64,000 nucleotides of DNA from Candidatus Amulumruptor caecigallinarius (GTDB taxonomy: Bacteria > Bacteroidota > Bacteroidia > Bacteroidales > Muribaculaceae), in contig CALUMU010000004.1 in the NCBI GenBank assembly GCA_944321825.1, positions 62,001 through 126,000 on the forward strand, given 5' to 3'. The position numbers were made by a program, and so were the translations under genes. Each line of letters begins with the position of its first letter. Position 1 is the first letter of the stretch. The notes beneath the pieces are model-generated. The model was given only the letters and a program-made list of their open reading frames with translations. It had not been told where the DNA came from and did no database searches. Shown here piece by piece: positions 1 to 64,000 of this stretch.

Positions 1-554
1 AGGAGGCTAACCGTCGATTCGGCTCCAAGCCGGAAACTGCGCAGTCGCCGTCACGTCTGATAGTGAAGGTATCGGACAAAGCCGACCCGGCGATAAGGTC
101 ATACCTGTCAGATAAGGGTTATGAGCAAGGCGGAGATGTCAGCCAGTCGGGTCAGTTGACATTTTTCCTGCGTCTGACCACATCTGTGGTAGTGGCTATC
201 GGAGTGGTCATCACCTTGTTGTCATTCTTCATCTTGGTGCTGAGTATATATCTCTTGTTGCAGAAAAACCGCCGTAAAATACATGATCTGATGCTGCTGG
301 GATATTTTCCGGAAGATATATCCAAGGCATATGTGCGTATGGTGACTGTCATCAATGCAGGGGTTGTCTGCCTCTCGGCGGCAGTGGTTTTTATTGCCCA
401 GATGTTGTGGACATCGCAACTTGAGTTGATGCAGGCATCGCCGTCCTCTCTGTGGCTCACGTTCACTGCCATGGTTGGCATCATGGCAGTGCTTACGATC
501 CTGAGCATGGTTATCATACGCCGGCGGGTGTGTGCGACTTTCAGGCTCTCCTGA
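1..554 (+). CDS. FtsX-like ABC transporter permease, C-terminal part
   Basis: The reading frame is open from the left edge with no stop, so the gene starts outside the window; a GTG at 63 is only an internal codon. The visible part has a soluble stretch, then three hydrophobic segments (about window codons 55-80, 100-120 and 135-155). Between the first two lies a charged loop containing NRRKIHDLMLLGY. That pattern (TM helix, basic loop with a 'LGY' coupling-helix-like motif, two further helices) is typical of the C-terminal domain of FtsX/MacB-type permeases. The family moves lipoproteins, peptides or antimicrobials, or controls envelope enzymes; the substrate cannot be told here. The 3' end overlaps the convergent MFS gene by 14 nt. 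Confidence 0.75.
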   Translation, partial: EANRRFGSKPETAQSPSRLIVKVSDKADPAIRSYLSDKGYEQGGDVSQSGQLTFFLRLTTSVVVAIGVVITLLSFFILVLSIYLLLQKNRRKIHDLMLLGYFPEDISKAYVRMVTVINAGVVCLSAAVVFIAQMLWTSQLELMQASPSSLWLTFTAMVGIMAVLTILSMVIIRRRVCATFRLS

Positions 555-1698
555 CGCGTTCGTAATGGCGGTAGAGATAGAACAGCAGCGACGATCCTAT
601 GACGATGAGGGGGAGTCCGACTATGGATGGCGACAGGTAGTCGCCGGTTTCTCTGATGATTTCGCCTCCGAGCCATGCCGCTATGGCATTGCCGGCGTTG
701 TAGGCTATCTGTATGCAGGCGGCTCCGAGCATTTCCCCACCGTGTGAATAGCCTACTATCGAGCTTTGCAGCGGTCCGCCCGAACCGAACAGTATGGCGG
801 TGCCGAGCATCATCAGCACTACGGAGCAGATTTTTATGTCGGCACAGAAGTAAAATAGTATCAGCACGGGTATGGCGCAGACCTGTACACATGTTGCCAC
901 TCCTGCTGGTTTGAAGCGGTCAGCGAGTTGCCCGGCTATGAGATTGCCAGCAAACATGCCGAAGCCGGCTATGACCATCAGCCACGACATTGCATCGCGG
1001 CTGAATCCGCTGACGAGGGTGAGCTGGGGATCTATGAAGCTGTACCAGCAGTATATACCTGTCTGTCCGAGCAATATGCCACCGAATATCAGCCATGGCG
1101 GCAGCGTGCGCATGAATCGGAATTGTCCTTTAAATCCGCAGTCCTCCAATTTGTCGACTTGAGGGACCCAGAAGCGTATGGCTATGAAATTGAGTATGCC
1201 TGATACTGCTACGATGACATATGCCACACGCCATGATAGCAGATTGCTGACGAGAGTCCCTAAAGGAACTCCTCCGAGCGTCGCTACAGTCATACCGGCT
1301 ATCATCATCGATACCGCGCTGACAGCTTTGGAGGGGGAGGCGAGTTTTCGGGCTACTATGGCACCTACTCCGAAGTATGCTCCGTGTGGCAGCCCGGATA
1401 GAAACCGTGCGATGCAGAGGGTCCAGAACCCCGGGGCAAACGCGGCGAGGGCGTTGCCGACGGTTATGAGGGCGGCAAGGTAGAGCATCAGCCGCCGCAG
1501 GTCCATCTTGCGTACAAACAGCAGAGCCGGCGCGCCGAAGCATACGCCCAAAGCATAGGCGGAGATGAACCTCCCCGCCTTGTCAATCGATATGTTCATA
1601 CTATGGGCAAGGTCGCCGAGGATGCCCATGGTCATAAATTCAGTGATGCCGAGGGCAAAGGTGCCCAAGGCGAGTGCAAACAGTCCTTTTTTATTCAT
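541..1698 (-). CDS. MFS transporter, AraJ-like (DHA1) exporter
   Basis: A 385-residue inner-membrane protein with about 12 hydrophobic segments. The N-terminus (FALGITEFMTMGILGDLA) and the RFLSGLPHGAYFGVGA segment are typical of AraJ/YdhP-type DHA1 drug, sugar or metabolite exporters. Its ATG lies inside the last codons of trpA: the two genes share ATGAATAA (8 nt), so translation is probably coupled and the gene is transcribed with the trp operon. By context it could export an indole or aromatic product or analogue, but family membership alone does not give a substrate. It ends tail-to-tail (14-nt overlap) with the upstream permease gene. Confidence 0.85.
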   Translation of the reverse strand: MNKKGLFALALGTFALGITEFMTMGILGDLAHSMNISIDKAGRFISAYALGVCFGAPALLFVRKMDLRRLMLYLAALITVGNALAAFAPGFWTLCIARFLSGLPHGAYFGVGAIVARKLASPSKAVSAVSMMIAGMTVATLGGVPLGTLVSNLLSWRVAYVIVAVSGILNFIAIRFWVPQVDKLEDCGFKGQFRFMRTLPPWLIFGGILLGQTGIYCWYSFIDPQLTLVSGFSRDAMSWLMVIAGFGMFAGNLIAGQLADRFKPAGVATCVQVCAIPVLILFYFCADIKICSVVLMMLGTAILFGSGGPLQSSIVGYSHGGEMLGAACIQIAYNAGNAIAAWLGGEIIRETGDYLSPSIVGLPLIVIGSSLLFYLYRHYERVRRA

Positions 1699-2482
1699 TT
1701 TGTCGTTTTCCTATTGCGCACAGAAGTTCGTCGACAGCCTTGTCGGGCGAATCAGGGTGGGCTTCGAGGCATTTGATGAATTTGCTGCCGATGATGGCCC
1801 CTGACGAGTGGGCGCAAGCGTCAGCAAACGTCGAGGGATTGGAGATGCCGAATCCTATCAGGCGCGGATGCTGGAGTTGCAGGGCATCTATGCGGTTGAA
1901 GTAAGCATGTTGCCCGTCGCCGAAAGAGTCGCGAGTCCCGGTGGTCGCGGCAGCCGACACCATATATATGAATCCGTCACAGTGTTCGTCAATCAGGTGA
2001 ATACGCTCATCAGATGTTTCGGGCGTGATAAGCATTATCATGGGGATGTCGTATTTGCGGCACATCTCCTTGTAGTCGCTCAGATATTCGGCAAATGGTA
2101 GATCGGGGATAATAAGGGCATCGATACCTATCTCCTTGCATGTCTTGAAAAGATTCTCCGGGCCGTATTGGATGATAGGGTTGAGGTAGCCCATCAATAC
2201 GAGGGGTATATCGGGTGATGATTGGCGGGCTTCCCTGACCTGGTCGAGCAGGAGGGCTAATGTCATGCCGTTGCGCAAGGCTATGGTCGAGCTGTTCTGT
2301 ATGGTTTTGCCGTCGGCCATAGGGTCGCTGAATGGTATGCCGACTTCTATCATGTCGACACCTTTACTGTCGAGTGCCTTGATGATGCTGGCTGCCGAGT
2401 CGCGGTAGGGGAATCCGGCAGTGAAATATACAGAGAGTATATCGTTGTTCTTGTTGCTGAAAAGGGTGTTAAGTCTGTTCAT
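1691..2482 (-). CDS. trpA: Tryptophan synthase alpha subunit
   Basis: Cleaves indole-3-glycerol phosphate to indole and glyceraldehyde-3-phosphate and passes indole to TrpB in the alpha2beta2 complex. The 263-residue length is normal. The motif MIEVGIPFSDPMADG (about residues 44-58) carries the catalytic Glu46, and LIIPDLPFAE carries the second acidic residue; the phosphate-binding GFGISNPS is near the C-terminus. It is the last biosynthetic gene of the operon. Its start overlaps the trpF stop by 4 nt, and its stop lies inside the start of the MFS gene. Confidence 0.97.
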   Translation of the reverse strand: MNRLNTLFSNKNNDILSVYFTAGFPYRDSAASIIKALDSKGVDMIEVGIPFSDPMADGKTIQNSSTIALRNGMTLALLLDQVREARQSSPDIPLVLMGYLNPIIQYGPENLFKTCKEIGIDALIIPDLPFAEYLSDYKEMCRKYDIPMIMLITPETSDERIHLIDEHCDGFIYMVSAAATTGTRDSFGDGQHAYFNRIDALQLQHPRLIGFGISNPSTFADACAHSSGAIIGSKFIKCLEAHPDSPDKAVDELLCAIGKRQNE

Positions 2483-3114
2483 TTTGTCAAAGTGATTACA
2501 AAGTTAGTTAGTTTTTCTGAGTCTTTGAAGCCGGGTGAGGATTCAAAACGGCTGTTGAGGTCTATGCCGGCGAGATGAGGTCTGCTGAATGAGCGCAATA
2601 CCTCATCGGATGCCTCCGGTCCGATGCCTCCGCTCAACAGGTAAGGTACATCAAGCGTGTAACGGTCGAGTATTTTCCAGTCAAAACGCTGCCCGGAGCC
2701 TCCGTGCGCTGAGGTCTTGGTGTCGAATACAAACATCTCCACCGTGTCCTTGTAGGGTGTCAGCAAGCTGAAGTCGAAACCGTCATCAAGGCCGAACGCT
2801 TTCCATACGTGTAGTCCACGGGATTGGAGTTCCCGGCAGAAAAGGGGTGTCTCTGCGCCGTGGAGCTGCACGGTGTCGATGCCGTAGGCGTTGCATATGG
2901 CATGGATTGTCTCTGCGGATTCGTTGACAAATACTCCTACAGGGCGTGTGGCCGATGACAGCAGCGACAGGTTGCTCTGCGGCATACCTATGGCAGAGCG
3001 CGGCGATTTGTCATAAAAGATAAAGCCCATGTAATCAGGCGACAACGCCGCTATTTCCCGGATGTTGTCAGCATCGCGCATACCGCAGATTTTGAGCTTT
3101 TTGTCTCGTATCAT
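2479..3114 (-). CDS. trpF: Phosphoribosylanthranilate isomerase
   Basis: Performs the Amadori rearrangement of N-(5-phosphoribosyl)anthranilate to CdRP, the fourth step of tryptophan synthesis. A 211-residue TIM barrel with the N-terminal KICGMRD motif (catalytic Cys10), a central MFVFDTK strand with the general-acid Asp, and LLSGGIGPEA for phosphate binding. It stands alone rather than fused to trpC as in enteric bacteria. It is spaced 2 nt from trpC and overlaps trpA by 4 nt. Confidence 0.96.
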   Translation of the reverse strand: MIRDKKLKICGMRDADNIREIAALSPDYMGFIFYDKSPRSAIGMPQSNLSLLSSATRPVGVFVNESAETIHAICNAYGIDTVQLHGAETPLFCRELQSRGLHVWKAFGLDDGFDFSLLTPYKDTVEMFVFDTKTSAHGGSGQRFDWKILDRYTLDVPYLLSGGIGPEASDEVLRSFSRPHLAGIDLNSRFESSPGFKDSEKLTNFVITLTK

Positions 3115-3116
3115 TG

Positions 3117-3890
3117 TTATAATTCGTTGCTCAGAAACCGGCGGAGGGCATCAGCCGGGTGGTCGTGGCGCATGAATGTCTCTCCGATGAGGAAACCGCG
3201 ATAGCCGGCATCACGCAGACGGTTGACTTCAGAGATGGAAGTAAGGCCGCTTTCTGCCACTTTTACCACGTTGTCGGGGAGCAAGGATGCTATGTGGAGT
3301 GACAGGGTTGGGTCGGTGCGGAAAGTCGTGAGGTCACGGTTGTTGACCCCCACCATGTCTGCATCCGTCGGCAGTTTGTCGAGTTCGGCTACGTTGTGCA
3401 CTTCTACGAGTACTTCCAATCCGTTGGCATGGGCATATCGGGTGAACCGTTGCATCTCTTCAGCAGAGAGGACGGCTGCAATCAGCAGTACTGCCGAAGC
3501 ACCGTATAGACGAGCCTGTGCTATCTGAAATTCGCTGACGGTGAAATCTTTACGCAATAGCGGCATTGATACCAATGATGATGCTACGGCAAGGTCGGTC
3601 AGTGAACCGCCGAAGTATGGTGTGTCGGTCAGCACAGAGCAGGCGGCGGCTCCGGCTTGTTCGTAGCCTGGGATTATGTCGTTGACCATGGCTTTGGGGT
3701 GTATCTCGCCTTTTGAAGGGCTGCGGCGTTTGAACTCGGCAATGATGCCGGTCTGACTGTTGATAAGTGCAGACTTCATCGAAGGGGACATCATGCTGCC
3801 GCTAATGTCGGGTATGCCGCCGACGCGCTTAATCTCTGCATCTATCTCGCGACGCTTGTTTGCGATGATTTCGTCAAGTATGTTTGCCAT
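3117..3890 (-). CDS. trpC: Indole-3-glycerol phosphate synthase
   Basis: Closes the indole ring: CdRP to indole-3-glycerol phosphate with loss of CO2 and water. 257 residues, the usual size of a monofunctional TrpC. Visible signatures are IIAEFKRRSPSKG (catalytic Lys54), LLRKDF, GVNNRDL and the phosphate-binding VAESGL. It lies 4 nt downstream of trpD and 2 nt upstream of trpF, in a tightly packed operon. Confidence 0.97.
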   Translation of the reverse strand: MANILDEIIANKRREIDAEIKRVGGIPDISGSMMSPSMKSALINSQTGIIAEFKRRSPSKGEIHPKAMVNDIIPGYEQAGAAACSVLTDTPYFGGSLTDLAVASSLVSMPLLRKDFTVSEFQIAQARLYGASAVLLIAAVLSAEEMQRFTRYAHANGLEVLVEVHNVAELDKLPTDADMVGVNNRDLTTFRTDPTLSLHIASLLPDNVVKVAESGLTSISEVNRLRDAGYRGFLIGETFMRHDHPADALRRFLSNEL

Positions 3891-3894
3891 GGCT

Positions 3895-4890
3895 TCAGGA
3901 ATTGACTGTTACAAATCTGCGGAAGGCTTCGAGTGCACGGCCGCTTTCAAGCGACTCGCGGGCTGTGGCAACTGCGTCGGCTAATGACATGGCTGGTTCG
4001 AGGGTCTTGAGCGCGAAAGCGGCATTGGCTATCACGCAGTCGGCTTGCTCTTTAGAGCCACGTCCTGCGAGTACGCGGTCGAAGATGGCCGATGCTTCCT
4101 CCACGCTGTCGCCACCGTATAAGTCGCTTTGGCGTACCTGTGAGAGTCCGAGCATGGAGGCATCCATGAGCCTTTCGCCGTCGGCCGATGCTACTTTAAA
4201 TGGTGATGTCAGCGATATTTCATCGTAGCCGTCAAGCGAGTGGACCACGGTGCAGTTCACCCCCTGCTGGCGGGCTATGTAGTCATACAGCCGCAGCAGT
4301 TTAAGGTTGTAGACACCGAGCAGCTGGTATTTCGGCATAACGGGGTTGACGAGCGGACCGAGCATGTTGAAAAATGTCCTCACTGCGAGTGCTTTACGTA
4401 CCGGACCGACACTTTTGAGTGCCGGATTGAAAAGCGGTGCGTGGAGGTATGCCACGCCGCTCTCGTCAAGCGAACGGCGCAGAAGGTCGTTGTCGTTGGT
4501 GAACTTGACCCCGTGCTGCATCATCACATTTGATGCGCCCGATACCGAACTTGCTCCGAAGTTGCCGTGTTTGACCACTTTGCGCCCGCTCCCCGCTACG
4601 ACAAAACATGTGGCGGTGGAGATGTTGAATGTATTCTTGCCGTCACCTCCGGTGCCGACGATGTCGATGGCCTCGTAGTCGTCAAGATTGACGGGGTTGC
4701 GCCGCTCAAGCACTGCATCGCGGAATCCGCTCAATTCGTCCTGTGTGATGCTGCGCATCAGAAATACGGTCATAAACGCTGACAGCTGTGCATCGTTGTA
4801 TCGTCCGTCGGCGATATTGAGCAGCACTCGTCGTGACTCTTCGCGTGACAGGCTTTTGTGCTCAAACATTTTATATAGCAGGTCTTTCAT
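3895..4890 (-). CDS. trpD: Anthranilate phosphoribosyltransferase
   Basis: Transfers the phosphoribosyl group of PRPP to anthranilate. 331 residues, the monofunctional form, not fused to the TrpG amidotransferase. The glycine-rich PRPP site GTGGDGKNTFNIST begins at residue 79, followed by KHGNFGASS, and by RTFFNMLGPLVNP for anthranilate and Mg2+ binding. Operon position is between trpG (22 nt upstream) and trpC (4 nt downstream). Confidence 0.97.
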   Translation of the reverse strand: MKDLLYKMFEHKSLSREESRRVLLNIADGRYNDAQLSAFMTVFLMRSITQDELSGFRDAVLERRNPVNLDDYEAIDIVGTGGDGKNTFNISTATCFVVAGSGRKVVKHGNFGASSVSGASNVMMQHGVKFTNDNDLLRRSLDESGVAYLHAPLFNPALKSVGPVRKALAVRTFFNMLGPLVNPVMPKYQLLGVYNLKLLRLYDYIARQQGVNCTVVHSLDGYDEISLTSPFKVASADGERLMDASMLGLSQVRQSDLYGGDSVEEASAIFDRVLAGRGSKEQADCVIANAAFALKTLEPAMSLADAVATARESLESGRALEAFRRFVTVNS

Positions 4891-4912
4891 CTTGTGCTTT
4901 AGTGGCTAATGG

Positions 4913-5476
4913 TTAGTGGTTGATCCAGTTGCGTAATATGTTGATTCCTTCGGGAGTGAGTATGGATTCGGGGTGGAATTGCACTCCGCGTATGTCGTAG
5001 TTGCGGTGCCTCAATGCCATGATTTCTCCGTCGGGGCTTGTCGCCAATACTTCAAGGCAGTCGGGCAGACCATCCTTGCATACCACCCATGAGTGGTAGC
5101 GGCCTACGTCGATTGTGTCAGGCAGGCCGTCAAACATGTAGTCGGGCTTGTCGATAGTAATCGAGGACTTTATGCCGTGGTACACGGTGGGCAGGTTTTT
5201 GAGTTTTGCGCCGAAACATTCGCCTATGGCTTGATGTCCGAGGCATATGCCTAAGATAGGCTTTGATGACGAGTAGCGTTGCAGCATTTCCGGCACAATC
5301 CCAGCCTCTGAAGGGATGCCCGGCCCCGGAGATATGATGATTTTGTCATAGTGTGCCACATCGTCTACGCCAATCATGTCGTTGCGGTAGATGGTTGGCT
5401 CGATGCCGAGAGAGCGTATGGCATGTACTATGTTATATGTAAACGAATCGTAGTTGTCTATTATAAGGAGTCGCAT
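4913..5476 (-). CDS. trpG: Anthranilate synthase component II (glutamine amidotransferase)
   Basis: Class I glutamine amidotransferase that supplies ammonia to TrpE; it may also serve p-aminobenzoate synthesis, since such subunits are often shared and pabA cannot be excluded by sequence alone. 187 residues. The catalytic triad is visible: Cys78 in GICLGHQ, and His168 and Glu170 in GVQFHPES. The N-terminal DNYDSFTYN and SPGPG motifs are intact. It sits between trpE and trpD, which supports the trp assignment. Confidence 0.96.
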   Translation of the reverse strand: MRLLIIDNYDSFTYNIVHAIRSLGIEPTIYRNDMIGVDDVAHYDKIIISPGPGIPSEAGIVPEMLQRYSSSKPILGICLGHQAIGECFGAKLKNLPTVYHGIKSSITIDKPDYMFDGLPDTIDVGRYHSWVVCKDGLPDCLEVLATSPDGEIMALRHRNYDIRGVQFHPESILTPEGINILRNWINH

Positions 5477-5509
5477 ATAAGGCTATATTAAATAAGGTGT
5501 AAGGTGGGA

Positions 5510-6913
5510 TTAGTGTCCGAATTGGCTTGCATATACGAGGGCTGTGCGTAAGGCTCCGAGCTTGTTGGCAGTCTCTTTAAGCTCGTTTTCAGGAACCGAG
5601 CGGGCTACAATCCCTGCCCCGGCCTGGCTGTAAAGTGTGTGGTCGATGCTGAGGAAACTGCGGATGGTGATGGCCTGGTTGAGGTCGCCGTTGAAGCCGA
5701 TGACACCGATGCAGCCGCCATACACTCCTCTCGAATGTGATTCGATGTCGTTGATGAGCTGCATGGCTCTGACTTTTGGCGCTCCGCTGAGTGTGCCGGC
5801 AGGGAAAGTGTCGGCAAACAGCCGCAATGTGTCGGCTCCGTCGGGCAGAGTGGCTTTGACCCGTGACACCATGTGGATGACATGGCTGTAGTACTGTATC
5901 TGGCGCAGGAAGTCTATGCTTACACGGCCTCCGCTGCGGCTCAGGTCGTTGCGGGCGAGGTCTACCAGCATGATGTGTTCGGCGTTTTCCTTTTCGTCAT
6001 CGAGGAGTGCCGCAGCCAGCCCGCTGTCACGCTGGTCGTCGCCTGTGCGCTTGAATGTGCCGGCTATGGGGTCGATATAGGCGGTGTTGCCGTTGACGCG
6101 TAGGTGCGTCTCTGGTGACGAGCCGAACATACGGAAATCGCTGAAATCGAAATAGAAAAGGTAGGGCGATGGGTTGACGCACCGCAATGCCCTGTAGACG
6201 TTGAACTCGTCGCCGCTGAAGCGTTGTTCGTGGCGGCGCGACAGCACTATCTGGAACACATCCCCACGCATGGCGTGTCGGATGCCTCGCTCTACCATAT
6301 GTATGTAGTCGTCATCGCTGATAGGGGATGTCGGTTCGCCTACGAGCTGGAACGGATACTGTGCTATGTTGTTGTTATGGATGACGCTGATAAGTTCGTC
6401 GATTCCCGATGTTTCACCCGGAAGGATGCGCTCGTATATGGTCAGTTCGTTTTTGTAGTGGTTGAGGCATATCACGTAGCGGTAGAATATGTACTTCATG
6501 TCGGGTATGCAGCGGAACCGGTCTTCACGCTGGCGGATGTCCACTTTCTCGAAGTAGCGGACTGCGTCATATGCCGTGAACCCGAACAGGAGGTTGCCGC
6601 TTTCAGGTTCGCCGTTGAAACTGTAGCTTTTGAGGTATGCATTAAAAGCCGGTACCACACCGTCGCAATCCGTGACTGCGGTATTTTCTCCTGAGCCGTC
6701 GGGACGTGTCGTTATTATACGTTCGCCATGCACGGTGAAAGCCCCCGTGGGTTCTACGCCGATATAGCTCATGGCATTGGAGGAGGTGTGGTAGTCGGAG
6801 CTTTCAAGCAGAGCCGACGATGGGTGCAGGTCTCTGATTTTCAGATACAGGCTGACGGGGGTTTCGAGGTCGGCCGGTATGATTCGCTTGTTGATGTGTA
6901 TTTTGCAGGTCAT
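5510..6913 (-). CDS. trpE: Anthranilate synthase component I
   Basis: Converts chorismate to anthranilate using ammonia from TrpG, the committed step of the pathway. 467 residues. The N-terminal LLES motif (residues 35-38) belongs to the tryptophan-binding feedback site, so allosteric inhibition is expected. The chorismate-binding half holds the DPIAGTFKRTG, LVDLARNDL and FPAGTLSGAPK motifs. It follows trpB by 19 nt and precedes trpG by 33 nt. Confidence 0.97.
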   Translation of the reverse strand: MTCKIHINKRIIPADLETPVSLYLKIRDLHPSSALLESSDYHTSSNAMSYIGVEPTGAFTVHGERIITTRPDGSGENTAVTDCDGVVPAFNAYLKSYSFNGEPESGNLLFGFTAYDAVRYFEKVDIRQREDRFRCIPDMKYIFYRYVICLNHYKNELTIYERILPGETSGIDELISVIHNNNIAQYPFQLVGEPTSPISDDDYIHMVERGIRHAMRGDVFQIVLSRRHEQRFSGDEFNVYRALRCVNPSPYLFYFDFSDFRMFGSSPETHLRVNGNTAYIDPIAGTFKRTGDDQRDSGLAAALLDDEKENAEHIMLVDLARNDLSRSGGRVSIDFLRQIQYYSHVIHMVSRVKATLPDGADTLRLFADTFPAGTLSGAPKVRAMQLINDIESHSRGVYGGCIGVIGFNGDLNQAITIRSFLSIDHTLYSQAGAGIVARSVPENELKETANKLGALRTALVYASQFGH

Positions 6914-6932
6914 AGTTTCGCTGTATATAATA

Positions 6933-8120
6933 TTATATATATGTCAGATAAGTGTGGAGGTCTTTGTCGCCGCGTCCCGAAAGGTTGATGACGACGGTGT
7001 CGTCCGGGCGGAACTTTTTCAGGTCGAGTACTCCGAGTGCATGGGCGCTTTCAAGAGCTGGAATGATGCCCTCAGTGCGTGTGAGGTTGTAGGCGGCATC
7101 CAAAGCTTGGCGGTCGGTGACGGGGAGTACTTCGGCGCGCCCTGATGTGGCAAGAAATGCGTGCAGCGGCCCTATGCCCGGATAATCCAGCCCGGAGGAG
7201 ATGCTGTAGGGTTCGATAATCTGTCCGTCAGCGGTCTGCATCACGTAGGTACGTGCTCCGTGTATGATTCCTTCCGACCCGGCACAGATTGTTGCTGCCG
7301 TCTCGGCGGTATCGGCTCCCAACCCGGCGGCTTCGGCGGCAATCAGCTTGACCGAAGGCTCGTTGATGAAGTGGTAAAATGCTCCGGCTGCGTTGCTGCC
7401 GCCGCCTACGCAGGCTATCACATAGTCGGGAAGTTCGGAGCCAGTCATCTCCATGAGCTGCGCTCTCATCTCCTCTGAGATTATGCTCTGGAAATATGCG
7501 ACAATCTCAGGATAGGGGTGCGGTCCTACGGTAGAGCCGATGATATAATAGCTGTCGGGATTGCAGCACCAGTCGCGTATCGCCTCGTTTGTGGCGTCTT
7601 TGAGGGTCATGTTGCCTGATGTAACCGGCTCGACGCGGGTACCGAGCATCTGCATACGCTGCACGTTGGGCTGCTGGCGTTCGACATCCGTTTTGCCCAT
7701 ATAGACGATGCACTCCAGGCCCATCAGAGCGCATACAGTGGCGGTCGCTACGCCGTGCTGTCCGGCCCCGGTCTCTGCAATGATACGGCGTTTGCCCATC
7801 CGCTTTGCGAGCAGTGCCTGTCCGATAGCGTTGTTGATTTTGTGTGCGCCGGTGTGGTTGAGGTCTTCCCGCTTGAGGTAGATATTGGTGCCGTATTGTT
7901 CGCTCAGACGGTTGGCGCGGTAGAGGGGCGAAGGGCGGCCCACATAGTCGCGCATCAGCCGGTCGAACTCGTTCATAAAATCGTCATCGTTGACATAGCG
8001 GTCAAAGGCTTCACAGAGCTCTTTTACATTGCGGTGCAGTATTTCGGGGATATATGCGCCTCCGAAGCGTCCGTAATAGCCGTTGGTGTCGATGGGTAGT
8101 AGTCGTTGATATTTTTTCAT
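6933..8120 (-). CDS. trpB: Tryptophan synthase beta subunit
   Basis: PLP enzyme that condenses indole with serine to give tryptophan. 395 residues. The Schiff-base lysine is Lys94 in HTGAHKINN, and the phosphate loop is GGGSNAAG. It is the first structural gene of the operon, the order normal for Bacteroides relatives and unlike enteric bacteria. The start is 36 nt downstream of the U-run of the attenuator terminator, so all expression from the mapped promoter must pass the leader peptide and attenuator. Confidence 0.97.
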   Translation of the reverse strand: MKKYQRLLPIDTNGYYGRFGGAYIPEILHRNVKELCEAFDRYVNDDDFMNEFDRLMRDYVGRPSPLYRANRLSEQYGTNIYLKREDLNHTGAHKINNAIGQALLAKRMGKRRIIAETGAGQHGVATATVCALMGLECIVYMGKTDVERQQPNVQRMQMLGTRVEPVTSGNMTLKDATNEAIRDWCCNPDSYYIIGSTVGPHPYPEIVAYFQSIISEEMRAQLMEMTGSELPDYVIACVGGGSNAAGAFYHFINEPSVKLIAAEAAGLGADTAETAATICAGSEGIIHGARTYVMQTADGQIIEPYSISSGLDYPGIGPLHAFLATSGRAEVLPVTDRQALDAAYNLTRTEGIIPALESAHALGVLDLKKFRPDDTVVINLSGRGDKDLHTYLTYI

Positions 8121-8155
8121 AATTATTATGGAGGTGGGGTGAAAAATATACAGAT

Positions 8156-8198
8156 AAAAAAAGCGAAGCCATCAAGTAGTGTTTACTCGATGGCTTCG
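8156..8198 (-). terminator. trp operon attenuator: intrinsic terminator
   Basis: Read on the minus strand, CGAAGCCATC (8198-8189) pairs perfectly with GATGGCTTCG (8173-8164). The stem is extended by a 4-bp inner helix across one mismatch, and a 5-nt loop closes it. A run of seven T follows at 8162-8156. It lies between the leader peptide and trpB, not after a gene, so it acts as an attenuator. Its 5' arm can alternatively pair through GCCATCGA (8194-8187) with TCGATGGC inside the leader peptide gene (8276-8269), which would prevent terminator formation. Confidence 0.9.
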
Positions 8199-8245
8199 TG
8201 ATGAAGTTGTTATGTTTATGTCAGACGTTTGCAGTCAGCCGGTCG

Positions 8246-8329
8246 TCAGTTTGTATACACACATGATTGCCATCGATGTTTATCACCGATGCGCCACCAA
8301 CGATTGACTGATGTAATTGCGTTATACAT
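8246..8329 (-). CDS. trpL: trp leader peptide (27 aa, tandem Trp)
   Basis: A short minus-strand reading frame that starts ATG TAT AAC GCA and ends TGA. It encodes 27 residues with Trp at positions 11, 12 and 20 (context VNRWWRIGDKHRWQ). It begins about 23 nt after the predicted transcription start and ends about 48 nt before the attenuator stem. Three Trp codons in 27, two of them adjacent, are far above chance for the rarest amino acid. A ribosome stalled at codons 11-12 would leave the antiterminator segment around codons 18-20 free to pair with the terminator 5' arm. No clear Shine-Dalgarno precedes it, as is usual in this phylum. Confidence 0.85.
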   Translation of the reverse strand: MYNAITSVNRWWRIGDKHRWQSCVYTN

Positions 8330-8358
8330 TAATGTCTGCGAATAGTCTAATGATGTTG

Positions 8359-8389
8359 CAAATATATAGAGTTTCTTGGTAGTGTGCAA
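8359..8389 (-). promoter_or_regulatory. trp operon promoter (sigma-ABfr type)
   Basis: Minus-strand TTG (8389-8387) and TATATTTG (8366-8359) are separated by exactly 20 nt. This matches the Bacteroidetes housekeeping consensus TTG-N19/21-TAnnTTTG. Transcription should start near 8352, just upstream of the Trp-rich leader peptide. Confidence 0.8.
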
Positions 8390-8451
8390 GTATTTGCCAA
8401 TAAAAAATCGGGAAAACAGTCAAATTTCTTCTAAACCGTGTAGATGCGTGA

Positions 8452-9162
8452 CTATTTGATGCGGAACATATAGCCGGCGGTTACTTCTATCGAGCTTGGA
8501 CGCGAGGATGAGAACGTCGCTTTTTTGTCAGAGTCAAACAGGTTGCCGAGTCCGAAATAGTAGCGGGCTTCAATCATGACGCTGTTGCGTCGGTTGATTT
8601 TCCACTCAGCTCCGATGCCGGCCGTGATACCATAGTCTATCTTGTTTTTGATGGGCATGGTCATCTGTTCGGTCTGGCGTGATGAGACAGGGAATCCGTC
8701 TACAGTAGTTATGTTATTGTAGTCGAAGTTTGCTTTAGTGCTGTTGGCAATCATGAAAGCGACCTCCGGCCCGAGGTTGATGAAACACTTGAATTTTTTC
8801 GGTCCGAAAAAGATATGCGTCATCACCGGTATGGTTACATATGTCAGCTGGCGGCTGAACGAGAACTCCTGCCCAGGGTCGTAGCTCTCCTTCCACCCTC
8901 GTTGGCTGATGTTTATTTCGCCGACTACACCGACGTGCTTCTCTTCGGTATATCTCACCACAGCTCCTGCAGTCCACCCCATAATCATCGATTCAGGCAC
9001 CTTGGGCATGAAGGATACATTTGACATGGTGACACCGGCTTTTGCTCCGATCGAAAAATCAGAGCGGTATGTTCTCTGGGCTTCAGCCGATGTCGGCAGC
9101 ATTAACCCTACGGCAGTAATGGCCACCGAGGCTACGGATTTTAGTATATGCGGTTTCTGCAT
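8452..9162 (-). CDS. PorT-like outer-membrane beta-barrel protein
   Basis: 236 residues with a signal peptide ending about ...SAEAQ. Alternating hydrophobic strands follow, e.g. FSIGAKAGVTMSNV, GWTAGAVVRY, VGVVGEINISQRG and MIEARYYFGLGNLF. The end AGYMFRIK carries a typical C-terminal barrel signal. The profile matches small PorT/OMP_b-brl_2 barrels common in Bacteroidota. PorT itself is a type IX secretion component, but many paralogues of unknown role share this fold, so no function is claimed. It follows the LysM gene by 11 nt and is probably the last gene of that operon. Confidence 0.8.
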   Translation of the reverse strand: MQKPHILKSVASVAITAVGLMLPTSAEAQRTYRSDFSIGAKAGVTMSNVSFMPKVPESMIMGWTAGAVVRYTEEKHVGVVGEINISQRGWKESYDPGQEFSFSRQLTYVTIPVMTHIFFGPKKFKCFINLGPEVAFMIANSTKANFDYNNITTVDGFPVSSRQTEQMTMPIKNKIDYGITAGIGAEWKINRRNSVMIEARYYFGLGNLFDSDKKATFSSSRPSSIEVTAGYMFRIK

Positions 9163-9173
9163 GAGGATTAAGC

Positions 9174-10871
9174 TTACAAATCCTGATAGTCCACGTTGCC
9201 GCTGGGACGGTAATTGATAAGCATTATCCGCTCGTTATACCATCCGGCATCGGCACTGTCTGATGCTTTGCGGAACTTGAACCCGTGTTGTACCCCTTGA
9301 TACGAAGGTGCTTCAATCGATAAATCTCCGTTATTGGACTTTAACGTCCGCAGCAGGAAAATACCGCAGTCGAAACCCATTATGCCCGGATGTGGTATAG
9401 ATGGGCTTATCTGTGTGCCGTATTTTTCTTTGTACGATGCCATGACGTGTTTGGTGTAGCGGTCGTCGCTATCATCGACAAAGCGTGAGTAATATGTGGC
9501 GTTGAGTTTGTGCAGGTTTTCAAGAGTCTCGCCCCGGTATGTAATCCATTCGGGATAGCCGAACATGGTTAGGTCGCCTGTGCTGTTCTCCTTAAACTTG
9601 AGTAGCGCATCGAGTGTCCTGTTGATGTCACGCTGTGAGCCTTGGGTCGGTACAAATACATAGTCCTCAGAGTCTGACAGAGAGGATAAGGCTTCGATTG
9701 TCAGGTCGCCTGTGTAGGGGATGGACACAAACTGCACTCCGTCAGCGGTCAGTCGTGCCTTGATGTCTGTCATGAACTGGTTGCGGTCGCTCTGTCCTTC
9801 TTTGACGAGAAGCACGGGTGTGTGGTTTTTGTATTTGCCCATGAATCCTTCAACCGCTTTGGCATACATGACTTCCTGAGGGACAGTGGCCTGCATCATA
9901 GCCGGATTGGTCAGATAGCTCTTGTCGCGTACATTGAAGATATTGAATACCATTACATCGTTGGCACGTCCATATTCACCTACCATCTCTAATCCTCCTT
10001 TTATATCGACCGGAGGGATTATGACCTGCATGTGCTTCATCTCCGCGCGGTCGAGGATGCTTTTGAGTGTGGAATCCGAACTGCCTACGTCATAAGTGGT
10101 TATGTGTATCGGACGGTCTAATTCACGCAGTGTGTCCACGGCAAGCAGAAAACCTTTGTAGAACTCCAGACTGTACTGTGCATCACGGTCTTTCTTAGGT
10201 GCATCAAGGTCAAACGACAGCAGAACAGCGATGTCGATGCTCGATGCATCGCGTTTGCGCTGGGCGTGTATCTGCGACTCGACATTGCGTACTATCTCGT
10301 GGTTGGTCTCCGGCGCGTCGTCAGGTGACGGTATGATGAGCGACATGCCGGCTTTGAGACCTGAACGTATGGCAGGATTGGCATCCATGAGTTGCTCGGT
10401 CGTGATGCCGTAGCGGTGCGAGATGCCGTAAATGGTTTCTCCTTTGACAACATCGTGTGTCACTGTCTGTGTGGAGGACTGAGAGTTGATGTCGGTTTTG
10501 GCGGTTACGTTGCCGCTGTCTGAGCCGGAGTCCGCGTTGTCGGATGGTTGTGTTGACGGTGTCGGTACGCCGTCTGTGAAATCTTCGGCTGGAAAATACA
10601 GGATGTCGTTAGCTTTAAGTCCGTCATAGACGGTAGGGTTGTAAAATATAATCTGCTCCTGTGACAACCCGAGCTTACGGCTGAGGGAATAAAGCGTCTC
10701 TTTTTTGACTACCTTATAATAATAGTATTTTTTACCGTTGATGTCTTTAATGGGCAGCTCTGTGACAGGGGATGCCAAGGCTGTTAGTCCGATAGCGACT
10801 ACGGCCATAATCATAATGACAGAGCGTTTCGATGCTCGGAGTATGGAGGCTAAGTGTATCATGAAATTCAA
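9174..10871 (-). CDS. LysM-domain protein with type I periplasmic-binding fold
   Basis: 565 residues: an N-terminal signal/anchor (about 15-34), two LysM repeats (about 50-94 and 138-181) that should bind peptidoglycan, a Ser/Thr/Asp-rich linker between them, and a C-terminal domain from about 205. The C-terminal domain resembles type I periplasmic-binding proteins (IDIAVLLSFDLDAPK, YSLEFYKGFLLAVDTL, VFVPTQGSQ, GFDCGIFLL). It is therefore likely a periplasmic or outer-membrane-associated wall-binding protein, not a transporter subunit; no permease gene is nearby. It lies 38 nt downstream of the PBP1A-like gene, which suggests a wall-linked role. Confidence 0.85.
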   Translation of the reverse strand: MNFMIHLASILRASKRSVIMIMAVVAIGLTALASPVTELPIKDINGKKYYYYKVVKKETLYSLSRKLGLSQEQIIFYNPTVYDGLKANDILYFPAEDFTDGVPTPSTQPSDNADSGSDSGNVTAKTDINSQSSTQTVTHDVVKGETIYGISHRYGITTEQLMDANPAIRSGLKAGMSLIIPSPDDAPETNHEIVRNVESQIHAQRKRDASSIDIAVLLSFDLDAPKKDRDAQYSLEFYKGFLLAVDTLRELDRPIHITTYDVGSSDSTLKSILDRAEMKHMQVIIPPVDIKGGLEMVGEYGRANDVMVFNIFNVRDKSYLTNPAMMQATVPQEVMYAKAVEGFMGKYKNHTPVLLVKEGQSDRNQFMTDIKARLTADGVQFVSIPYTGDLTIEALSSLSDSEDYVFVPTQGSQRDINRTLDALLKFKENSTGDLTMFGYPEWITYRGETLENLHKLNATYYSRFVDDSDDRYTKHVMASYKEKYGTQISPSIPHPGIMGFDCGIFLLRTLKSNNGDLSIEAPSYQGVQHGFKFRKASDSADAGWYNERIMLINYRPSGNVDYQDL

Positions 10872-10909
10872 TGATTGTATTGTGGTCGGGGAGAGCTGCT
10901 GACGTGCGA

Positions 10910-13297
10910 TTAGTCAAATATGCCCTCAATAGAAGTTTCTGTTGCATTGTTGTCGGCATCAGACAAATCTTCTTCGCCGAAATATTCTTTCTCACAGAGG
11001 TCTATGTCAGCTGGGAACTCAAACTTGGTGGACTGGCTGTATGGAAGAGATTTGTCGCCATAGACTTTCTTCATAAACAGTCCGTAGATTGGTAAAGCCA
11101 TTGCGGCTCCCTGTCCGTAGGCCATGGTGTTGAAATGGATGTAACGTTCGTCTCCGCCCACCCATGTGCCGGCTACGAGTTCTGGGGTAAATCCCATAAA
11201 CCATCCGTCGGCATTGTAGTTGGTCGTACCTGTTTTGCCTCCCATCTCCGCCGTGATGTTGTAGGGTGCACGGCGCACACGAGAGCCGGTACCGCCGCTA
11301 ACCACGTTCATCAGCATAGAGAGAATCTTATAATATGCTTTTTCGCTTATGACTTCGGTATATCGGGGCGTAAATTCGCTGATGATATTGCCTTGCGCAT
11401 CGGCTATAGCGGTGACATACATGGGAGCTGCACGCATTCCCTTGTTGGCAAATGCTGTATATGCGCTGACCATTTCCTGTACCGACACGTCGCACGGACC
11501 GAGCGCGAGCGACATCACTGGGTCAAGGCGTGAATTGATGCCGAAGTTGTGCATATGCCTGACAAGTTCAGTAGGCGATAGCTCGCTGATGAGACGTGCT
11601 GATATCCAGTTGTTTGAATTGGTCAGAGCCCATCGCAGATTCACCATTTCTCCTACACGCGCCCTGCTCGCATTGCGTGGCATCCATACATTGCCGGCTT
11701 CATCGGTGATTACTGGCTGGGTATTGGAGAACATGTCGCAAGGGGTGAACCCCTCCTCCATGGCATATGTGTAGAGGAAAGGCTTAACGGTCGAACCAAT
11801 CTGTCTGCGACCCGTCGATACCATATCGTATTGGAAAAACGGGAAGCTCGGGCCGCCTACATATGCTTTGACCGCCCCGGTCTTGGGATCCATGGCCATG
11901 AAGCCTGTGCGCAGGAATGACTTGTGATAGAGGAGCGAGTCCATGGGGGTCATCACTGTGTCGACTATGCCAGCATAGCTGAATACTTTCATGTCGCGGG
12001 GTGTACGGAAGGCTTCGTCTATTTCCTCCCTGCTGTTGCCGGCAAGTTTCATGACCCGGTAACGCTCGGTTTGCTTCATAGCCACCTTGATAAGGTGGTT
12101 GAGGCGTATCTCGCTGATTTCGGCGCGGTTGCCTGTATATGGCCCGTATTTGTTGCCACGCTTTTCGCGGAAGAATGCAGGTTGCAGATAGGCACCGAGG
12201 TGTTCCTGAACGGCCTCCTCGGCATATTGCTGCATCCGCGAGTCGAGAGTGGTGTATATCTTAAGTCCGTCATTGTATATGTCGTAGCGGCTGCCGTCAG
12301 GCTTGGGGTTTTTCTCCACCCATCCATACAGTGGGTTAGTGGCCCATTGCAGAGAGTCGTCGGAATATTTCTGCATTTCCCACGAGGCATATTCGCTCTT
12401 GACAGGGTATTTTGCGCGGAGCATACGCCGCAGTTCTTCGCGGAAATATGGAGCCGGGCCGGCTTTGTGGTCCACTCTGTGGAAGTCCAATTCGATAGGG
12501 AGGGCTTTGAGCGAGTCAGCTTCTGCCTCGGTGAGCATCCCGGCTGCCAGCATCTGGTCAAAGACCACATTGCGACGTTCACGGGTGCGTTCGGGATGTC
12601 GTACAGGGTTGTATAACGATGGGTTTTTGACCATGCCTACGAGCATGGCGGCTTCCTGTATGTTGAGCTGAGAAGGCAGTTTGCCGAAATACACCCAAGC
12701 TGCCGACTTGATGCCGACAGCATTATACAAGAAGTCGAACTGGTTGAGATACATCTTAATGATCTCATCTTTACTGTAATACCGCTCGAGCTTTACCGCA
12801 ATCATCCACTCTATAGGTTTCTGCATGGCGCGGCTCAGAATGTTGCTGCTTTTGGGCGAATAAAGCTGCTTGGCGAGCTGCTGGGTGATGGTTGACCCTC
12901 CGCCAGCGTTCTTTTGTCCCATAAGGAGTGTCTTCGTGGCTACGCGCATCAGGGCACGCGCATCTATGCCGGAGTGCTCGCGAAACCGGGAGTCTTCAGT
13001 GGCTATGAGAGCGTCGGTGACATAAGGCGAAATCTCGTCGAAGTCGGCATATACACGGTTGCCTGTATTGCGAAAGAAACGGCCGAGCTCTTGACCGTCT
13101 GCTGAGTATATCACGGACGCAAATTTGTCTTGGGGATTCTTAAGTTCCTCAATGTCGGGCATGTATCCTATGACTCCGTTATATATGAGGGAGAGCAGTA
13201 CGATGACGGCAGTTATGGCAAGGCCGAAACATACCCACATCATGGGTATAAGTCTGCGGACCAGAGGTGTCTTGATTTTTTTGTCGGCCGATTTCAT
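10910..13297 (-). CDS. Bifunctional penicillin-binding protein 1A-like
   Basis: Class A PBP that polymerises lipid II and cross-links peptidoglycan at the outer face of the inner membrane. 795 residues: an N-terminal TM helix (about 20-42), a glycosyltransferase family 51 domain with catalytic Glu101 in EDSRFREHSG and GGSTITQQLAKQLY, and a transpeptidase domain. The transpeptidase has Ser502-x-x-Lys505 (GSTVK), SNN at 561-563 and KTGTT at 688-692. All catalytic motifs are intact. It heads an operon with the LysM and barrel genes. Its own promoter lies at 13374-13404. Confidence 0.93.
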   Translation of the reverse strand: MKSADKKIKTPLVRRLIPMMWVCFGLAITAVIVLLSLIYNGVIGYMPDIEELKNPQDKFASVIYSADGQELGRFFRNTGNRVYADFDEISPYVTDALIATEDSRFREHSGIDARALMRVATKTLLMGQKNAGGGSTITQQLAKQLYSPKSSNILSRAMQKPIEWMIAVKLERYYSKDEIIKMYLNQFDFLYNAVGIKSAAWVYFGKLPSQLNIQEAAMLVGMVKNPSLYNPVRHPERTRERRNVVFDQMLAAGMLTEAEADSLKALPIELDFHRVDHKAGPAPYFREELRRMLRAKYPVKSEYASWEMQKYSDDSLQWATNPLYGWVEKNPKPDGSRYDIYNDGLKIYTTLDSRMQQYAEEAVQEHLGAYLQPAFFREKRGNKYGPYTGNRAEISEIRLNHLIKVAMKQTERYRVMKLAGNSREEIDEAFRTPRDMKVFSYAGIVDTVMTPMDSLLYHKSFLRTGFMAMDPKTGAVKAYVGGPSFPFFQYDMVSTGRRQIGSTVKPFLYTYAMEEGFTPCDMFSNTQPVITDEAGNVWMPRNASRARVGEMVNLRWALTNSNNWISARLISELSPTELVRHMHNFGINSRLDPVMSLALGPCDVSVQEMVSAYTAFANKGMRAAPMYVTAIADAQGNIISEFTPRYTEVISEKAYYKILSMLMNVVSGGTGSRVRRAPYNITAEMGGKTGTTNYNADGWFMGFTPELVAGTWVGGDERYIHFNTMAYGQGAAMALPIYGLFMKKVYGDKSLPYSQSTKFEFPADIDLCEKEYFGEEDLSDADNNATETSIEGIFD

Positions 13298-13373
13298 TCT
13301 CCGGTAATGTTAATATGAGATTCCATTAAGTAGACGGATACAGGCCATGTATCCGCAAGTAACGAACAATGCA

Positions 13374-13404
13374 CAAAATTAAGCATTATTTCCGATATCC
13401 GCAA
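13374..13404 (-). promoter_or_regulatory. Promoter of the PBP1A-LysM-barrel operon
   Basis: Minus-strand TTG (13404-13402), a 20-nt spacer and TAATTTTG (13381-13374) match the Bacteroidetes consensus. The expected start near 13367 gives a leader of about 70 nt before the PBP1A ATG. Confidence 0.7.
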
Positions 13405-13619
13405 TCTGTTGTGGGCATCCTTGTCGGGCTGTGTATCTCGTGTGGGATTATGGATGTTCAAAACCATAGAATGCGGTAAGTGTTATTATATACGAGTACG
13501 GGGCGATGACTTGGAGGTCACGGGCTTTAGTCCATATCGGTAAAGAGTAGACATCTCAGTCTGTGCAATCGTGGCTCTATCTATTGCAGATATTTTACTT
13601 AATATAATTAATTACTATC
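13405..13619. other. Intergenic region without a recognised gene
   Basis: The space between the leftward PBP1A promoter and the rightward secreted-protein gene. I see no ORF with coding character and no tRNA. No TAnnTTTG box with a matching TTG could be found for the rightward gene; only an AT-rich stretch (13588-13617) directly precedes its ATG. Confidence 0.5.
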
Positions 13620-15401
13620 ATGAGACAATATTTACTCTTTGTCCTGTCACTGGTGTCTGTCGCTATCTCGGTCAATGCTACGATAAGTGAGGATGATATA
13701 CCGCCAGTGTTCAATGCAGACAGGTCGGTATACGACCCTAACGACCATACGCCTGAAGAGGTGGTTCAGTTTATCCGTGATTATATTCAGGACAATTACG
13801 TAGCCAGTAATATCCCCAGTCCGTTGGATGCGGATTATTACTTAGATTTGTTTACTGAGAGGAAGCTTATCCCACTTTACTGCATGGAAGAGGATAGCTG
13901 TTATGTTTGCGATGTGCCAGTGCTAAGAGGTGAGTGGAAAATTTATTCCAAGGCATATTTTGAGACCACCGACAATGACCGTAATGAATATATATGGGGT
14001 ACCAGCGAACAGAACGCGCCTGCAGGGTGTGGTGGGGGTGCATATTTCATGAATTCTACAGAGTGGCGTAAGATGTCCCATCCTGGAGCCAACTGTGCTA
14101 TACAGATACCTCAGGGCAGTACAAACCAAAACCACATCTATTATAACTGCCAACTTAAGTTCCGTCCAGATGTGAGTGGAGATAATTGGAACGGCGATTT
14201 TATCATGTCAGCAACACAGGCAGGGACTCCGCCGTCGCTTGAAATAGAAGGTGTGGGGACTGCTATATCTTCGTTTGCAGGCAAAGTGGATTTCACAATC
14301 AAGCCGATGTCGGTATATGAGCCTGACAAGCAGTCATACACGGTGGTTATGACCTTTACTGACCGTTATGGAGTACATCAATCTGTGACTACTACAGTGA
14401 CGGGGCTTCATGGGACTTTTGAAAATGTGGCTGTGCTTCAGGGAGGGGCGACTACGCTATGTGCCATTAAAGCTTCAGGTTCAGAACTTCCGGTTTACAA
14501 TAATGATGGAGAGCTGTCTGTGGTTAGGCAGAATGTGGCTACAGAGAAGCCTGGAGAGGTAGATATAACCACTTTTGCCGAGCCTTATATCATAGGTGCT
14601 ATCAAAGATATTGACTGGAATCCTGTTAAGCTGCTGGCCAAGGTGGAGGATGTCCGCCATCCGGGGTATACTAAGTCAGTGGGGGCTGGCACTCCGTTGT
14701 GTGAAATAACACCGTCGGCCACGAATGCTTATACCACGATGGTGTGGGAGAATGTCCAGTTTATTGCACAGGCATCTAATACGGCTGCAACCGATGTGAT
14801 GAGATATAGGTTTATCACTGTGTTGCCAACGAGTGTGACAGAAAGCAATCCATGGCAGTCGGTCAACTCAGGCAAGCAGTATTTCCCGAGGCCAGGAGAG
14901 ATATTTGCTCCGAATACGGTGGCTTGTATTACGGATTCAGGCGACAAAGCCGGTAGTGCCACACAGGAGGCATACAACATGGTCTCGGAGACTCGTGACG
15001 GCAACTGGGTGCAGGAGTGGTATGATGCCTCCTGTGAAACCGTGGCTGCAGGAGTCGGGACTGCATGGCGTGCAGACAACAAGGATGGGGGTACAGGAGC
15101 ATATCTGTTGCCGGGAGAGCATGTCGGGCATAATGGGGAGGTTCTTGCTTATTATGTGTATCTGGATATGTCGGATGGTGTCAGTGGTAGCCCTCGGCAG
15201 GCAATCTATTGGAACTATACAGTAGATCCTTCCTCTATAGATGGCGTGGTCCATGAATCCAGAGATTTGGATGGCGTACAAGTCGATGTCTACAATATGC
15301 AGGGAGTTTGTATACGCCGTAATGTTCCGGTGGCTGAGGCGTTAGATAATCTTCCTAAAGGCATATATATCTACGACGGTCACAAATACATGGTTCGGTG
15401 A
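13620..15401 (+). CDS. Secreted protein with a short type IX-like C-terminal sorting domain
   Basis: 593 residues with a clear signal peptide (LLFVLSLVSVAISVNA). No enzyme motif was recognised in the body; it is rich in Gly, Ser, Thr and aromatic residues and probably forms beta-sandwich modules. The C-terminal ~40 residues contain VDVYNMQGVCIRR and end LPKGIYIYDGHKYMVR. That resembles the V.Y.MQG...LP.GIYI...K..V pattern of Bacteroidota type IX cargo signals or their shortened Muribaculaceae versions. sprA, encoding the type IX translocon, is in the same window. An inverted repeat at 15439-15479 follows the stop. Role unknown. Confidence 0.7.
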   Translation: MRQYLLFVLSLVSVAISVNATISEDDIPPVFNADRSVYDPNDHTPEEVVQFIRDYIQDNYVASNIPSPLDADYYLDLFTERKLIPLYCMEEDSCYVCDVPVLRGEWKIYSKAYFETTDNDRNEYIWGTSEQNAPAGCGGGAYFMNSTEWRKMSHPGANCAIQIPQGSTNQNHIYYNCQLKFRPDVSGDNWNGDFIMSATQAGTPPSLEIEGVGTAISSFAGKVDFTIKPMSVYEPDKQSYTVVMTFTDRYGVHQSVTTTVTGLHGTFENVAVLQGGATTLCAIKASGSELPVYNNDGELSVVRQNVATEKPGEVDITTFAEPYIIGAIKDIDWNPVKLLAKVEDVRHPGYTKSVGAGTPLCEITPSATNAYTTMVWENVQFIAQASNTAATDVMRYRFITVLPTSVTESNPWQSVNSGKQYFPRPGEIFAPNTVACITDSGDKAGSATQEAYNMVSETRDGNWVQEWYDASCETVAAGVGTAWRADNKDGGTGAYLLPGEHVGHNGEVLAYYVYLDMSDGVSGSPRQAIYWNYTVDPSSIDGVVHESRDLDGVQVDVYNMQGVCIRRNVPVAEALDNLPKGIYIYDGHKYMVR

Positions 15402-15438
15402 CGATAGATTTACGTTGAGTCTGCGCCAATGTTAGAAC

Positions 15439-15479
15439 TGCGCCCTCAAAAGTTTTTTGGATTAACTTCTGGGGGCGCA
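15439..15479 (+). terminator. Inverted repeat, probable terminator
   Basis: TGCGCCC (15439-15445) pairs with GGGCGCA (15473-15479), with an inner AAGTT/AACTT helix. The following CTTATTATTT is only moderately T-rich. It lies 37 nt after the secreted-protein stop and 45 nt before the convergent hflX stop. Confidence 0.5.
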
Positions 15480-15524
15480 CCTTATTATTTACACAGCCAA
15501 AATTGTAACTGATAGGTTGCTGTA

Positions 15525-16748
15525 TCACCTGAGTTCTTCTTCGTCGTATTTCTGGTATAGGAGGTCGTTGTAGGGAAACCGTGACAGATGTATCTCCCTC
15601 GCCTTGTCGTAGAGGATGCGGCGCAGCTCTTCGATGTTTGTCCCGTCTTTGGCGGAGATGAATACGCAGTTGTCGTTCATACGGTTCATCCAGGTGGCCC
15701 TGAGTTCGTCAAGGGAGATGTTTTCGCGGGTGCGTGGAGTGAGGTCGTCCTCGTCTTTGGGCTGGTAGGTGAATGCGTCGATTTTATTAAACACCATGAT
15801 GACAGGCTTCTCAGCCCCTTTGCAGAGGTCGTTGAGCGTCTTGTTGACAACGTCAATCTGGTCCTCGAATGTCGGGTGGGAGATGTCCACCACATGCACC
15901 AATATGTCGGCTTCGCGCACCTCGTCGAGGGTCGATTTAAACGAATCGACAAGATGCGTGGGCAGTTTGCGTATGAACCCTACGGTGTCGGTGAGCAGAA
16001 ACGGCAGGTTCTCGATGGTGACTTTCCTGACGGTGGTGTCCAAGGTGGCGAAGAGCTTGTTTTCGGCAAACACGTCGCTCTTGCTGAGGAGGTTCATAAG
16101 CGTGGATTTGCCTACGTTGGTGTAGCCTACCAGAGCCACACGTGTCAGTTTGCCACGGTTTTTGCGCTGTATGGACTTCTGCTTGTCGATGCTTTTCAGC
16201 TCCTCTTTCAGGCGCGAGATGCGGTCGAGTATGATGCGGCGGTCGGTCTCTATCTGCGTTTCGCCGGGGCCGCGCATGCCTATGCCGCCACGCTGACGCT
16301 CGAGGTGTGTCCACATACGGGTGAGGCGGGGCAGCAGATATTGGTATTGCGCCAGTTCGACCTGTGTCTTTGCATTGGCGGTCTGTGCGCGCTTGGCAAA
16401 AATGTCGAGGATGAGGCTTGTGCGGTCAAGGATTTTTACCTTTAGCTCTGACTCTATGTTGCTGACCTGCTTGCTTGTCAGGTCGTCGTCGAATATAGCC
16501 ATGCCTATGTCGTTGGCTTCAATGTATTCCCGTATCTCCTCTAATTTGCCTTTGCCTACGAATGTGCGCGGGTTGGGGTAGTCGAGCTTCTGGGTGAATG
16601 TCTTGACCGTCTCTGCTCCGGCAGTGTCGGCGAGAAACTCCAGCTCGTCGAGGTACTCCTTGGCCTTGGTTTCGCTCTGCGCAGGGGTTACGAGGCCGAC
16701 TAATACGGCCCGCTCGGTCACCTCCTTATTTAATATCATGTCTTTCAT
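15525..16748 (-). CDS. hflX: Ribosome-associated GTPase HflX
   Basis: GTPase that binds the 50S subunit and splits or rescues stalled ribosomes under stress. It has an N-terminal HflX domain (RTFVGKGKLEEI, GMAIFDDDL), a linker with the GMRGPGETQIE signature, then the G domain: VGYTNVGKST (P-loop), DTVGFI (G3) and FNKID (G4). I prefer the ATG at 16748 (MKDMILNKEV), where family similarity begins. An in-frame ATG at 16787 would add 13 residues, and a TATTTTTG box at 16782-16775 falls inside that extension. Divergent from the riboswitch operon. Confidence 0.93.
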   Translation of the reverse strand: MKDMILNKEVTERAVLVGLVTPAQSETKAKEYLDELEFLADTAGAETVKTFTQKLDYPNPRTFVGKGKLEEIREYIEANDIGMAIFDDDLTSKQVSNIESELKVKILDRTSLILDIFAKRAQTANAKTQVELAQYQYLLPRLTRMWTHLERQRGGIGMRGPGETQIETDRRIILDRISRLKEELKSIDKQKSIQRKNRGKLTRVALVGYTNVGKSTLMNLLSKSDVFAENKLFATLDTTVRKVTIENLPFLLTDTVGFIRKLPTHLVDSFKSTLDEVREADILVHVVDISHPTFEDQIDVVNKTLNDLCKGAEKPVIMVFNKIDAFTYQPKDEDDLTPRTRENISLDELRATWMNRMNDNCVFISAKDGTNIEELRRILYDKAREIHLSRFPYNDLLYQKYDEEELR

Positions 16749-16855
16749 TTCCGGCTCGTGTGGATTAATCCCTGCAAAAATACGCATAAAATCTCATAAA
16801 TGTGATTTAGCGGGTGTGTAATTGCGTATAATTGTGGACGCGGCGTGATAGATTG

Positions 16856-16886
16856 TTGTTTATTCAAGAAAAATTTCGTTAATTTG
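16856..16886 (+). promoter_or_regulatory. Promoter of the cobalamin-riboswitch operon
   Basis: TTG (16856-16858), a 20-nt spacer and TTAATTTG (16879-16886) match the Bacteroidetes promoter with one mismatch in the -7 box. The expected start near 16893 coincides with the 5' edge of the riboswitch aptamer, which supports both calls. Confidence 0.7.
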
Positions 16887-16892
16887 CATCCG

Positions 16893-17080
16893 CATAGGTG
16901 GCGGTAACAATCGACACCGCCTTAAAAGGGAATCAGGTGAGAACCCTGAGCAGACCCGCTACTGTGAGTCCCATCCCGAAACGTGCCCGACCCTCCGCTG
17001 CAAGGAGGTGTGCCATTGGTCCGAGAGAGGGCCGAGAAGGCTGTCGGTACACGGGGACAAGCCAGGAGACCTGCCATGCG
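16893..17080 (+). promoter_or_regulatory. Cobalamin (B12) riboswitch aptamer
   Basis: Conserved elements appear in order: a GGCGGT...ACACCGCC stem, AAAAGGGAATCAGGTGAGAA, CTGAGCAGACCCGCTACTGT, a variable helix, and the diagnostic B12 box AGCCAGGAGACCTGCC (about 17060-17075). These are hallmarks of the AdoCbl-type riboswitch, which normally reduces expression when cobalamin is bound. The expression platform is not clear. Between 17081 and 17296 there is CCGGC...GCCGG with an inner TGTCT/AGACA stem, and a long-range TTTCCGAC (17133-17140)/GTCGGAAA (17230-17237) helix, but no hairpin directly followed by a T-run. Control may be translational or by a less obvious terminator. Confidence 0.92.
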
Positions 17081-17296
17081 ACAAACTGTTTTCATCAATC
17101 TCGTGGATTAGATTTTGAAACAATGAATGTTATTTCCGACGGCACATGTCTTTCCGTGCGCTCGTGCGTCAGCGTGAAAGAAATTGTTCCGGCATGTCTG
17201 TAGACAGGCCGGCCATATTGCCGTGTAGTGTCGGAAACAATCAGGTCGTTGCAATATCTTTTTCCACCTAATAGTTTTTTTAACATTTGCTATAAA

Positions 17297-17512
17297 ATGA
17301 AATGTCCGAGGTGCAAAAAGGATTTCTATCCTGAAACGACCGGCATTGCCGAGTGGGTGGACCGTCAGACCGCCCTTGACAACTTACAGTTGGGCTATAT
17401 AGTCCTGAATTATGGAATACCGATTTGCGAGGGTTGCCTGTCCGATTTTCGTAGCGGCTTTTATACGTGTGCCTGCAATCCCAAATATATAAAGAACCAG
17501 GCTGGAATATGA
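17297..17512 (+). CDS. Small cysteine-rich putative zinc-ribbon protein
   Basis: 71 residues with six Cys: C3PRC6 at the N-terminus, C44EGC47, and C58AC60 near the C-terminus. Paired CxxC knuckles suggest a zinc ribbon or similar metal site. I do not recognise the family. Its TGA overlaps the ATG of the biotin carboxylase gene (ATGA at 17509-17512), so the two are translationally coupled and it is the first gene under the B12 riboswitch. A longer frame from 17228 exists, but the CPRC start is more credible. The role could be in assembly or regulation of the carboxylase; this is inference only. Confidence 0.7.
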   Translation: MKCPRCKKDFYPETTGIAEWVDRQTALDNLQLGYIVLNYGIPICEGCLSDFRSGFYTCACNPKYIKNQAGI

Positions 17513-19011
17513 TACGCAAAGTGCTTGTAGCCAATCGTGGCGAAATCGCGATGCGTGTCATGCGCTCGTGCAAGGAGATGGGGATTGCCACTGTCGCAGT
17601 TTATTCCAATGCTGACCGTGCGTCGCTCCACGTCGGCTATGCCGACGAAGCCGTCTGTATAGGCGACCCTGCGCCGGCTGACAGCTATCTCAACCAGTCA
17701 AAGATAATAGGAGCAGCCAAAGAAACCAACGCGGATGCCATACATCCGGGTTATGGTTTTCTGAGTGAAAATGCCGAATTTGCCGACATGTGCAGCAAAA
17801 ACGGCATAACATTCATCGGTCCTGACAGCCATAGCATACGTGTGATGGGTGACAAAATCTCTGCACGCGAGGCGATGATAGCCGCTGGTGTCCCGGTAGT
17901 ACCCGGCATGACAGTGTCGGACGGCGGCGAGGGCCTGATAGAAGGATGCCGAGCCATCGGTTTCCCGGTTATACTCAAAGCCACAGCCGGAGGCGGAGGC
18001 AAGGGCATGAGGTTGGTGGAGGATGAAGCGTCGCTGCTTGAAGCTTTTGAGGAAGCACGGTCGGAGGCGCGTTCGTCGTTTGGCAACGATGAGGTGTATG
18101 TGGAGAAATACATCGAGTCGCCCCACCATATAGAGATTCAGCTGCTTGCCGATAAGCATGGTAAAGTGATACATCTTCTTGACCGCGAGTGTTCGGTACA
18201 GCGTCGTCATCAGAAGATAGTGGAGGAGTGCCCTTCGCCGTTTATTTCCGAAGAAGTCCGCGCCGCTATGGGCGACATAGCTGTAAAAGCGGCCAAGGCT
18301 GTGGGGTATGTCGGCGCCGGCACGGTGGAGTTTCTTGTAGATGCCGGCATGAACTTCTATTTCCTTGAGATGAACACCCGTCTGCAGGTTGAGCATCCTG
18401 TCACAGAAGAGGTAATGGGAGTGGATTTGGTGAAAGAGCAGATAAAAATCGCGTCAGGCCTGCCCATGTCGTACCGCCAGGAGGAAATCAAGCCGCGAGG
18501 ACATGCCATAGAGTGCCGTATCTGCGCCGAAGACCCCGACAATAATTTCATCCCTACCTGCGGGATAATCCACTCGGTGCGCAATCCCCAAGGTATCGGT
18601 GTCCGTATCGACAGTTTTATCTATGACGGATACGAGGTGCCGATATACTACGATTCGATGCTCTCGAAATTGGTCGTGTGGGCTACGACACGTCAGTATG
18701 CTCTCGAGCGTATGCGGCGTGTGCTGTATGAATATAAAATAACAGGCATAAAGACCAACATAGACTATCTGCGGCGCATCATGGATGTGCGCGAATTTGT
18801 GCGCGGACGCTATACGACGCATTTCATTCAGGATAATACCGAGGCGCTTATGCCTGCTGAAAATGCCCGTGACACCGAGGATGTGGCTCTCATAGCCGCG
18901 TATATAGACTATATCGTGAACAAAAATTCCCCGGCTATCCCCGACGTGGATAACCGCCCAATAAGCCGGTGGCGCATGTTTGCCAAGCAGAAAGGTGTGC
19001 TGCGAATCTAA
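17509..19011 (+). CDS. Biotin carboxylase subunit of acyl-CoA carboxylase
   Basis: ATP-dependent carboxylation of the biotin carried by the neighbouring carrier protein. 500 residues from the ATG at 17509 (MIRKVLVANRGEIAMRV). Signatures: IHPGYGFLSENAEFA, the ATP-grasp glycine loop GGGGKGMRLV, RRHQKIVEECPSP and NTRLQVEHPVTEEV. Together with the next two genes it forms a three-subunit biotin enzyme of the acetyl/propionyl-CoA carboxylase type. Such triads in Bacteroidales are usually linked to propionyl-CoA/methylmalonyl-CoA chemistry. It lies under the cobalamin riboswitch, translationally coupled to the small Cys-rich gene. Confidence 0.93.
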   Translation: MIRKVLVANRGEIAMRVMRSCKEMGIATVAVYSNADRASLHVGYADEAVCIGDPAPADSYLNQSKIIGAAKETNADAIHPGYGFLSENAEFADMCSKNGITFIGPDSHSIRVMGDKISAREAMIAAGVPVVPGMTVSDGGEGLIEGCRAIGFPVILKATAGGGGKGMRLVEDEASLLEAFEEARSEARSSFGNDEVYVEKYIESPHHIEIQLLADKHGKVIHLLDRECSVQRRHQKIVEECPSPFISEEVRAAMGDIAVKAAKAVGYVGAGTVEFLVDAGMNFYFLEMNTRLQVEHPVTEEVMGVDLVKEQIKIASGLPMSYRQEEIKPRGHAIECRICAEDPDNNFIPTCGIIHSVRNPQGIGVRIDSFIYDGYEVPIYYDSMLSKLVVWATTRQYALERMRRVLYEYKITGIKTNIDYLRRIMDVREFVRGRYTTHFIQDNTEALMPAENARDTEDVALIAAYIDYIVNKNSPAIPDVDNRPISRWRMFAKQKGVLRI

Positions 19012-19061
19012 ATCGGTCCTGTGATTAATATTTTGAAACAAGTTTAAATCAGTTCAACATC

Positions 19062-19574
19062 ATGATTGCAAAAATCAACGGAAAGGAACGCGATATAGAA
19101 CTCGTGAGCAAGGACGGCGACCGTGTCAGCCTTAAGATAGACGGACGTCCGGTAGATGTGGATGTCATATTGAGTGAAAACGGATTCTGCTCCATACTCC
19201 ATGACGGACATTCATTTAATGCGGAGATAGTCCGCAACAACGATTCGGACTATGTCATCACCACCGATTTCCAGAGGTTTGACATATCTCTAAGCCGTCC
19301 GCGTAAGAAATACATCCGTCCCGGAGAGTCGGACGATGACGACGAATCGCAGGAGGCCATACTCGCCCCGATGCCCGGAAAGATAGTCAAGATACTCGTG
19401 CAGTCAGGCTCGGAGGTACACAAAGGCGAGCCGCTTCTCGTGATTGAAGCCATGAAGATGCAGACCACCTATACGGCTTCGCAGGATGCCACTGTGGAGA
19501 CCGTGGCGGTCAAAGAGGGTGATGCAGTCCTCACAAACCAGCTTTTGATTTCATTCCAACGTACAGATAAGTAG
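19062..19574 (+). CDS. Biotin carboxyl carrier subunit
   Basis: 170 residues. The C-terminal biotinyl domain (about 98-168) contains the canonical EAMKM motif with the biotinylated Lys132; APMPGKI and GEPLLVIEAMKM are intact. The N-terminal ~80 residues are a beta-rich domain seen in carrier subunits of propionyl-CoA carboxylase/methylmalonyl-CoA decarboxylase complexes, followed by an acidic linker (GESDDDDES). It shuttles carboxybiotin between the subunits encoded on either side. Confidence 0.93.
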   Translation: MIAKINGKERDIELVSKDGDRVSLKIDGRPVDVDVILSENGFCSILHDGHSFNAEIVRNNDSDYVITTDFQRFDISLSRPRKKYIRPGESDDDDESQEAILAPMPGKIVKILVQSGSEVHKGEPLLVIEAMKMQTTYTASQDATVETVAVKEGDAVLTNQLLISFQRTDK

Positions 19575-19599
19575 GAAAACGTACAGAATAAGCAACAAA

Positions 19600-21120
19600 A
19601 TGAATAACTCTGAATTTCAATCACTGTCGCTTGCTGCCGAAAACGGCGGAGGACAGGCAGCCATACAACGCCAACGCAACGCCGGAAAGAAAACGGCGCG
19701 TGAACGCATAGAACTTCTGCTTGACGATGACACATTCGTGGAGACCGACAAGTTTGTGGTGCACGATTGCAATGTCTATGGCATGGATAAGAAACGCTAT
19801 CCCGGCGACGGCGTAGTGACCGGGTATGGTAAAATCGACGGTCGCATAGTGTATGTCTACGCTTTCGATTTCACTGTCAACGGAGGGTCGCTCGGACGTG
19901 CCAATGCGTCCAAGATAGTGAAGCTCCAGAAACTCGCACTGAAAAACGGTGCCCCTATCATCGCGCTCAACGACTCCGGGGGCGCCCGCATACAGGAGGG
20001 GGTCAACGCCCTCAGTGGTTATTCCGAGATATTCTACCAGAACGTGAAAGCTTCGGGTGTCATCCCGCAGATTTCCGCCATTCTCGGGCCATGCGCCGGG
20101 GGTGCATGTTATTCGCCGGCTCTTACCGATTTCATTTTCATGGTGAAGGATTTGAGCTACATGTTTGTCACCGGACCCGATGTGGTCAAGGCTGTCACCC
20201 ATGAGGAAATTTCCAAGTCGGAACTCGGAGGCTCTACGACGCATACATCCGTCAGCGGTGTGGCGCATTTTGTGGGCCGCGACGAGGAGGAAACCCTCAT
20301 GATGATTCGCGAGCTGATAAGTTTTATCCCGTCGAACAACATGGAGGACAGCTCCATGCGCGACACCCACGACACCGCCAAGCGCGAGTGTCCGAAGCTC
20401 GACACGCTTATCCCCGAAGACCCGAATATACCCTATGATATGAAAGAACTCATAGAGGAGGTGGTCGATGAAGGTTATCTTTTTGAGGTCATGGCTGGAT
20501 TTGCCAAAAACATAATAGTAGGATTTGCACGCATCGGAGGGCGCACGGTCGGCATCGTGGCCAATCAGCCTCTGCATCTTGCCGGTGTACTTGACATCGA
20601 TGCCTCTGACAAGGCTGCGCGCTTCATCCGTTTCTGTGACTGCTTCGATATCCCTGTCGTCACATTTGAGGATGTCCCGGGCTTCCTTCCGGGCAAGGAT
20701 CAGGAATACGGAGGCATAATACGCCACGGAGCGAAGATAATGTATGCTTATGCCGAGGCTACCGTCCCGAAGATTACGCTCATAACACGCAAGGCTTATG
20801 GCGGCGCATACATAGTGATGTCGTCCAAGGAGTCGGGATGCGATGTCAACATGGCTTATCCGGGTGCGGAGATTGCGGTCATGGGTGCCGACGGTGCGGT
20901 CAATATCCTGCACCGTAAGGCCGAAGGCGATGAGCGCCAGCATGCGGTGGATGATTACAAGGCGTTGTTCTCCAATCCTTTGCGTGCGGCCGAAAAAGGA
21001 TATATCGATGAGATAATTTTACCTCGCGACACCCGTAACCGTATCCTTGACGCATTGGAGATGACCCAGAACAAGAGCGAGGTTAATCCGCCGAAAAAAC
21101 ATGGCAACATGCCTCTGTAA
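19600..21120 (+). CDS. Acyl-CoA carboxylase carboxyltransferase subunit (propionyl/methylmalonyl-CoA type)
   Basis: 506 residues. Transfers carboxyl between biotin and an acyl-CoA. Both crotonase-fold halves are present: GGSLGRANASKI, NDSGGARIQEGV and GPCAGGACYSPALTDF in the N half; FCDCFDIPVVTFEDVPGFLPG and TRKAYGGAYIVMSSK in the C half. PccB and MmdA share these features. No separate membrane decarboxylase subunit (oadB/mmdB type) is next to it. It ends the riboswitch operon, 25 nt after the carrier gene. Confidence 0.92.
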   Translation: MNNSEFQSLSLAAENGGGQAAIQRQRNAGKKTARERIELLLDDDTFVETDKFVVHDCNVYGMDKKRYPGDGVVTGYGKIDGRIVYVYAFDFTVNGGSLGRANASKIVKLQKLALKNGAPIIALNDSGGARIQEGVNALSGYSEIFYQNVKASGVIPQISAILGPCAGGACYSPALTDFIFMVKDLSYMFVTGPDVVKAVTHEEISKSELGGSTTHTSVSGVAHFVGRDEEETLMMIRELISFIPSNNMEDSSMRDTHDTAKRECPKLDTLIPEDPNIPYDMKELIEEVVDEGYLFEVMAGFAKNIIVGFARIGGRTVGIVANQPLHLAGVLDIDASDKAARFIRFCDCFDIPVVTFEDVPGFLPGKDQEYGGIIRHGAKIMYAYAEATVPKITLITRKAYGGAYIVMSSKESGCDVNMAYPGAEIAVMGADGAVNILHRKAEGDERQHAVDDYKALFSNPLRAAEKGYIDEIILPRDTRNRILDALEMTQNKSEVNPPKKHGNMPL

Positions 21121-21262
21121 GCCGTGTCAGGTGTGGTGCATGGCATGGTCATCATAAAGAATCCTCCCTGATAACTGATTTTTGCGAGTTATTTAGTATA
21201 TTCGCATTGATGCATGACGACGTTGTGTTTCAATTAAAATCAGTTCAATAGCTTCTCGGAAT

Positions 21263-22378
21263 ATGAATAAAACAGGAATATCATATATGGCTTGCGGAAA
21301 GTTTATGTTTCCGCAAAGGTTGGTTGATGCTCGACGTCGGTTGCAGTCGGGCGATGTGTCGTCAGAGCAGCTACATGAAGTAGAGACGGAATGTCTGCGG
21401 GATCTGGTGAGGCGGCAGACCGAGGCCGGACTGCAGATAGTGAGTGATGGCTGCATCACGCGGACACAGTGGGACTTCGATTTCTATTTCGGATTGGATG
21501 GCGTAGAGCGGCGCTATATCGAAAGCGGCCACATATATCAGGATTGCGATTTGCATCATCCTGTTCCGTGTATAACCGGGACAATCGGATTCAATGACGC
21601 ACATCCGTTTTTCTCGCAGTACATGGATCTGGCCTCCATGGCTCCTGCCGGAGTAGAGACATCTGTGCTTTTGCCGGCTCCGGCCCATTTCTTGTTGTGG
21701 CTGCTGATGCAGGACGGCACTTGGAAGTCGGTTTATTCGGACTTCAACAGGCTTCTTGGCGACATTAGCCGGACCTATAATGAGACCATTTTGAAATTTT
21801 ACGGACTGGGTTGCCGGCATATCATCTTGGAGGATCGCTCGTGGAGGATGCTGTGCCACCGCGACGGCCTCAAGCGTATCTTGCAGGCGGGCTATGACCT
21901 GCACCAGCTCACGAGCAGTCTCCGGCGTGTCAACGACGAGGCTTTGCAGCAGCTCCCTGCCGGTTTGGATATAATGCTGTATGTCAAGCGGCTTGAAGTA
22001 GGTGTCAGCCGTGAGATGGCTTCGCGGCACTGTGGCGCGATTTCACAAATTGTCTTCGGACATAGCAACGTGCCTACGGTCATCCTTGATATGCCTGACG
22101 GCTCCGAGGACAGTGTCATGTCCATAATTTCACATCTGCCGGCTGGCAAGCGGTTGGTAATCGGTGTGGTCGACGGCAGGTCTCCGCAGCTTGAAAATAT
22201 GGATGAAGTTGCCGCTAAAATCCGGGCTGCCCGGCAGGTGATAGGCGACAGTCTTAGGGGCATCACAGTCATAGGCGGCTTTAAACGCGAATCATCGTCG
22301 ATAAGCACTACGGCTTTCCTTGAAGATGACCAGTGGCAGAAGATAAGCCTTCTCCGGCGGTTGGCCGATGCTGTATGA
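21263..22378 (+). CDS. MetE C-terminal-like (YxjG-type) protein lacking usual zinc ligands
   Basis: 371 residues resembling the cobalamin-independent methionine synthase C-terminal barrel family: VSDGCITRTQWDFDF near residue 67, CITGTIGF, DLASM, and a late VIGGFKRESSS. In catalytic members the zinc is held by HxC, Glu and a late Cys (…CGF…). Here the corresponding places read IMLYVKRLEVG, VILDMP and IGGF, and the early DGE reads DGC. The canonical methyltransferase centre therefore looks degenerate. 142 nt separate it from the carboxylase operon, so it may or may not share the B12-controlled transcript. Function uncertain. Confidence 0.65.
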   Translation: MNKTGISYMACGKFMFPQRLVDARRRLQSGDVSSEQLHEVETECLRDLVRRQTEAGLQIVSDGCITRTQWDFDFYFGLDGVERRYIESGHIYQDCDLHHPVPCITGTIGFNDAHPFFSQYMDLASMAPAGVETSVLLPAPAHFLLWLLMQDGTWKSVYSDFNRLLGDISRTYNETILKFYGLGCRHIILEDRSWRMLCHRDGLKRILQAGYDLHQLTSSLRRVNDEALQQLPAGLDIMLYVKRLEVGVSREMASRHCGAISQIVFGHSNVPTVILDMPDGSEDSVMSIISHLPAGKRLVIGVVDGRSPQLENMDEVAAKIRAARQVIGDSLRGITVIGGFKRESSSISTTAFLEDDQWQKISLLRRLADAV

Positions 22379-22433
22379 TCATGGCGTAAATACGAGCTAA
22401 AAGCTGTAAATTCGTGAAAGGATGTTAATAAAT

Positions 22434-22464
22434 TTGCGTATTCGGATATTTGCCCGTATATTTG
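22434..22464 (+). promoter_or_regulatory. Promoter of tRNA-Glu/rpsT cluster
   Basis: TTG (22434-22436), a 20-nt spacer and TATATTTG (22457-22464) give a perfect Bacteroidetes promoter. The predicted start near 22471 is 30 nt before the first tRNA-Glu. Confidence 0.85.
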
Positions 22465-22500
22465 CAGTCGCTTTTGGTGCTTGACCAGAGCGACAGTGTT

Positions 22501-22572
22501 GGCCCATTCGTCTATCGGCTAGGACGCAAGATTTTCATTCTTGAAAGAGGAGTTCGATTCTCCTATGGGCTA
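22501..22572 (+). tRNA. tRNA-Glu (TTC), copy 1
   Basis: 72 nt. The acceptor stem is GGCCCAT/ATGGGCT, with the D arm TCTATCGGCTAGGA and the anticodon loop ATTTTCATT (anticodon UUC). The T arm is GAGGAGTTCGATTCTCC. CCA is not encoded. It has the same sequence as the second copy at 22988-23059. Confidence 0.97.
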
Positions 22573-22625
22573 CTTAATCAAAATAAAACAACACACAAGC
22601 TACAAAAAAATCACGATTTTCCACG

Positions 22626-22883
22626 ATGGCAAACCATAAATCATCTGAAAAGAGAATCCGTCAGACTGTGACACGCAACCTCCGCAACCGTTACTATGCA
22701 AAGACTGCCCGTAACGCTGTCCGCGCCCTCCGCAAGCTTACCGACAAGGCTGAAGCTCAGGAGCGTTATGCGAAGGTTGTATCTATGCTTGACCGTCTTG
22801 CAGCCAAGAAGACCATCTCTAAGAACAAGGCTTCCAACCTCAAGAGCAAGCTCGCCCGTCACATCAACAAGCTCTCTGCTTAA
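22626..22883 (+). CDS. rpsT: 30S ribosomal protein S20
   Basis: 85 residues, very basic. The N-terminus [21 protein letters not shown] and the helical repeat [18 protein letters not shown] are typical of S20, an early-assembling small-subunit protein that binds 16S rRNA. It sits between two identical tRNA-Glu genes and is probably read from the promoter in front of the first. Confidence 0.97.
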
Positions 22884-22987
22884 TCCGATTTAACTCAGAC
22901 TAAGCACCTAACCGAAAACATAAAACCATTCCGGCCAGTATCTCTCGCAGAGCCGTGCTTTCTTGAGATAACCGGGACAGGCAAGTT

Positions 22988-23059
22988 GGCCCATTCGTCT
23001 ATCGGCTAGGACGCAAGATTTTCATTCTTGAAAGAGGAGTTCGATTCTCCTATGGGCTA
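22988..23059 (+). tRNA. tRNA-Glu (TTC), copy 2
   Basis: 72 nt with the same sequence as the copy at 22501, including the UUC anticodon. It ends 13 nt before the ATG of the next gene. No separate promoter is visible, so it is probably processed from the rpsT transcript. Confidence 0.97.
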
Positions 23060-23072
23060 CATAAGTAGAATA

Positions 23073-23876
23073 ATGAAGCGCAATCCCTCCGTGATGGAGA
23101 GGTTGCGCTGTTTTTTGGACCATCAGGCTGCGATGTACAACGTGCCTGAGTTCGCCGACAATGACCCGGTGCAGTTTCCACGCCGTTTTTCACGGCTTGA
23201 AGACCGCGAGATTGTATCTTTGCTCTGCTCGACTATCGCTTGGGGTAACCGTAAGATGATATGCCGTGACTGTGAGAGGCTGATAGGGATGATGGGCGGT
23301 GAGCCGTATGAGTTCCTGATGGATAAAGCGTATGAGGATTTGCCCGATGGTAATATCCACCGCACGTTTTTTGTCGAAAACCTGCGTCGCTACATGCGCG
23401 GTCTCAGGGATATATACGCCGCCCACGGCAGTCTGCAAGGCTTTGCACGTCATATCCATATAAGTGCCAGCGAAACTCCGTCGTGGCATCTTGTGGCTGG
23501 GCTGAACCAGAGCATATGTGAAGCCAACGGAGGTGTAGGCGACAGCCGGTGTCTGCCCCAGAATCTTGATTCTACGGCTCTCAAACGTGTCAATATGGCT
23601 TTGCGTTGGCTCGTCAGAAATGACGGCATCGTTGATATGGGGTGCTGGGATGTCATCAAGCCCTCGCAGCTTTTCATCCCAATGGATGTCCACGTCGGCA
23701 ATCAGGCGCGGGCGTTGGGTCTGCTCGAGCGTAAAGCCAATGACCGTAAGGCGGTCATGGAGCTGACGGCGTTGCTGCGCGACTTCCGTCCCGAAGACCC
23801 TGTCGTCTATGATTTCGCCCTCTTTGGCATAGGCATAACAGGTGCCACTCCCGACCTGCCTGATGGTATACAGTAG
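23073..23876 (+). CDS. TIGR02757/DUF2400 family protein
   Basis: 267 residues from the ATG at 23073; an upstream in-frame ATG at 23028 lies inside the tRNA and is rejected. Recognisable stretches are FADNDPVQFPRRF, IVSLLCSTIAWGNRKMI, KPSQLFIPMDVHVGNQAR and RPEDPVVYDFALFGIG, typical of this conserved Bacteroidota family. The fold is thought to resemble HhH DNA-glycosylases, but the activity is unknown. The position directly behind tRNA-Glu suggests it is read from the same transcript. Confidence 0.85.
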   Translation: MKRNPSVMERLRCFLDHQAAMYNVPEFADNDPVQFPRRFSRLEDREIVSLLCSTIAWGNRKMICRDCERLIGMMGGEPYEFLMDKAYEDLPDGNIHRTFFVENLRRYMRGLRDIYAAHGSLQGFARHIHISASETPSWHLVAGLNQSICEANGGVGDSRCLPQNLDSTALKRVNMALRWLVRNDGIVDMGCWDVIKPSQLFIPMDVHVGNQARALGLLERKANDRKAVMELTALLRDFRPEDPVVYDFALFGIGITGATPDLPDGIQ

Positions 23877-24144
23877 GGGGATCAGCTTCCGTTAAAGCTC
23901 CGCAGGAGCGTAAAAACAGTAGGGCGGGTCGCAAGCCCCGTCACAAAGCAGAGTCCGAGCGGTCAGCCCTGCAGGGGCTGGCGGCGTAAGCCGTAGTCAT
24001 CGCCACACGATGGTATGATATGCGGAATTATGTAGGGATGCACCCTGGTGCATCCGCCGTTACGTTGACCACATCCAGCAAATTGTAGGGACGCACGGCT
24101 CGTGCGTCCTCAACCGCTAACCGCACCTGTCCTCTGACCCACTA
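23877..24144. repeat. Cluster of palindromic REP-like repeats
   Basis: This intergenic stretch holds four palindromes: GCTCC-GCA-GGAGC (23897-23909), CAGCCC...GGGCTG (23964-23980), GGATGCACC-CT-GGTGCATCC (24036-24055) and GGACGCACG-GCT-CGTGCGTCC (24089-24109). The last two share the frame TGTAGGGAyGCAC...GTGCrTCC, so they are two copies of one unit. Such GTAGGGACGCAC units are dispersed in Bacteroidales genomes. They separate the convergent TIGR02757 and MBL genes and may also terminate transcription. Confidence 0.7.
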
Positions 24145-24789
24145 TTACAGGTATGGATTGAAAGCCGCCTCGTCGGCTATGGTCGTGGACCGTCCGTGAC
24201 CGGGATATACGACGGTTTCACCGGGCAATGGCAGCAGCTGGTCGGCTATGGCATTGATGAGTTGGCGGTAGTCCCCTCCCGGGAGGTCGGTGCGTCCGAT
24301 GCTGCGTTCAAAAAGTGAATCGCCGCTGAACACTACCCCGGCTTCCTTGCAGTACAGGGCTATGCTGCCAGGAGAGTGCCCGGGTACATGCAGCACGGTG
24401 AAGTCCAGTGTCCCCAACTTTATGACATCGTCTTGGCGCAGATCCACTTCAACATTAAGCGGGCGGAGTGCGTCGGGATTCATGCCGAACATCTGAGCCT
24501 GTTCGCGCCGGCGGGCACCGAGCATACTGTCGCCGCTGTTGGCTTCGGTCTTTAGATTGTAGGTATCGGTTATGTGGTCGTTGCCCCATGTGTGGTCGAG
24601 GTGCAGATGTGTGTTAACTAAATGTGTCAGTGTGAGGCCGTTGGCGTGTATGAAGTCGTCAAATTCCTGCCGCTCGGCGGCATTATACATGCCGGGGTCT
24701 ATCACCATCGCCTCGCGTGTTTCAGCGTCCCATGCGAGGTATGTATTCTCATCAAACGGATTGAATACGAAAGTCTTTATCTCCAGCAT
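24145..24789 (-). CDS. MBL-fold metallo-hydrolase (glyoxalase II-like)
   Basis: 214 residues. The zinc signature THLHLDH, the central PGHSPGSIALYC with the third His, FSGDSLFERSIGRTD with the bridging Asp, and YPGHGRSTT with the last His are all present. This set fits the hydroxyacylglutathione hydrolase/YcbL subgroup of thioester hydrolases. Cytosolic; the substrate is not certain. It follows rsmG by 5 nt in the same direction. Confidence 0.9.
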   Translation of the reverse strand: MLEIKTFVFNPFDENTYLAWDAETREAMVIDPGMYNAAERQEFDDFIHANGLTLTHLVNTHLHLDHTWGNDHITDTYNLKTEANSGDSMLGARRREQAQMFGMNPDALRPLNVEVDLRQDDVIKLGTLDFTVLHVPGHSPGSIALYCKEAGVVFSGDSLFERSIGRTDLPGGDYRQLINAIADQLLPLPGETVVYPGHGRSTTIADEAAFNPYL

Positions 24790-24794
24790 AGCGG

Positions 24795-25424
24795 TTATAA
24801 TTTACAGTATACTATCTTCTTGGTAGTGAAAAACTCCTCTGAGAAGTAGTCTGAGATAGGCACTTCCAATATGGGGAGGCGCGTTCCTGTCATCTCGGCC
24901 TCTATCTCGCCCCCTTTGAGGCATACGAGGCCGTTGGGCCATTTGTTTTTGCCGCGTGTGGCTATGTTGCGGCGTGAGATTTTCGCCAATTCGTCAAGAC
25001 GCATCACGGCGCGTGACACCACGAAGTCCACCTTTTCATGATATTCGCCGGAGTCGCCGTGTTGCAGGGTGACGTTTGCCAGACCTATCCGCTCGGCGAT
25101 GTCGGTGGCAACGCGGATTTTTTTGCCTATGCGGTCTATCAGGTGGAAACGCACATCCGGCCACATTATAGCCAACGGTATGCCGGGGAATCCGCCACCG
25201 GTTCCGAGGTCGAGAATCCGTGTGCCCGCCACCGGGGTCATAAACTTAGCTAAGGCGAGTGAATGTAGCACGTGACGCTCGTAGAGGTTGTCTATGTCGC
25301 GCCGCGACACCACGTTGACCTTCGCGTTCCACTCTGCATACAGCGGACCGAGGGCGGCAATCATCTCGCGCTGCCTCTCGTCCAACTCAGGAAAATATTT
25401 ATAAACTGTTTCGGGCGAATCCAT
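24795..25424 (-). CDS. rsmG: 16S rRNA (guanine527-N7)-methyltransferase
   Basis: 209 residues. SAM-binding motif RILDLGTGGGFPGIPLAI, then VDFVVSRAVMRLDEL and KNKWPNGLVCLKGGE, typical of RsmG (GidB), which methylates G527 of 16S rRNA. It is divergent from the CvfB-like gene and coupled to the MBL gene. A TAACTTTG box (25455-25448) may drive it, but no matching TTG is seen. Confidence 0.95.
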   Translation of the reverse strand: MDSPETVYKYFPELDERQREMIAALGPLYAEWNAKVNVVSRRDIDNLYERHVLHSLALAKFMTPVAGTRILDLGTGGGFPGIPLAIMWPDVRFHLIDRIGKKIRVATDIAERIGLANVTLQHGDSGEYHEKVDFVVSRAVMRLDELAKISRRNIATRGKNKWPNGLVCLKGGEIEAEMTGTRLPILEVPISDYFSEEFFTTKKIVYCKL

Positions 25425-25447
25425 GGTAATATATTGTTATAACAATA

Positions 25448-25474
25448 CAAAGTTAAGATTAATTGTTAAATTTG
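25448..25474. promoter_or_regulatory. Divergent -7 boxes between rsmG and the CvfB-like gene
   Basis: Minus strand TAACTTTG (25455-25448) faces rsmG and plus strand TAAATTTG (25467-25474) faces the CvfB-like gene. Both fit TAnnTTTG, but neither has a TTG at the proper distance, so these are partial matches. Confidence 0.4.
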
Positions 25475-25507
25475 TACATAACTTCATATAACTACTTTAG
25501 TCAGACT

Positions 25508-26389
25508 ATGGCGATGATAAAAATAGGTGATTATAATACGCTGGCGGTGAAGAAATTGGTGGATTTCGGGGCGTATCTTGACGGCGGAGAGGCCGGGGAG
25601 ATACTGCTGCCGGCACGGTATATAGAGACTCCGTTGCGTCCGGGTGACGAGTTGGAGGTGTTTATCTACACTGACAGCGAGGACCGGTTGATTGCTACCA
25701 CGGAGCATCCGCTGGCTCGCGTGGGAGAGTTTGCATACCTTCAGGTCGTGGCGGTCAACCGTATAGGGGCGTTCCTTGACTGGGGATTGCCTAAGAATCT
25801 GCTCGTCCCTTTCAGAGAACAGAAACAGACCATGCGCGAGGGTTGCCAGTATCTTGTATATGTGTACCTTGACGATGCATCAAAGCGTGTGGCAGCCTCG
25901 GCAAAGATTGACAAGTTTCTTGGAAATGTAATCCCCGATTATGCCATAAATGCCGAGGTCGATGCGCTTGTCATAGCCCACGAGGAGCCGGGCTACAGAG
26001 TGATAGTGGACAACCTGCACCGAGGCATCATATACGACAATGAGATATATGCTCCTTTGGAGATAGGTACTACTATCCGGGCGCGTGTCAAGCAGGTGCG
26101 CCGCGATGGCAAGATAGACCTGACGCTCAATGAGAAAATCGGTGAGCGTATCATGCCTGTGGGCGACCGCATCCTCGAACTCATCCATGATTCTGCCGAC
26201 CATGTGCTGATGCTCCATGACCACTCGTCGCCCGAGGAAATCAAGGCGCGCCTCCATTGCAGCAAGAAGGACTTCAAACGAGCCGTAGGCCAGCTTTACA
26301 AAGCCCGCAGGATAGTCATACTCCCTGACGACGGAGGCCTGACCTATCCTAATGGAACGATGGGTTTGTTATTTTTTCAAATGTGGTGA
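25508..26389 (+). CDS. CvfB-like S1-domain RNA-binding protein
   Basis: 293 residues from the ATG at 25508 (MAMIKIGDYNTLAV); the in-frame start at 25463 overlaps the promoter area and is rejected. Several S1-like beta modules (GAYLDGGEAGEILLP, GAFLDWGLPKNLLVP, RARVKQVRRDGKIDLTL) are followed by a winged-helix-like tail (LHCSKKDFKRAVGQLYK) and VILPDDGGL, as in CvfB/YitL. Probably a translation or RNA regulator. The last 41 nt overlap the convergent McrC-like gene, and the final residues (…MGLLFFQMW) look atypical, so the accessory island may have replaced its original 3' end. Confidence 0.88.
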   Translation: MAMIKIGDYNTLAVKKLVDFGAYLDGGEAGEILLPARYIETPLRPGDELEVFIYTDSEDRLIATTEHPLARVGEFAYLQVVAVNRIGAFLDWGLPKNLLVPFREQKQTMREGCQYLVYVYLDDASKRVAASAKIDKFLGNVIPDYAINAEVDALVIAHEEPGYRVIVDNLHRGIIYDNEIYAPLEIGTTIRARVKQVRRDGKIDLTLNEKIGERIMPVGDRILELIHDSADHVLMLHDHSSPEEIKARLHCSKKDFKRAVGQLYKARRIVILPDDGGLTYPNGTMGLLFFQMW

Positions 26390-28670
26390 AGTAGGGCGTA
26401 AATTGTTGTAACCCTCTGCGTTCCAGTGTATATGAGGAAATATCTATCTCTGTCATAGGGCTCAAGCTCTTGATTTCAAATCCGAGGAAATAATCGCCTG
26501 TCGGTTCAAAACCCATTTCTTCCAATGCTTTCCTCGGATAGAATTTGGGCCCGTCACCTTTCAGACGTAAAAGCATACGCTCTGAACCATGGTGGAGCAA
26601 CAGGTATTTGGTCCGTTCAAAACCGCTGACAAGATTTATTGAACCCTTGTCAAGAGCCGTGGGGACATAGTATAACTTATTCTCTATGATTAAAGGAAGT
26701 TGCCCGGTCTTGTAATAGCCTACGAGTACAAGGTCGTTTTCGACAGGTTCAAAAGTGCTTTCATATTGCAGCCCTTTCTGCGGTATGGCATCTTTGATAT
26801 GGTCATAGGCCTGCTCTGTGGCGAGTATTTTCGTGAGAAATTCGTGCAGTAGCGTTCCCTCGTTGCGAGGGTCGCTTGCATCTGGCAGCAAAGGGAACGC
26901 GCCGATGTTGACCGACTCAATACTTTGATAGAAGTAGCGATTTCTCACCGAGTCGTTGTTGCCGCGACCTGGAAAAAGGATATATCCGCCGATGATTTCT
27001 TTAGCGGTATGAGCGGTTTGGTTGCCATCGTAGTAAATCGCATCGCGGTAGCGGTGCATCTGATTTATGGCATCGGATGGTGGGGAGTCGGCTCCTTTTG
27101 CTGCGTCAAGCTCCTCTCGGTCTTCTTGATTGAGACGGCTATCGTCATTAAGACGATATTTGGCATCAAAAAGGTAGGTCAACTCAAACCCGTCAGGTTT
27201 GACAATCGTAAGCACGATGTCGGGGCGGTTTTCGGTTGTGGCTGTATGTATTTCGCCTGTCCGGCGGCTGTAAGTGTGCTGATAGTGCAGACGTACTTTT
27301 GAGCCGTCGGCGCAATGGTAGAATACCGTATGCTCTTGGTTGTTGTCCTCAAATGGTTTTACCATTGGCATCGGTTCTTCAGTGATTTCGTCAGGATTAT
27401 CAAAATGTAAATCAAGAATATTCGCCACCATCTGACGCATTTTGAGGAAGCACCAGAGTTCGTAAAGCTCCCATATAGGTCGGACTCCGATGGCGTTTGT
27501 TCCCTCAAATAGCTCGATGCCCTTTTGGAGGATAAGCCAATGGCGATACACCTGAGCATACCCTGTGCGCTTTTGCAGCACCATGCTCTCAGAGTGAAGC
27601 GGCTCGCCTTGAAGCCCACGGAGCAATGGAGAGTTACCGAGTTTGCGCAGGGTCAATACATGGCCGTCCAATTCGGCAAGTTCCGAATCGGCCACTTTGT
27701 CGACCTCTTTGGCTTTGGCGTTCTTCTCCTTGATTTTGGCTACAATGTTGATGAGGCGGCGACCTATGCGGTCAAGGGTAAACTTGATAAATCGGTTCTC
27801 GCGTGTATTGTGGGTGTTGATGGTGATTTCGTGCCGGAAATATTCACGGTCTAACCTCCCATCGGCTTTGACGGCTGCAAAATTTTCTGTCATACGTGGA
27901 GTCCAACGCTTGATGCGGTTGGCGCGGTCGTATCTTACCTCGGTTGTCTGACGCAAGTGTGGCCGGTTGACTATGTAGGTTACAGCCTTAACGTAATCAG
28001 CCACTATCTGGCGGAATATCGAAAGCCAGACTATATCGTTGTTGGAGCGGCCGCCGCGTTGCAGGTTTTGCAACGTGAGGGTGAGGTATTGGAATATTAT
28101 CTCGTTGTACTGCGCATTGATTTCGGCGAGGATGTGGTTATAATCTTCCTTTGTATCAAGCTTGGGCGAAACGACGCGAAATGAAAAAGTGTCGGTACGG
28201 GGTGCGCCTTCGGTGGGCGTGTATCTGAACGTCAGCTCAAAGATGCCCGGCTCGTTGACAAACGAAAGGGGCGCGGTAATCAGCCAACGGTTACCGCTCT
28301 TATCCAATGGGATGGTGGTGAAAAGCTCAGTAACCTCTTTGAGCTTGTGGAGAATAATCGGTGGTGCGGCAACGCCGTCAAATTCAATACTGACGTTGTA
28401 TGTCGCTGTTTCGTAGAATACCGGCGGCAATCTATGCCATAAATTTGCGTTTGGTGCGCCGACTTCTTCAAGAGTCCATGTCCCTGGCAGCATCAGCCGG
28501 AGTGTGCCGGGCAATGTGCTCCGATAGTCGCAGTAAGTCATTGCCGCATCGGGATGTTCGGCATTGTTGACGCGGCTCTTGAACCGCACCCAGTTAGCCG
28601 ACATATCGGCGGCAGTTGTCGCGGTTATCTTGACCTTATCGTCGGTACTTATGAAATTTAGAATTTCCAA
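26349..28670 (-). CDS. McrC-like restriction subunit (DUF2357, PD-(D/E)XK nuclease)
   Basis: 773 residues. The N-terminal ~170 residues are beta-rich. A DUF2357-type middle follows, with the typical VRPIWELYELWCFLKM (about 396-411). A PD-(D/E)XK nuclease core comes next: RPDIV (482-486), LTYLFDAKYR (498-506) with Asp502 and Lys504, and NQMHRYRDAI (536-545). A ~190-residue C-terminal extension of unknown role ends the protein. DUF2357 proteins are McrC-like nuclease partners of McrB-type ATPases. It lies 7 nt downstream of such a gene, and the two are preceded by a C5-methyltransferase. It is much longer than E. coli McrC (about 350 residues), so it is a divergent branch. Likely role: DNA cleavage in restriction or phage defence. 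Confidence 0.85.
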   Translation of the reverse strand: MEILNFISTDDKVKITATTAADMSANWVRFKSRVNNAEHPDAAMTYCDYRSTLPGTLRLMLPGTWTLEEVGAPNANLWHRLPPVFYETATYNVSIEFDGVAAPPIILHKLKEVTELFTTIPLDKSGNRWLITAPLSFVNEPGIFELTFRYTPTEGAPRTDTFSFRVVSPKLDTKEDYNHILAEINAQYNEIIFQYLTLTLQNLQRGGRSNNDIVWLSIFRQIVADYVKAVTYIVNRPHLRQTTEVRYDRANRIKRWTPRMTENFAAVKADGRLDREYFRHEITINTHNTRENRFIKFTLDRIGRRLINIVAKIKEKNAKAKEVDKVADSELAELDGHVLTLRKLGNSPLLRGLQGEPLHSESMVLQKRTGYAQVYRHWLILQKGIELFEGTNAIGVRPIWELYELWCFLKMRQMVANILDLHFDNPDEITEEPMPMVKPFEDNNQEHTVFYHCADGSKVRLHYQHTYSRRTGEIHTATTENRPDIVLTIVKPDGFELTYLFDAKYRLNDDSRLNQEDREELDAAKGADSPPSDAINQMHRYRDAIYYDGNQTAHTAKEIIGGYILFPGRGNNDSVRNRYFYQSIESVNIGAFPLLPDASDPRNEGTLLHEFLTKILATEQAYDHIKDAIPQKGLQYESTFEPVENDLVLVGYYKTGQLPLIIENKLYYVPTALDKGSINLVSGFERTKYLLLHHGSERMLLRLKGDGPKFYPRKALEEMGFEPTGDYFLGFEIKSLSPMTEIDISSYTLERRGLQQFTPYFTTFEKITNPSFH

Positions 28671-28677
28671 TTTCTAA

Positions 28678-30255
28678 TTATGGCCAGTAGCTTGTGAATT
28701 GGGATCGGTTGAGTCGTCTTTGCATCTCCTCTACCTTAGCTAAAGCTTTAGGGTAGGATGCGCAGAGATTTTTGAGACGTTCGAGGGGCTTCTCAAGCAA
28801 TGTCTCATCACCCTCCACACGAGGTAAAACTTTCATCATAAGGATTCTGTCGACCGACTCTCTGAGAATTTTTGCCCAATCTTCCTCCTTATTTTCTCTC
28901 CAAAATTCGTAGAAGTAAAGAATCAACTCGTTTTGAACGCGATAAGCTATCTTGAAGGGCGTATCTTCAAGAGCCGCATTGAGGTCGGTAAGAATCCGTG
29001 ACACCTCCTTTTTTAGCCAGTCGGTCTTTTCTGCATTATCCTCCGCGAGTTCGGTCACCGCATCGGCAGCTTTGACGATGGTAGGGAGGAAAAGGTCGGA
29101 TGATAAAGGGGTGTCGGTATATTCAAGATCTCGCGCATTGTCAAAGAACTCCATAAACGGTTCACCATCAGGCAGGTTCATCTCGATGGTCATTGCGCGG
29201 TCAATTACCTTTCGCGAGAATTGGTGGGTGGTTTCGTCCATATTGACCGTGCCGATTACGATAAGGTTGGATGGTATGCGTAACCCTTCTTTGCGTAAAC
29301 GGTCGTAGACCGCGTTTTCGCTGCCGTAATATTGGTCAGGGTCTGATGTCGCATCACCTATCGCGTCTGTCTCTTTTAACTTGATGCCGAATAAATCCTC
29401 CTTAAGTTGGCGTTCGTATTTTGCGTTAGAAAATATCTCTTTAGGTATAAGTGGTTCGCTCGTAATCCTGCCGTCAACCACCTTGCGGCTTTCAAGTACG
29501 CTGAGAAATTCGGCAAAGTATTGCTCCACGGGAGCGAGGTTCATCTCATCGAGGCACACGAAAAATGGCACACGCTGGTCTTCATACAGCATTGCCTTTG
29601 CGAGGAAACGGATGAAAGGCGTGACTACGTAGTGTGCGCCGTTGATTTGGCTTTCGTACCCCATCAACTCCGAGCTGTCGTGCCAGTTTGGTTTAACCTC
29701 TATGAGACAATAATTGCCCGGAGTAGTAGCGTCCTCGCGCAGTCGGCTTTTGTCAGGACAGCTGTCAAAAGCCATCTGCTTTACGATGCGGCTCTTGCCC
29801 GTACCCGATATACCAGCCAAAAGTAAAAAAGGCTTCGTGCGCATCGCCCTATAGTAATCTTTATGTCTTTCATTATCAGGTAATTTGATTTCTTTTTCCT
29901 TGCCTATGATTTTATCTATGTACGCGACAATATCATCATTGGAAGCGAGACGGTGTCCGTTGAAATCAAACAATATGTGGTCACCATTTTCGTCCGTGAG
30001 AACGAGATATTGATTGTTATAGTTAAGACACATTGTTGTCCATTGCTTGATGCAATCTTCAAGGGATGCGTCTTGTTCCTCAACTGAAGTATATAAAAAC
30101 TGAGCCTTAGGCCATGATTTGCTTGGTCTGTTGGTTAATTGAGCTGTAAACAGCCCTTTCGGAGGGATGACACCGTATGTGTGCAAATAAGTAGCACCGC
30201 CATCTAATTGATTTAAATTTTCCGAAAGATAGTTTAATAAAGATTTTTCATCCAT
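28678..30255 (-). CDS. McrB-like AAA+ ATPase/GTPase
   Basis: 525 residues. The N-terminal ~130 residues are probably a recognition or modified-DNA/effector domain of unassigned type. The AAA+ motor has Walker A GISGTGKS (148-155), Walker B FFVCLDEMN (231-239), and the McrB-type sensor TVNMDETTHQFSRKVIDRA (336-354). DEMNLAPVEQYFAEFLS and NMDETT are hallmark McrB features. It should power translocation and activate the downstream McrC-like nuclease. Its ATG overlaps the end of the methyltransferase gene by 22 nt, so the three genes are one unit. Confidence 0.9.
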   Translation of the reverse strand: MDEKSLLNYLSENLNQLDGGATYLHTYGVIPPKGLFTAQLTNRPSKSWPKAQFLYTSVEEQDASLEDCIKQWTTMCLNYNNQYLVLTDENGDHILFDFNGHRLASNDDIVAYIDKIIGKEKEIKLPDNERHKDYYRAMRTKPFLLLAGISGTGKSRIVKQMAFDSCPDKSRLREDATTPGNYCLIEVKPNWHDSSELMGYESQINGAHYVVTPFIRFLAKAMLYEDQRVPFFVCLDEMNLAPVEQYFAEFLSVLESRKVVDGRITSEPLIPKEIFSNAKYERQLKEDLFGIKLKETDAIGDATSDPDQYYGSENAVYDRLRKEGLRIPSNLIVIGTVNMDETTHQFSRKVIDRAMTIEMNLPDGEPFMEFFDNARDLEYTDTPLSSDLFLPTIVKAADAVTELAEDNAEKTDWLKKEVSRILTDLNAALEDTPFKIAYRVQNELILYFYEFWRENKEEDWAKILRESVDRILMMKVLPRVEGDETLLEKPLERLKNLCASYPKALAKVEEMQRRLNRSQFTSYWP

Positions 30256-31220
30256 GATTCAAGGTGTTCTTTTGATAAAGGGTAGGGAGAGGAAGCACCA
30301 ATGGGAAATCCCATGAGATACTCACCATTTAATGGGTCGGGTTTGCCAAATACCTTAACAAAGTTTTGACATGAAGAGTGTTTCATCATAGAGGCACAAT
30401 GATAGTTGGCCATGGTAGTAGGCGTATGTACACCGCCAATCTCGCTAAACTCTGTCTGAATCCATGTCTTATGATGAGTGAATACTTCGTCAAGCTCTGG
30501 ACGTGTAACGACAATGGAGGAATAGTCGTTACGTAATTGCCTATTGACCAATATACGAAATGCACAAGCACAAACCAGTGGGGATTGGGCATTTCCGATT
30601 CCCCTTAGTTGGTTTCTTTTTATATCAACTTTATTGGGATAGACAATTTTGTTGGCATCTAACGTCCAGCATTTTGCTTGAATTTTGCCAAGTTTTTTAA
30701 TATGTCTGACAATTTTAGAAAATACTTTGTCATCCTTTACTGCCAAAAGCCAGAAGCGGTTTCTTTGGTGGTCAGCTCCGAGGTCTTTGCATGATAAACG
30801 GCATATTGAAACTCTATATCCAATTTTTTCTAAATCGGATTTAGCTGTTGTGATAGCACGTAACACCACATTCTCGCCAAAAACAATCGGAGCATTTGAT
30901 TCCTTGATGAACCGATACATATAGTCCCAAAGGTTTTTTTCTGCGATATTCTTACCATGAGCTGCGGTACTAAAAGCTTGACAGGGAAAGCCTCCGCAAA
31001 GTATATCAAATGATTTTTTGAATTTTTTACCATTAAGTTTGGTTACATCAGGGTAAATCTCAAAAGATTCTAACCAACCATCTTTTTGGCGTTGTATGAG
31101 AACATTTGTTGCATAAGGGTCAATTTCAACGCCTCCGCAACATGTATGACCCAATATTTTTCCGCCATATATGCCACCGCCTATTCCGGCAAAGAGATGA
31201 AATTCCTTAATTTTTGGCAT
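30234..31220 (-). CDS. DNA C5-cytosine methyltransferase
   Basis: 328 residues. Motif I FHLFAGIGGG (8-16), motif IV GGFPCQAFS with catalytic Cys80, motif VI GENVVLRA (115-122), motif VIII HQRNRFWLLA (151-160) and motifs IX/X RNQLRGIGNAQSP (202-214) are all present. The gap between motifs VIII and IX is only ~45 residues, too short for a normal target-recognition domain. About 100 residues follow motif X and include LNGEYLMGFPIG, as in phage-type enzymes, so recognition may lie at the C-terminus. The gene is clearly richer in A+T than its surroundings. It probably protects the host from the coupled McrBC-like nuclease. Confidence 0.92.
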   Translation of the reverse strand: MPKIKEFHLFAGIGGGIYGGKILGHTCCGGVEIDPYATNVLIQRQKDGWLESFEIYPDVTKLNGKKFKKSFDILCGGFPCQAFSTAAHGKNIAEKNLWDYMYRFIKESNAPIVFGENVVLRAITTAKSDLEKIGYRVSICRLSCKDLGADHQRNRFWLLAVKDDKVFSKIVRHIKKLGKIQAKCWTLDANKIVYPNKVDIKRNQLRGIGNAQSPLVCACAFRILVNRQLRNDYSSIVVTRPELDEVFTHHKTWIQTEFSEIGGVHTPTTMANYHCASMMKHSSCQNFVKVFGKPDPLNGEYLMGFPIGASSPYPLSKEHLESWMKNLY

Positions 31221-31309
31221 GGTCGTTTTTTATGATTGATTACGGGTGATTAATATTTGGATATAATGATGCTATACATACCGCCTTTGAGAGCGATATT
31301 GTTAAGATA

Positions 31310-31317
31310 CAAAGGTA
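31310..31317 (-). promoter_or_regulatory. Candidate -7 box for the methyltransferase-McrBC-like operon
   Basis: Minus-strand TACCTTTG fits TAnnTTTG and lies 90 nt upstream of the methyltransferase ATG; no TTG is found at 19-21 nt. A second such box (TACCTTTG at 31403-31396) sits inside the repeated element further upstream. Confidence 0.35.
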
Positions 31318-31380
31318 ACAAAAATAATTGGGATATGGGGGGTGGAGAGGAAGACCCGATAATAGGGAGGAGTGCCGCCG

Positions 31381-31446
31381 ATGTTTCTTGTATGGCAAAG
31401 GTAATAATATTGATGGGCAGTTTGGTAGCCCTTGTGTGTTAAAACT
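31381..31446. repeat. Imperfect ~65-bp repeat, copy A
   Basis: Shared blocks with copy B (32618-32682), in the same order and orientation: ATGTTTCT, GGCAAAG-TAATA, T-GATGGG, AGC-CTT and TGTGTTAAA. Both copies contain a minus-strand TAnnTTTG box. It lies just downstream of the PemK-like gene and about 160-225 nt upstream of the methyltransferase start. Confidence 0.6.
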
Positions 31447-31473
31447 GGTTGCAATAGCGTTGCTTGGCGGATT

Positions 31474-31926
31474 TTATAACCCGTATTGGGCGAGATGCTC
31501 CGGACTTTCTCGCGGACTCTCTCTAACCGTTCCGATTATCAGTTCTATGTCGTAATCGTCAATCTCTCCAAGATAATTCCATTCGTTGAATTTATTGGGA
31601 TACACTCGTTTGAGTTGAATGCAGTCGACAAAAGAATCGTAACGAAGAAATGGATACTTGGCTCGTTTGATGGGCATATGGTACATTTTGATATGTCCGG
31701 GCAGATTCTTGTTTATCTGCGAGTTGACTATAACACCGCCATAAGCAATCCCATCAGCATCAAATCCAAGCACGACAAAATATTTGTCGCGTGAAGTATC
31801 GCCTGGCTTAGGCTTAATGCCGTTGGCTGCGGTCATAGTTATCGCATATACATCTCCGACTTTTACGGTGTGGTATGCCAATCGGAAAAGTTCATCTTCA
31901 TTGAGCGCATCGGCAATCTTCATCAT
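31474..31926 (-). CDS. Putative PemK-like toxin partner of a Panacea module
   Basis: 150 residues, not a known enzyme by clear motif. The segment VGDVYAITMTAANG...KYFVVLGFDADGIAYGGVIVNSQIN resembles the beta-barrel opening of MazF/PemK-like proteins (VxxGDVY..., KxRxxVVL..., GGVIVNS). Its ATG overlaps the stop of the Panacea-domain gene (31923-31926), as expected for a toxin translated behind its antitoxin. No RNase activity can be confirmed from sequence; it may also be a non-toxic member of the fold. Confidence 0.55.
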   Translation of the reverse strand: MMKIADALNEDELFRLAYHTVKVGDVYAITMTAANGIKPKPGDTSRDKYFVVLGFDADGIAYGGVIVNSQINKNLPGHIKMYHMPIKRAKYPFLRYDSFVDCIQLKRVYPNKFNEWNYLGEIDDYDIELIIGTVRESPRESPEHLAQYGL

Positions 31927-32474
31927 CCGAGGGCTGATTCAATTTGCATTTGCTCTTTAATATACTCAAGCATTGCAGCGTCGGCATTAAGCACCTTCGC
32001 CATTGAAATCGGAGATATGATGTTTGTGCCATCAACCCGGCGGTTTGCTTCATCCCATGCCCTATCGTGCGACTTGCGCATGAGCTGTCCGAAAGTCAGG
32101 GATTCGTTCTCCTCAATGGAACTATCCAATGCGTCAATCTCAGATTTTGACAAGAAGCGCAAATTAGCCTCTCTTTTGGGGAGAAGGATATTGGGAGCAT
32201 CCTCCCCTGCGAAGCGGACGGCCTCAGCCAAATCAGTCGAAAGCTCCATTCTGGGCTTATTGAGTTCCTTGACGGCATTGTACAAGCGAGTAGGGACTGG
32301 CCCGTATGGCAATGCGCAAAATTTGTCGGGTACAATGCCGCAGCCCCATTTAGCGAGATGCTTCATCTCCGCGAAATAGAGAATCTTGAAAGCATGGTAG
32401 AAGTCTACGCCTCCGGTTTTTCCAAGAATATACAGAACCAACTCTGTGAGTTTTTTGCTGTCAAAATCCGTCAT
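31923..32474 (-). CDS. Panacea (SocA-like/DUF4065) domain antitoxin
   Basis: 183 residues. The N-terminal part (LTELVLYILGKTGGVDFYHAFKILYFAEMKHLAKWG, with FCALPYGPVPTRLYNAVKEL after it) matches the Panacea domain found in SocA/GepA-like proteins, which serve as exchangeable antitoxin modules next to many unrelated toxins. The C-terminal half is helical and charged. It is the first gene of a two-gene unit, overlaps the PemK-like gene by 4 nt, and is set between two copies of an imperfect repeat. Role by family: neutralises the neighbouring toxin, often as part of phage defence. Confidence 0.8.
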   Translation of the reverse strand: MTDFDSKKLTELVLYILGKTGGVDFYHAFKILYFAEMKHLAKWGCGIVPDKFCALPYGPVPTRLYNAVKELNKPRMELSTDLAEAVRFAGEDAPNILLPKREANLRFLSKSEIDALDSSIEENESLTFGQLMRKSHDRAWDEANRRVDGTNIISPISMAKVLNADAAMLEYIKEQMQIESALG

Positions 32475-32533
32475 GGGCAGTTGTCCTTGATTTGTCTAAC
32501 GTATAACGCCTGATTACTGTTTAATCTAGTTTA

Positions 32534-32541
32534 CAAATATA
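32534..32541 (-). promoter_or_regulatory. Candidate -7 box for the Panacea/PemK-like operon
   Basis: Minus-strand TATATTTG is a perfect TAnnTTTG box 60 nt upstream of the Panacea ATG. No TTG is found at the standard 19-21 nt spacing. Confidence 0.4.
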
Positions 32542-32617
32542 GCAATAATTTCCTGACAAATAAAATCGGCTGGAAATCAGGGTCGATATTGGGAAGGGTA
32601 TGCCGATTTTGTCGGCT

Positions 32618-32682
32618 ATGTTTCTACAGAGGCAAAGTTAATATCATCGATGGGTGGGTTTACAGCTCTTATGTGTTAAAGT
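32618..32682. repeat. Imperfect ~65-bp repeat, copy B
   Basis: The partner of copy A (31381-31446); see the shared blocks there. It lies about 145-210 nt upstream of the Panacea ATG and just beyond the gluQ stop. The two copies bracket the toxin-antitoxin pair as direct repeats about 1.24 kb apart. Confidence 0.6.
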
Positions 32683-32702
32683 ATATTAAGGGATTTGGTT
32701 GT

Positions 32703-33614
32703 CTACCGAGGCCGCGTAGACCATACCCTGAAAGGGAGGTTGGCGGCTGACAAGGCCATGGCGATGACTTCGTCGGGGGTGTGGGTGCGGCGCAGTTGCT
32801 CCATGGAGAGGCTTTTGTCGCGTTTGCTCAGGCGTATGCCGTCGCAGTTACGGATTAGGGGGAAGTGCAGATAGTGCTGCGGAGCTTTCAGGCCGAGCCG
32901 GTGCATGACGTAGAGTTGCTGGGCTGTGGAGAGGAGCAGGTCCTCGCCACGTACCACTTCCGTTATGCCCATGAGAGCATCGTCTATAGCTACGGCAAAC
33001 TGGTATGCCCACGCTCCGTCACGTCGGCGGATTACGAAGTCACCGCAATGATCGTGCAGCGATACCTGCTGGTGGCCGAGTAGTATATCATCAAATGTGA
33101 TGATGTCGCTTCTTGTGTCATCTGTGCCAGGATAGGGTGGAACCATGAGCCGCAGGATGTGTTCGTCAGTGATGCCTGTCGGGGACAACGACGACGGACG
33201 GCATTTGCCACTATAGACTATGTGTCCGTCTGATTCATGCGGAGCCTGTGTGGCCATCAGTTCGGCACGAGTGCAGTGGCAGGGATATACTATGCCCTGT
33301 GAACACAGCCTGGCAAGGCACTCTCCGTATATGTCGCTGCGGCGGCTCTGGTAGTAAGGGCCTTCGTCCCATTGCAGTCCGAGCCACAGCAGGTCGTCCA
33401 TCAGCATGTCGGCATACTGCTGTTTGGAGCGTTGGGGGTCAATATCCTCGATGCGCAGAATCCATTTGCCGCCCTTGGATTTAACCGATATATAGGATAA
33501 TAATGCGGCTACGATATTGCCGAGGTGCATACGTCCTGTAGGGGATGGCGCAAAGCGTCCTCGTGCCGCAGGGTCAGGAGCCGTGTCGGTGAGAATATCG
33601 GATAAGCGTATCAT
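32703..33614 (-). CDS. gluQ: Glutamyl-queuosine tRNA(Asp) synthetase
   Basis: 303 residues: a GluRS-like catalytic core without an anticodon-binding domain. RFAPSPTGRMHLGN (20-33) is the HIGH-type motif, RLSKRDKS the KMSKS-type motif, and Cys/Tyr residues in YPCHCTRAEL the zinc-binding insert. It attaches glutamate to queuosine in tRNA-Asp. The start codon overlaps the bioD stop by 1 nt, so it is the last gene of the bio segment. queA at 56282-57331 supplies the queuosine pathway. Confidence 0.93.
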   Translation of the reverse strand: MIRLSDILTDTAPDPAARGRFAPSPTGRMHLGNIVAALLSYISVKSKGGKWILRIEDIDPQRSKQQYADMLMDDLLWLGLQWDEGPYYQSRRSDIYGECLARLCSQGIVYPCHCTRAELMATQAPHESDGHIVYSGKCRPSSLSPTGITDEHILRLMVPPYPGTDDTRSDIITFDDILLGHQQVSLHDHCGDFVIRRRDGAWAYQFAVAIDDALMGITEVVRGEDLLLSTAQQLYVMHRLGLKAPQHYLHFPLIRNCDGIRLSKRDKSLSMEQLRRTHTPDEVIAMALSAANLPFRVWSTRPR

Positions 33615-34246
33615 CAGATTACAGGGCAGTCTATCATTTTGACTCCTGAGAAATGCCTGTCGAGGTATTGGCTGATATACCTGTGTGTGTCGGGGGCTAT
33701 CACTTTGTCGTTGTCAAAATAGGTGTTGTAGACGACGCTGTCAAGTATCATGCCTCGTGACGCGATTGCTTCCAAAGATAGTATCGTATGGTTGATAGAG
33801 CCGAGTCGCCCGTTGGTCACAAGTATCACGGGCAGGTCGTGTTTCCGTGGATAGTCTATGGTGAGCATTGTTTCAGTCAGCGGGACCATCAGGCCTCCTG
33901 CGCCCTCAATCAGCACCACATCATACCGCGACTCAAGCAATAGGCGTGAACGCTCTATGGCATCGAAATCTATCGGCCGGCGGTCAATCATGGCCGACAG
34001 ATGAGGCGAGGCGGGATATGTGAATATGACCGGGGCGGTGGTGAGGTCGGCATCTTCGGGGAGGTCGTAGCCCATGATGCGGCGGTGTACTTCTATGTCC
34101 TCCGAACGGCCTACGTTGCCGGTCTGTATGAATTTCATTGTAGCTACGCTCTTGCCTGACCGTGCGATGCTTTTCGCCAACCAGCCGGTTACATAGCTCT
34201 TGCCGGCATCGGTGTCTATGCCTGAGATGAATATCGAGTGTGACAT
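33614..34246 (-). CDS. bioD: Dethiobiotin synthetase
   Basis: ATP-dependent closure of the ureido ring of dethiobiotin from DAPA and CO2. 210 residues; P-loop GIDTDAGKS at the N-terminus and LIEGAGGLMVPL with the catalytic/Mg2+ site in the middle. It lies 2 nt downstream of the bioG-bioC fusion and 1 nt overlapping gluQ. Biotin made here would serve the biotin-dependent carboxylase at 17509-21120. bioA and bioB are not in the window. Confidence 0.95.
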   Translation of the reverse strand: MSHSIFISGIDTDAGKSYVTGWLAKSIARSGKSVATMKFIQTGNVGRSEDIEVHRRIMGYDLPEDADLTTAPVIFTYPASPHLSAMIDRRPIDFDAIERSRLLLESRYDVVLIEGAGGLMVPLTETMLTIDYPRKHDLPVILVTNGRLGSINHTILSLEAIASRGMILDSVVYNTYFDNDKVIAPDTHRYISQYLDRHFSGVKMIDCPVI

Positions 34247-34248
34247 AT

Positions 34249-35598
34249 CTATATCTTTTTGAGTATGAAATACGTGGGGTTGTAGGTCAGCGTCAGTGAG
34301 GGAAGATTTTGCATCGCAGACATGATGCGCCGTGTGATGGCTACGGTCTGCGTAGATGACACGGCATTGACACCGGTAAGCCGGAGGTGGTCAAGCATGT
34401 CGCGTATTGAGGTGAATCGGATTGTGATGGTTTCCTCCTCGGCTCTCACGAGTTGCAATCTGTCGGGAATGAGCTTTGCAAAATCGGCTACGGAATAGTA
34501 GAACAGCGATTTCGGCACCAAGCCGTCAAGTTCGTGGAAATGCCTGTCGCCGAATCCTGAGAGAACCATCATCCCTCCCTCTGGCAATGCGTCGGCAGCA
34601 CGATTGATGAACCGCCGGGGAGAGTTGAACCACTGTATCGTTGATGCCGAAACTATGCAGTCAAACTTTTTTCCGTCAATCGCGTAAGTCTCGGCATCGC
34701 CGATTTCTACACCGTCGGTGCCGGCATAAAGGTCCACGAGGGTCGTGCTTCGGCACCATGGAGTGTTGATGTAATGTCGGGTCAGAAATCCGCATCCTGC
34801 GCCTAATTCAAGTATATCTTTATGCTCGCTGCTGTCACAGCTACGCCAAAGTTCAAACAGCCGCGTGGCTATATGGTATTGCACATCGGCTTCTTTGGGG
34901 TATGTGTTGACTGCTGATGAGAACCGATGTCTTATCAGAGCCTTGTCGCGGATGTACAGGTCTATGATGCACTGGAAATCGGGCAAATGTGGCCACTCGG
35001 CCTCGCTGATACATGGATGTCCTTGCCAGGCATGTCGCTGATTTGCGGTTGGGATGATGAGGTCGGACTTACCTATTATTACGCGGTCAAATACCAAGGG
35101 CGACTGATGGGAAGCACCGTTGTCGCGGATGGCTTGAAGTTCTTCCCTGAGTGATGCGAGGTCGCACTGTGGTAATGATTCCGCAAAAAGACGGTAGGAT
35201 GAAGCCGAGCCGCACATGCGACGATAGAATTTCTGTAGTGACGTTTCCGAAAGGCTATCCAATGTGGCTTGGAATATCGCTTCGGGGATTCCGTCGGTGT
35301 CGTCGATAGGGGTAAGGGTGCCGTTGACTGCTATTGTCGCTGAGATGGGCAATCTGCCGCTATTGTGCTTGATGAACTCGGCTGCGGCGGGGACTCCCCA
35401 TGACCATGCGATGATGCATATTTCATCATACCGCTCAAAGACACCGAGGTTCGCCTCCGGCTGGCAGTAGTCGTAGACTACAAAAATGTCATAGCCGTCC
35501 TTATGCAGCGAGGCAAATGGATGTGCGTCCATTCCCCATCCGGCAAAAATCACCACAGCCTTTGTGGCTTCGGATGTCGTGATTCTGGCTATGGTCAT
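34249..35598 (-). CDS. BioG-BioC fusion: pimeloyl-ACP methyl ester esterase + malonyl-ACP O-methyltransferase
   Basis: 449 residues in two domains. Residues 1-~215 are a BioG-type alpha/beta hydrolase (FAGWGMDAHPF near the start, AWSWG with nucleophile Ser66) that frees pimeloyl-ACP from its methyl ester. Residues ~225-449 are a BioC SAM-methyltransferase (DILELGAGCGFLTRHY, FDCIVSASTIQWFNSP) that methylates malonyl-ACP to start the chain. Both halves keep their key motifs. The fused form is known in Bacteroides relatives. It overlaps bioF by 4 nt and is followed by bioD. Confidence 0.92.
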   Translation of the reverse strand: MTIARITTSEATKAVVIFAGWGMDAHPFASLHKDGYDIFVVYDYCQPEANLGVFERYDEICIIAWSWGVPAAAEFIKHNSGRLPISATIAVNGTLTPIDDTDGIPEAIFQATLDSLSETSLQKFYRRMCGSASSYRLFAESLPQCDLASLREELQAIRDNGASHQSPLVFDRVIIGKSDLIIPTANQRHAWQGHPCISEAEWPHLPDFQCIIDLYIRDKALIRHRFSSAVNTYPKEADVQYHIATRLFELWRSCDSSEHKDILELGAGCGFLTRHYINTPWCRSTTLVDLYAGTDGVEIGDAETYAIDGKKFDCIVSASTIQWFNSPRRFINRAADALPEGGMMVLSGFGDRHFHELDGLVPKSLFYYSVADFAKLIPDRLQLVRAEEETITIRFTSIRDMLDHLRLTGVNAVSSTQTVAITRRIMSAMQNLPSLTLTYNPTYFILKKI

Positions 35599-36710
35599 CG
35601 GTTGCAGACGTTTAGAATCGTTTCGGATACCATGTCTATCTGGCTCTCGGTCATGGATGCGTTAAGGCTGATGCGGAGGCGTTCGGTGCCCGGGGGTACG
35701 GTCGGTGTACGGATTGGCAGTATCTTGATGCCTGCATTGAGTAGTGAACGTGATATTTCCACAGTCCTGACGGCATCTCCGATGATATATGGGACTATGT
35801 GGGTGCCGGGTTCAAGGCCGAGATTGCTTCTCATCCGAGCCGACAGGGCAGCGAGATGTGAGCGTCTGTCGTCTTGGCTTAGGCTATGTTCAAGGACAAA
35901 AAGAGTCCATGCCGCCGACATCGGAGGCATGGCTGTCGAGAAAATAAAACTGCGGCAACGGTTTACGGCCACTTCTCTCAGAGTAGGAGAGAGGATGGCG
36001 AATGCACCTTGTGATGCCAATGCTTTTCCGAATGTCCCGACGATGACATCGACCATTGCCGCTCTCGGATTGTCCGCGACCACCCCGCGCCCCATATGGC
36101 CCATGCACCCTACGGCGTGTGCTTCGTCGATGTATATCATCACATTGCCATATCGTTGTTTCAGGTCTATGAGTGAGCCGATAGGAGCTACGTCACCATC
36201 CATGCTGTAGACGCTTTCGGCTACAATCCATATGCGGGCATCAGGTTGTTCGGCACGATAGCGTTGTATAAGTCGCTCCAGATGATGGCTGTCATTGTGT
36301 CGCCACCGGGCGTGGGCTGCATCGCTGAGTTTCATGCCGTCGATGATACTGGCATGTACGAGCTTGTCAGCCAATATGATGTCTGTAGCGTCTGTAAGTC
36401 CGCTTATCAGCCCGGTATTGGCGTGATAACCCGAATTGAATAAAAGTGCAGGACGGCCATATAGCTCATTCAGCTTGTTTTCAAGGGCATTATAATGGCG
36501 TTGGGTTGCAGCAAGCAGCCTGGAAGCTGACGATGTCAGAGGTATGGAGATATTATCAGAGGAGAAGAATCTTTTTTGTAATGAAGCATCGGCGGCATAA
36601 CCCATATAGTCGTTTGTCGACATGTCTATGACGGTGTCTGACAGTTCCTGTGGTATGGTGCGCAGGTTGCCCGATGTAGTGAGACGGTTTAAGAAAGCTT
36701 GATAGTCCAT
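35595..36710 (-). CDS. bioF: 8-amino-7-oxononanoate synthase
   Basis: PLP enzyme that condenses pimeloyl-ACP with alanine. 371 residues, alpha-oxoamine synthase family: NDYMGYAAD, LFNSGYHANTGLISGL, YIDEAHAVGCMG (His/Asp at the cofactor) and VGTFGKALASQGAF with the Schiff-base Lys. It follows sprA by only 15 nt, so the bio genes may be read through from the ruvA-sprA transcript. Confidence 0.95.
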   Translation of the reverse strand: MDYQAFLNRLTTSGNLRTIPQELSDTVIDMSTNDYMGYAADASLQKRFFSSDNISIPLTSSASRLLAATQRHYNALENKLNELYGRPALLFNSGYHANTGLISGLTDATDIILADKLVHASIIDGMKLSDAAHARWRHNDSHHLERLIQRYRAEQPDARIWIVAESVYSMDGDVAPIGSLIDLKQRYGNVMIYIDEAHAVGCMGHMGRGVVADNPRAAMVDVIVGTFGKALASQGAFAILSPTLREVAVNRCRSFIFSTAMPPMSAAWTLFVLEHSLSQDDRRSHLAALSARMRSNLGLEPGTHIVPYIIGDAVRTVEISRSLLNAGIKILPIRTPTVPPGTERLRISLNASMTESQIDMVSETILNVCNR

Positions 36711-36725
36711 ATATTGTAGTGGCTG

Positions 36726-39700
36726 CTATTGAGCCAGCGAGATGTCGAATGTAAAGCCGAAGTCTGTGGTGGATGTCGGGAAGGCACTGGTCGACACGAT
36801 AGGCGTGTGTATCTGGTGCCTGAAATATCCGCCGAAGGAGAGCAGACGCGAAACGGCGTATTTCGCTATTATATTGAGGTCTATGGTACGTGCGCCATTC
36901 GTACCCTGGGTCGAACGGCTCTGGATGGTACGGATAAGTGCTTGTGTCACCTGATATGAAAATTCGCCTTGCAGGGTCAGGTCGTTGTTGAATCCTGTCT
37001 GCTTCTTGCCGAGCTTGAGTACGGAGTTGAAATTGTTGATTACGTATCCCGCGCTGACGCCGATGCGCCGCGACAGGTTTTCCACCACCTGTCCTGCCGA
37101 TGTATTGAGCGTCAGGTTGCGTGTGTCGGCCCACTGGACGCTGAAGTTTAGGTTGTTTTTGAGGGTTGCGGCAACACGTATCAGCGGGTTGAACCGCTCG
37201 TTGATGCTTACCGACTGTACATTGTAGGGCGACGAGGGCAGTACGAGGCCGGAGGTCTCATTGTAGAGGAAGCCGAGGTTTCCGCCGGCACCGGCACTCT
37301 CCCATGTTCCGTGGCTTGCATATGACCCGACTTCGTAGGAACACTGGTAGGCATGGGATATGGTGAAGCTCTTGAAGATGTTGCGCATATTGCCGAGATT
37401 GATGAGGCCGTCATATGTGATGGTCCAGTTGGGAAGGATGCTGGCGATGGACGGGAAGATGTTAAGAGACTGCTTCTCCGGGTTAGAGCCGCTATATGCC
37501 GCTATGAATGCCGGGATAAGCACGTCGCTGCTTGTGGCGCTTACTCCGTTGGCCGGGTCGAACGGTTTGCCGGCCTGTGCATTGGCCGGTTGGCCTGATG
37601 CGAAAACACCTGTAGTCGGGTAGGATGTCCCTTGATACTGCGCGTTATATCTGCGCTGCATGATTTCGACGTAGTCACACAGCTTGTCGAAAGCATCGCT
37701 GTGATAATTATTGTCCGCGCTGTATGACCGCAGCGCGGTAGCTATAGCTACGTGCGACTTCGTGTATTTGCCTGAATAGGTTGTCATCAGGTTGGATGTG
37801 CCAAACTGTATGTTGCTCACCTGTGTATGGCTGCGGGCTCCTGTCAGTCGGATTTTGAATCCTTTGAACAGCTCGAGGTTGAGCTCGATGGTCAGATTGT
37901 CGTTTTTGGTGAACATGGCCGGTGAGTTGAGTGTCTCGTCTCTCATAAGCCAACCACGGTCCAAAGCATCGTATAGGAAGTCGTCATCGGTCATTCCGAA
38001 TGCGAACGCCACTCCGGGTGCCATAGGTCCGGATGTAAGATTCTGTCCGAAGATGTCCCCGGCGTTGGGGATGAACATCGGTATTTCCGAGCTGTTGCCG
38101 TGTTTCCATACCACTTTCAGATTGCGCGGACTCATCAGCAGACGGCTGCTGTAGGCAAGCAGTTCGGACCAGAAAGTCTTTTCAGTCTTGAGGACTTCGT
38201 TGACAGTGAATTTCAATGATTCTGTGCCGCGTGTCAGCACTTCGATAGTATTAGGGTCGATAACCTTGGTACGAATCTCGAACGGTGTGCCGTCAGCCTT
38301 TACGGCTACGACATTGACTTTTTTGGTGCGCAGGTTGTGCTTGATGGTCAGCGTGGTGTCGGGTCGCAGCGAAAAGGTGCGTTCATATTTGCGTGGCTTC
38401 TTCTCTTGCTGGTTGCGGTTGCTGCGTGTGTTGGCAAACCGCTTGTTTATCTCCTTGAGGTATGAGAACTTGGAGTAGAGTTTTTCAAACTGTAGTGCGC
38501 CGTTGACCGTCCATGTACCCTCGTTCTGTATGCGGTTGCCCGAACTGCGGTCGCCCACTATGGTTGCCCGGTCCCAGTTGTATGTGCCACGGTAGTCGGC
38601 TGATGCATTGAGCATGTCGAGCACCGGGATTTTGTTAAACGGAGCCTTGTAGGTTGCCACAAACTCTTGATTGTAGGCCCACGGAGTCCCCAGGCGCAGG
38701 ATGCTGTTCCATACCGTGTCACGCCACTCTTTGTAGCGGTCGGGGAACAGAGTGCGGTTGACCACACCTTCGGTCTCCTCGATGCGGGCTTTGGTCTGGG
38801 TGTTGATGGTAAATTCGAGCGAGTTAGTCAGTTTCCATGCGAGGTTGAGGCGGCGGTTCCAATAGAAGTCCTTGGTGGCGTAAGCCGGCATGGTCGAGGT
38901 GAGTTCGGGGTGGTCGTAGTTAAATTCGGCGCGTTGCTGTGTCTCCTCGTAGTGGCGGGTCATAACAGTGGAGAGCATGATGGTGCGCGGGAAGTAGAAA
39001 AATTCCCAGTCGCGGAAGAAGCGGAGGTTGCGGTTTTTGCTCTTGATGAAGCTGAACGGCTTCACGCTCTTGGAGTATGGAGAGTAGGTATAGGTCAGGC
39101 CTCCGCTGTAGTCGTTGTTGTACTCGTGGTCAGTAGTCGGATCCTGGTATGTCTTTTTGCGGAAAGAGAAATTGGCTACAAAGTTGGCCGGATCCCAGGG
39201 CTTGGGTACTTCGCTGCGACGGTCGAATTTCCACTCCGACATGGCGAAGTTCTGGTTGACTGTACGCGTGATGGAATAGCCTTCTATGAAATCTTTTTCC
39301 TCCTGAGTGGCAGCGTCGTCCACGGCATCGCTCAACTCCACGTCGGTGTCAAGCGGATTGTATTTCGGTGTGGTGCGTTCCATGGAGTAGGAGTAGTAGA
39401 TAGGCGCGTTGAGCTTGGCTTTCTCTGGCACGAAACGGTGCAGATCGCCTTCGACAGTTACATTGTATTTCTCGTATTTGTCTAAACGGCGTGAGTTGAG
39501 TCCCTGGTCCACCGAGCCGAATCCGGCAGTCTCGATATGACCGCCGAATTGTACGCGGGCTATGTCGCTCATGCCTAAAGTTGCATCGATTTTTGCCGCC
39601 CATCCTCCGGAGTTGGTGAAGTCCGACACTTGCAGTTCGTTGACCCATACGGTGATATTGTCTATCGTGTTGGTAAGGACATTGCGCACGCCTATCATCA

Positions 39701-42700
39701 TCGTCTGTATGCTTCCGAGCGACGGATTGCCTTTGACACGGAGTTTGCGGTCGCGGTTGTCGTCGGATGCCTCTGTGTAGACTTTCGAGGTGTCGTAGTG
39801 TGCGCGGTTGCGGCTCCGTTTGAGATTGACGAGGTCTTGCAACTCGAAATCGAAATAGTTTGGCCAGACGGCTTCGCGGTCAGAGAGACTTTGATTGTTG
39901 TACGACGGGCCGACAGGTGTGAGCACGAGCGGCTTTGCCACTTCATAATAATTGTTGTAAGCGTCGGAGCCGAGTCGTATGAAGACTTCGAGTGCGTTAG
40001 AGTCGATGGATCCCTGCACGGTCGACTGCGCGTGGTGACCGTGTACCCACAGCTGCATACTTTGGTAATTACGCACATCGAGCGAGGTGGATTTGTATAT
40101 GGCACGCGCCGCGCCGGGCTCTAAGTCTTTTACTGTGAATGAGAGCGAACCTTCGTTGAGCAGCTGGGCAGATGTGGAGTTGGCTTCCTGTTCTTGCGTG
40201 ACACCGGGGGGCAGTACATAGTTGATGGGCTTGGAGTCGGAGTTGTTGAACAGGCTGAGTGCCGCCGTGCTCATCTGGCTGGTGGGCGGATTTGTCGGGT
40301 CTTCAAGATTTTTGTCATACATGCGCCATGTGCCTCGTACAAACTGGAAGTTGGCAAGACGCATATGCACAGTGTTGTCAAAGCCCTCAAGCTGCACACG
40401 CATAAACCGCAGATTGGCGAAGTTGGATATCGACCCTACCTGGGAGTCAGGCTGCTTGATGGGGATGACGAAGTGGTACCATGTCACATCCTGAGTCGAG
40501 AGGTCATCATATGTGATGGTATATGTGCGTGTCTCCGTGATACGGCCGTTATTGCCGTCTTGACGCAGATCTGACAGGTCTATCTCGTACTGGTAGTAGT
40601 TGTTGGACTCGTTCATGGTGCCGTCACCGTTGATGTCTTCGGCATCGGGCGTGTTTTTATAGGCTTGGTACTGTGCGGGAGCTTCCGGGTTGCTTATGGC
40701 TAACGAGTTGTACTCCAGTCCGTTATAGCGTTTGTAGCGTTGCAGGATGTCAAGACCTTCAGCATCATAGTCGTCTCCGAGATAGTAGTGGTAGTCGTCG
40801 TTGGCAGGGTCGGTGGTTACATTGTTCAGGATGTCTTGCGACGGTGACAGAGCAGAGACATTGTTGATGAAATCGCTGTAGGTGGCGAACTGCCGTTCCT
40901 GCTCGTTGCTGAGTGCGTCAAGGCCGACATCCTGCACTGGGCGCGAGTCGTTGTTGTCGGCGAAGGCATATCCCATGGATGAGCGCGAAGGGACGTATCC
41001 CCAACCGGTTTCGTCAAGTGGAGAGTCGGAGCCGCCATACGGGATGCCGTTCTCGTAGCTTTTGCGTCCGTCTTTGAGTATGTCTTCCGATATGTCGCCG
41101 AGCTGTATCTTCATGGTGCCTTCGCGTGATGCTGCCACGAAATTTTGCGGCGCGTAGTCCATGAACGGATCCATCAGCCAGAATTCAAGGTACTCGATGT
41201 TGTTCTGGTCGAAGTTGGTGGTGTCGAGTTTGCGCATGGCGGTGCCCCAGCTTTTCTGTGCCAGTTCGCGCACATAGGCTGACTGCTCCTGGGTCACTGG
41301 ATTGCTGCGGAAGCCTAACACGTCGGGACGGTAATAGTCGGGATTGACATTGTAAGGCCCCCGTTCAAGCGGATAGAATGAAAAATTAAACGTGTTGATG
41401 TAGTCGATGTCGTTGACATAATCGGCACTGCCGGGGAAGAGTTCGAGCTTCTTTATCTGCCTGACATAGGGATTCTCAAGTATGACCTTGTTGCCTGATA
41501 TGTTACGCGGGGCTCCACTGGTGCGTTCGTTGATGAAGAGCTGGTCTATGATGTTCCAGTTGAGCATGGCGCGGCGGTAGCCTGTCTCAAGGTCGGAGGG
41601 TACATGCCCCATGTCATCTGCTATGGTGCGCTCATACGGTGCGCTGCCTATCTGCCATGCTGACGGGTAGGACAGAGACAACGCGCTTGAAGAGGTGTCG
41701 AAATCGTCGATGTATATGCTGCCGTCGTTGTTCCCGCTTTTTACTGTATGAGGGATGATTTGTGCGAACTCGCCCTTTAGATTGAGGGTCGATGGCTGAG
41801 TTGCATTGACGGTGGGAATCTTGTTGAGCAGGGTTGTGAGCCAGTTGAAGCGTGTGTTGTAGTCGAAGTTGAATCCCCAGATGGTGTTATTGACTACGTT
41901 GTCGGATATGGAGATTTTCTGACGCTGCGTTTTCTCTGAATAGTGCATCACGGTAGCTCCTATGGAGAAGTCGCGGTTGAATTGGTATTGCAGATCCAGA
42001 CCGAGCAGCGTGCGTTTCTGGAGCATGTTCATGCCCTGGTCTTCAAGACTTACCGAGATGTTCTGCCCCGAGTCGATGATACTCTGGTTGAGTATGGTCA
42101 CCAATCCCATGGAATAGTCCACAGTATAGTCGGTGTTTTCGATTAGCCGTGTACCTCCGGCCGTCACGACTACCGAGCCGCGTGGCACATTGGTCGCGTT
42201 AAGGCGTATCGTGTTGCCCGAAGCAGCCTGCATACGTCCTTGGAGGGTGTATACATTGGAGTTTTCGGTCTCTATGTTTTCGCTCTGAAGTTTTGTATAC
42301 AGGTCGTAATAGCAGTATTTGGCGGCTTCGGTCTGTGAGAAACCACTGCGTATCATCTGTTCTTCAAGGTATGAGCCGAACGGCTCGGTGACGGGGAATA
42401 TAATTCGTCCTGTCTGAGGGAGTATGGTATATCCGTCGAGCCAGTCGAAATATCCGTCTGACGGACTTTGGTTTGTGGAATTGAGCCGGTCGAGACCTAA
42501 TATCTGAAGCAGCGGTGTCTGGCCGAGAGTTCCTGACAGTGGCAGGTATATCTGCTCGACATTGCCGTTGGTCTGATTGAGAAATTTGACATCAAGTTTG
42601 AAGTGATCGCTAACGAGGGAGTATCCCCCGGTGTTGTAGACATTTCGCATCATCAGTTTCCATGTCTTCATTTCGGCATTGGACTGGACGCTTTTGAGCA

Positions 42701-44240
42701 TCTTGACCATCAGTGGGCGTTCGGTATCTGTTACCGAGCTTGACATGGTGCCTACGTAGTAGGTGGTGCCGTTGTAGGTGTATTCGTATGATATGCCGAG
42801 GACTTCGTCGCGCAGCTGTGAACGCAGGGATATGTAACCGAGCTGCTTGTTGACGGTGTATTCGCTTGACGAGAGCAGGCGCGCTTTCTCGACTTTCATA
42901 TAGTCGGTGCCTGATACAAGGCCTTTTGCCGAAAGCACGGACTCGGCTCCGTTGAAGTTCTCAATGTCCTTGACGGCTGCGTACAGGTCGTTGTTGTTGT
43001 TGCTGGGGCGTTTGTCTTCGTTGCCGCCGGTGATATGCACCTGTGTGGGGTTCTGGAGATTGGCCTGTGTACCTTCGCCGAGGTCGGTAAATGCGATTAT
43101 GTCGCGTGAATTGTTGTAGTTGCCCGTGCGGTTGGTGACCCAGATTTCTACATTGTTGATTTCCACTCCTGATGTGGTAAGGGGCAGGTTGGCGGCAAAT
43201 TCGTTGTAGTGGTCGTAGAAATAAAGGCCGAGGAAATAGTGGCGGTCAGAGTCGTAATCGTGTGCCTTGATTGAAAACTCTGTAGTCTGGGCTCCGCCTT
43301 CGGTCGTGACGCTTTTTGATGCGGAATTTTGCTGTGCAACGAGGGCTGTGGCGGTGAGTTTGCCGAATTGCAGCTTCGTTTTCATGCCGAAAAGGGCAGT
43401 GGCTCCGCGTATGAGCGTGCCGCCGGTGGTCATGCTGACATTACCTGCCTCGATTTCCTGCACTATGTCGTCTTCTTCGCCCTTATAGGCTAATTTGAGG
43501 TTTTTCGAGTCGAAATCGAATGTGGCATCGGTGTTGTACGACATGTTGAACGACATGCGGTTGCCGACAGTGGCGTTGACTGTGGCCTGTATCTTCTGGT
43601 CGAAATCAAACCGGGTGGTGCGCTGGTGGCGTTTGCTTCGCGACGGGTCGCCGTTGTACTGGCTTGATATGCCCATGTTGATTTGCATGTTGCCGTTGAG
43701 CTTGAGGTTGACACCTCCAGGTCCGAAAATCTTTTCGAGCGGGCCGAGCGCGAAGTTCATGTCGAGGATGTTGAACTTTTTTTTGTTCGATTCGTCAAGG
43801 GCTTCGGAATTGCGCTGGCGGTAATAGTCGAGCATGGACTGGCGCATCTGCCAGTCGTTGTATTGCTGCGGAGTGAGGATGAAAGGGGTTGCCACTTCCA
43901 TGTCGCCTACACGTGTGCGCACCACATACATTCCAGTCGTGGGGTCGTACTCCGGGACTGTGGTGATGTTGGACGGTGTGGCAAGGTCGGCAGCAAACTC
44001 CCGGTTGAGCAGATGGTCTACGTCGGGCGGCACCGTATAGCCGACAGGGAAAGGGGTCATCAGCGAATCGGCAGTCTGCATCAGAGGATTGTCAACAGGG
44101 GTTGGAGGAGGTGGTGGTGCCTGGAGGGAACTTTGTCGGTACTGGGCTCTCGATGGCATAATCAAACCGGCTGCCGCTATGAGTGCGGTAGCTATGCACA
44201 GGCTTGAGATATGTTTATATCGGGAGTGTGGTAATTTCAC
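36726..44240 (-). CDS. sprA: Type IX secretion outer-membrane translocon SprA
   Basis: 2504 residues, the normal huge size of SprA/Sov. Signal peptide LCIATALIAAAGLIMPSRA, then a Pro-rich start (LQAPPPPPTPVDNPL), a domain with KLNGNMQINMGISSQYNGDP typical of SprA, and a very large beta-barrel ending in FGFTFDISLAQ. In structural work on the family SprA forms the 36-strand pore through which folded CTD-bearing cargo leaves the cell. Position downstream of ruvA is conserved in Bacteroidota. No other type IX genes are in the window, except perhaps the PorT-like barrel, and a likely cargo is at 13620. Confidence 0.96.
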   Translation of the reverse strand: MKLPHSRYKHISSLCIATALIAAAGLIMPSRAQYRQSSLQAPPPPPTPVDNPLMQTADSLMTPFPVGYTVPPDVDHLLNREFAADLATPSNITTVPEYDPTTGMYVVRTRVGDMEVATPFILTPQQYNDWQMRQSMLDYYRQRNSEALDESNKKKFNILDMNFALGPLEKIFGPGGVNLKLNGNMQINMGISSQYNGDPSRSKRHQRTTRFDFDQKIQATVNATVGNRMSFNMSYNTDATFDFDSKNLKLAYKGEEDDIVQEIEAGNVSMTTGGTLIRGATALFGMKTKLQFGKLTATALVAQQNSASKSVTTEGGAQTTEFSIKAHDYDSDRHYFLGLYFYDHYNEFAANLPLTTSGVEINNVEIWVTNRTGNYNNSRDIIAFTDLGEGTQANLQNPTQVHITGGNEDKRPSNNNNDLYAAVKDIENFNGAESVLSAKGLVSGTDYMKVEKARLLSSSEYTVNKQLGYISLRSQLRDEVLGISYEYTYNGTTYYVGTMSSSVTDTERPLMVKMLKSVQSNAEMKTWKLMMRNVYNTGGYSLVSDHFKLDVKFLNQTNGNVEQIYLPLSGTLGQTPLLQILGLDRLNSTNQSPSDGYFDWLDGYTILPQTGRIIFPVTEPFGSYLEEQMIRSGFSQTEAAKYCYYDLYTKLQSENIETENSNVYTLQGRMQAASGNTIRLNATNVPRGSVVVTAGGTRLIENTDYTVDYSMGLVTILNQSIIDSGQNISVSLEDQGMNMLQKRTLLGLDLQYQFNRDFSIGATVMHYSEKTQRQKISISDNVVNNTIWGFNFDYNTRFNWLTTLLNKIPTVNATQPSTLNLKGEFAQIIPHTVKSGNNDGSIYIDDFDTSSSALSLSYPSAWQIGSAPYERTIADDMGHVPSDLETGYRRAMLNWNIIDQLFINERTSGAPRNISGNKVILENPYVRQIKKLELFPGSADYVNDIDYINTFNFSFYPLERGPYNVNPDYYRPDVLGFRSNPVTQEQSAYVRELAQKSWGTAMRKLDTTNFDQNNIEYLEFWLMDPFMDYAPQNFVAASREGTMKIQLGDISEDILKDGRKSYENGIPYGGSDSPLDETGWGYVPSRSSMGYAFADNNDSRPVQDVGLDALSNEQERQFATYSDFINNVSALSPSQDILNNVTTDPANDDYHYYLGDDYDAEGLDILQRYKRYNGLEYNSLAISNPEAPAQYQAYKNTPDAEDINGDGTMNESNNYYQYEIDLSDLRQDGNNGRITETRTYTITYDDLSTQDVTWYHFVIPIKQPDSQVGSISNFANLRFMRVQLEGFDNTVHMRLANFQFVRGTWRMYDKNLEDPTNPPTSQMSTAALSLFNNSDSKPINYVLPPGVTQEQEANSTSAQLLNEGSLSFTVKDLEPGAARAIYKSTSLDVRNYQSMQLWVHGHHAQSTVQGSIDSNALEVFIRLGSDAYNNYYEVAKPLVLTPVGPSYNNQSLSDREAVWPNYFDFELQDLVNLKRSRNRAHYDTSKVYTEASDDNRDRKLRVKGNPSLGSIQTMMIGVRNVLTNTIDNITVWVNELQVSDFTNSGGWAAKIDATLGMSDIARVQFGGHIETAGFGSVDQGLNSRRLDKYEKYNVTVEGDLHRFVPEKAKLNAPIYYSYSMERTTPKYNPLDTDVELSDAVDDAATQEEKDFIEGYSITRTVNQNFAMSEWKFDRRSEVPKPWDPANFVANFSFRKKTYQDPTTDHEYNNDYSGGLTYTYSPYSKSVKPFSFIKSKNRNLRFFRDWEFFYFPRTIMLSTVMTRHYEETQQRAEFNYDHPELTSTMPAYATKDFYWNRRLNLAWKLTNSLEFTINTQTKARIEETEGVVNRTLFPDRYKEWRDTVWNSILRLGTPWAYNQEFVATYKAPFNKIPVLDMLNASADYRGTYNWDRATIVGDRSSGNRIQNEGTWTVNGALQFEKLYSKFSYLKEINKRFANTRSNRNQQEKKPRKYERTFSLRPDTTLTIKHNLRTKKVNVVAVKADGTPFEIRTKVIDPNTIEVLTRGTESLKFTVNEVLKTEKTFWSELLAYSSRLLMSPRNLKVVWKHGNSSEIPMFIPNAGDIFGQNLTSGPMAPGVAFAFGMTDDDFLYDALDRGWLMRDETLNSPAMFTKNDNLTIELNLELFKGFKIRLTGARSHTQVSNIQFGTSNLMTTYSGKYTKSHVAIATALRSYSADNNYHSDAFDKLCDYVEIMQRRYNAQYQGTSYPTTGVFASGQPANAQAGKPFDPANGVSATSSDVLIPAFIAAYSGSNPEKQSLNIFPSIASILPNWTITYDGLINLGNMRNIFKSFTISHAYQCSYEVGSYASHGTWESAGAGGNLGFLYNETSGLVLPSSPYNVQSVSINERFNPLIRVAATLKNNLNFSVQWADTRNLTLNTSAGQVVENLSRRIGVSAGYVINNFNSVLKLGKKQTGFNNDLTLQGEFSYQVTQALIRTIQSRSTQGTNGARTIDLNIIAKYAVSRLLSFGGYFRHQIHTPIVSTSAFPTSTTDFGFTFDISLAQ

Positions 44241-44268
44241 TTCAGTGAGTTGGCAGAGAGATAGCAGA

Positions 44269-44850
44269 TTACATCATGGAAAGAGCCTTCTTGATGGCTT
44301 TTTCGGCACTTGTGAGCGGCTCGGCACCGAAGATCTTTTTCAAAGCCTTTAATGAGGCTTGCCGTTGGAAACCGAGCATTACCAAGGCTGCCAGAGCTTC
44401 TTCAAAGGCTTCGTTGCTCTTTCCACCCACATTTAATAACGTGGTGTCGCTTGGTTTTATTTTGTCGCGCAGGTCTACTATGATTCTTTCGGCGGTCTTG
44501 GCACCTACACCCTTGACACTTTTGAGTGTGGAAACGTCGCCTTGCGATATGGCAGTCTCAAGCGATGCCGGAGGGAGTGCCGAAAGCACAGTACGCGCTA
44601 TGTTGGCTCCTACACCGCTGACTCCTATCAGCAGCCTGAACAGTTCGCGTTCGCGCTCCGAGCCGAAACCGAACAGTATGTGGGCATCTTCGCGTATGAT
44701 TTCGTGGATGAATACACGCGCTGAATCTTTGCCTTGCAGGCTGTCGAATGTGCTTACCGAGATTTCTATTCCATAGCCTATTCCTGCAGTCTCTATAACC
44801 ATGTAGGTCGGGGTGAGTTGTACTATAGCTCCCTTGATGTATTCAATCAT
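44269..44850 (-). CDS. ruvA: Holliday junction branch migration protein RuvA
   Basis: 193 residues. The N-terminal OB-fold (MIEYIKGAIVQLTPTYMVIETAGIGYGI) is followed by two helix-hairpin-helix motifs (LIGVSGVGANIARTVLS, LKSVKGVGAKTAERIIVDL) and a C-terminal RuvB-binding three-helix domain (EALAALVMLGFQRQASLKALKK). It binds four-way junctions and loads RuvB. It is 28 nt upstream of sprA. Confidence 0.96.
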   Translation of the reverse strand: MIEYIKGAIVQLTPTYMVIETAGIGYGIEISVSTFDSLQGKDSARVFIHEIIREDAHILFGFGSERERELFRLLIGVSGVGANIARTVLSALPPASLETAISQGDVSTLKSVKGVGAKTAERIIVDLRDKIKPSDTTLLNVGGKSNEAFEEALAALVMLGFQRQASLKALKKIFGAEPLTSAEKAIKKALSMM

Positions 44851-44875
44851 AGTCTGTCATGTATAATCACGCCGA

Positions 44876-44911
44876 ACGCTCCGTCAGGTCAATCGGTGCC
44901 TGGCGGAGCGT
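44876..44911. repeat. Inverted repeat between TPR gene and ruvA
   Basis: ACGCTCCG (44876-44883) with CGGAGCGT (44904-44911), plus inner CAGG/CCTG, forms a strong hairpin after the TPR gene stop. No T-run follows on either strand, so a terminator role is only possible. Confidence 0.45.
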
Positions 44912-44956
44912 GCGTGAGAAAGTCAAGTGCGGAGGATTGTCAATCCCCCGTAAGGT

Positions 44957-46579
44957 TTATTTGAGAGTCTTGATATAATTGGCAAGTCCTTCATTGGAGG
45001 GGTCGAGGTCAAGAGCCTGCTGGTAGTAGTTGCGGGCCGATTCAATATCCTGGTTGGCGGCATAATATGAACCGATATACATCAGGCCGGATATTATCTG
45101 CGTCGAACGCTTCTCTTTTTCACCGGCGGCTTCGTAACATTCGATCATCTTCTTGTATGCTTCGGCTGCTTCCACATTTGGGGCGGAGTTGCCTACCTGG
45201 CAGAGCTGCGACTTGGTGCGGTAGAGCTGGCCGGCCTTGGGCTGACGTTCGATGGCTTTGTCTATCACCTTGATGCCTTCGGTTGCTACAGCGGTGCGCT
45301 CTTCGGAGTCTTCGGGGAGGCTGAGACCCCAGTTCTTGTAGTAGTCTGCGCAGTCCCAGAGGTCGTTGAGCGAACGGTCGCCTGAGTCGACGAACCGCTG
45401 CATGGTCTTGGCGGCGAGTTCAAACTGCGATGCGCTGTTGTAGGCGGCTGCGAGTTCGTCAAGGATGTCTGTGCGGTCGGGGAATGCAGCTTCACACTGC
45501 TTGTAGGCAGCGACGGCGGCTTCGTACTGCTTGAGTTCCATCAATATGTCGCCCTCGTATTCGTAGTCCTTGGGCTGTATCTGATCTTTGGGAACCATGG
45601 CGAAGAATTTCTTGGCGGCAGCTTCGGCCTCTTCATAACGTTTGAGTTCGTAGAGGTTGTACATCACCATGCGCTGCATGTAGAAGTTTTCAGGATTCTT
45701 GGCGAGCACCTTTTCAGCGATTTCGAGTGATTTGCTGTACTTTTTGCCGAAGAAAAGCAGACCGCTGTAACGCTGTTCGTCACGCTCGAAATGGTTGGGG
45801 TTGCTCATGTACTTGCCATACTGCTCGGCAGCCATTGTAAGCTGGTCGTTCTCGTAGTATTTTTCGGCGAGTTCGCGCTGTGCAAGGGCTGAGTTGGGCA
45901 GCTTCTTGTTGAGTTCGATAAGCTTGTCGATAGCGAATTTTGGGTTTACGTGGAAATATACTCGAGCATATTTCACGTATGCTTCGGGGCTGACAGGTGC
46001 GCCTACTTCTTCGTCGGTCACGATGGCTGTCTCATATTGGCCGGCTGATTCTCCGGGGTTGTTGACCACCATGTCGCCACGGAGTACGAAAAGGTCGCTT
46101 TCCTTGAATTTGCTGGCCTTGTCGCCGTCAGCGATGTATTTTTCGATTTTCTTGGCATACTTAATAGGGTCGACGTTGAAATATGCGCGAGCCACGGCTG
46201 CACACAGTGCGCCTTTCTCTTTCTTGTTGGTCGAGATTCCCTCCTTGAAGAGCTTCTCGGCTGCAGATGCGTTGCCGTTCATAAGTTCGACCTGGCCTTT
46301 GCCGATATAATTGTAGCCACACTGGGGGTTGGCGGCGATGCCCTTGTCGAAGTTTGCCACGGCAGCGGCAGTGTTGTTCTTGCGCAGGTCGATCGCTCCG
46401 AGGTAATAGTAGGATAGGGCTTTGTCGGAGGCAGGGTCGTCGATTGTTTTGTTAAGAATTATAGCTGCTTCATCAGGATAATCGGCCTTGAAATAGTCGA
46501 TACCGTCCTGATAGCCGCCTTGGGCCATAGCACCGAGCATTGATGCTGCGAGTGCGGAGAAAAGGAATGTTCTTTTCAT
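44957..46579 (-). CDS. Periplasmic tetratricopeptide-repeat protein
   Basis: 540 residues with signal peptide (LFSALAASMLGAMAQ) and many TPR-like helical pairs, e.g. LSYYYLGAIDLRKNNTAAAVANFDKGI, YEAAVAAYKQCEAAFPDRTDILDELAAAY and SARNYYQQALDLDPSNEG. A scaffold for protein contacts in the periplasm. In Bacteroidales a TPR protein of this kind usually follows a PstS-type lipoprotein in an ExbBD/TonB locus; here the PstS gene is 3.8 kb away beyond an AT-richer insert. That link is inference. Confidence 0.85.
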   Translation of the reverse strand: MKRTFLFSALAASMLGAMAQGGYQDGIDYFKADYPDEAAIILNKTIDDPASDKALSYYYLGAIDLRKNNTAAAVANFDKGIAANPQCGYNYIGKGQVELMNGNASAAEKLFKEGISTNKKEKGALCAAVARAYFNVDPIKYAKKIEKYIADGDKASKFKESDLFVLRGDMVVNNPGESAGQYETAIVTDEEVGAPVSPEAYVKYARVYFHVNPKFAIDKLIELNKKLPNSALAQRELAEKYYENDQLTMAAEQYGKYMSNPNHFERDEQRYSGLLFFGKKYSKSLEIAEKVLAKNPENFYMQRMVMYNLYELKRYEEAEAAAKKFFAMVPKDQIQPKDYEYEGDILMELKQYEAAVAAYKQCEAAFPDRTDILDELAAAYNSASQFELAAKTMQRFVDSGDRSLNDLWDCADYYKNWGLSLPEDSEERTAVATEGIKVIDKAIERQPKAGQLYRTKSQLCQVGNSAPNVEAAEAYKKMIECYEAAGEKEKRSTQIISGLMYIGSYYAANQDIESARNYYQQALDLDPSNEGLANYIKTLK

Positions 46580-46957
46580 ATCCTGTTCAGGTTAATTTGG
46601 TTTTGTGGTTATATTGTTGTGATTGTTCAGTAGTATTGGTAAGACATCTTGCCCCTTGATTGTGGGGTGATGTATTTGTCGAGTTTAAAATTACGCATTT
46701 TCTTTGTAATAGAGATGTTAAAGACTCAAAATTGTAGAAATTTCAGAGAATTTAAGCCAAAATTGCGACTTGGAAGTGGCTGCTTGGGCATGTAAAATCG
46801 ACACCACACTTCATCACGCAATAGTAAACCAGACGAATGTTCGCATAGCTCATCGGAAATATTTAGGATAATCCCGCTAAAATTTGCTTACTCCAACTAT
46901 TCTTGCCAACTTTGTATTCCGAAAATATGTAACAAGTGGCATTGTTTCGGAGTCAAG
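46580..46957. other. Intergenic region with flanking repeats
   Basis: No gene seen. It contains the first copy of the 14-bp AAATTGCGACTTGG (46760-46773), repeated at 47608-47621, and ATCGACACC (46797-46805), which recurs inverted at 47625-47633. A CCCC...GGGG hairpin lies close to the TPR gene start. AT-rich leader DNA near 46680-46760 probably contains the TPR promoter, but no full match was found. Confidence 0.45.
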
Positions 46958-47543
46958 ATGGAAATCAGGCGTGACATATATCTGAATCACTTTCGTCAGC
47001 GAAAGACGCTTGAAAATCACTGATAAAACTATCAAGACATACCTTGATTATATCTGCGACTCTTTTCTAGTGGAGAAGGCATTGCGTTATGATGTCAAGG
47101 GGCGTAGATACATTGATACCCCATATAAATATTATTTCACAGACTTAGGTTTGCGAAATGCGCGCATCAATTTCCGACAGTTTGAGAAGTCGCATATGAT
47201 GGAGAATGTGATATATAATGAATTGAGAATACGAGGCTTCAATGTCGATGTCGGTGTTGTGCCTGTGACAATCCGAGATTTGGAGGGGAAACAGAAACGA
47301 GTGAGTTATGAGATAGATTTCGTTTGTAACCGTGGTAACCAACGCTACTACATCCAGTCGGCTTACAGATTGGAAACTGAAGATAAAATCCGGCAAGAGC
47401 AGAACTCACTGCGCAATGTGGGTGACTCTTTCAAGAAGATTGTCATTGTAGGCTATCCCTTGTTGGTAGAGCGTGACAATAACGGTATAACAACCATGAG
47501 CATATATGACTTTCTTCTCATGGAAAACTCGTTGGAACTCTAA
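46958..47543 (+). pseudogene. Remnant of an AAA+ ATPase with DUF4143 domain
   Basis: The 5' end reads MEIRRDIYLNHFRQRK (from 46958), the usual N-terminus of DUF4143 AAA+ ATPases, then runs into a stop at 47021-47023. From 47010, in another frame, the C-terminal DUF4143 region continues for 177 codons (ITDKTIKTYLDYICDSFLVEKA...YYFTDLGLRNARI...HMMENVIYNELRIRGFNVDVG). The whole ATP-binding domain (Walker A and B, about 200 codons) is missing and the junction is frameshifted, so the gene is broken by internal deletion. It is framed by short repeats and AT-rich relative to the neighbourhood. Confidence 0.8.
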
Positions 47544-47845
47544 AAATTCATAGGACGTGGATTTACTTATCCTACAAATGCAACGTGGATATGATTTGCC
47601 CACCTCTAAATTGCGACTTGGTTAGGTGTCGATACTCCATGAACGAGCGGGGACTGTGCCAATGCACGGTCCCCGAAATACATCCAGAGAGTGAGGTAAT
47701 GTTAGCCCCTACACATTACATGGTCATGTCACTTATACGGATCTGAAGTAATCTCGCAGATTTTTTTGCAGTCTGCCCATCTGTTTCTCTTACATCCGCT
47801 GCCGATGTAGACTGTGAGGTTTGATATGGTTACTTATTGCGGACT
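47544..47845. other. Intergenic region between pseudogene and TonB receptor
   Basis: Holds the second 14-bp repeat copy (47608-47621), the inverted GGTGTCGAT (47625-47633), and a strong inverted repeat GGGGACTGTGC/GCACGGTCCCC at 47649-47674 that could end transcription from either side but lacks a T-run. No coding frame of credible character was seen. Confidence 0.45.
47649..47674. repeat. Inverted repeat in convergent intergenic space
   Basis: GGGGAC-T-GTGC and GCAC-G-GTCCCC form an 11-position stem with one mismatch and a 4-nt CAAT loop. It lies between two convergent genes; possible bidirectional terminator without T-run. Confidence 0.4.
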
Positions 47846-49975
47846 TCATAAGAGTCCTTTGTCTTGTTTCTGTTCTGAATCAAATTCGTATTGCTGGACT
47901 TGGCGCTGTTTGTTGCGTCCTTTGTTAAAGCGCCATTCTATGCGGAGCATCAGCAGGTTGTCATATGTGCGCAGATTCAGATTTTGACTTAGGTTCAGTG
48001 ATGGAGTTTCTATACATGATTTTTGAGCCGTCCTGACACCTATATGGATAGGAGGCACATAATTCAGAGAGACGGACAGGCTGTTGTTGATGAAAGTTTT
48101 CCTTAGAGAGAGCTGCCATAAATCTTGTCCAAACTGTTGCCAGCCCTGAAGCAATGGTATCTTTTGCATCTCTCGTGAATATTCCACTTTCACCAGCAAT
48201 TCTATCGGTTTTATCCAATATTCCATATTGCTGTTCCAAGACAGGTTAGATGCGTGGTTTGCAAGTCCGTGTCCTGCAATCTCTTGCCATTGCCATTGAA
48301 TGATGTTATTCCAAGTAAGACCTTTGGTAATCGTCCATTCATATGCAGCTACAGTCCTGAACTCCCGGTTTCTGGCATTTGTAAAAGTCTTGAGATAACG
48401 GTTGCCGTCAGATTTTTCATACCAGTCGGTTATGCTGTTTGACGAATGGACATATTCAGCCCCTAAAATCAAAGCATCAAAAAATGTAGCTTGGAGAGAT
48501 ACTGTTTGACATCGCGAGGGTGTGAGTTGTGGGTTGCCGGTCTGGATAAGCCATTGGTCGATAAATGCAGGAGATGCCGACACTTGATATAGCGATGGGT
48601 ACTCCATTCTTGCCGTGTACTCACCCATCAGTTGTACATTTTCTGATGGTTGCCATGTGACAGTTGTCTGAGGTAAAAAGTTCAGCCAGTCACGTTTGCT
48701 ATTAAAGCTGTTATTGTGGATTGACTCCACCCCGGTTCCTATATGCAAAAGGAGGCTGTTTGCAAAAGACCAATCAAAGAATGCATACCCATTGTGCCGG
48801 TTGTCTTCATATTTTGAAAGCAGCTGATTGTTGTCGCGATTAAAAGTCTTGTAATTGTTCCATATGCCGCGATACCCGAAATTAAGTGCCATGGCATCGT
48901 TAAACGAATAGTTCAAATCCAATTCGCCTCGGATATAATCTTTTGTGTTTCGATGTCGGTTGACCGAGTATACATTCAGCCCACTGTATGCTGAACGCAG
49001 GTTGTCGCGTAATCTGTCATACCCCAATGCTGAGTATATCGACCACCCGTTATGGAATACACCTTGGTAATACGCTGCTGCGGAAATATTATCAGCCTCG
49101 GATGATTCGATAGAAGTCTCGCGATAATCGGTGTCTGAGTCGTTTTGAAATTCCTTCAGAGCTGCGTTATACACAGATTCATGATTAATCCTGTCATTAT
49201 GGTACATACCCCGCAATGACAATATGTGATATGGAGCTATCTGCCAGTCGATTCCTATGTTTGCTGCATGTGAGTTGGTGCCGTTGTGGTCATTCGGTGA
49301 TTTTGGACCTGCATCCGCTGTATTTACAGATGCGATACCGGTATAGTTTCTTGAATAGCTTATCGGATAGTTCCAATGGATAGTGCCGTAACCGTAACCA
49401 GCCGTGACATCGAATTTTTCGCCAGAATAGATATACTGTATTTTGGGCTGCTCGTTTGCCACTATATCTGAGCCGTTATTATCTCCGGCTGAAATCATAG
49501 TGTAATTGCCGATATACAAGTCATGTCCCACGAAGTCGTTCTTCAGCTTGACATTAATCACATATCTGATTCCCTCTGTCGTGTATCTCGCACTTGGGGC
49601 ATAGACTATCTGAATCCTGGATATACGACTGAGCGGCAGAGCCTGTAGATACTCCGAAGGAACTTGAACGCCGTCGACCTCAATGAGGACATTCCGGTCC
49701 ATCCTGACACTGACGGTATTACCGATATTATTGTAAACTACGCCGGGAAGCCGGGAAAGAACTTCGTAGACAGATGCTGCTCCCTGGCATAGCTCAGATG
49801 TAAGAACATATTCGTCAGAGCGTGAATCATGTTTTACAAGAGCTGCCTTGACCACTACCTCATCAAGCTCTACTGTCTTACTGCCAATCGAATCAGCCTC
49901 ATTCTGAGATTGAGACAACGAAACCAAGACCGCCGTCATCAACGATATAGAAAATATGCACCGTTTGCTCCACAT
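47846..49975 (-). CDS. TonB-dependent outer-membrane receptor
   Basis: 709 residues. After a signal peptide there is ELDEVVVKAALVK (TonB-box-like), then a plug domain (LTSELCQGAASVYEVLSRLPGVVYNNIGNTVSVRMDRNVLIEVDG) and a long beta-barrel (FDVTAGYGYGTIHW, LNFGYRGIWNNYKTF, ...). The profile fits the OMP_b-brl_3 group, which lacks an obvious SusD partner. Substrate unknown. The gene is AT-richer than its surroundings and, with the preceding pseudogene, looks acquired. A 61-codon ORF ends 1 nt before its start. Confidence 0.85.
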   Translation of the reverse strand: MWSKRCIFSISLMTAVLVSLSQSQNEADSIGSKTVELDEVVVKAALVKHDSRSDEYVLTSELCQGAASVYEVLSRLPGVVYNNIGNTVSVRMDRNVLIEVDGVQVPSEYLQALPLSRISRIQIVYAPSARYTTEGIRYVINVKLKNDFVGHDLYIGNYTMISAGDNNGSDIVANEQPKIQYIYSGEKFDVTAGYGYGTIHWNYPISYSRNYTGIASVNTADAGPKSPNDHNGTNSHAANIGIDWQIAPYHILSLRGMYHNDRINHESVYNAALKEFQNDSDTDYRETSIESSEADNISAAAYYQGVFHNGWSIYSALGYDRLRDNLRSAYSGLNVYSVNRHRNTKDYIRGELDLNYSFNDAMALNFGYRGIWNNYKTFNRDNNQLLSKYEDNRHNGYAFFDWSFANSLLLHIGTGVESIHNNSFNSKRDWLNFLPQTTVTWQPSENVQLMGEYTARMEYPSLYQVSASPAFIDQWLIQTGNPQLTPSRCQTVSLQATFFDALILGAEYVHSSNSITDWYEKSDGNRYLKTFTNARNREFRTVAAYEWTITKGLTWNNIIQWQWQEIAGHGLANHASNLSWNSNMEYWIKPIELLVKVEYSREMQKIPLLQGWQQFGQDLWQLSLRKTFINNSLSVSLNYVPPIHIGVRTAQKSCIETPSLNLSQNLNLRTYDNLLMLRIEWRFNKGRNKQRQVQQYEFDSEQKQDKGLL

Positions 49976-49976
49976 A

Positions 49977-50162
49977 TTATTTTTCGTTTATGATTGCAAA
50001 ATTTCGGATATCTTCTGAGAAAACTTGCTCTTTATTTTCGTATTGACAATGGATCTTCCCATCAGAGATGGGTTTGGCCCTGTTTAACATGGATTTGATA
50101 AAATCGAGCGGATATGAAGATATTGAGCTATATAAGTTTGAATTTAAAATTGTAAATTTCAA
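49977..50162 (-). CDS. Small ORF directly upstream of the TonB receptor
   Basis: 61 codons, MKFTILNSNLYSS...DIRNFAIINEK, ending 1 nt before the receptor ATG and starting 26 nt after a TATATTTG -7 box (50195-50188). No family recognised and no signal peptide. The tight spacing suggests translational coupling or a leader ORF, but it may be a chance frame in AT-rich DNA. Confidence 0.3.
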   Translation of the reverse strand: MKFTILNSNLYSSISSYPLDFIKSMLNRAKPISDGKIHCQYENKEQVFSEDIRNFAIINEK

Positions 50163-50187
50163 AAAATCTTTAAATACTCATATAGGG

Positions 50188-50195
50188 CAAATATA
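50188..50195 (-). promoter_or_regulatory. Candidate -7 box of TonB receptor
   Basis: Minus-strand TATATTTG matches TAnnTTTG perfectly; no TTG at 19-21 nt upstream. Start expected near 50181. Confidence 0.4.
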
Positions 50196-50261
50196 TGGAA
50201 AATTTTGATATGTCTAACGAATTATGCAAAGTATTTTTGTGATAGCTATTGATAAGTATAA

Positions 50262-50304
50262 AACAAGGAAAAGCCAACGCTGCCTCTGGGGAGGAAACGT
50301 TGGC
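50262..50304 (-). terminator. Terminator after the PstS-like gene
   Basis: On the minus strand GCCAACG (50304-50298) and CGTTGGC (50279-50273) form a stem with an inner CCTC/GAGG helix, followed by TTTTCCTTGTTTT. It lies 44 nt after the pstS-like stop. Confidence 0.75.
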
Positions 50305-50348
50305 CTATCGCAAAATGGAGATATATATGAGATGTAGGAGTTTTGGTG

Positions 50349-51326
50349 CTATTCGAGGCTGACCATCCGGGGGGAGAGGGTGCCGGGGAGTATGCCTGTC
50401 ATCTGTATGAGCTTCTGACCCTGGAAAGAGGTCACGAAGCTGTAGAAGCCATGGACTACGGTGCCTCCGGCTGCGGTGTTGATCATGTAGACCGAGCGGT
50501 ACAGTGGATAGCTGCCGTCATAGATATATGCCTGGTAGGGCTTATAGGCTGTGACTTCGTTGTTGCCGCGCACTTTGAGCACTTTGATGCGGGGGTCGAA
50601 TTCGATGGCCGTGGTATCGCTCTTGCTGCTTGCTTCGGCAAGTTCCTCGCGGGTGTATTCGCGTTCGCGCAGGTCGCTGCTTATCCAGCTTACGCCTATG
50701 ATGCCTATAGCATTTTTGTTAGTAGCGACGGCCTTGAATACGTCGGCGTTGGTTTTCTGTGCATATACGTTTGGCCCGAAATTACCGCCGTTAAGCAGGG
50801 AATCCCTCATATATTGCACGGTGCTCGACCCCTGATGGTCGAAGACGACCTCGATGTCGCCGAGTTTGCTCGGCTCTACTTCGTCCCACCGGCGCAGCTG
50901 TCCCGAAAGTATCTGTGCTATCTCCTTTTTGGACAGCACGGATACCGAATTGGCCGGATTGACGATGAGGGCTATCGCATCGACAGCTATGCGGCTTTCG
51001 CGGACGTTTTTCTTCTTGCTTTTGAGATAGTCCTTCTCCTGCTGGGTGAGTCGTCGGGTGATGACTATGGCTTTGGTCTTCAGGTCAAGCAGCGAGTCGA
51101 CAGCGGAATGTTCGTCCACATAATATGGGATGATGCTGGCATTGGGATAGATGTATTCGTAGACATCGATCTCCTGTGACATTATGTTTTCAAAACTCGC
51201 ATCGCAGACTATGGAGCCTACGCCTGACGTGGATGTAGTGGTGACTTTTTTGTCACATGATGTCAACACAGGTGCTATGGCTGCAGCAGCCATCATCGAG
51301 ATGATAGAGTGTTTGAGTATATTCAT
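50349..51326 (-). CDS. PstS-family phosphate-binding lipoprotein
   Basis: 325 residues with a lipobox (VLTSC), so anchored in a membrane on the periplasmic side. The type II binding fold of the PstS family is seen in VDAIALIVNPANSVSVLSKKEIAQILSGQLRRWDEV and DHQGSSTVQYMRDSLLNGGNFG. A final YPLYRSVYMINT...GFYSFVTSFQGQKLI segment is typical of PstS. No pstCAB genes are adjacent, so it may not serve a classical Pst transporter; Bacteroidales paralogues are found with TonB/ExbBD loci. It follows the small membrane-protein gene by 51 nt. Confidence 0.88.
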   Translation of the reverse strand: MNILKHSIISMMAAAAIAPVLTSCDKKVTTTSTSGVGSIVCDASFENIMSQEIDVYEYIYPNASIIPYYVDEHSAVDSLLDLKTKAIVITRRLTQQEKDYLKSKKKNVRESRIAVDAIALIVNPANSVSVLSKKEIAQILSGQLRRWDEVEPSKLGDIEVVFDHQGSSTVQYMRDSLLNGGNFGPNVYAQKTNADVFKAVATNKNAIGIIGVSWISSDLREREYTREELAEASSKSDTTAIEFDPRIKVLKVRGNNEVTAYKPYQAYIYDGSYPLYRSVYMINTAAGGTVVHGFYSFVTSFQGQKLIQMTGILPGTLSPRMVSLE

Positions 51327-51377
51327 AGCCTTGTCATTGATATTGGTCGGATTCGGATAATGTGGATGGGCTTGGAG

Positions 51378-51593
51378 TCAGACGGGGGTGTCTACCCCGG
51401 CGAACTGTCGGTATGCCCTCCAGATGCCGTAGATTACGAGGAGTATGCCGGCTGTCCAGCGGAGCCATGTCCATGACCCCGAAAACCACCCGAAGGTGCC
51501 GCACAATATTAGTGCGCCCATGCCTACATAGATTATTATCATTATAATGCCGAAGATGGCTCTTAACAGGCCATTGGAACCTTGATTGCTCAT
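51378..51593 (-). CDS. Small two-helix membrane protein
   Basis: 71 residues with two TM segments: FGIIMIIIYVGMGALILCGTF and WTWLRWTAGILLVIYGIW. The C-terminal RAYRQFAGVDTPV is soluble. Conserved small proteins of this kind occur upstream of PstS-type lipoproteins in Bacteroidales; function unknown. It is probably co-transcribed with the pstS-like gene and is divergent from rarA. Confidence 0.7.
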   Translation of the reverse strand: MSNQGSNGLLRAIFGIIMIIIYVGMGALILCGTFGWFSGSWTWLRWTAGILLVIYGIWRAYRQFAGVDTPV

Positions 51594-51759
51594 ATCTTTA
51601 TGTTTAAAAATGAATATCTATAATATTAACAGATGAGTCAGATGTAAAGTTAAGTAAAAATCGGAAAGCGAATTGCATTTTATATTCTATTAACACCGAC
51701 TGGATTCAGTGGAATTATGCCAAAATCGCTACTTTTGTAAAAAACAAAATACAAGTACG

Positions 51760-53037
51760 ATGATATACCAGCCATTGGCCGAACGGTTAAGGCCGCGGAC
51801 TCTTGATGATTACATAGGCCAGACGCATCTTGTCGGTCAGGACGCAGTGATACGGCGTATGATAGAGACAGGGCGGCTGTCGTCGTTCATCCTTTGGGGA
51901 CCACCCGGGGTGGGGAAAACAACGCTGGCGCGGATCATTGCCAATACTACCGGGTGCAGCTTCTACACTCTGTCGGCTGTCACCAGCGGGGTGAAAGAGG
52001 TGCGTGAAGTGCTTGACAAATGCCGTCAGGATGTGGCAAGCGTGTTTACAAAGGGTAGGCCGATACTTTTCATCGACGAAATACACCGTTTCAACAAAAG
52101 CCAGCAGGACAGTCTGCTCGGTGCGGTCGAGGAAGGCACCATAACGCTTATAGGGGCTACGACTGAGAATCCCTCGTTTGAGGTGATACGCCCGTTGCTG
52201 TCAAGGGCGCGTGTATATACCCTGAAGCCTCTTGATGAAGACGAATTGGATAGGTTGCTGAATCACGCTTTGGCTGTCGACACGGTGCTTAAGGAGCGCA
52301 CGGTGGAGGTGGAGGAGACGAAGGCATTGTTCAGGTTTGCCGGAGGCGACGCAAGGAAACTTCTCAACATCCTCGACCTTATAGAACAGTCTACTCCGGA
52401 CGGCGAAAAGATAGTCATCAATGACAAGACCGTCACTGACCGTCTGCAAGAGAACCCTGCTGCATATGACAAAAACGGCGAGATGCACTATGACATCATA
52501 TCGGCGTTTATCAAAAGTGTGCGTGGGAGCGACCCCGATGCGGCGATTTACTGGTTGGCACGTATGGTAGATGGCGGCGAGGATCCTGAATTCATTGCTC
52601 GCCGATTGGTTATCTTGGCAGCCGAGGACATCGGGCTGGCCAATCCTAACGCGCTGCTGTTGGCTAATGCGACTTTTGACGTACTGCGTAAGGTCGGATG
52701 GCCCGAAGGACGCATACCGCTTGCGGAGTGTACCATCTATCTTGCCACGTCGCCTAAGAGCAATTCGGCATATCTGGCCATAAATGCGGCTCTTGACAAG
52801 GTGCACGAGACGGGCAATCTGCCGGTGCCCCTGCATCTGCGCAATGCCCCTACGTCGCTTATGAAAGAGATGGGTTACGGGCGTGACTATATCTATCCCC
52901 ATGATTGCCCGGGGCATTTCAAGCGTCAGCAGTACATGCCTGACGAACTCGGCCACCAGTGCTTCTGGATTCCGGCCGACAATCCGTCGGAGATCAAAGC
53001 CGCTGAGTTGCAAAACCGTCGCTGGAATCCCGATTGA
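51760..53037 (+). CDS. rarA: Replication-associated recombination protein A (RarA/MgsA)
   Basis: 425 residues from the ATG at 51760 (MIYQPLAERLRPRTLDDYIGQ); the upstream in-frame start at 51709 covers a -7 box (TACTTTTG, 51730-51737) and is rejected. AAA+ clamp-loader-like ATPase: Walker A GPPGVGKT (47-54), Walker B FIDEIH (103-108), ATTENPSFE sensor, then the C-terminal AAA_assoc and MgsA tetramerisation parts (KSVRGSDPDAAIYWLARM, YPHDCPGHFKRQQYMPD). Acts at stalled replication forks. Confidence 0.95.
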   Translation: MIYQPLAERLRPRTLDDYIGQTHLVGQDAVIRRMIETGRLSSFILWGPPGVGKTTLARIIANTTGCSFYTLSAVTSGVKEVREVLDKCRQDVASVFTKGRPILFIDEIHRFNKSQQDSLLGAVEEGTITLIGATTENPSFEVIRPLLSRARVYTLKPLDEDELDRLLNHALAVDTVLKERTVEVEETKALFRFAGGDARKLLNILDLIEQSTPDGEKIVINDKTVTDRLQENPAAYDKNGEMHYDIISAFIKSVRGSDPDAAIYWLARMVDGGEDPEFIARRLVILAAEDIGLANPNALLLANATFDVLRKVGWPEGRIPLAECTIYLATSPKSNSAYLAINAALDKVHETGNLPVPLHLRNAPTSLMKEMGYGRDYIYPHDCPGHFKRQQYMPDELGHQCFWIPADNPSEIKAAELQNRRWNPD

Positions 53038-53063
53038 CGAAGAAAGTACAGTATGTAAAATCT

Positions 53064-53100
53064 AAATGCGGCCAACCTACTTTGTCGGTTAGCCGCATTT
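53064..53100. terminator. Bidirectional terminator between rarA and ribE
   Basis: AAATGCGGC (53064-53072) pairs with GCCGCATTT (53092-53100), continued by AACC/GGTT across one mismatch. The A/T ends of the stem give a T-run on each strand. It sits between two convergent genes. Confidence 0.75.
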
Positions 53101-53136
53101 GCGTTTGTGTTATGTGGGTTTTACAAAGGAGATCTG

Positions 53137-53742
53137 TTATTTGAAGTCCTGGAGCCGGGCGAGATATTTGCCTATGATATCAAACTCGATGTTGACTCGG
53201 CTGCCAAGGCGTATGGCATGGAAGTTGGTATGCTCCATGGTATATGGTATGATGGCCACGCGGAATGAGTCTCGCTGCGAGTCGCACACGGTGAGCGATA
53301 CTCCGTTGACGGTCACGCTGCCTTTCTCTACAGTCACATACCCTTTTGCAGCCATGTCGGGGTCGATGTCATAGGTGAATTGGAAATAGGTGCTGCCGTC
53401 GACTTCTCGGATGTCGGTGCAGACAGCTGTGCAATCCACATGCCCCTGGACGATATGGCCGTCAAGACGGCCGTTCATGAGCATACTGCGTTCGAGATTG
53501 ACTAAGTCGCCTTCGTGAAGGTCGCCGAGATTGGAGCGGTCAAGGGTCTCCTGGATGGCAGTCACGACGTAGGTCTGGTCATCATGCAGTTCGACTACTG
53601 TCAGACATACACCATTGTGGGCTACCGACTGGTCAATCTTGAGTTCGTCGGCAAACGAGCTGCGGATGCAAAGATTGAGATTTCCGTCGTTGCGTGTAGC
53701 GGATACTACTGTAGCTGCTTCTTCTACTATACCTGAGAACAT
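53137..53742 (-). CDS. ribE: Riboflavin synthase, alpha chain
   Basis: 201 residues made of two homologous lumazine-binding barrels: MFSGIVEEAATV...VAHNGVCLTV and a second with HIVQGHVDCTAVC...VNGVSLTV. Converts two 6,7-dimethyl-8-ribityllumazines to riboflavin and the pyrimidine by-product; active as a trimer in the cytosol. Stands alone, without other rib genes nearby. Confidence 0.95.
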   Translation of the reverse strand: MFSGIVEEAATVVSATRNDGNLNLCIRSSFADELKIDQSVAHNGVCLTVVELHDDQTYVVTAIQETLDRSNLGDLHEGDLVNLERSMLMNGRLDGHIVQGHVDCTAVCTDIREVDGSTYFQFTYDIDPDMAAKGYVTVEKGSVTVNGVSLTVCDSQRDSFRVAIIPYTMEHTNFHAIRLGSRVNIEFDIIGKYLARLQDFK

Positions 53743-53780
53743 ATTGGAGTGCGGTTGAGGTTGAATAGTTTAGGTATAAC

Positions 53781-53816
53781 TATGACAGGCCGTAGGAATA
53801 ACTGCGGTCTGTCATA
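53781..53816 (-). terminator. Hairpin after secG
   Basis: TATGACAG (53781-53788) and CTGTCATA (53809-53816) with inner CCG/CGG form a strong stem just after the secG stop on the minus strand. The following GTTATACCTAAAC is not a clear T-run. Confidence 0.5.
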
Positions 53817-53847
53817 AATTATATAGAATGGAAAAGAGTTACGTATT

Positions 53848-54216
53848 TTATTTGGCGGGGGTGGCTGCAGGGGCGGGAGCGGGGGTTGCGGTGGGAGCCG
53901 GAGCAGCTGTAGGAGCGGCAGTGTTGAAGTCTTCAGCGGCAGTCTGCTCTGTAGCGGCCGGAGCCTGTACGCGTGAAGACTGGCCTGCACCGACTGAGGG
54001 CATGAAGAATACGGAGAGGATGGCAAGAACGACTATGGCTCCTGCGAGAGTCCATGTCACCTTTTCGATAAAGTTGGTGGTGCGGCGCACGCCCATAATC
54101 TGGTTTGAACCGGCGAATGATGACGAAAGTCCACCACCTTTTGATTTCTGGATAAGCACGACCCCGATAAGCAGCACCGCTGCCAGAAGGGTGAGAACAA
54201 TAATGAGTACGTACAT
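53848..54216 (-). CDS. secG: Preprotein translocase subunit SecG
   Basis: 122 residues: two TM helices (VLIIVLTLLAAVLLIGVVLIQ and WTLAGAIVVLAILSVFFM) joined by the conserved GGGLSSSFAGSNQIMGVRRTTNFIEKVTW. A low-complexity Ala/Pro/Thr tail (about 95-122), seen in Bacteroidota SecG, follows. Part of the SecYEG channel in the inner membrane. Confidence 0.93.
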   Translation of the reverse strand: MYVLIIVLTLLAAVLLIGVVLIQKSKGGGLSSSFAGSNQIMGVRRTTNFIEKVTWTLAGAIVVLAILSVFFMPSVGAGQSSRVQAPAATEQTAAEDFNTAAPTAAPAPTATPAPAPAATPAK

Positions 54217-54242
54217 TCTGTTATGTTGCTATATAGTTATGT

Positions 54243-55097
54243 TTATTTTTTGTCTTTTTGCTGTAGTTCCTGGATAAGCATTAGTTTATGCAAGAAACGC
54301 AATTGGTCTGCAAAGTAACAACTTTTTTCTGGATAATTCAAGCTCAGGGAGTGAATAATTTCAAAAGCTTTGGCATATCGGCCTTTTTTGATGTATATCT
54401 TGGCGAGACTCTCGGTGAGCAATGCGTGCTGCCGGGCTTCGTTGCCGGGTTCGGTGGACGGCATTGCCGTATGAGAAGTCATCGGAGCAGGTGTGGGCGT
54501 GGCTGGAGTCTTGTCGGACGATATGGATGCTATCGGCATCGGTTTCGATGAGTCATCTGCTGATGTTGATATGTCGTCGGCGTTCTTAGCTATGAAAGCA
54601 TCGATGAGTTGGTCTTGGCGGCTTGATATGCCGGGGGCGGTTTGCGGAGCCGTTGTCTGCGCGACGGCAGGCTGCAGGGCTTCTAACGAGGCCGTGTAAT
54701 CGGGCGCTACAGGGTTGAATATCAGCTTCTCAAGCAGTGCCATCTCCTTGTCGTTGTCGGCGGGGTTCCCATAACGTTCCAAAAATGAGTCGATTGTACT
54801 TTCTGTGGTCATTTTTTCCCGCGAGGGTTGGGATTCGCTGTAGAAATCGGCATCGCTCTTAAGCCCGAGGGCTGATGATACAGCGTCGGGGTTGCCAGTG
54901 GTCATCATGATTGAAGCTTTGAGCGAATTGAGTTCATCAGGAGTGAGGCCTGCTGGGTTAAGAGATGTCACCAAATCGGAGTCTGGCTTGGAAAAATAAG
55001 GATAGCGTCTGCGTAGCTCCTGCAACAGCGAGGGCTCTGCTTCGTCGGCGCGTCCTTCGGCCAGCAGGTCGAGATAATGTAGAAGCTGTGAATCCAT
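54243..55097 (-). CDS. TPR-like protein between lptE and secG
   Basis: 284 residues: a helical N-terminus (MDSQLLHYLDLLAEGRADEAEPSLLQELRRRYPYF split by short loops), a Ser/Thr/Pro/Ala-rich middle (about 140-215), and a C-terminal TPR-like hairpin TESLAKIYIKKGRYAKAFEIIHSLSLNYPEKSCYFADQ. Conserved in Bacteroidota at this place next to secG and lptE; function not known. It lacks a signal peptide. Lies 10 nt after the LptE-like gene. Confidence 0.75.
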   Translation of the reverse strand: MDSQLLHYLDLLAEGRADEAEPSLLQELRRRYPYFSKPDSDLVTSLNPAGLTPDELNSLKASIMMTTGNPDAVSSALGLKSDADFYSESQPSREKMTTESTIDSFLERYGNPADNDKEMALLEKLIFNPVAPDYTASLEALQPAVAQTTAPQTAPGISSRQDQLIDAFIAKNADDISTSADDSSKPMPIASISSDKTPATPTPAPMTSHTAMPSTEPGNEARQHALLTESLAKIYIKKGRYAKAFEIIHSLSLNYPEKSCYFADQLRFLHKLMLIQELQQKDKK

Positions 55098-55107
55098 AAG
55101 CAGTTAC

Positions 55108-55641
55108 TTACCAATTGCCTAATGTGGCATTGAAAATCAGAGTCACCAACTGGTTGGTGATATCTTCACATGCCTGGTCCTGGATATCTGTCAGCATGTA
55201 GGAGGAGTCGAAGTCGTAGTAGGCAGAGAATGTCTGGTCGACATCCTTGCTTTCGTCCTTGTGGTCGGTATATTTGACGCGCACGGTGATGGTCAGTCGT
55301 GTCTGCGCCGCCACGGCATTTTCGTTGACCGACTGAGGTGTGAGGGTGTAGCCGGTGATTTCACCTGTCAAATCCAAATCGGCCTGTCCGTCGACCACCT
55401 GCAGGCGGGTGTTGGAGCGGACATAATCGGTAAGGCTGTTTTCAAACAGCGATTGCAACGGAGCGTAGACTAATGCGGCACGGATGGGAAATTGTCCGAT
55501 GTAGACAGTCTTGTAGAGGGAATAGTCAAGGGCTGCTCCATTGAGTTTGTAGCTTATGGAACATGCTGTCGGTATCATCAACATTATCGTCGATACGACG
55601 GCGAGTTTTAGCGGTATGAGTCGGATTAGTTTGTGTATCAT
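55108..55641 (-). CDS. LptE-like LPS-assembly lipoprotein
   Basis: 177 residues with an N-terminal hydrophobic segment and lipobox-like PTACS (Cys27), then the Bacteroidota LptE pattern: SYKLNGAALDYSLYKTVYIGQFPIRAALVYAPLQSLFENSLTD, and a C-terminal DQACEDITNQLVTLIFNATLGNW. LptE plugs the LptD barrel and helps insert lipopolysaccharide into the outer membrane. Confidence 0.88.
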   Translation of the reverse strand: MIHKLIRLIPLKLAVVSTIMLMIPTACSISYKLNGAALDYSLYKTVYIGQFPIRAALVYAPLQSLFENSLTDYVRSNTRLQVVDGQADLDLTGEITGYTLTPQSVNENAVAAQTRLTITVRVKYTDHKDESKDVDQTFSAYYDFDSSYMLTDIQDQACEDITNQLVTLIFNATLGNW

Positions 55642-55672
55642 CGGGATATAATCGGCTGGGTTTGTGTTGGGA

Positions 55673-56266
55673 TTAATCGTCAGGCTGCGCTCCGGCGTTG
55701 AGAAACCGCGCTTTCCATTGCTCCACGGAATCGGACGGAACCGCCAAGGTCGTGTGGCATGTGTTGTCGTGTTGCTGGGATACGATGGTCAGGTTTTCGC
55801 TTTTGATTATCTTCATGACATCGTTCATGGCAAGGTATCCGAATGTCAGGCGCAAGTGTGACATTTCGCACCCTTCTTCTGTGCCTGCATCTTCAAGAGC
55901 TTCTCTAGCCGCCTGACGGTAGGCTGCTATGAGCCCGGATGTGCCGAGTTTGATGCCTCCGAAGTAGCGGACCACTATGACCACTACGTTGGTAAGCCCA
56001 AGCGAATTGATTTGGCCGAGAATCGGTTTGCCGGCCGTGCCGGATGGTTCGCCGTTGTCGCTTGACTGGTATTCGGCCCTGTCGGCTCCTGTCATGTAGG
56101 CCCAGCATACATGGCGGGCATCATGGTAACGGTTGGTGAAATCGGCGATTATGCTTTTCGCTTCTTCGGCCGACGATGCCGGCAGGGCGAAAGCCAGAAA
56201 GCGGCTCATCTTTTCGCGCACAATGCTTTTGCCCTCGTGGGCGATGGTGACGAAACGGCTTCCCAT
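55673..56266 (-). CDS. YigZ/IMPACT-family protein
   Basis: 197 residues. The conserved UPF0029 N-domain motif DNGEPSGTAGKPIL (about 73-86) is followed by NVVVIVVRYFGGIKLGTSGLIAAYRQAA, with a C-terminal DUF1949 domain. Related to eukaryotic IMPACT; role in translation control is presumed. It follows queA by 15 nt in the same direction. Confidence 0.9.
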   Translation of the reverse strand: MGSRFVTIAHEGKSIVREKMSRFLAFALPASSAEEAKSIIADFTNRYHDARHVCWAYMTGADRAEYQSSDNGEPSGTAGKPILGQINSLGLTNVVVIVVRYFGGIKLGTSGLIAAYRQAAREALEDAGTEEGCEMSHLRLTFGYLAMNDVMKIIKSENLTIVSQQHDNTCHTTLAVPSDSVEQWKARFLNAGAQPDD

Positions 56267-56281
56267 ACCACATAAAACTTT

Positions 56282-57331
56282 TTAGATTATCAGCATAGCG
56301 TCGCCGTAGGCTCCGAAGCGGTATTTCTCCTTGATGGCTTCTTTATATGCTTTCATGACCAAGTCGTAACCGCCGAAAGCGCATACCATCATCAGCATGG
56401 TGGAATACGGCAGGTGGAAGTTGGTGACGAGCGATGTGGTTACGGAAAAATCGTAAGGGGGGAAGATGAACTTGTTGGTCCATCCGGTATAGGTCTTGAT
56501 ATGTCCACCCATTGATACTGCGCTCGCCAGTCCGCGCAGAGCCGAGGTGCCTACGGCACATACCTGTTTGTTGTGGTCTTTAGCATCGTTGACCACGTCG
56601 ACAAGATGCTGGGTTATGTTGACCTGCTCGGAGTCCATGCGGTGCTTGGTCAAATCCTCGACATCGATTTCGCGGAATATCCCCAGGCCGATGTGGAGTG
56701 TCAGGTATTCAGGCTTCACTCCGCGTATTTCCAGACGTTTCATCAGCTCACGAGAGAAGTGGAAGCCTGCAGCCGGGGCTACTACTGCGCCTTCGTGCTG
56801 CGCGAATATGGTCTGGTAGCGTTCGGCATCGTCCGCTGTTGGCTTGCGGTCGATGTAGTAGGGCAGAGGTGTCTCGCCGAGTTTGAAAAGTTCTTCTTTG
56901 AATTCTTCATGCGGGCCGTCATAGAGAAACCGCAGCGTGCGCCCGCGTGAGGTAGTGTTGTCTATGACTTCTGCCACCATGGAGTCGTCGTCGCCGAAAT
57001 ACAGTTTGTTGCCTATGCGTATTTTCCGGGCCGGCTCTACGAGGACATCCCACAGCTTGTTTTCTTCGTTGAGTTCGCGGAGGAGAAATACCTCAATCAG
57101 GGCGTTGGTCTTCTCCTTGTTGCCAAACAGACGTGCCGGGAATACTTTGGTATCATTGAATACCATGACATCTCCGTCGTCAAAGTAGTTTATGATTTCT
57201 TTGAATACGTGGTGCTCTATTTCGCCGGTGGCGCGGTTGATGACCATGAGACGGGCTTCGTCACGCTCGTCTGCCGGGGTATATGCGATAAGTTCTTTGG
57301 GAAGGTTGAAATTAAACTGTGACAGTTTCAT
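56282..57331 (-). CDS. queA: S-adenosylmethionine:tRNA ribosyltransferase-isomerase
   Basis: 349 residues. [53 protein letters not shown] and [13 protein letters not shown] mark QueA, which builds the epoxycyclopentane ring of the queuosine precursor on tRNA. gluQ (32703) further modifies tRNA-Asp queuosine. Confidence 0.96.
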
Positions 57332-57408
57332 GAGAAATTACGCGATAAGCGGTGGTATTTTAAAAAAAAATTATCTGATTAAACAGTTTATAAGTGAATT
57401 ATCAAGCG

Positions 57409-58137
57409 TTATTGAGGCTGAGGTTTGTCCGACGCTTCTTCGGGCATCGTGATGTCGACATCGCGTATAAAAGCTGTCGCTTCGTCTACGCTCATGCAGC
57501 GGTCGATGGTGAACTCTCCGACACGTGTGCGCCGGAGCGCGGTCAGATGTGCGCCGGAGCCGAGGGCTTCGCCTATGTCACGTGCAAGGGCACGTATATA
57601 CGTGCCTTTGCTGCACACGATGCGTAGCGTGAGCCTGTCAGGGGCGAAATCAAGGAGTTCTATCTCGTCTATGACGAGGGTCTTGGCCTTAAGCTCGGGG
57701 GTCTGGCCCTTGCGGGCCATCTTGTAGGCTCTCTGTCCGTCGATTTTGACAGCAGAAAATGCAGGCGGAATCTGCTCTATGGAGCCTACGAACTTCTGTA
57801 GGGTTTCTTCGGCGAGCTGGCGTGTGATATGGTCTATTGGATAGGTCGCGTCTACTTCTGTCTCGAGGTCGAAAGAGGGTGTGGTGGCACCGAGTGACAG
57901 TGTAGCTATGTATTCCTTTACGCCGGCCTGGAGCTGGTCTATCCGTTTGGTTGCCCGTCCGGTGCATATTACCATCACGCCTGTGGCGAGAGGGTCAAGG
58001 GTACCCGCATGTCCTACTTTGAGCCGTTTGACTTTCATCCGTCGGGTGAGTGCTCCACGTACACGCTTGACGGCATCAAACGATGTCCATCCGAGTGGTT
58101 TGTCGATAAGGAGTATTTCGCCAGATATGAAATCCAT
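57409..58137 (-). CDS. truB: tRNA pseudouridine55 synthase
   Basis: 242 residues. DKPLGWTSFDAVKRVRG and GHAGTLDPLATGVM with the catalytic Asp, plus KIDGQRAYKMARKG. Makes pseudouridine at position 55 in the T-loop of most tRNAs. It lies 10 nt after uppP; gene order ftsX-DUF3098-uppP-truB-queA is common in Bacteroidota. Confidence 0.96.
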   Translation of the reverse strand: MDFISGEILLIDKPLGWTSFDAVKRVRGALTRRMKVKRLKVGHAGTLDPLATGVMVICTGRATKRIDQLQAGVKEYIATLSLGATTPSFDLETEVDATYPIDHITRQLAEETLQKFVGSIEQIPPAFSAVKIDGQRAYKMARKGQTPELKAKTLVIDEIELLDFAPDRLTLRIVCSKGTYIRALARDIGEALGSGAHLTALRRTRVGEFTIDRCMSVDEATAFIRDVDITMPEEASDKPQPQ

Positions 58138-58147
58138 AGACTGCTTC

Positions 58148-58975
58148 TTACAACACTATGCAGAGGACACCTACAATCAGGCAGTATACGGCAAACCACA
58201 CGAGCTTGCCTTTTTTGACAATCTCAAGCATCCATTTGCAGGCTGCGCATCCCACGAGGAGTGCGGCGATGAAGCCGATAATCATCGGTCCCCATCCTAT
58301 GACCTCAAAAGAGCTGTCAGCTGCGGTATCACCCTGGAGCAGCTTGACAGTGTCAAGGAGGGCCTGGCCGAGTATGGGGATGATTACCATGAAGAATGAG
58401 AAACGGGCCACAGCCTCACGCCGTGCACCCATGGAGATGCCGGTGGCTATGGTCGTGCCTGAGCGGCTGAGCCCGGGCAGCACGGCTACGGCTTGTGCTA
58501 TACCCATGACGATGGCATCAAGCCATGTTATCTCATGCCCTTTCTTGTGCTTTTCTATCGACGGACGTGTGCGGAAGAAGTAGGCGAATGAAAGCAGAGC
58601 CGCCGTCACGCACAGACAGATGCCCACGAGTGTCAGATTGCCGGAGAAAAAGCTTTCGACTACGTCTTTGAAGCATATGCCTACTATTGCTACAGGTATG
58701 CATGACACGATAAGTTTCCATACATATGTGGTATTGGCATCACGCTTGAGTGTGAAGAATGAACGGCAGAGGGGTGCAAATTCCTTCCACAGGATGATGA
58801 TGGTGCTCAATACGGTGGCTACGTGCAGCGTCACATCAAATTCGAGCGATGTCGTGCTGCCGAGCTTGGAGTCGAGAAGGTGGCGGAATATCTCAAGGTG
58901 TCCGCTCGAACTTATCGGGAGGTATTCGGAGAGGCCTTGGATTATGCCAAGGAGAAGCGCGTCAAGCCAGCTCAT
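58148..58975 (-). CDS. uppP: Undecaprenyl-diphosphate phosphatase
   Basis: 275 residues, eight hydrophobic segments. Catalytic motifs EYLPISSSGHLEIF (BacA (E/Q)E-type region) and LPGLSRSGTTIATG are intact. Recycles undecaprenyl pyrophosphate for wall and glycan synthesis; confers bacitracin resistance when abundant. It overlaps the DUF3098 gene by 4 nt. Confidence 0.95.
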   Translation of the reverse strand: MSWLDALLLGIIQGLSEYLPISSSGHLEIFRHLLDSKLGSTTSLEFDVTLHVATVLSTIIILWKEFAPLCRSFFTLKRDANTTYVWKLIVSCIPVAIVGICFKDVVESFFSGNLTLVGICLCVTAALLSFAYFFRTRPSIEKHKKGHEITWLDAIVMGIAQAVAVLPGLSRSGTTIATGISMGARREAVARFSFFMVIIPILGQALLDTVKLLQGDTAADSSFEVIGWGPMIIGFIAALLVGCAACKWMLEIVKKGKLVWFAVYCLIVGVLCIVL

Positions 58976-59286
58976 AGATTACCCTCCTCTTCTGTAGCCT
59001 TGGCGGCTTGTAACACACTTGGCTTGAGTATCAGCGCAACCGCCATAATCACATAGCCGCAAAATGACAGGGTCGGGCCCACTACAGTACGCCGGGTGCT
59101 GAAAATGTCGGGGTTGAAACGCTCGGTGGTCGAGCTTTCGCCGAGCATTAGCAGGAATCCGGCTACAATCATGACACCGGCGATTATCATCCACAAGAAA
59201 TTACGCTTTATAAGCGGACGTTCAGAGGGCTTCTCAAGCTCGAACTGGTCCATTGTCTGTTGTTTTTCGTGTCGATTTTCAGACAT
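58972..59286 (-). CDS. DUF3098 membrane protein
   Basis: 104 residues with two TM segments (FLWMIIAGVMIVAGFLLML and VGPTLSFCGYVIMAVALIL) and a loop containing STTERFNPDIFSTRRTVVGP. It matches the conserved Bacteroidota DUF3098 protein, found between ftsX and uppP. Function unknown. A shorter start (MDQFELEKP) is possible. Confidence 0.85.
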   Translation of the reverse strand: MSENRHEKQQTMDQFELEKPSERPLIKRNFLWMIIAGVMIVAGFLLMLGESSTTERFNPDIFSTRRTVVGPTLSFCGYVIMAVALILKPSVLQAAKATEEEGNL

Positions 59287-59349
59287 AATAGGTTTGTAAA
59301 AGGAGAATATGTGAATTTATTATGTTTTGTCGTACTGATAAAAGTCGTG

Positions 59350-60228
59350 CTATTTATGGAGATTGTCGTAGTCGATACGCAGGTAGTGGTTGGTGGCGAT
59401 GAAAGCAGAGATGGTGCAGAGCACAACGCCGAGTACTATCACACCCCCTAATATCCAGGCTACCATATCTACAGGCATCAGTAACGCCAGTTCCTGCCCC
59501 GTGGCGTAGCCGTATGCGAGCAGACTCCCTATGACGGCTACGGCTATAAATCCTGAAAGCAGCCCATTGAATGCACTGGCAAATACAAATGGTCGGCGTA
59601 TGAACGCCGGTGTCGCTCCTACTAACTTCATCGTATGTATGATGAAGCGCCTGGCATATATGCTCAGTCGCACGAGATTGTTGATCAGCACGATGGATAT
59701 AAACAGGAGCGCGGCAGCGATTATCCCCCCGACTATAGCTGCCTTGTTGACGGCTTTGTTGATATTGTCAATCATCCGGGCCTGAAGTCTTACCTCTCCG
59801 ACCCCTGGCATTGCAGCAACAGCGGCTATAATAGGGCGCAGCGAGTCGACATTGGCGTAGTGGGACGTTACGTTAACATCTATTTCGGGGCGGAACGGGT
59901 TGGTGCCTAACAGAGTGACGATGTCCTCGTCATCGCCGGTAGACGTTTTCCACCGTTCAAGAGCTTGGGCGGGCGAAGTATACTTTACGGCTGATACATA
60001 TGAAGCCGTCCGCCAAGACCGAAGCAGGGTGTTGATCTGGTCTGCGGTGGCATTGTCATCCATTATGACGGTAAATCCCATCCTTTGCCGCACCTGCTCT
60101 GTTAAAGAATGCGCGGCGATACCTCCGAGTGACATTAAGCCTAAGACTATCAGCACAAGCGACATGCTGATCATGGCAGTCATCTGTGCTGCGAGGGTTG
60201 ATAATAGTCTGCGTTTTTTTTGTCCCAT
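59350..60228 (-). CDS. ftsX: Cell-division protein FtsX
   Basis: 292 residues from the ATG at 60228 (MGQKKRRLL). An in-frame ATG at 60285 is excluded because the promoter -7 box overlaps it and transcription should begin near 60276. One TM helix, an extracytoplasmic domain (about 55-160), then three TM helices, with RRFIIHTMKLVGATPAFIRRPF as the coupling loop. Works with FtsE to control peptidoglycan hydrolases at the septum; ftsE is not adjacent. Confidence 0.93.
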   Translation of the reverse strand: MGQKKRRLLSTLAAQMTAMISMSLVLIVLGLMSLGGIAAHSLTEQVRQRMGFTVIMDDNATADQINTLLRSWRTASYVSAVKYTSPAQALERWKTSTGDDEDIVTLLGTNPFRPEIDVNVTSHYANVDSLRPIIAAVAAMPGVGEVRLQARMIDNINKAVNKAAIVGGIIAAALLFISIVLINNLVRLSIYARRFIIHTMKLVGATPAFIRRPFVFASAFNGLLSGFIAVAVIGSLLAYGYATGQELALLMPVDMVAWILGGVIVLGVVLCTISAFIATNHYLRIDYDNLHK

Positions 60229-60282
60229 AGACTGCTGTTGACAAGGTTCGGGATGTAAATTCACACCTTGTGCAATATCTTG

Positions 60283-60313
60283 CAAAGATACTACATTTTT
60301 CGTCTGATGTCAA
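60283..60313 (-). promoter_or_regulatory. Promoter of the ftsX-uppP-truB-queA string
   Basis: Minus-strand TTG (60313-60311), 20-nt spacer and TATCTTTG (60290-60283) match the Bacteroidetes consensus exactly. Confidence 0.85.
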
Positions 60314-60404
60314 CCCTATTAGACAAGTTTTTGCATACAATAACATGATACAATGCGGACACTGTGATAAAATGTGTAATATCTGTCCAAAGAGCAGAGA
60401 TGTA

Positions 60405-61907
60405 TCAGTATTGCAGGTAGATGAAGGGGACTATGTCGCTTTGGCGTACTTGTATTATCAGCAATATCGTCAGAGCGAGCAGCACGGCAAGAAGTATGGC
60501 GGGCATACGTGCCATGCTTTTCTTTATTGCGTCGCTCCAGCTTGACGGGGCGAGGTGCATAAAGTAGCCGAGTAGTATGGCAAGCACGATAAAGATGTAA
60601 CCTTCGACAAACTGCGGGGCCACGCTGAGATGGAAGTCTGTGAATATCTGACGGCCCATGGCAGCGGCATCGTCAAGCGACCGGGAACGGAAAAATACGA
60701 AACTTATGGCAAACAGGTTGAATGTAAAAAACATGTTTGCACCCACTCGCCACCATCTGCCTTTCTTGTCATCGGGAAGACCAGGAAAGAGACGTTTGAT
60801 TTCCTTGTGGATGACGAGAAACATACCTTGTAAAGCTCCCCATATCACATACATCCACGATGCCCCGTGCCACAAGCCTCCTATGACCATTGTCGTCATA
60901 AGATTGGCATGTTTGCGGACTGTGCCTTTACGATTGCCGCCAAGTGGGATGTACAGGTAGTCACGCAGCCATGTCGACAGCGATATGTGCCATCGCCGCC
61001 AGAATTCGGTGGGGTTCTGGGACTTGAACGGGGCTTTGAAGTTGTCAAGGAAACGGTACCCGAGCATCAGGGCTATGCCTATGGCGATGTCGCTGTAGCC
61101 AGAGAAATCGCAGTAGAGCTGTATGAAGAAACCGTAGATAGCCATGAGGTTTTCAAACCCGCTATACAGCGATGGGTTGTCAAACACGCGGCTGACGAAG
61201 TTTTCGCTTATATAATCGGCTACTACAACTTTCTTTATCAGACCGGCGATGATGAGAAACAGGCCGTTGCTGACCATCTCGCGGGTGGCGGTCTCGTTGG
61301 CGCGGATTTGCGGCAGCATGTCCTTGGCGCGGACTACCGGGCCGGCGAGCAGAGGAGGGAAAAACGTAAGGAAGAAGGTGTATTCAAGCAGGTTGCGGCA
61401 TGGCTCCATCTTCTGGCGGTAGAGGTCTACGATGTAGCTGATGCTGCGGAATGTGAAAAACGATATACCGGCCGGCAGGATGATGTCGTCAAACGACCAT
61501 TTCAGCTCCGCCAGATTGACAAACGTCTCCATGAACAAGCGGAAATACTTGAAGTAAACAAGCATGCCTACATTTACGAGCACATTGATTGTGACAATCA
61601 TGCGCCGTATGGCTCGCCGCTCGCTGCGCCCCATCCATTGCCCTAACAGAAAGTCGAAAATGCAAACACCGAGGAGTATAAAGCAGTATTCGGCTGAGGA
61701 TTTGTAGTAGAAATATAGCGAAAACAGGATTACGAAGATGAGCTTTGCGTTTTTCCAGCGTTTTATCATCTGGTACACCACTACGAATCCCGCAAAGAGG
61801 ATGAGGAAAAGTCCTGTGTTGAACAGCAGAGGATTCGCCGCGTCAAACTTGATGACATCGGCAAATCTCTCCCAGTCTATGTTGAGTTTGTCAAGAACTG
61901 CTGCCAC
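60405..61907 (-). CDS. MBOAT-family O-acyltransferase (AlgI/DltB-like)
   Basis: 500 residues, about 11-12 TM segments. AlgI signatures: LPAGISFFTFRSISYIVDLYR, FFPPLLAGPVVRAKDMLPQI, NPTEFWRRWHISLSTWLRDYLYIPLGGNRKG and the catalytic-His LWHGASWMYVIWG. It would take an acyl (usually acetyl) group across the inner membrane for transfer to a surface polysaccharide. The upstream genes in the same operon are two SGNH hydrolases, the periplasmic partner class of such systems. Ends 119 nt before the ftsX promoter gene region. Confidence 0.93.
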   Translation of the reverse strand: MAAVLDKLNIDWERFADVIKFDAANPLLFNTGLFLILFAGFVVVYQMIKRWKNAKLIFVILFSLYFYYKSSAEYCFILLGVCIFDFLLGQWMGRSERRAIRRMIVTINVLVNVGMLVYFKYFRLFMETFVNLAELKWSFDDIILPAGISFFTFRSISYIVDLYRQKMEPCRNLLEYTFFLTFFPPLLAGPVVRAKDMLPQIRANETATREMVSNGLFLIIAGLIKKVVVADYISENFVSRVFDNPSLYSGFENLMAIYGFFIQLYCDFSGYSDIAIGIALMLGYRFLDNFKAPFKSQNPTEFWRRWHISLSTWLRDYLYIPLGGNRKGTVRKHANLMTTMVIGGLWHGASWMYVIWGALQGMFLVIHKEIKRLFPGLPDDKKGRWWRVGANMFFTFNLFAISFVFFRSRSLDDAAAMGRQIFTDFHLSVAPQFVEGYIFIVLAILLGYFMHLAPSSWSDAIKKSMARMPAILLAVLLALTILLIIQVRQSDIVPFIYLQY

Positions 61908-61946
61908 TGTTGCAGAGCTGTTTTTTAATGGTTACGTGTAATATGA

Positions 61947-63431
61947 TTATTGGAACGCTTTGACCAATGCGTCGTACATCAGACGGCCTTCGAGACGGTA
62001 GCCTTTGGCGCTGTGGTGGATGCGGTCGGGGCTGAAAAGCCCGTTTTTAATCCATGTCGCTGCTGCCCCGGAGCCGCCGGATACTTCCCAGAAGTCATAT
62101 ACGGGTATGCCGTTTTCGGCACCGTAAGCGACTATGGCATCGCGGATAGGACGGATGTTGGTATTCACTCCCGAAGAGCGGACTTTGGTTTTGACGGTAC
62201 GGTAGCGTGTCACTCTTCTTTTTCTGCCTTTGCGCCTTTTTGATCTGACAGGGACTTTTTTTGTGACTGTTTTGGTCGTGGAGCGGTAACATTCCATCGG
62301 GGTCACAAGCAATATTTCTGCAGCGGGGTTGGCATCACGGATGTCTTTGACAAGTTTGTCGACGCTGTTGCGTAGACGGGCGGTGTCAAGGCGGCCGAAA
62401 GCCTCGTTGGTACCCAACGACAGGATTACAAGATTGGGGTTAAGCGGCTTGATGGATGCGCCTATGTCGCCGATGCGGTTATATGTATCGTATGTCGCAC
62501 CGTTGTTTCCTATCGAATGATAGAAAACACCAGGCCTTCCTCCCGACAGACTCGCTCCGAAAAGGGTAAGGTCGCCGAGGTTTTCGTAACTTATGGTCAC
62601 ACGGGTATTTGGAGAGGCGAGTTTAAGGAATGTGAAGTCGCGTGAAGGATGCTGGGTATAGGCGACTTTGTTGCCTAATTCGTCCGTGACCCCGGAGATG
62701 ACCATTTTGCCTTTATGAAACAGGATTATGGAGTTGAAGGGGTTATAGTCTTCTTCCGTGCGGGTGCCGATGGTGATGTTGCTCAGGGATGTCGAAGGAG
62801 TAATGGAGGTGCCGGTAAAGCCCATGGTACGTTTCCATGGAGCTTTCATCAGCTTTACTGCGGTATAAGGGAGTGAGGAGGAGAAAGTATAGTCATAAGG
62901 TTGGTTGGTGCCGCTCATGCGCAGAGGGGATATGATGCCTCGTCCGGCGTTGCCGTATCGGTATTGCAGCAGTTCGCGTGTAACGCCGGTACCCATGTTG
63001 GCCTGGATGTGGCTGTCGCCTATGATGAGGATTGAGAGCGGGCGTATCTTGTGGGCATTGACTGCCTGGCGAAGGTTGGACCAGTCGGCGCCATTGAGAT
63101 TGATGGTGTTGGCTTCCTGATTGATGAATGAGGGTATGGGGATATCTATGTCGCTGTCATCGGGTGCTATGATGACTTCGTTTTCCCGTTCGGCAGAGTT
63201 GTCATCTTCGGATACCTCCTCTGTCGTGGTTTCGTGCGGTGCGGCGGCATTGCTGTCCTCCTCTTCGTCTGATTCGGAGACTTCGCTTGTTTCTTCCTGG
63301 TCGGGGTTGTCAACTGGATTTTCAGGGATGATGACTGGAGGAGCCGGATTGGTCTGGCTCGCAGCAACCGGGCTGAGGGACAACGACAGCACTGCGGCTA
63401 ATATAAGGGAGGTGCGTGATGTATTGGTCAT
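61947..63431 (-). CDS. Secreted SGNH/GDSL hydrolase with acidic linker
   Basis: 494 residues. Signal peptide, then a long Glu/Asp/Ser/Pro-rich low-complexity linker (about 28-100). The SGNH domain has block I IIGDSHIQA (Ser nucleophile), the Gly block in NLGDLTLFGASL, LSLGTNEA with the Asn block, and DRIHHSAKGYRLEG with the Asp-His pair. A basic loop KKVPVRSKRRKGRKRRV interrupts the domain. Probably the acetyl carrier or esterase that works with the neighbouring MBOAT protein. Confidence 0.88.
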   Translation of the reverse strand: MTNTSRTSLILAAVLSLSLSPVAASQTNPAPPVIIPENPVDNPDQEETSEVSESDEEEDSNAAAPHETTTEEVSEDDNSAERENEVIIAPDDSDIDIPIPSFINQEANTINLNGADWSNLRQAVNAHKIRPLSILIIGDSHIQANMGTGVTRELLQYRYGNAGRGIISPLRMSGTNQPYDYTFSSSLPYTAVKLMKAPWKRTMGFTGTSITPSTSLSNITIGTRTEEDYNPFNSIILFHKGKMVISGVTDELGNKVAYTQHPSRDFTFLKLASPNTRVTISYENLGDLTLFGASLSGGRPGVFYHSIGNNGATYDTYNRIGDIGASIKPLNPNLVILSLGTNEAFGRLDTARLRNSVDKLVKDIRDANPAAEILLVTPMECYRSTTKTVTKKVPVRSKRRKGRKRRVTRYRTVKTKVRSSGVNTNIRPIRDAIVAYGAENGIPVYDFWEVSGGSGAAATWIKNGLFSPDRIHHSAKGYRLEGRLMYDALVKAFQ

Positions 63432-63479
63432 GTCTGTTCTGTTATGGTTGAGGAGTGATTGTCGTAAGAAAGGTTGGAG

Positions 63480-64000
63480 TTATTTCAGCTCCAGACGCAG
63501 GGCGTTGAAGAGAAGGGTGGCCAGCTCGGCACCGCCCTGATGGGTCATGTGTATGTAGTCTTTGTTGGCTTTGCCGGATTTGGCCCATGCCACTATTGCG
63601 TCGTTGCCTCCCATGGCTTCCCGGGTGTCCCAGAATAGGCAATGGGCCTTACGGGCGGCATCGCGCTGCGCGGCCACCATGTAGGGCGCGGATTTCATGG
63701 AGTGGACTTCGCTGCCACGTTTTTCGCCACGGTCGCCTATGCCCATGACGAGTATGTCGGCTGTAGGATAGCATGTGCGTACATGGTTGATTACTTCTAC
63801 CATCTTGCGGGAGTAGAGCGAGTAATCGGTCTGTGAGGATGTCATGGCGTTGATGCCAAATTCAAGAATGATGAGGTCGTAATTGATGACCTTGGCCATG
63901 GCACGGCATAGTGCGGCGTTGACCCTCAGAAGGGTCACACCGGAAAAACCTCTGGACGACATGCAGTCGACGGCGATACCGCTCGTTCCGTCGAGCCATA
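63480..64000 (-). CDS. SGNH hydrolase, N-terminus outside window
   Basis: The frame is open beyond the right edge: 13 further codons without a stop precede the ATG at 63962, so the true start is outside. It contains YDLIILEFGINAM (Asn block), LVMGIGDRGEK, and YIHMTHQGGAELATLL with the catalytic His. The two SGNH genes are 48 nt apart and probably paralogous parts of the same O-acylation operon. Confidence 0.85.
   Translation of the reverse strand, partial: WLDGTSGIAVDCMSSRGFSGVTLLRVNAALCRAMAKVINYDLIILEFGINAMTSSQTDYSLYSRKMVEVINHVRTCYPTADILVMGIGDRGEKRGSEVHSMKSAPYMVAAQRDAARKAHCLFWDTREAMGGNDAIVAWAKSGKANKDYIHMTHQGGAELATLLFNALRLELK

Follow-up and report, generated by a model that had tools for sequence, protein, structure and literature searches.

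The PanAT toxin–antitoxin systems were defined by Kurata et al. (2022), who noted PemK among the toxins and also found two MazF/PemK-like PanTs, from Pseudomonas moraviensis and Bifidobacterium ruminantium, that are missed by CDD (PMC8832971). Both of these proteins are toxic in E. coli, inhibit protein synthesis and are neutralised by their own PanA, and the P. moraviensis PanT co-purified with its antitoxin (PMC8832971). Here we analyse a two-gene locus in a stretch of 64,000 nucleotides from Candidatus Amulumruptor caecigallinarius (Muribaculaceae; positions 62,001 to 126,000 of contig CALUMU010000004.1), hereafter the window. Taken together, the evidence described below makes it very likely that the locus is a type II PanAT module, in which the antitoxin PanA binds and blocks PanT, a diverged MazF-fold putative endoribonuclease.

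Both genes lie on the minus strand, with panA first and panT downstream. The former (31923..32474, minus strand) encodes a Panacea (SocA-like, DUF4065) antitoxin of 183 residues, assigned by its PF13274 match and an AlphaFold2 model, and the latter (31474..31926, minus strand) a putative MazF/PemK-fold endoribonuclease toxin of 150 residues, assigned by a profile match to MazF and a structure model. As had been described previously, the two reading frames share 4 nt (31923..31926, minus strand), read from the sequence as an ATGA in which the stop codon of panA overlaps the start codon of panT, an arrangement from which we infer translational coupling. A genome-wide count returned this single Panacea gene, and no PF02452 PemK protein was found in the source genome.

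The antitoxin assignment made in the earlier note stands: PanA matches PF13274 with an E-value of 8.3e-21 (75.5 bits versus a cut-off of 25.7), and consists of a stand-alone Panacea domain (residues 29–140) followed by a C-terminal helical extension. The AlphaFold2 model (pLDDT 94.1, pTM 0.91) is confident up to the C-terminus and shows no long disordered tail. Comparison of this model with the PDB gave no match at E<=0.001, and the best hits, to chains of the M. tuberculosis DarTG complex, are weak at E 0.11. Where a Panacea antitoxin stands alone, it is the Panacea domain itself that neutralises the toxin (PMC10440598), so direct blocking of PanT is the likeliest mode of neutralisation for PanA.

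PanT is far more elusive at the sequence level. The single sequence has no match in Pfam, NCBIfam, PADLOC or PHROGs, in agreement with the earlier view that it is not a standard family member, and a search of the PDB with it retrieves only noise, so that a family profile is required. Even then the cut-off of PF02452 (PemK_toxin) is not reached, as the window protein has no match and the best among 22 relatives attains an E-value of 0.04. The family profile, in turn, retrieves S. aureus MazF from the PDB (E 0.0055), in a match that covers most of the length and runs colinearly from the first strand almost as far as the C-terminal helix. Set against PemK proteins of the class in a profile–profile comparison, the family scored 85%, a result that is weak alone, with the C-terminal half in register. 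To model the protein, AlphaFold2 was supplied with 29 family members only and no templates, and it produced a model with a pLDDT of 83.8 and a pTM of 0.76. Among the Foldseek matches listed for this model in the PDB, 30 have E<=0.001 and all of these are of the MazF/Kid type (best E 5e-5). The viral matches are PemK-like proteins and endoribonucleases. The profile match and the model thus agree with the MazF/PemK-like barrel proposed in the earlier note, and the structure prediction put forward there as a check, in which a missing barrel was to count against the proposal, has been run and contains the barrel. As modelled, PanT has the MazF/Kid/CcdB barrel fold and is best described as a diverged MazF-fold protein, to which the name PemK-like applies as far as the predicted fold is concerned.

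Since CcdB shares the MazF fold, PanT could in principle be a CcdB-like gyrase poison, and CcdB chains do match the model in VIA with Z-scores of 10.5 and 10.0. These come next after MazF, however, which is the best match there (Z 12.4, 3.5 Å over 109 residues), and MazF chains also stand above CcdB in Foldseek. Moreover, the family sequence profile, when run against the PDB, retrieves MazF and not CcdB, and the MazF-like PanTs studied before blocked protein synthesis (PMC8832971). We therefore regard a gyrase poison as highly improbable and retain the MazF-type assignment.

The oddity of the family lies in its putative active site. Bacillus MazF requires Arg25 and Thr48 (PMC7354611). In the profile alignment the catalytic arginine is absent from the PanT family and Lys48 takes its place, a lysine being present in every family sequence with a readable residue at this position. 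The third strand ends with an invariant N68 and an almost invariant S69 (S/T). In the model, the ends of the strands would make this pair a possible counterpart of the catalytic threonine, which the profile aligns about four residues further on. These replacements could indicate a catalytically dead MazF-fold protein, such as an RNA-binding regulator. We consider this improbable, as the replacements are invariant rather than decayed and have precedents in M. tuberculosis, where MazF4 has a lysine at the arginine position and MazF7 a serine at the threonine position (PMC7354611). By analogy with these two enzymes, we think that PanT is a putative active variant of the MazF enzymes and not a dead one.

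To place the pair in its wider context, we turned to its relatives. PanT relatives occur in 17 of 198 Muribaculaceae genomes, the source genome included, and, across the phylum, in 12 of 395 genomes. When 84,980 species genomes were scanned, 36 loci emerged, and the viral contigs added one more, for a total of 37; the single PanT protein, used alone, found no match in the viral contigs. Outside these genome collections, relatives include two P. gingivalis phages, in which the protein is annotated as 'MazF-like' (a literature search found no paper on this annotation), as well as five Bacteroidales records that are classed as plasmids. One of the latter (L021) carries feoB and tilS, and its plasmid label may therefore be wrong. 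Another copy of the pair (L054, 5115–6070) comes from a bin that bears the name of the Firmicute Merdimonas, and may reflect either transfer or mis-binning. Overall, the family occurs almost entirely in Bacteroidales.

The two genes behave as a unit throughout this range. In the first set of relatives a Panacea relative lies immediately 5' of every PanT relative, and in all 37 loci from the genome and viral collections one is found directly upstream. The loci with this pairing include one in a P. gingivalis phage and others in the Bacteroidales plasmid records. For the 34 pairs in which the start of each gene could be located, the junction measures between -4 and +3 nt in 32 cases, mostly -1 or -4. 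Compared with orthologues of 72–81% identity, panT diverges by 0.50–0.62 at third codon positions and by 0.09–0.23 at the first two, and both panA and panT are under purifying selection. The distances of toxin and antitoxin correlate over all 28 pairs: among the 17 distant pairs the Spearman coefficient is 0.82 (permutation p 0.0005), and among the 9 close pairs it is 0.37 and not significant (p 0.12). Kinship of the host lineages could account for part of this correlation. Of the dozen relatives closest to the pair, two (L044 and L045) have a frameshifted toxin alongside an intact Panacea gene. A toxin would be expected to decay in this direction, with an assembly error being possible as well.

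From the antitoxin side the pairing is not absolute. Among 29 further Panacea loci examined in Muribaculaceae, 16 carry a toxin of the PanT family. In one locus (L170, 1369–2906), a Panacea protein 76% identical to PanA of the window is encoded 8 nt behind a gene for an XRE-M78 (IrrE-like) peptidase, and no PanT relative is found next to it or elsewhere in that genome; we read this case as either an exchange of partner or an orphan antitoxin. A further locus (L153, 744–2376) has a 323-residue Panacea protein encoded downstream of a DUF6169 gene and is possibly a different PanAT pair.

Downstream of panAT, on the same strand and 253 nt away, lies a methylation-linked McrBC-like operon (26349–31220), which bears out the restriction–modification-like neighbourhood reported in the earlier note. 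All on the minus strand, it comprises a C5 cytosine methylase (PF00145, 30234–31220), a McrB-like AAA protein (PADLOC PDC-M26A, E 4.5e-40, 28678–30255) and a McrC-like nuclease with DUF2357 and PDDEXK_7 domains (26349–28670). The suggestion had been that the pair acts as an abortive-infection back-up for this operon. In such a scheme, the toxin would be set free when a phage attacks or the operon is lost, and the infected cell would die. The shared strand, the short distance and a common low-GC stretch are in keeping with such a role, and some Panacea systems have been reported in the literature to defend against phage. However, not one of the 37 related loci has a gene for the methylase, the McrB-like or the McrC-like protein in flanks of up to 8 kb (shorter on small contigs), and panAT appears to have a conserved promoter of its own. 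The link between panAT and the operon is therefore judged to be local and looks like a coincidence of gene order, and the proposed back-up function, which we now hold to be quite unlikely, is not upheld.

That probable promoter is a Bacteroidota-type -7 element, TATATTTG (32534..32541, minus strand), assigned by its conservation in close relatives. The element and the leader downstream of it are kept in most of them and the sequence further upstream is not; the pair thus appears to travel with its own promoter. The pair and its promoter are bracketed by an imperfect direct repeat of 71 nt (31373–31443 and 32610–32680; 72% identity), which has no further copies elsewhere in the source genome and may be a trace of the arrival of the pair upstream of the restriction operon. 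Each copy has a minus-strand TAnnTTTG element; the repeat was considered as the panAT promoter, but this was rejected because the promoter conserved in relatives is a different one, immediately in front of panA. The GC content falls to 39% at 30500–31500, a segment that holds the start of the methylase gene and the end of the toxin gene, compared with about 52% on both sides, suggesting a recent acquisition. An empty site was sought by way of the gluQRS gene in seven relatives; none retains the other neighbours found in the window, and the boundary of the insertion was not located.

These features bear on what benefit the pair provides. It may serve mobile DNA, such as prophages and islands, as an addiction or stabilisation module and have no role in defence; this reading concerns the benefit and is compatible with the PanAT mechanism. 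The patchy distribution within both the family and the phylum favours it, as do the low GC content at the window locus and one copy of the pair that lies terminally in a P. gingivalis prophage, close to the lysis genes and an integrase. We see it as a serious possibility, if somewhat short of an even chance. A more elaborate scenario would make these proteins a Bacteroidota branch of the MazF fold whose Lys/Asn-Ser site confers a different chemistry or target, for instance particular tRNAs, and whose Panacea protein senses phage, the pair having recently been placed upstream of the McrBC-like operon so that both answer the same invader; this we deem unlikely.

The type II PanAT reading rests directly on the gene pair, which is conserved and inherited together, on the Panacea domain and on the MazF fold of the model. 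It implies that a promoter of their own would drive joint transcription of panA and panT, whose translation would be coupled, antitoxin first. PanT would most likely dimerise and cleave single-stranded RNA, thereby stopping translation and making the protein toxic, and PanA would bind it directly and block it. Loss of PanA, or a change in its state, would then act as the trigger that releases the toxin.

The locus adds to the list of Panacea partners a diverged MazF-fold family that has no name in Pfam or NCBIfam, and the alignment and model of PanT suffice to annotate dozens of 'hypothetical proteins' of gut bacteria. Through its Lys/Asn-Ser site, mutation can test directly to what extent the MazF active site is required, and the L170 locus provides a natural example of the loss or exchange of a partner.

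Among the known systems, PanT resembles MazF, PemK and Kid (PF02452) in its predicted fold and in the order of its strands; its family profile matches S. aureus MazF colinearly, and within its YDSF motif the Asp-Ser is aligned with the DS of MazF. It differs from them in the missing significant match to PF02452, in the lysine found in place of the catalytic arginine and the Asn-Ser near the catalytic threonine, and in an N-terminal extension of about 20 residues; unlike the MazF mRNA interferases proper, its partner is a Panacea protein and not MazE. With SocAB of Caulobacter the locus has in common the Panacea domain of PanA and SocA; however, the match of PanA to the SocA equivalog model is partial (27 bits versus a cut-off of 190), and PanT is here predicted to have the MazF fold. 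Because the PF02452 score is below the cut-off and the catalytic arginine is absent, we file the locus as a PanAT with a MazF-fold toxin rather than as a curated PemK member. The closest counterparts are the PanAT pairs of P. moraviensis and B. ruminantium, in which a Panacea antitoxin likewise adjoins a toxin missed by curated models in a conserved two-gene locus. Their PanTs are of the MazF/PemK/EndoA fold and are likened to the window protein by fold and locus, not by toxin sequence; they have been characterised experimentally, whereas the Bacteroidales pair is known here from sequence and model. The Bacteroidales family may already be among the clusters of Kurata et al. (2022). The earlier note had raised the prospect of an undescribed type of toxin, but MazF/PemK-like toxins that escape CDD and are neutralised by Panacea proteins have already been found and tested (PMC8832971). 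The window pair therefore belongs to a known kind: the pairing of a Panacea antitoxin with a MazF-like toxin is already established, and this locus is a further member.
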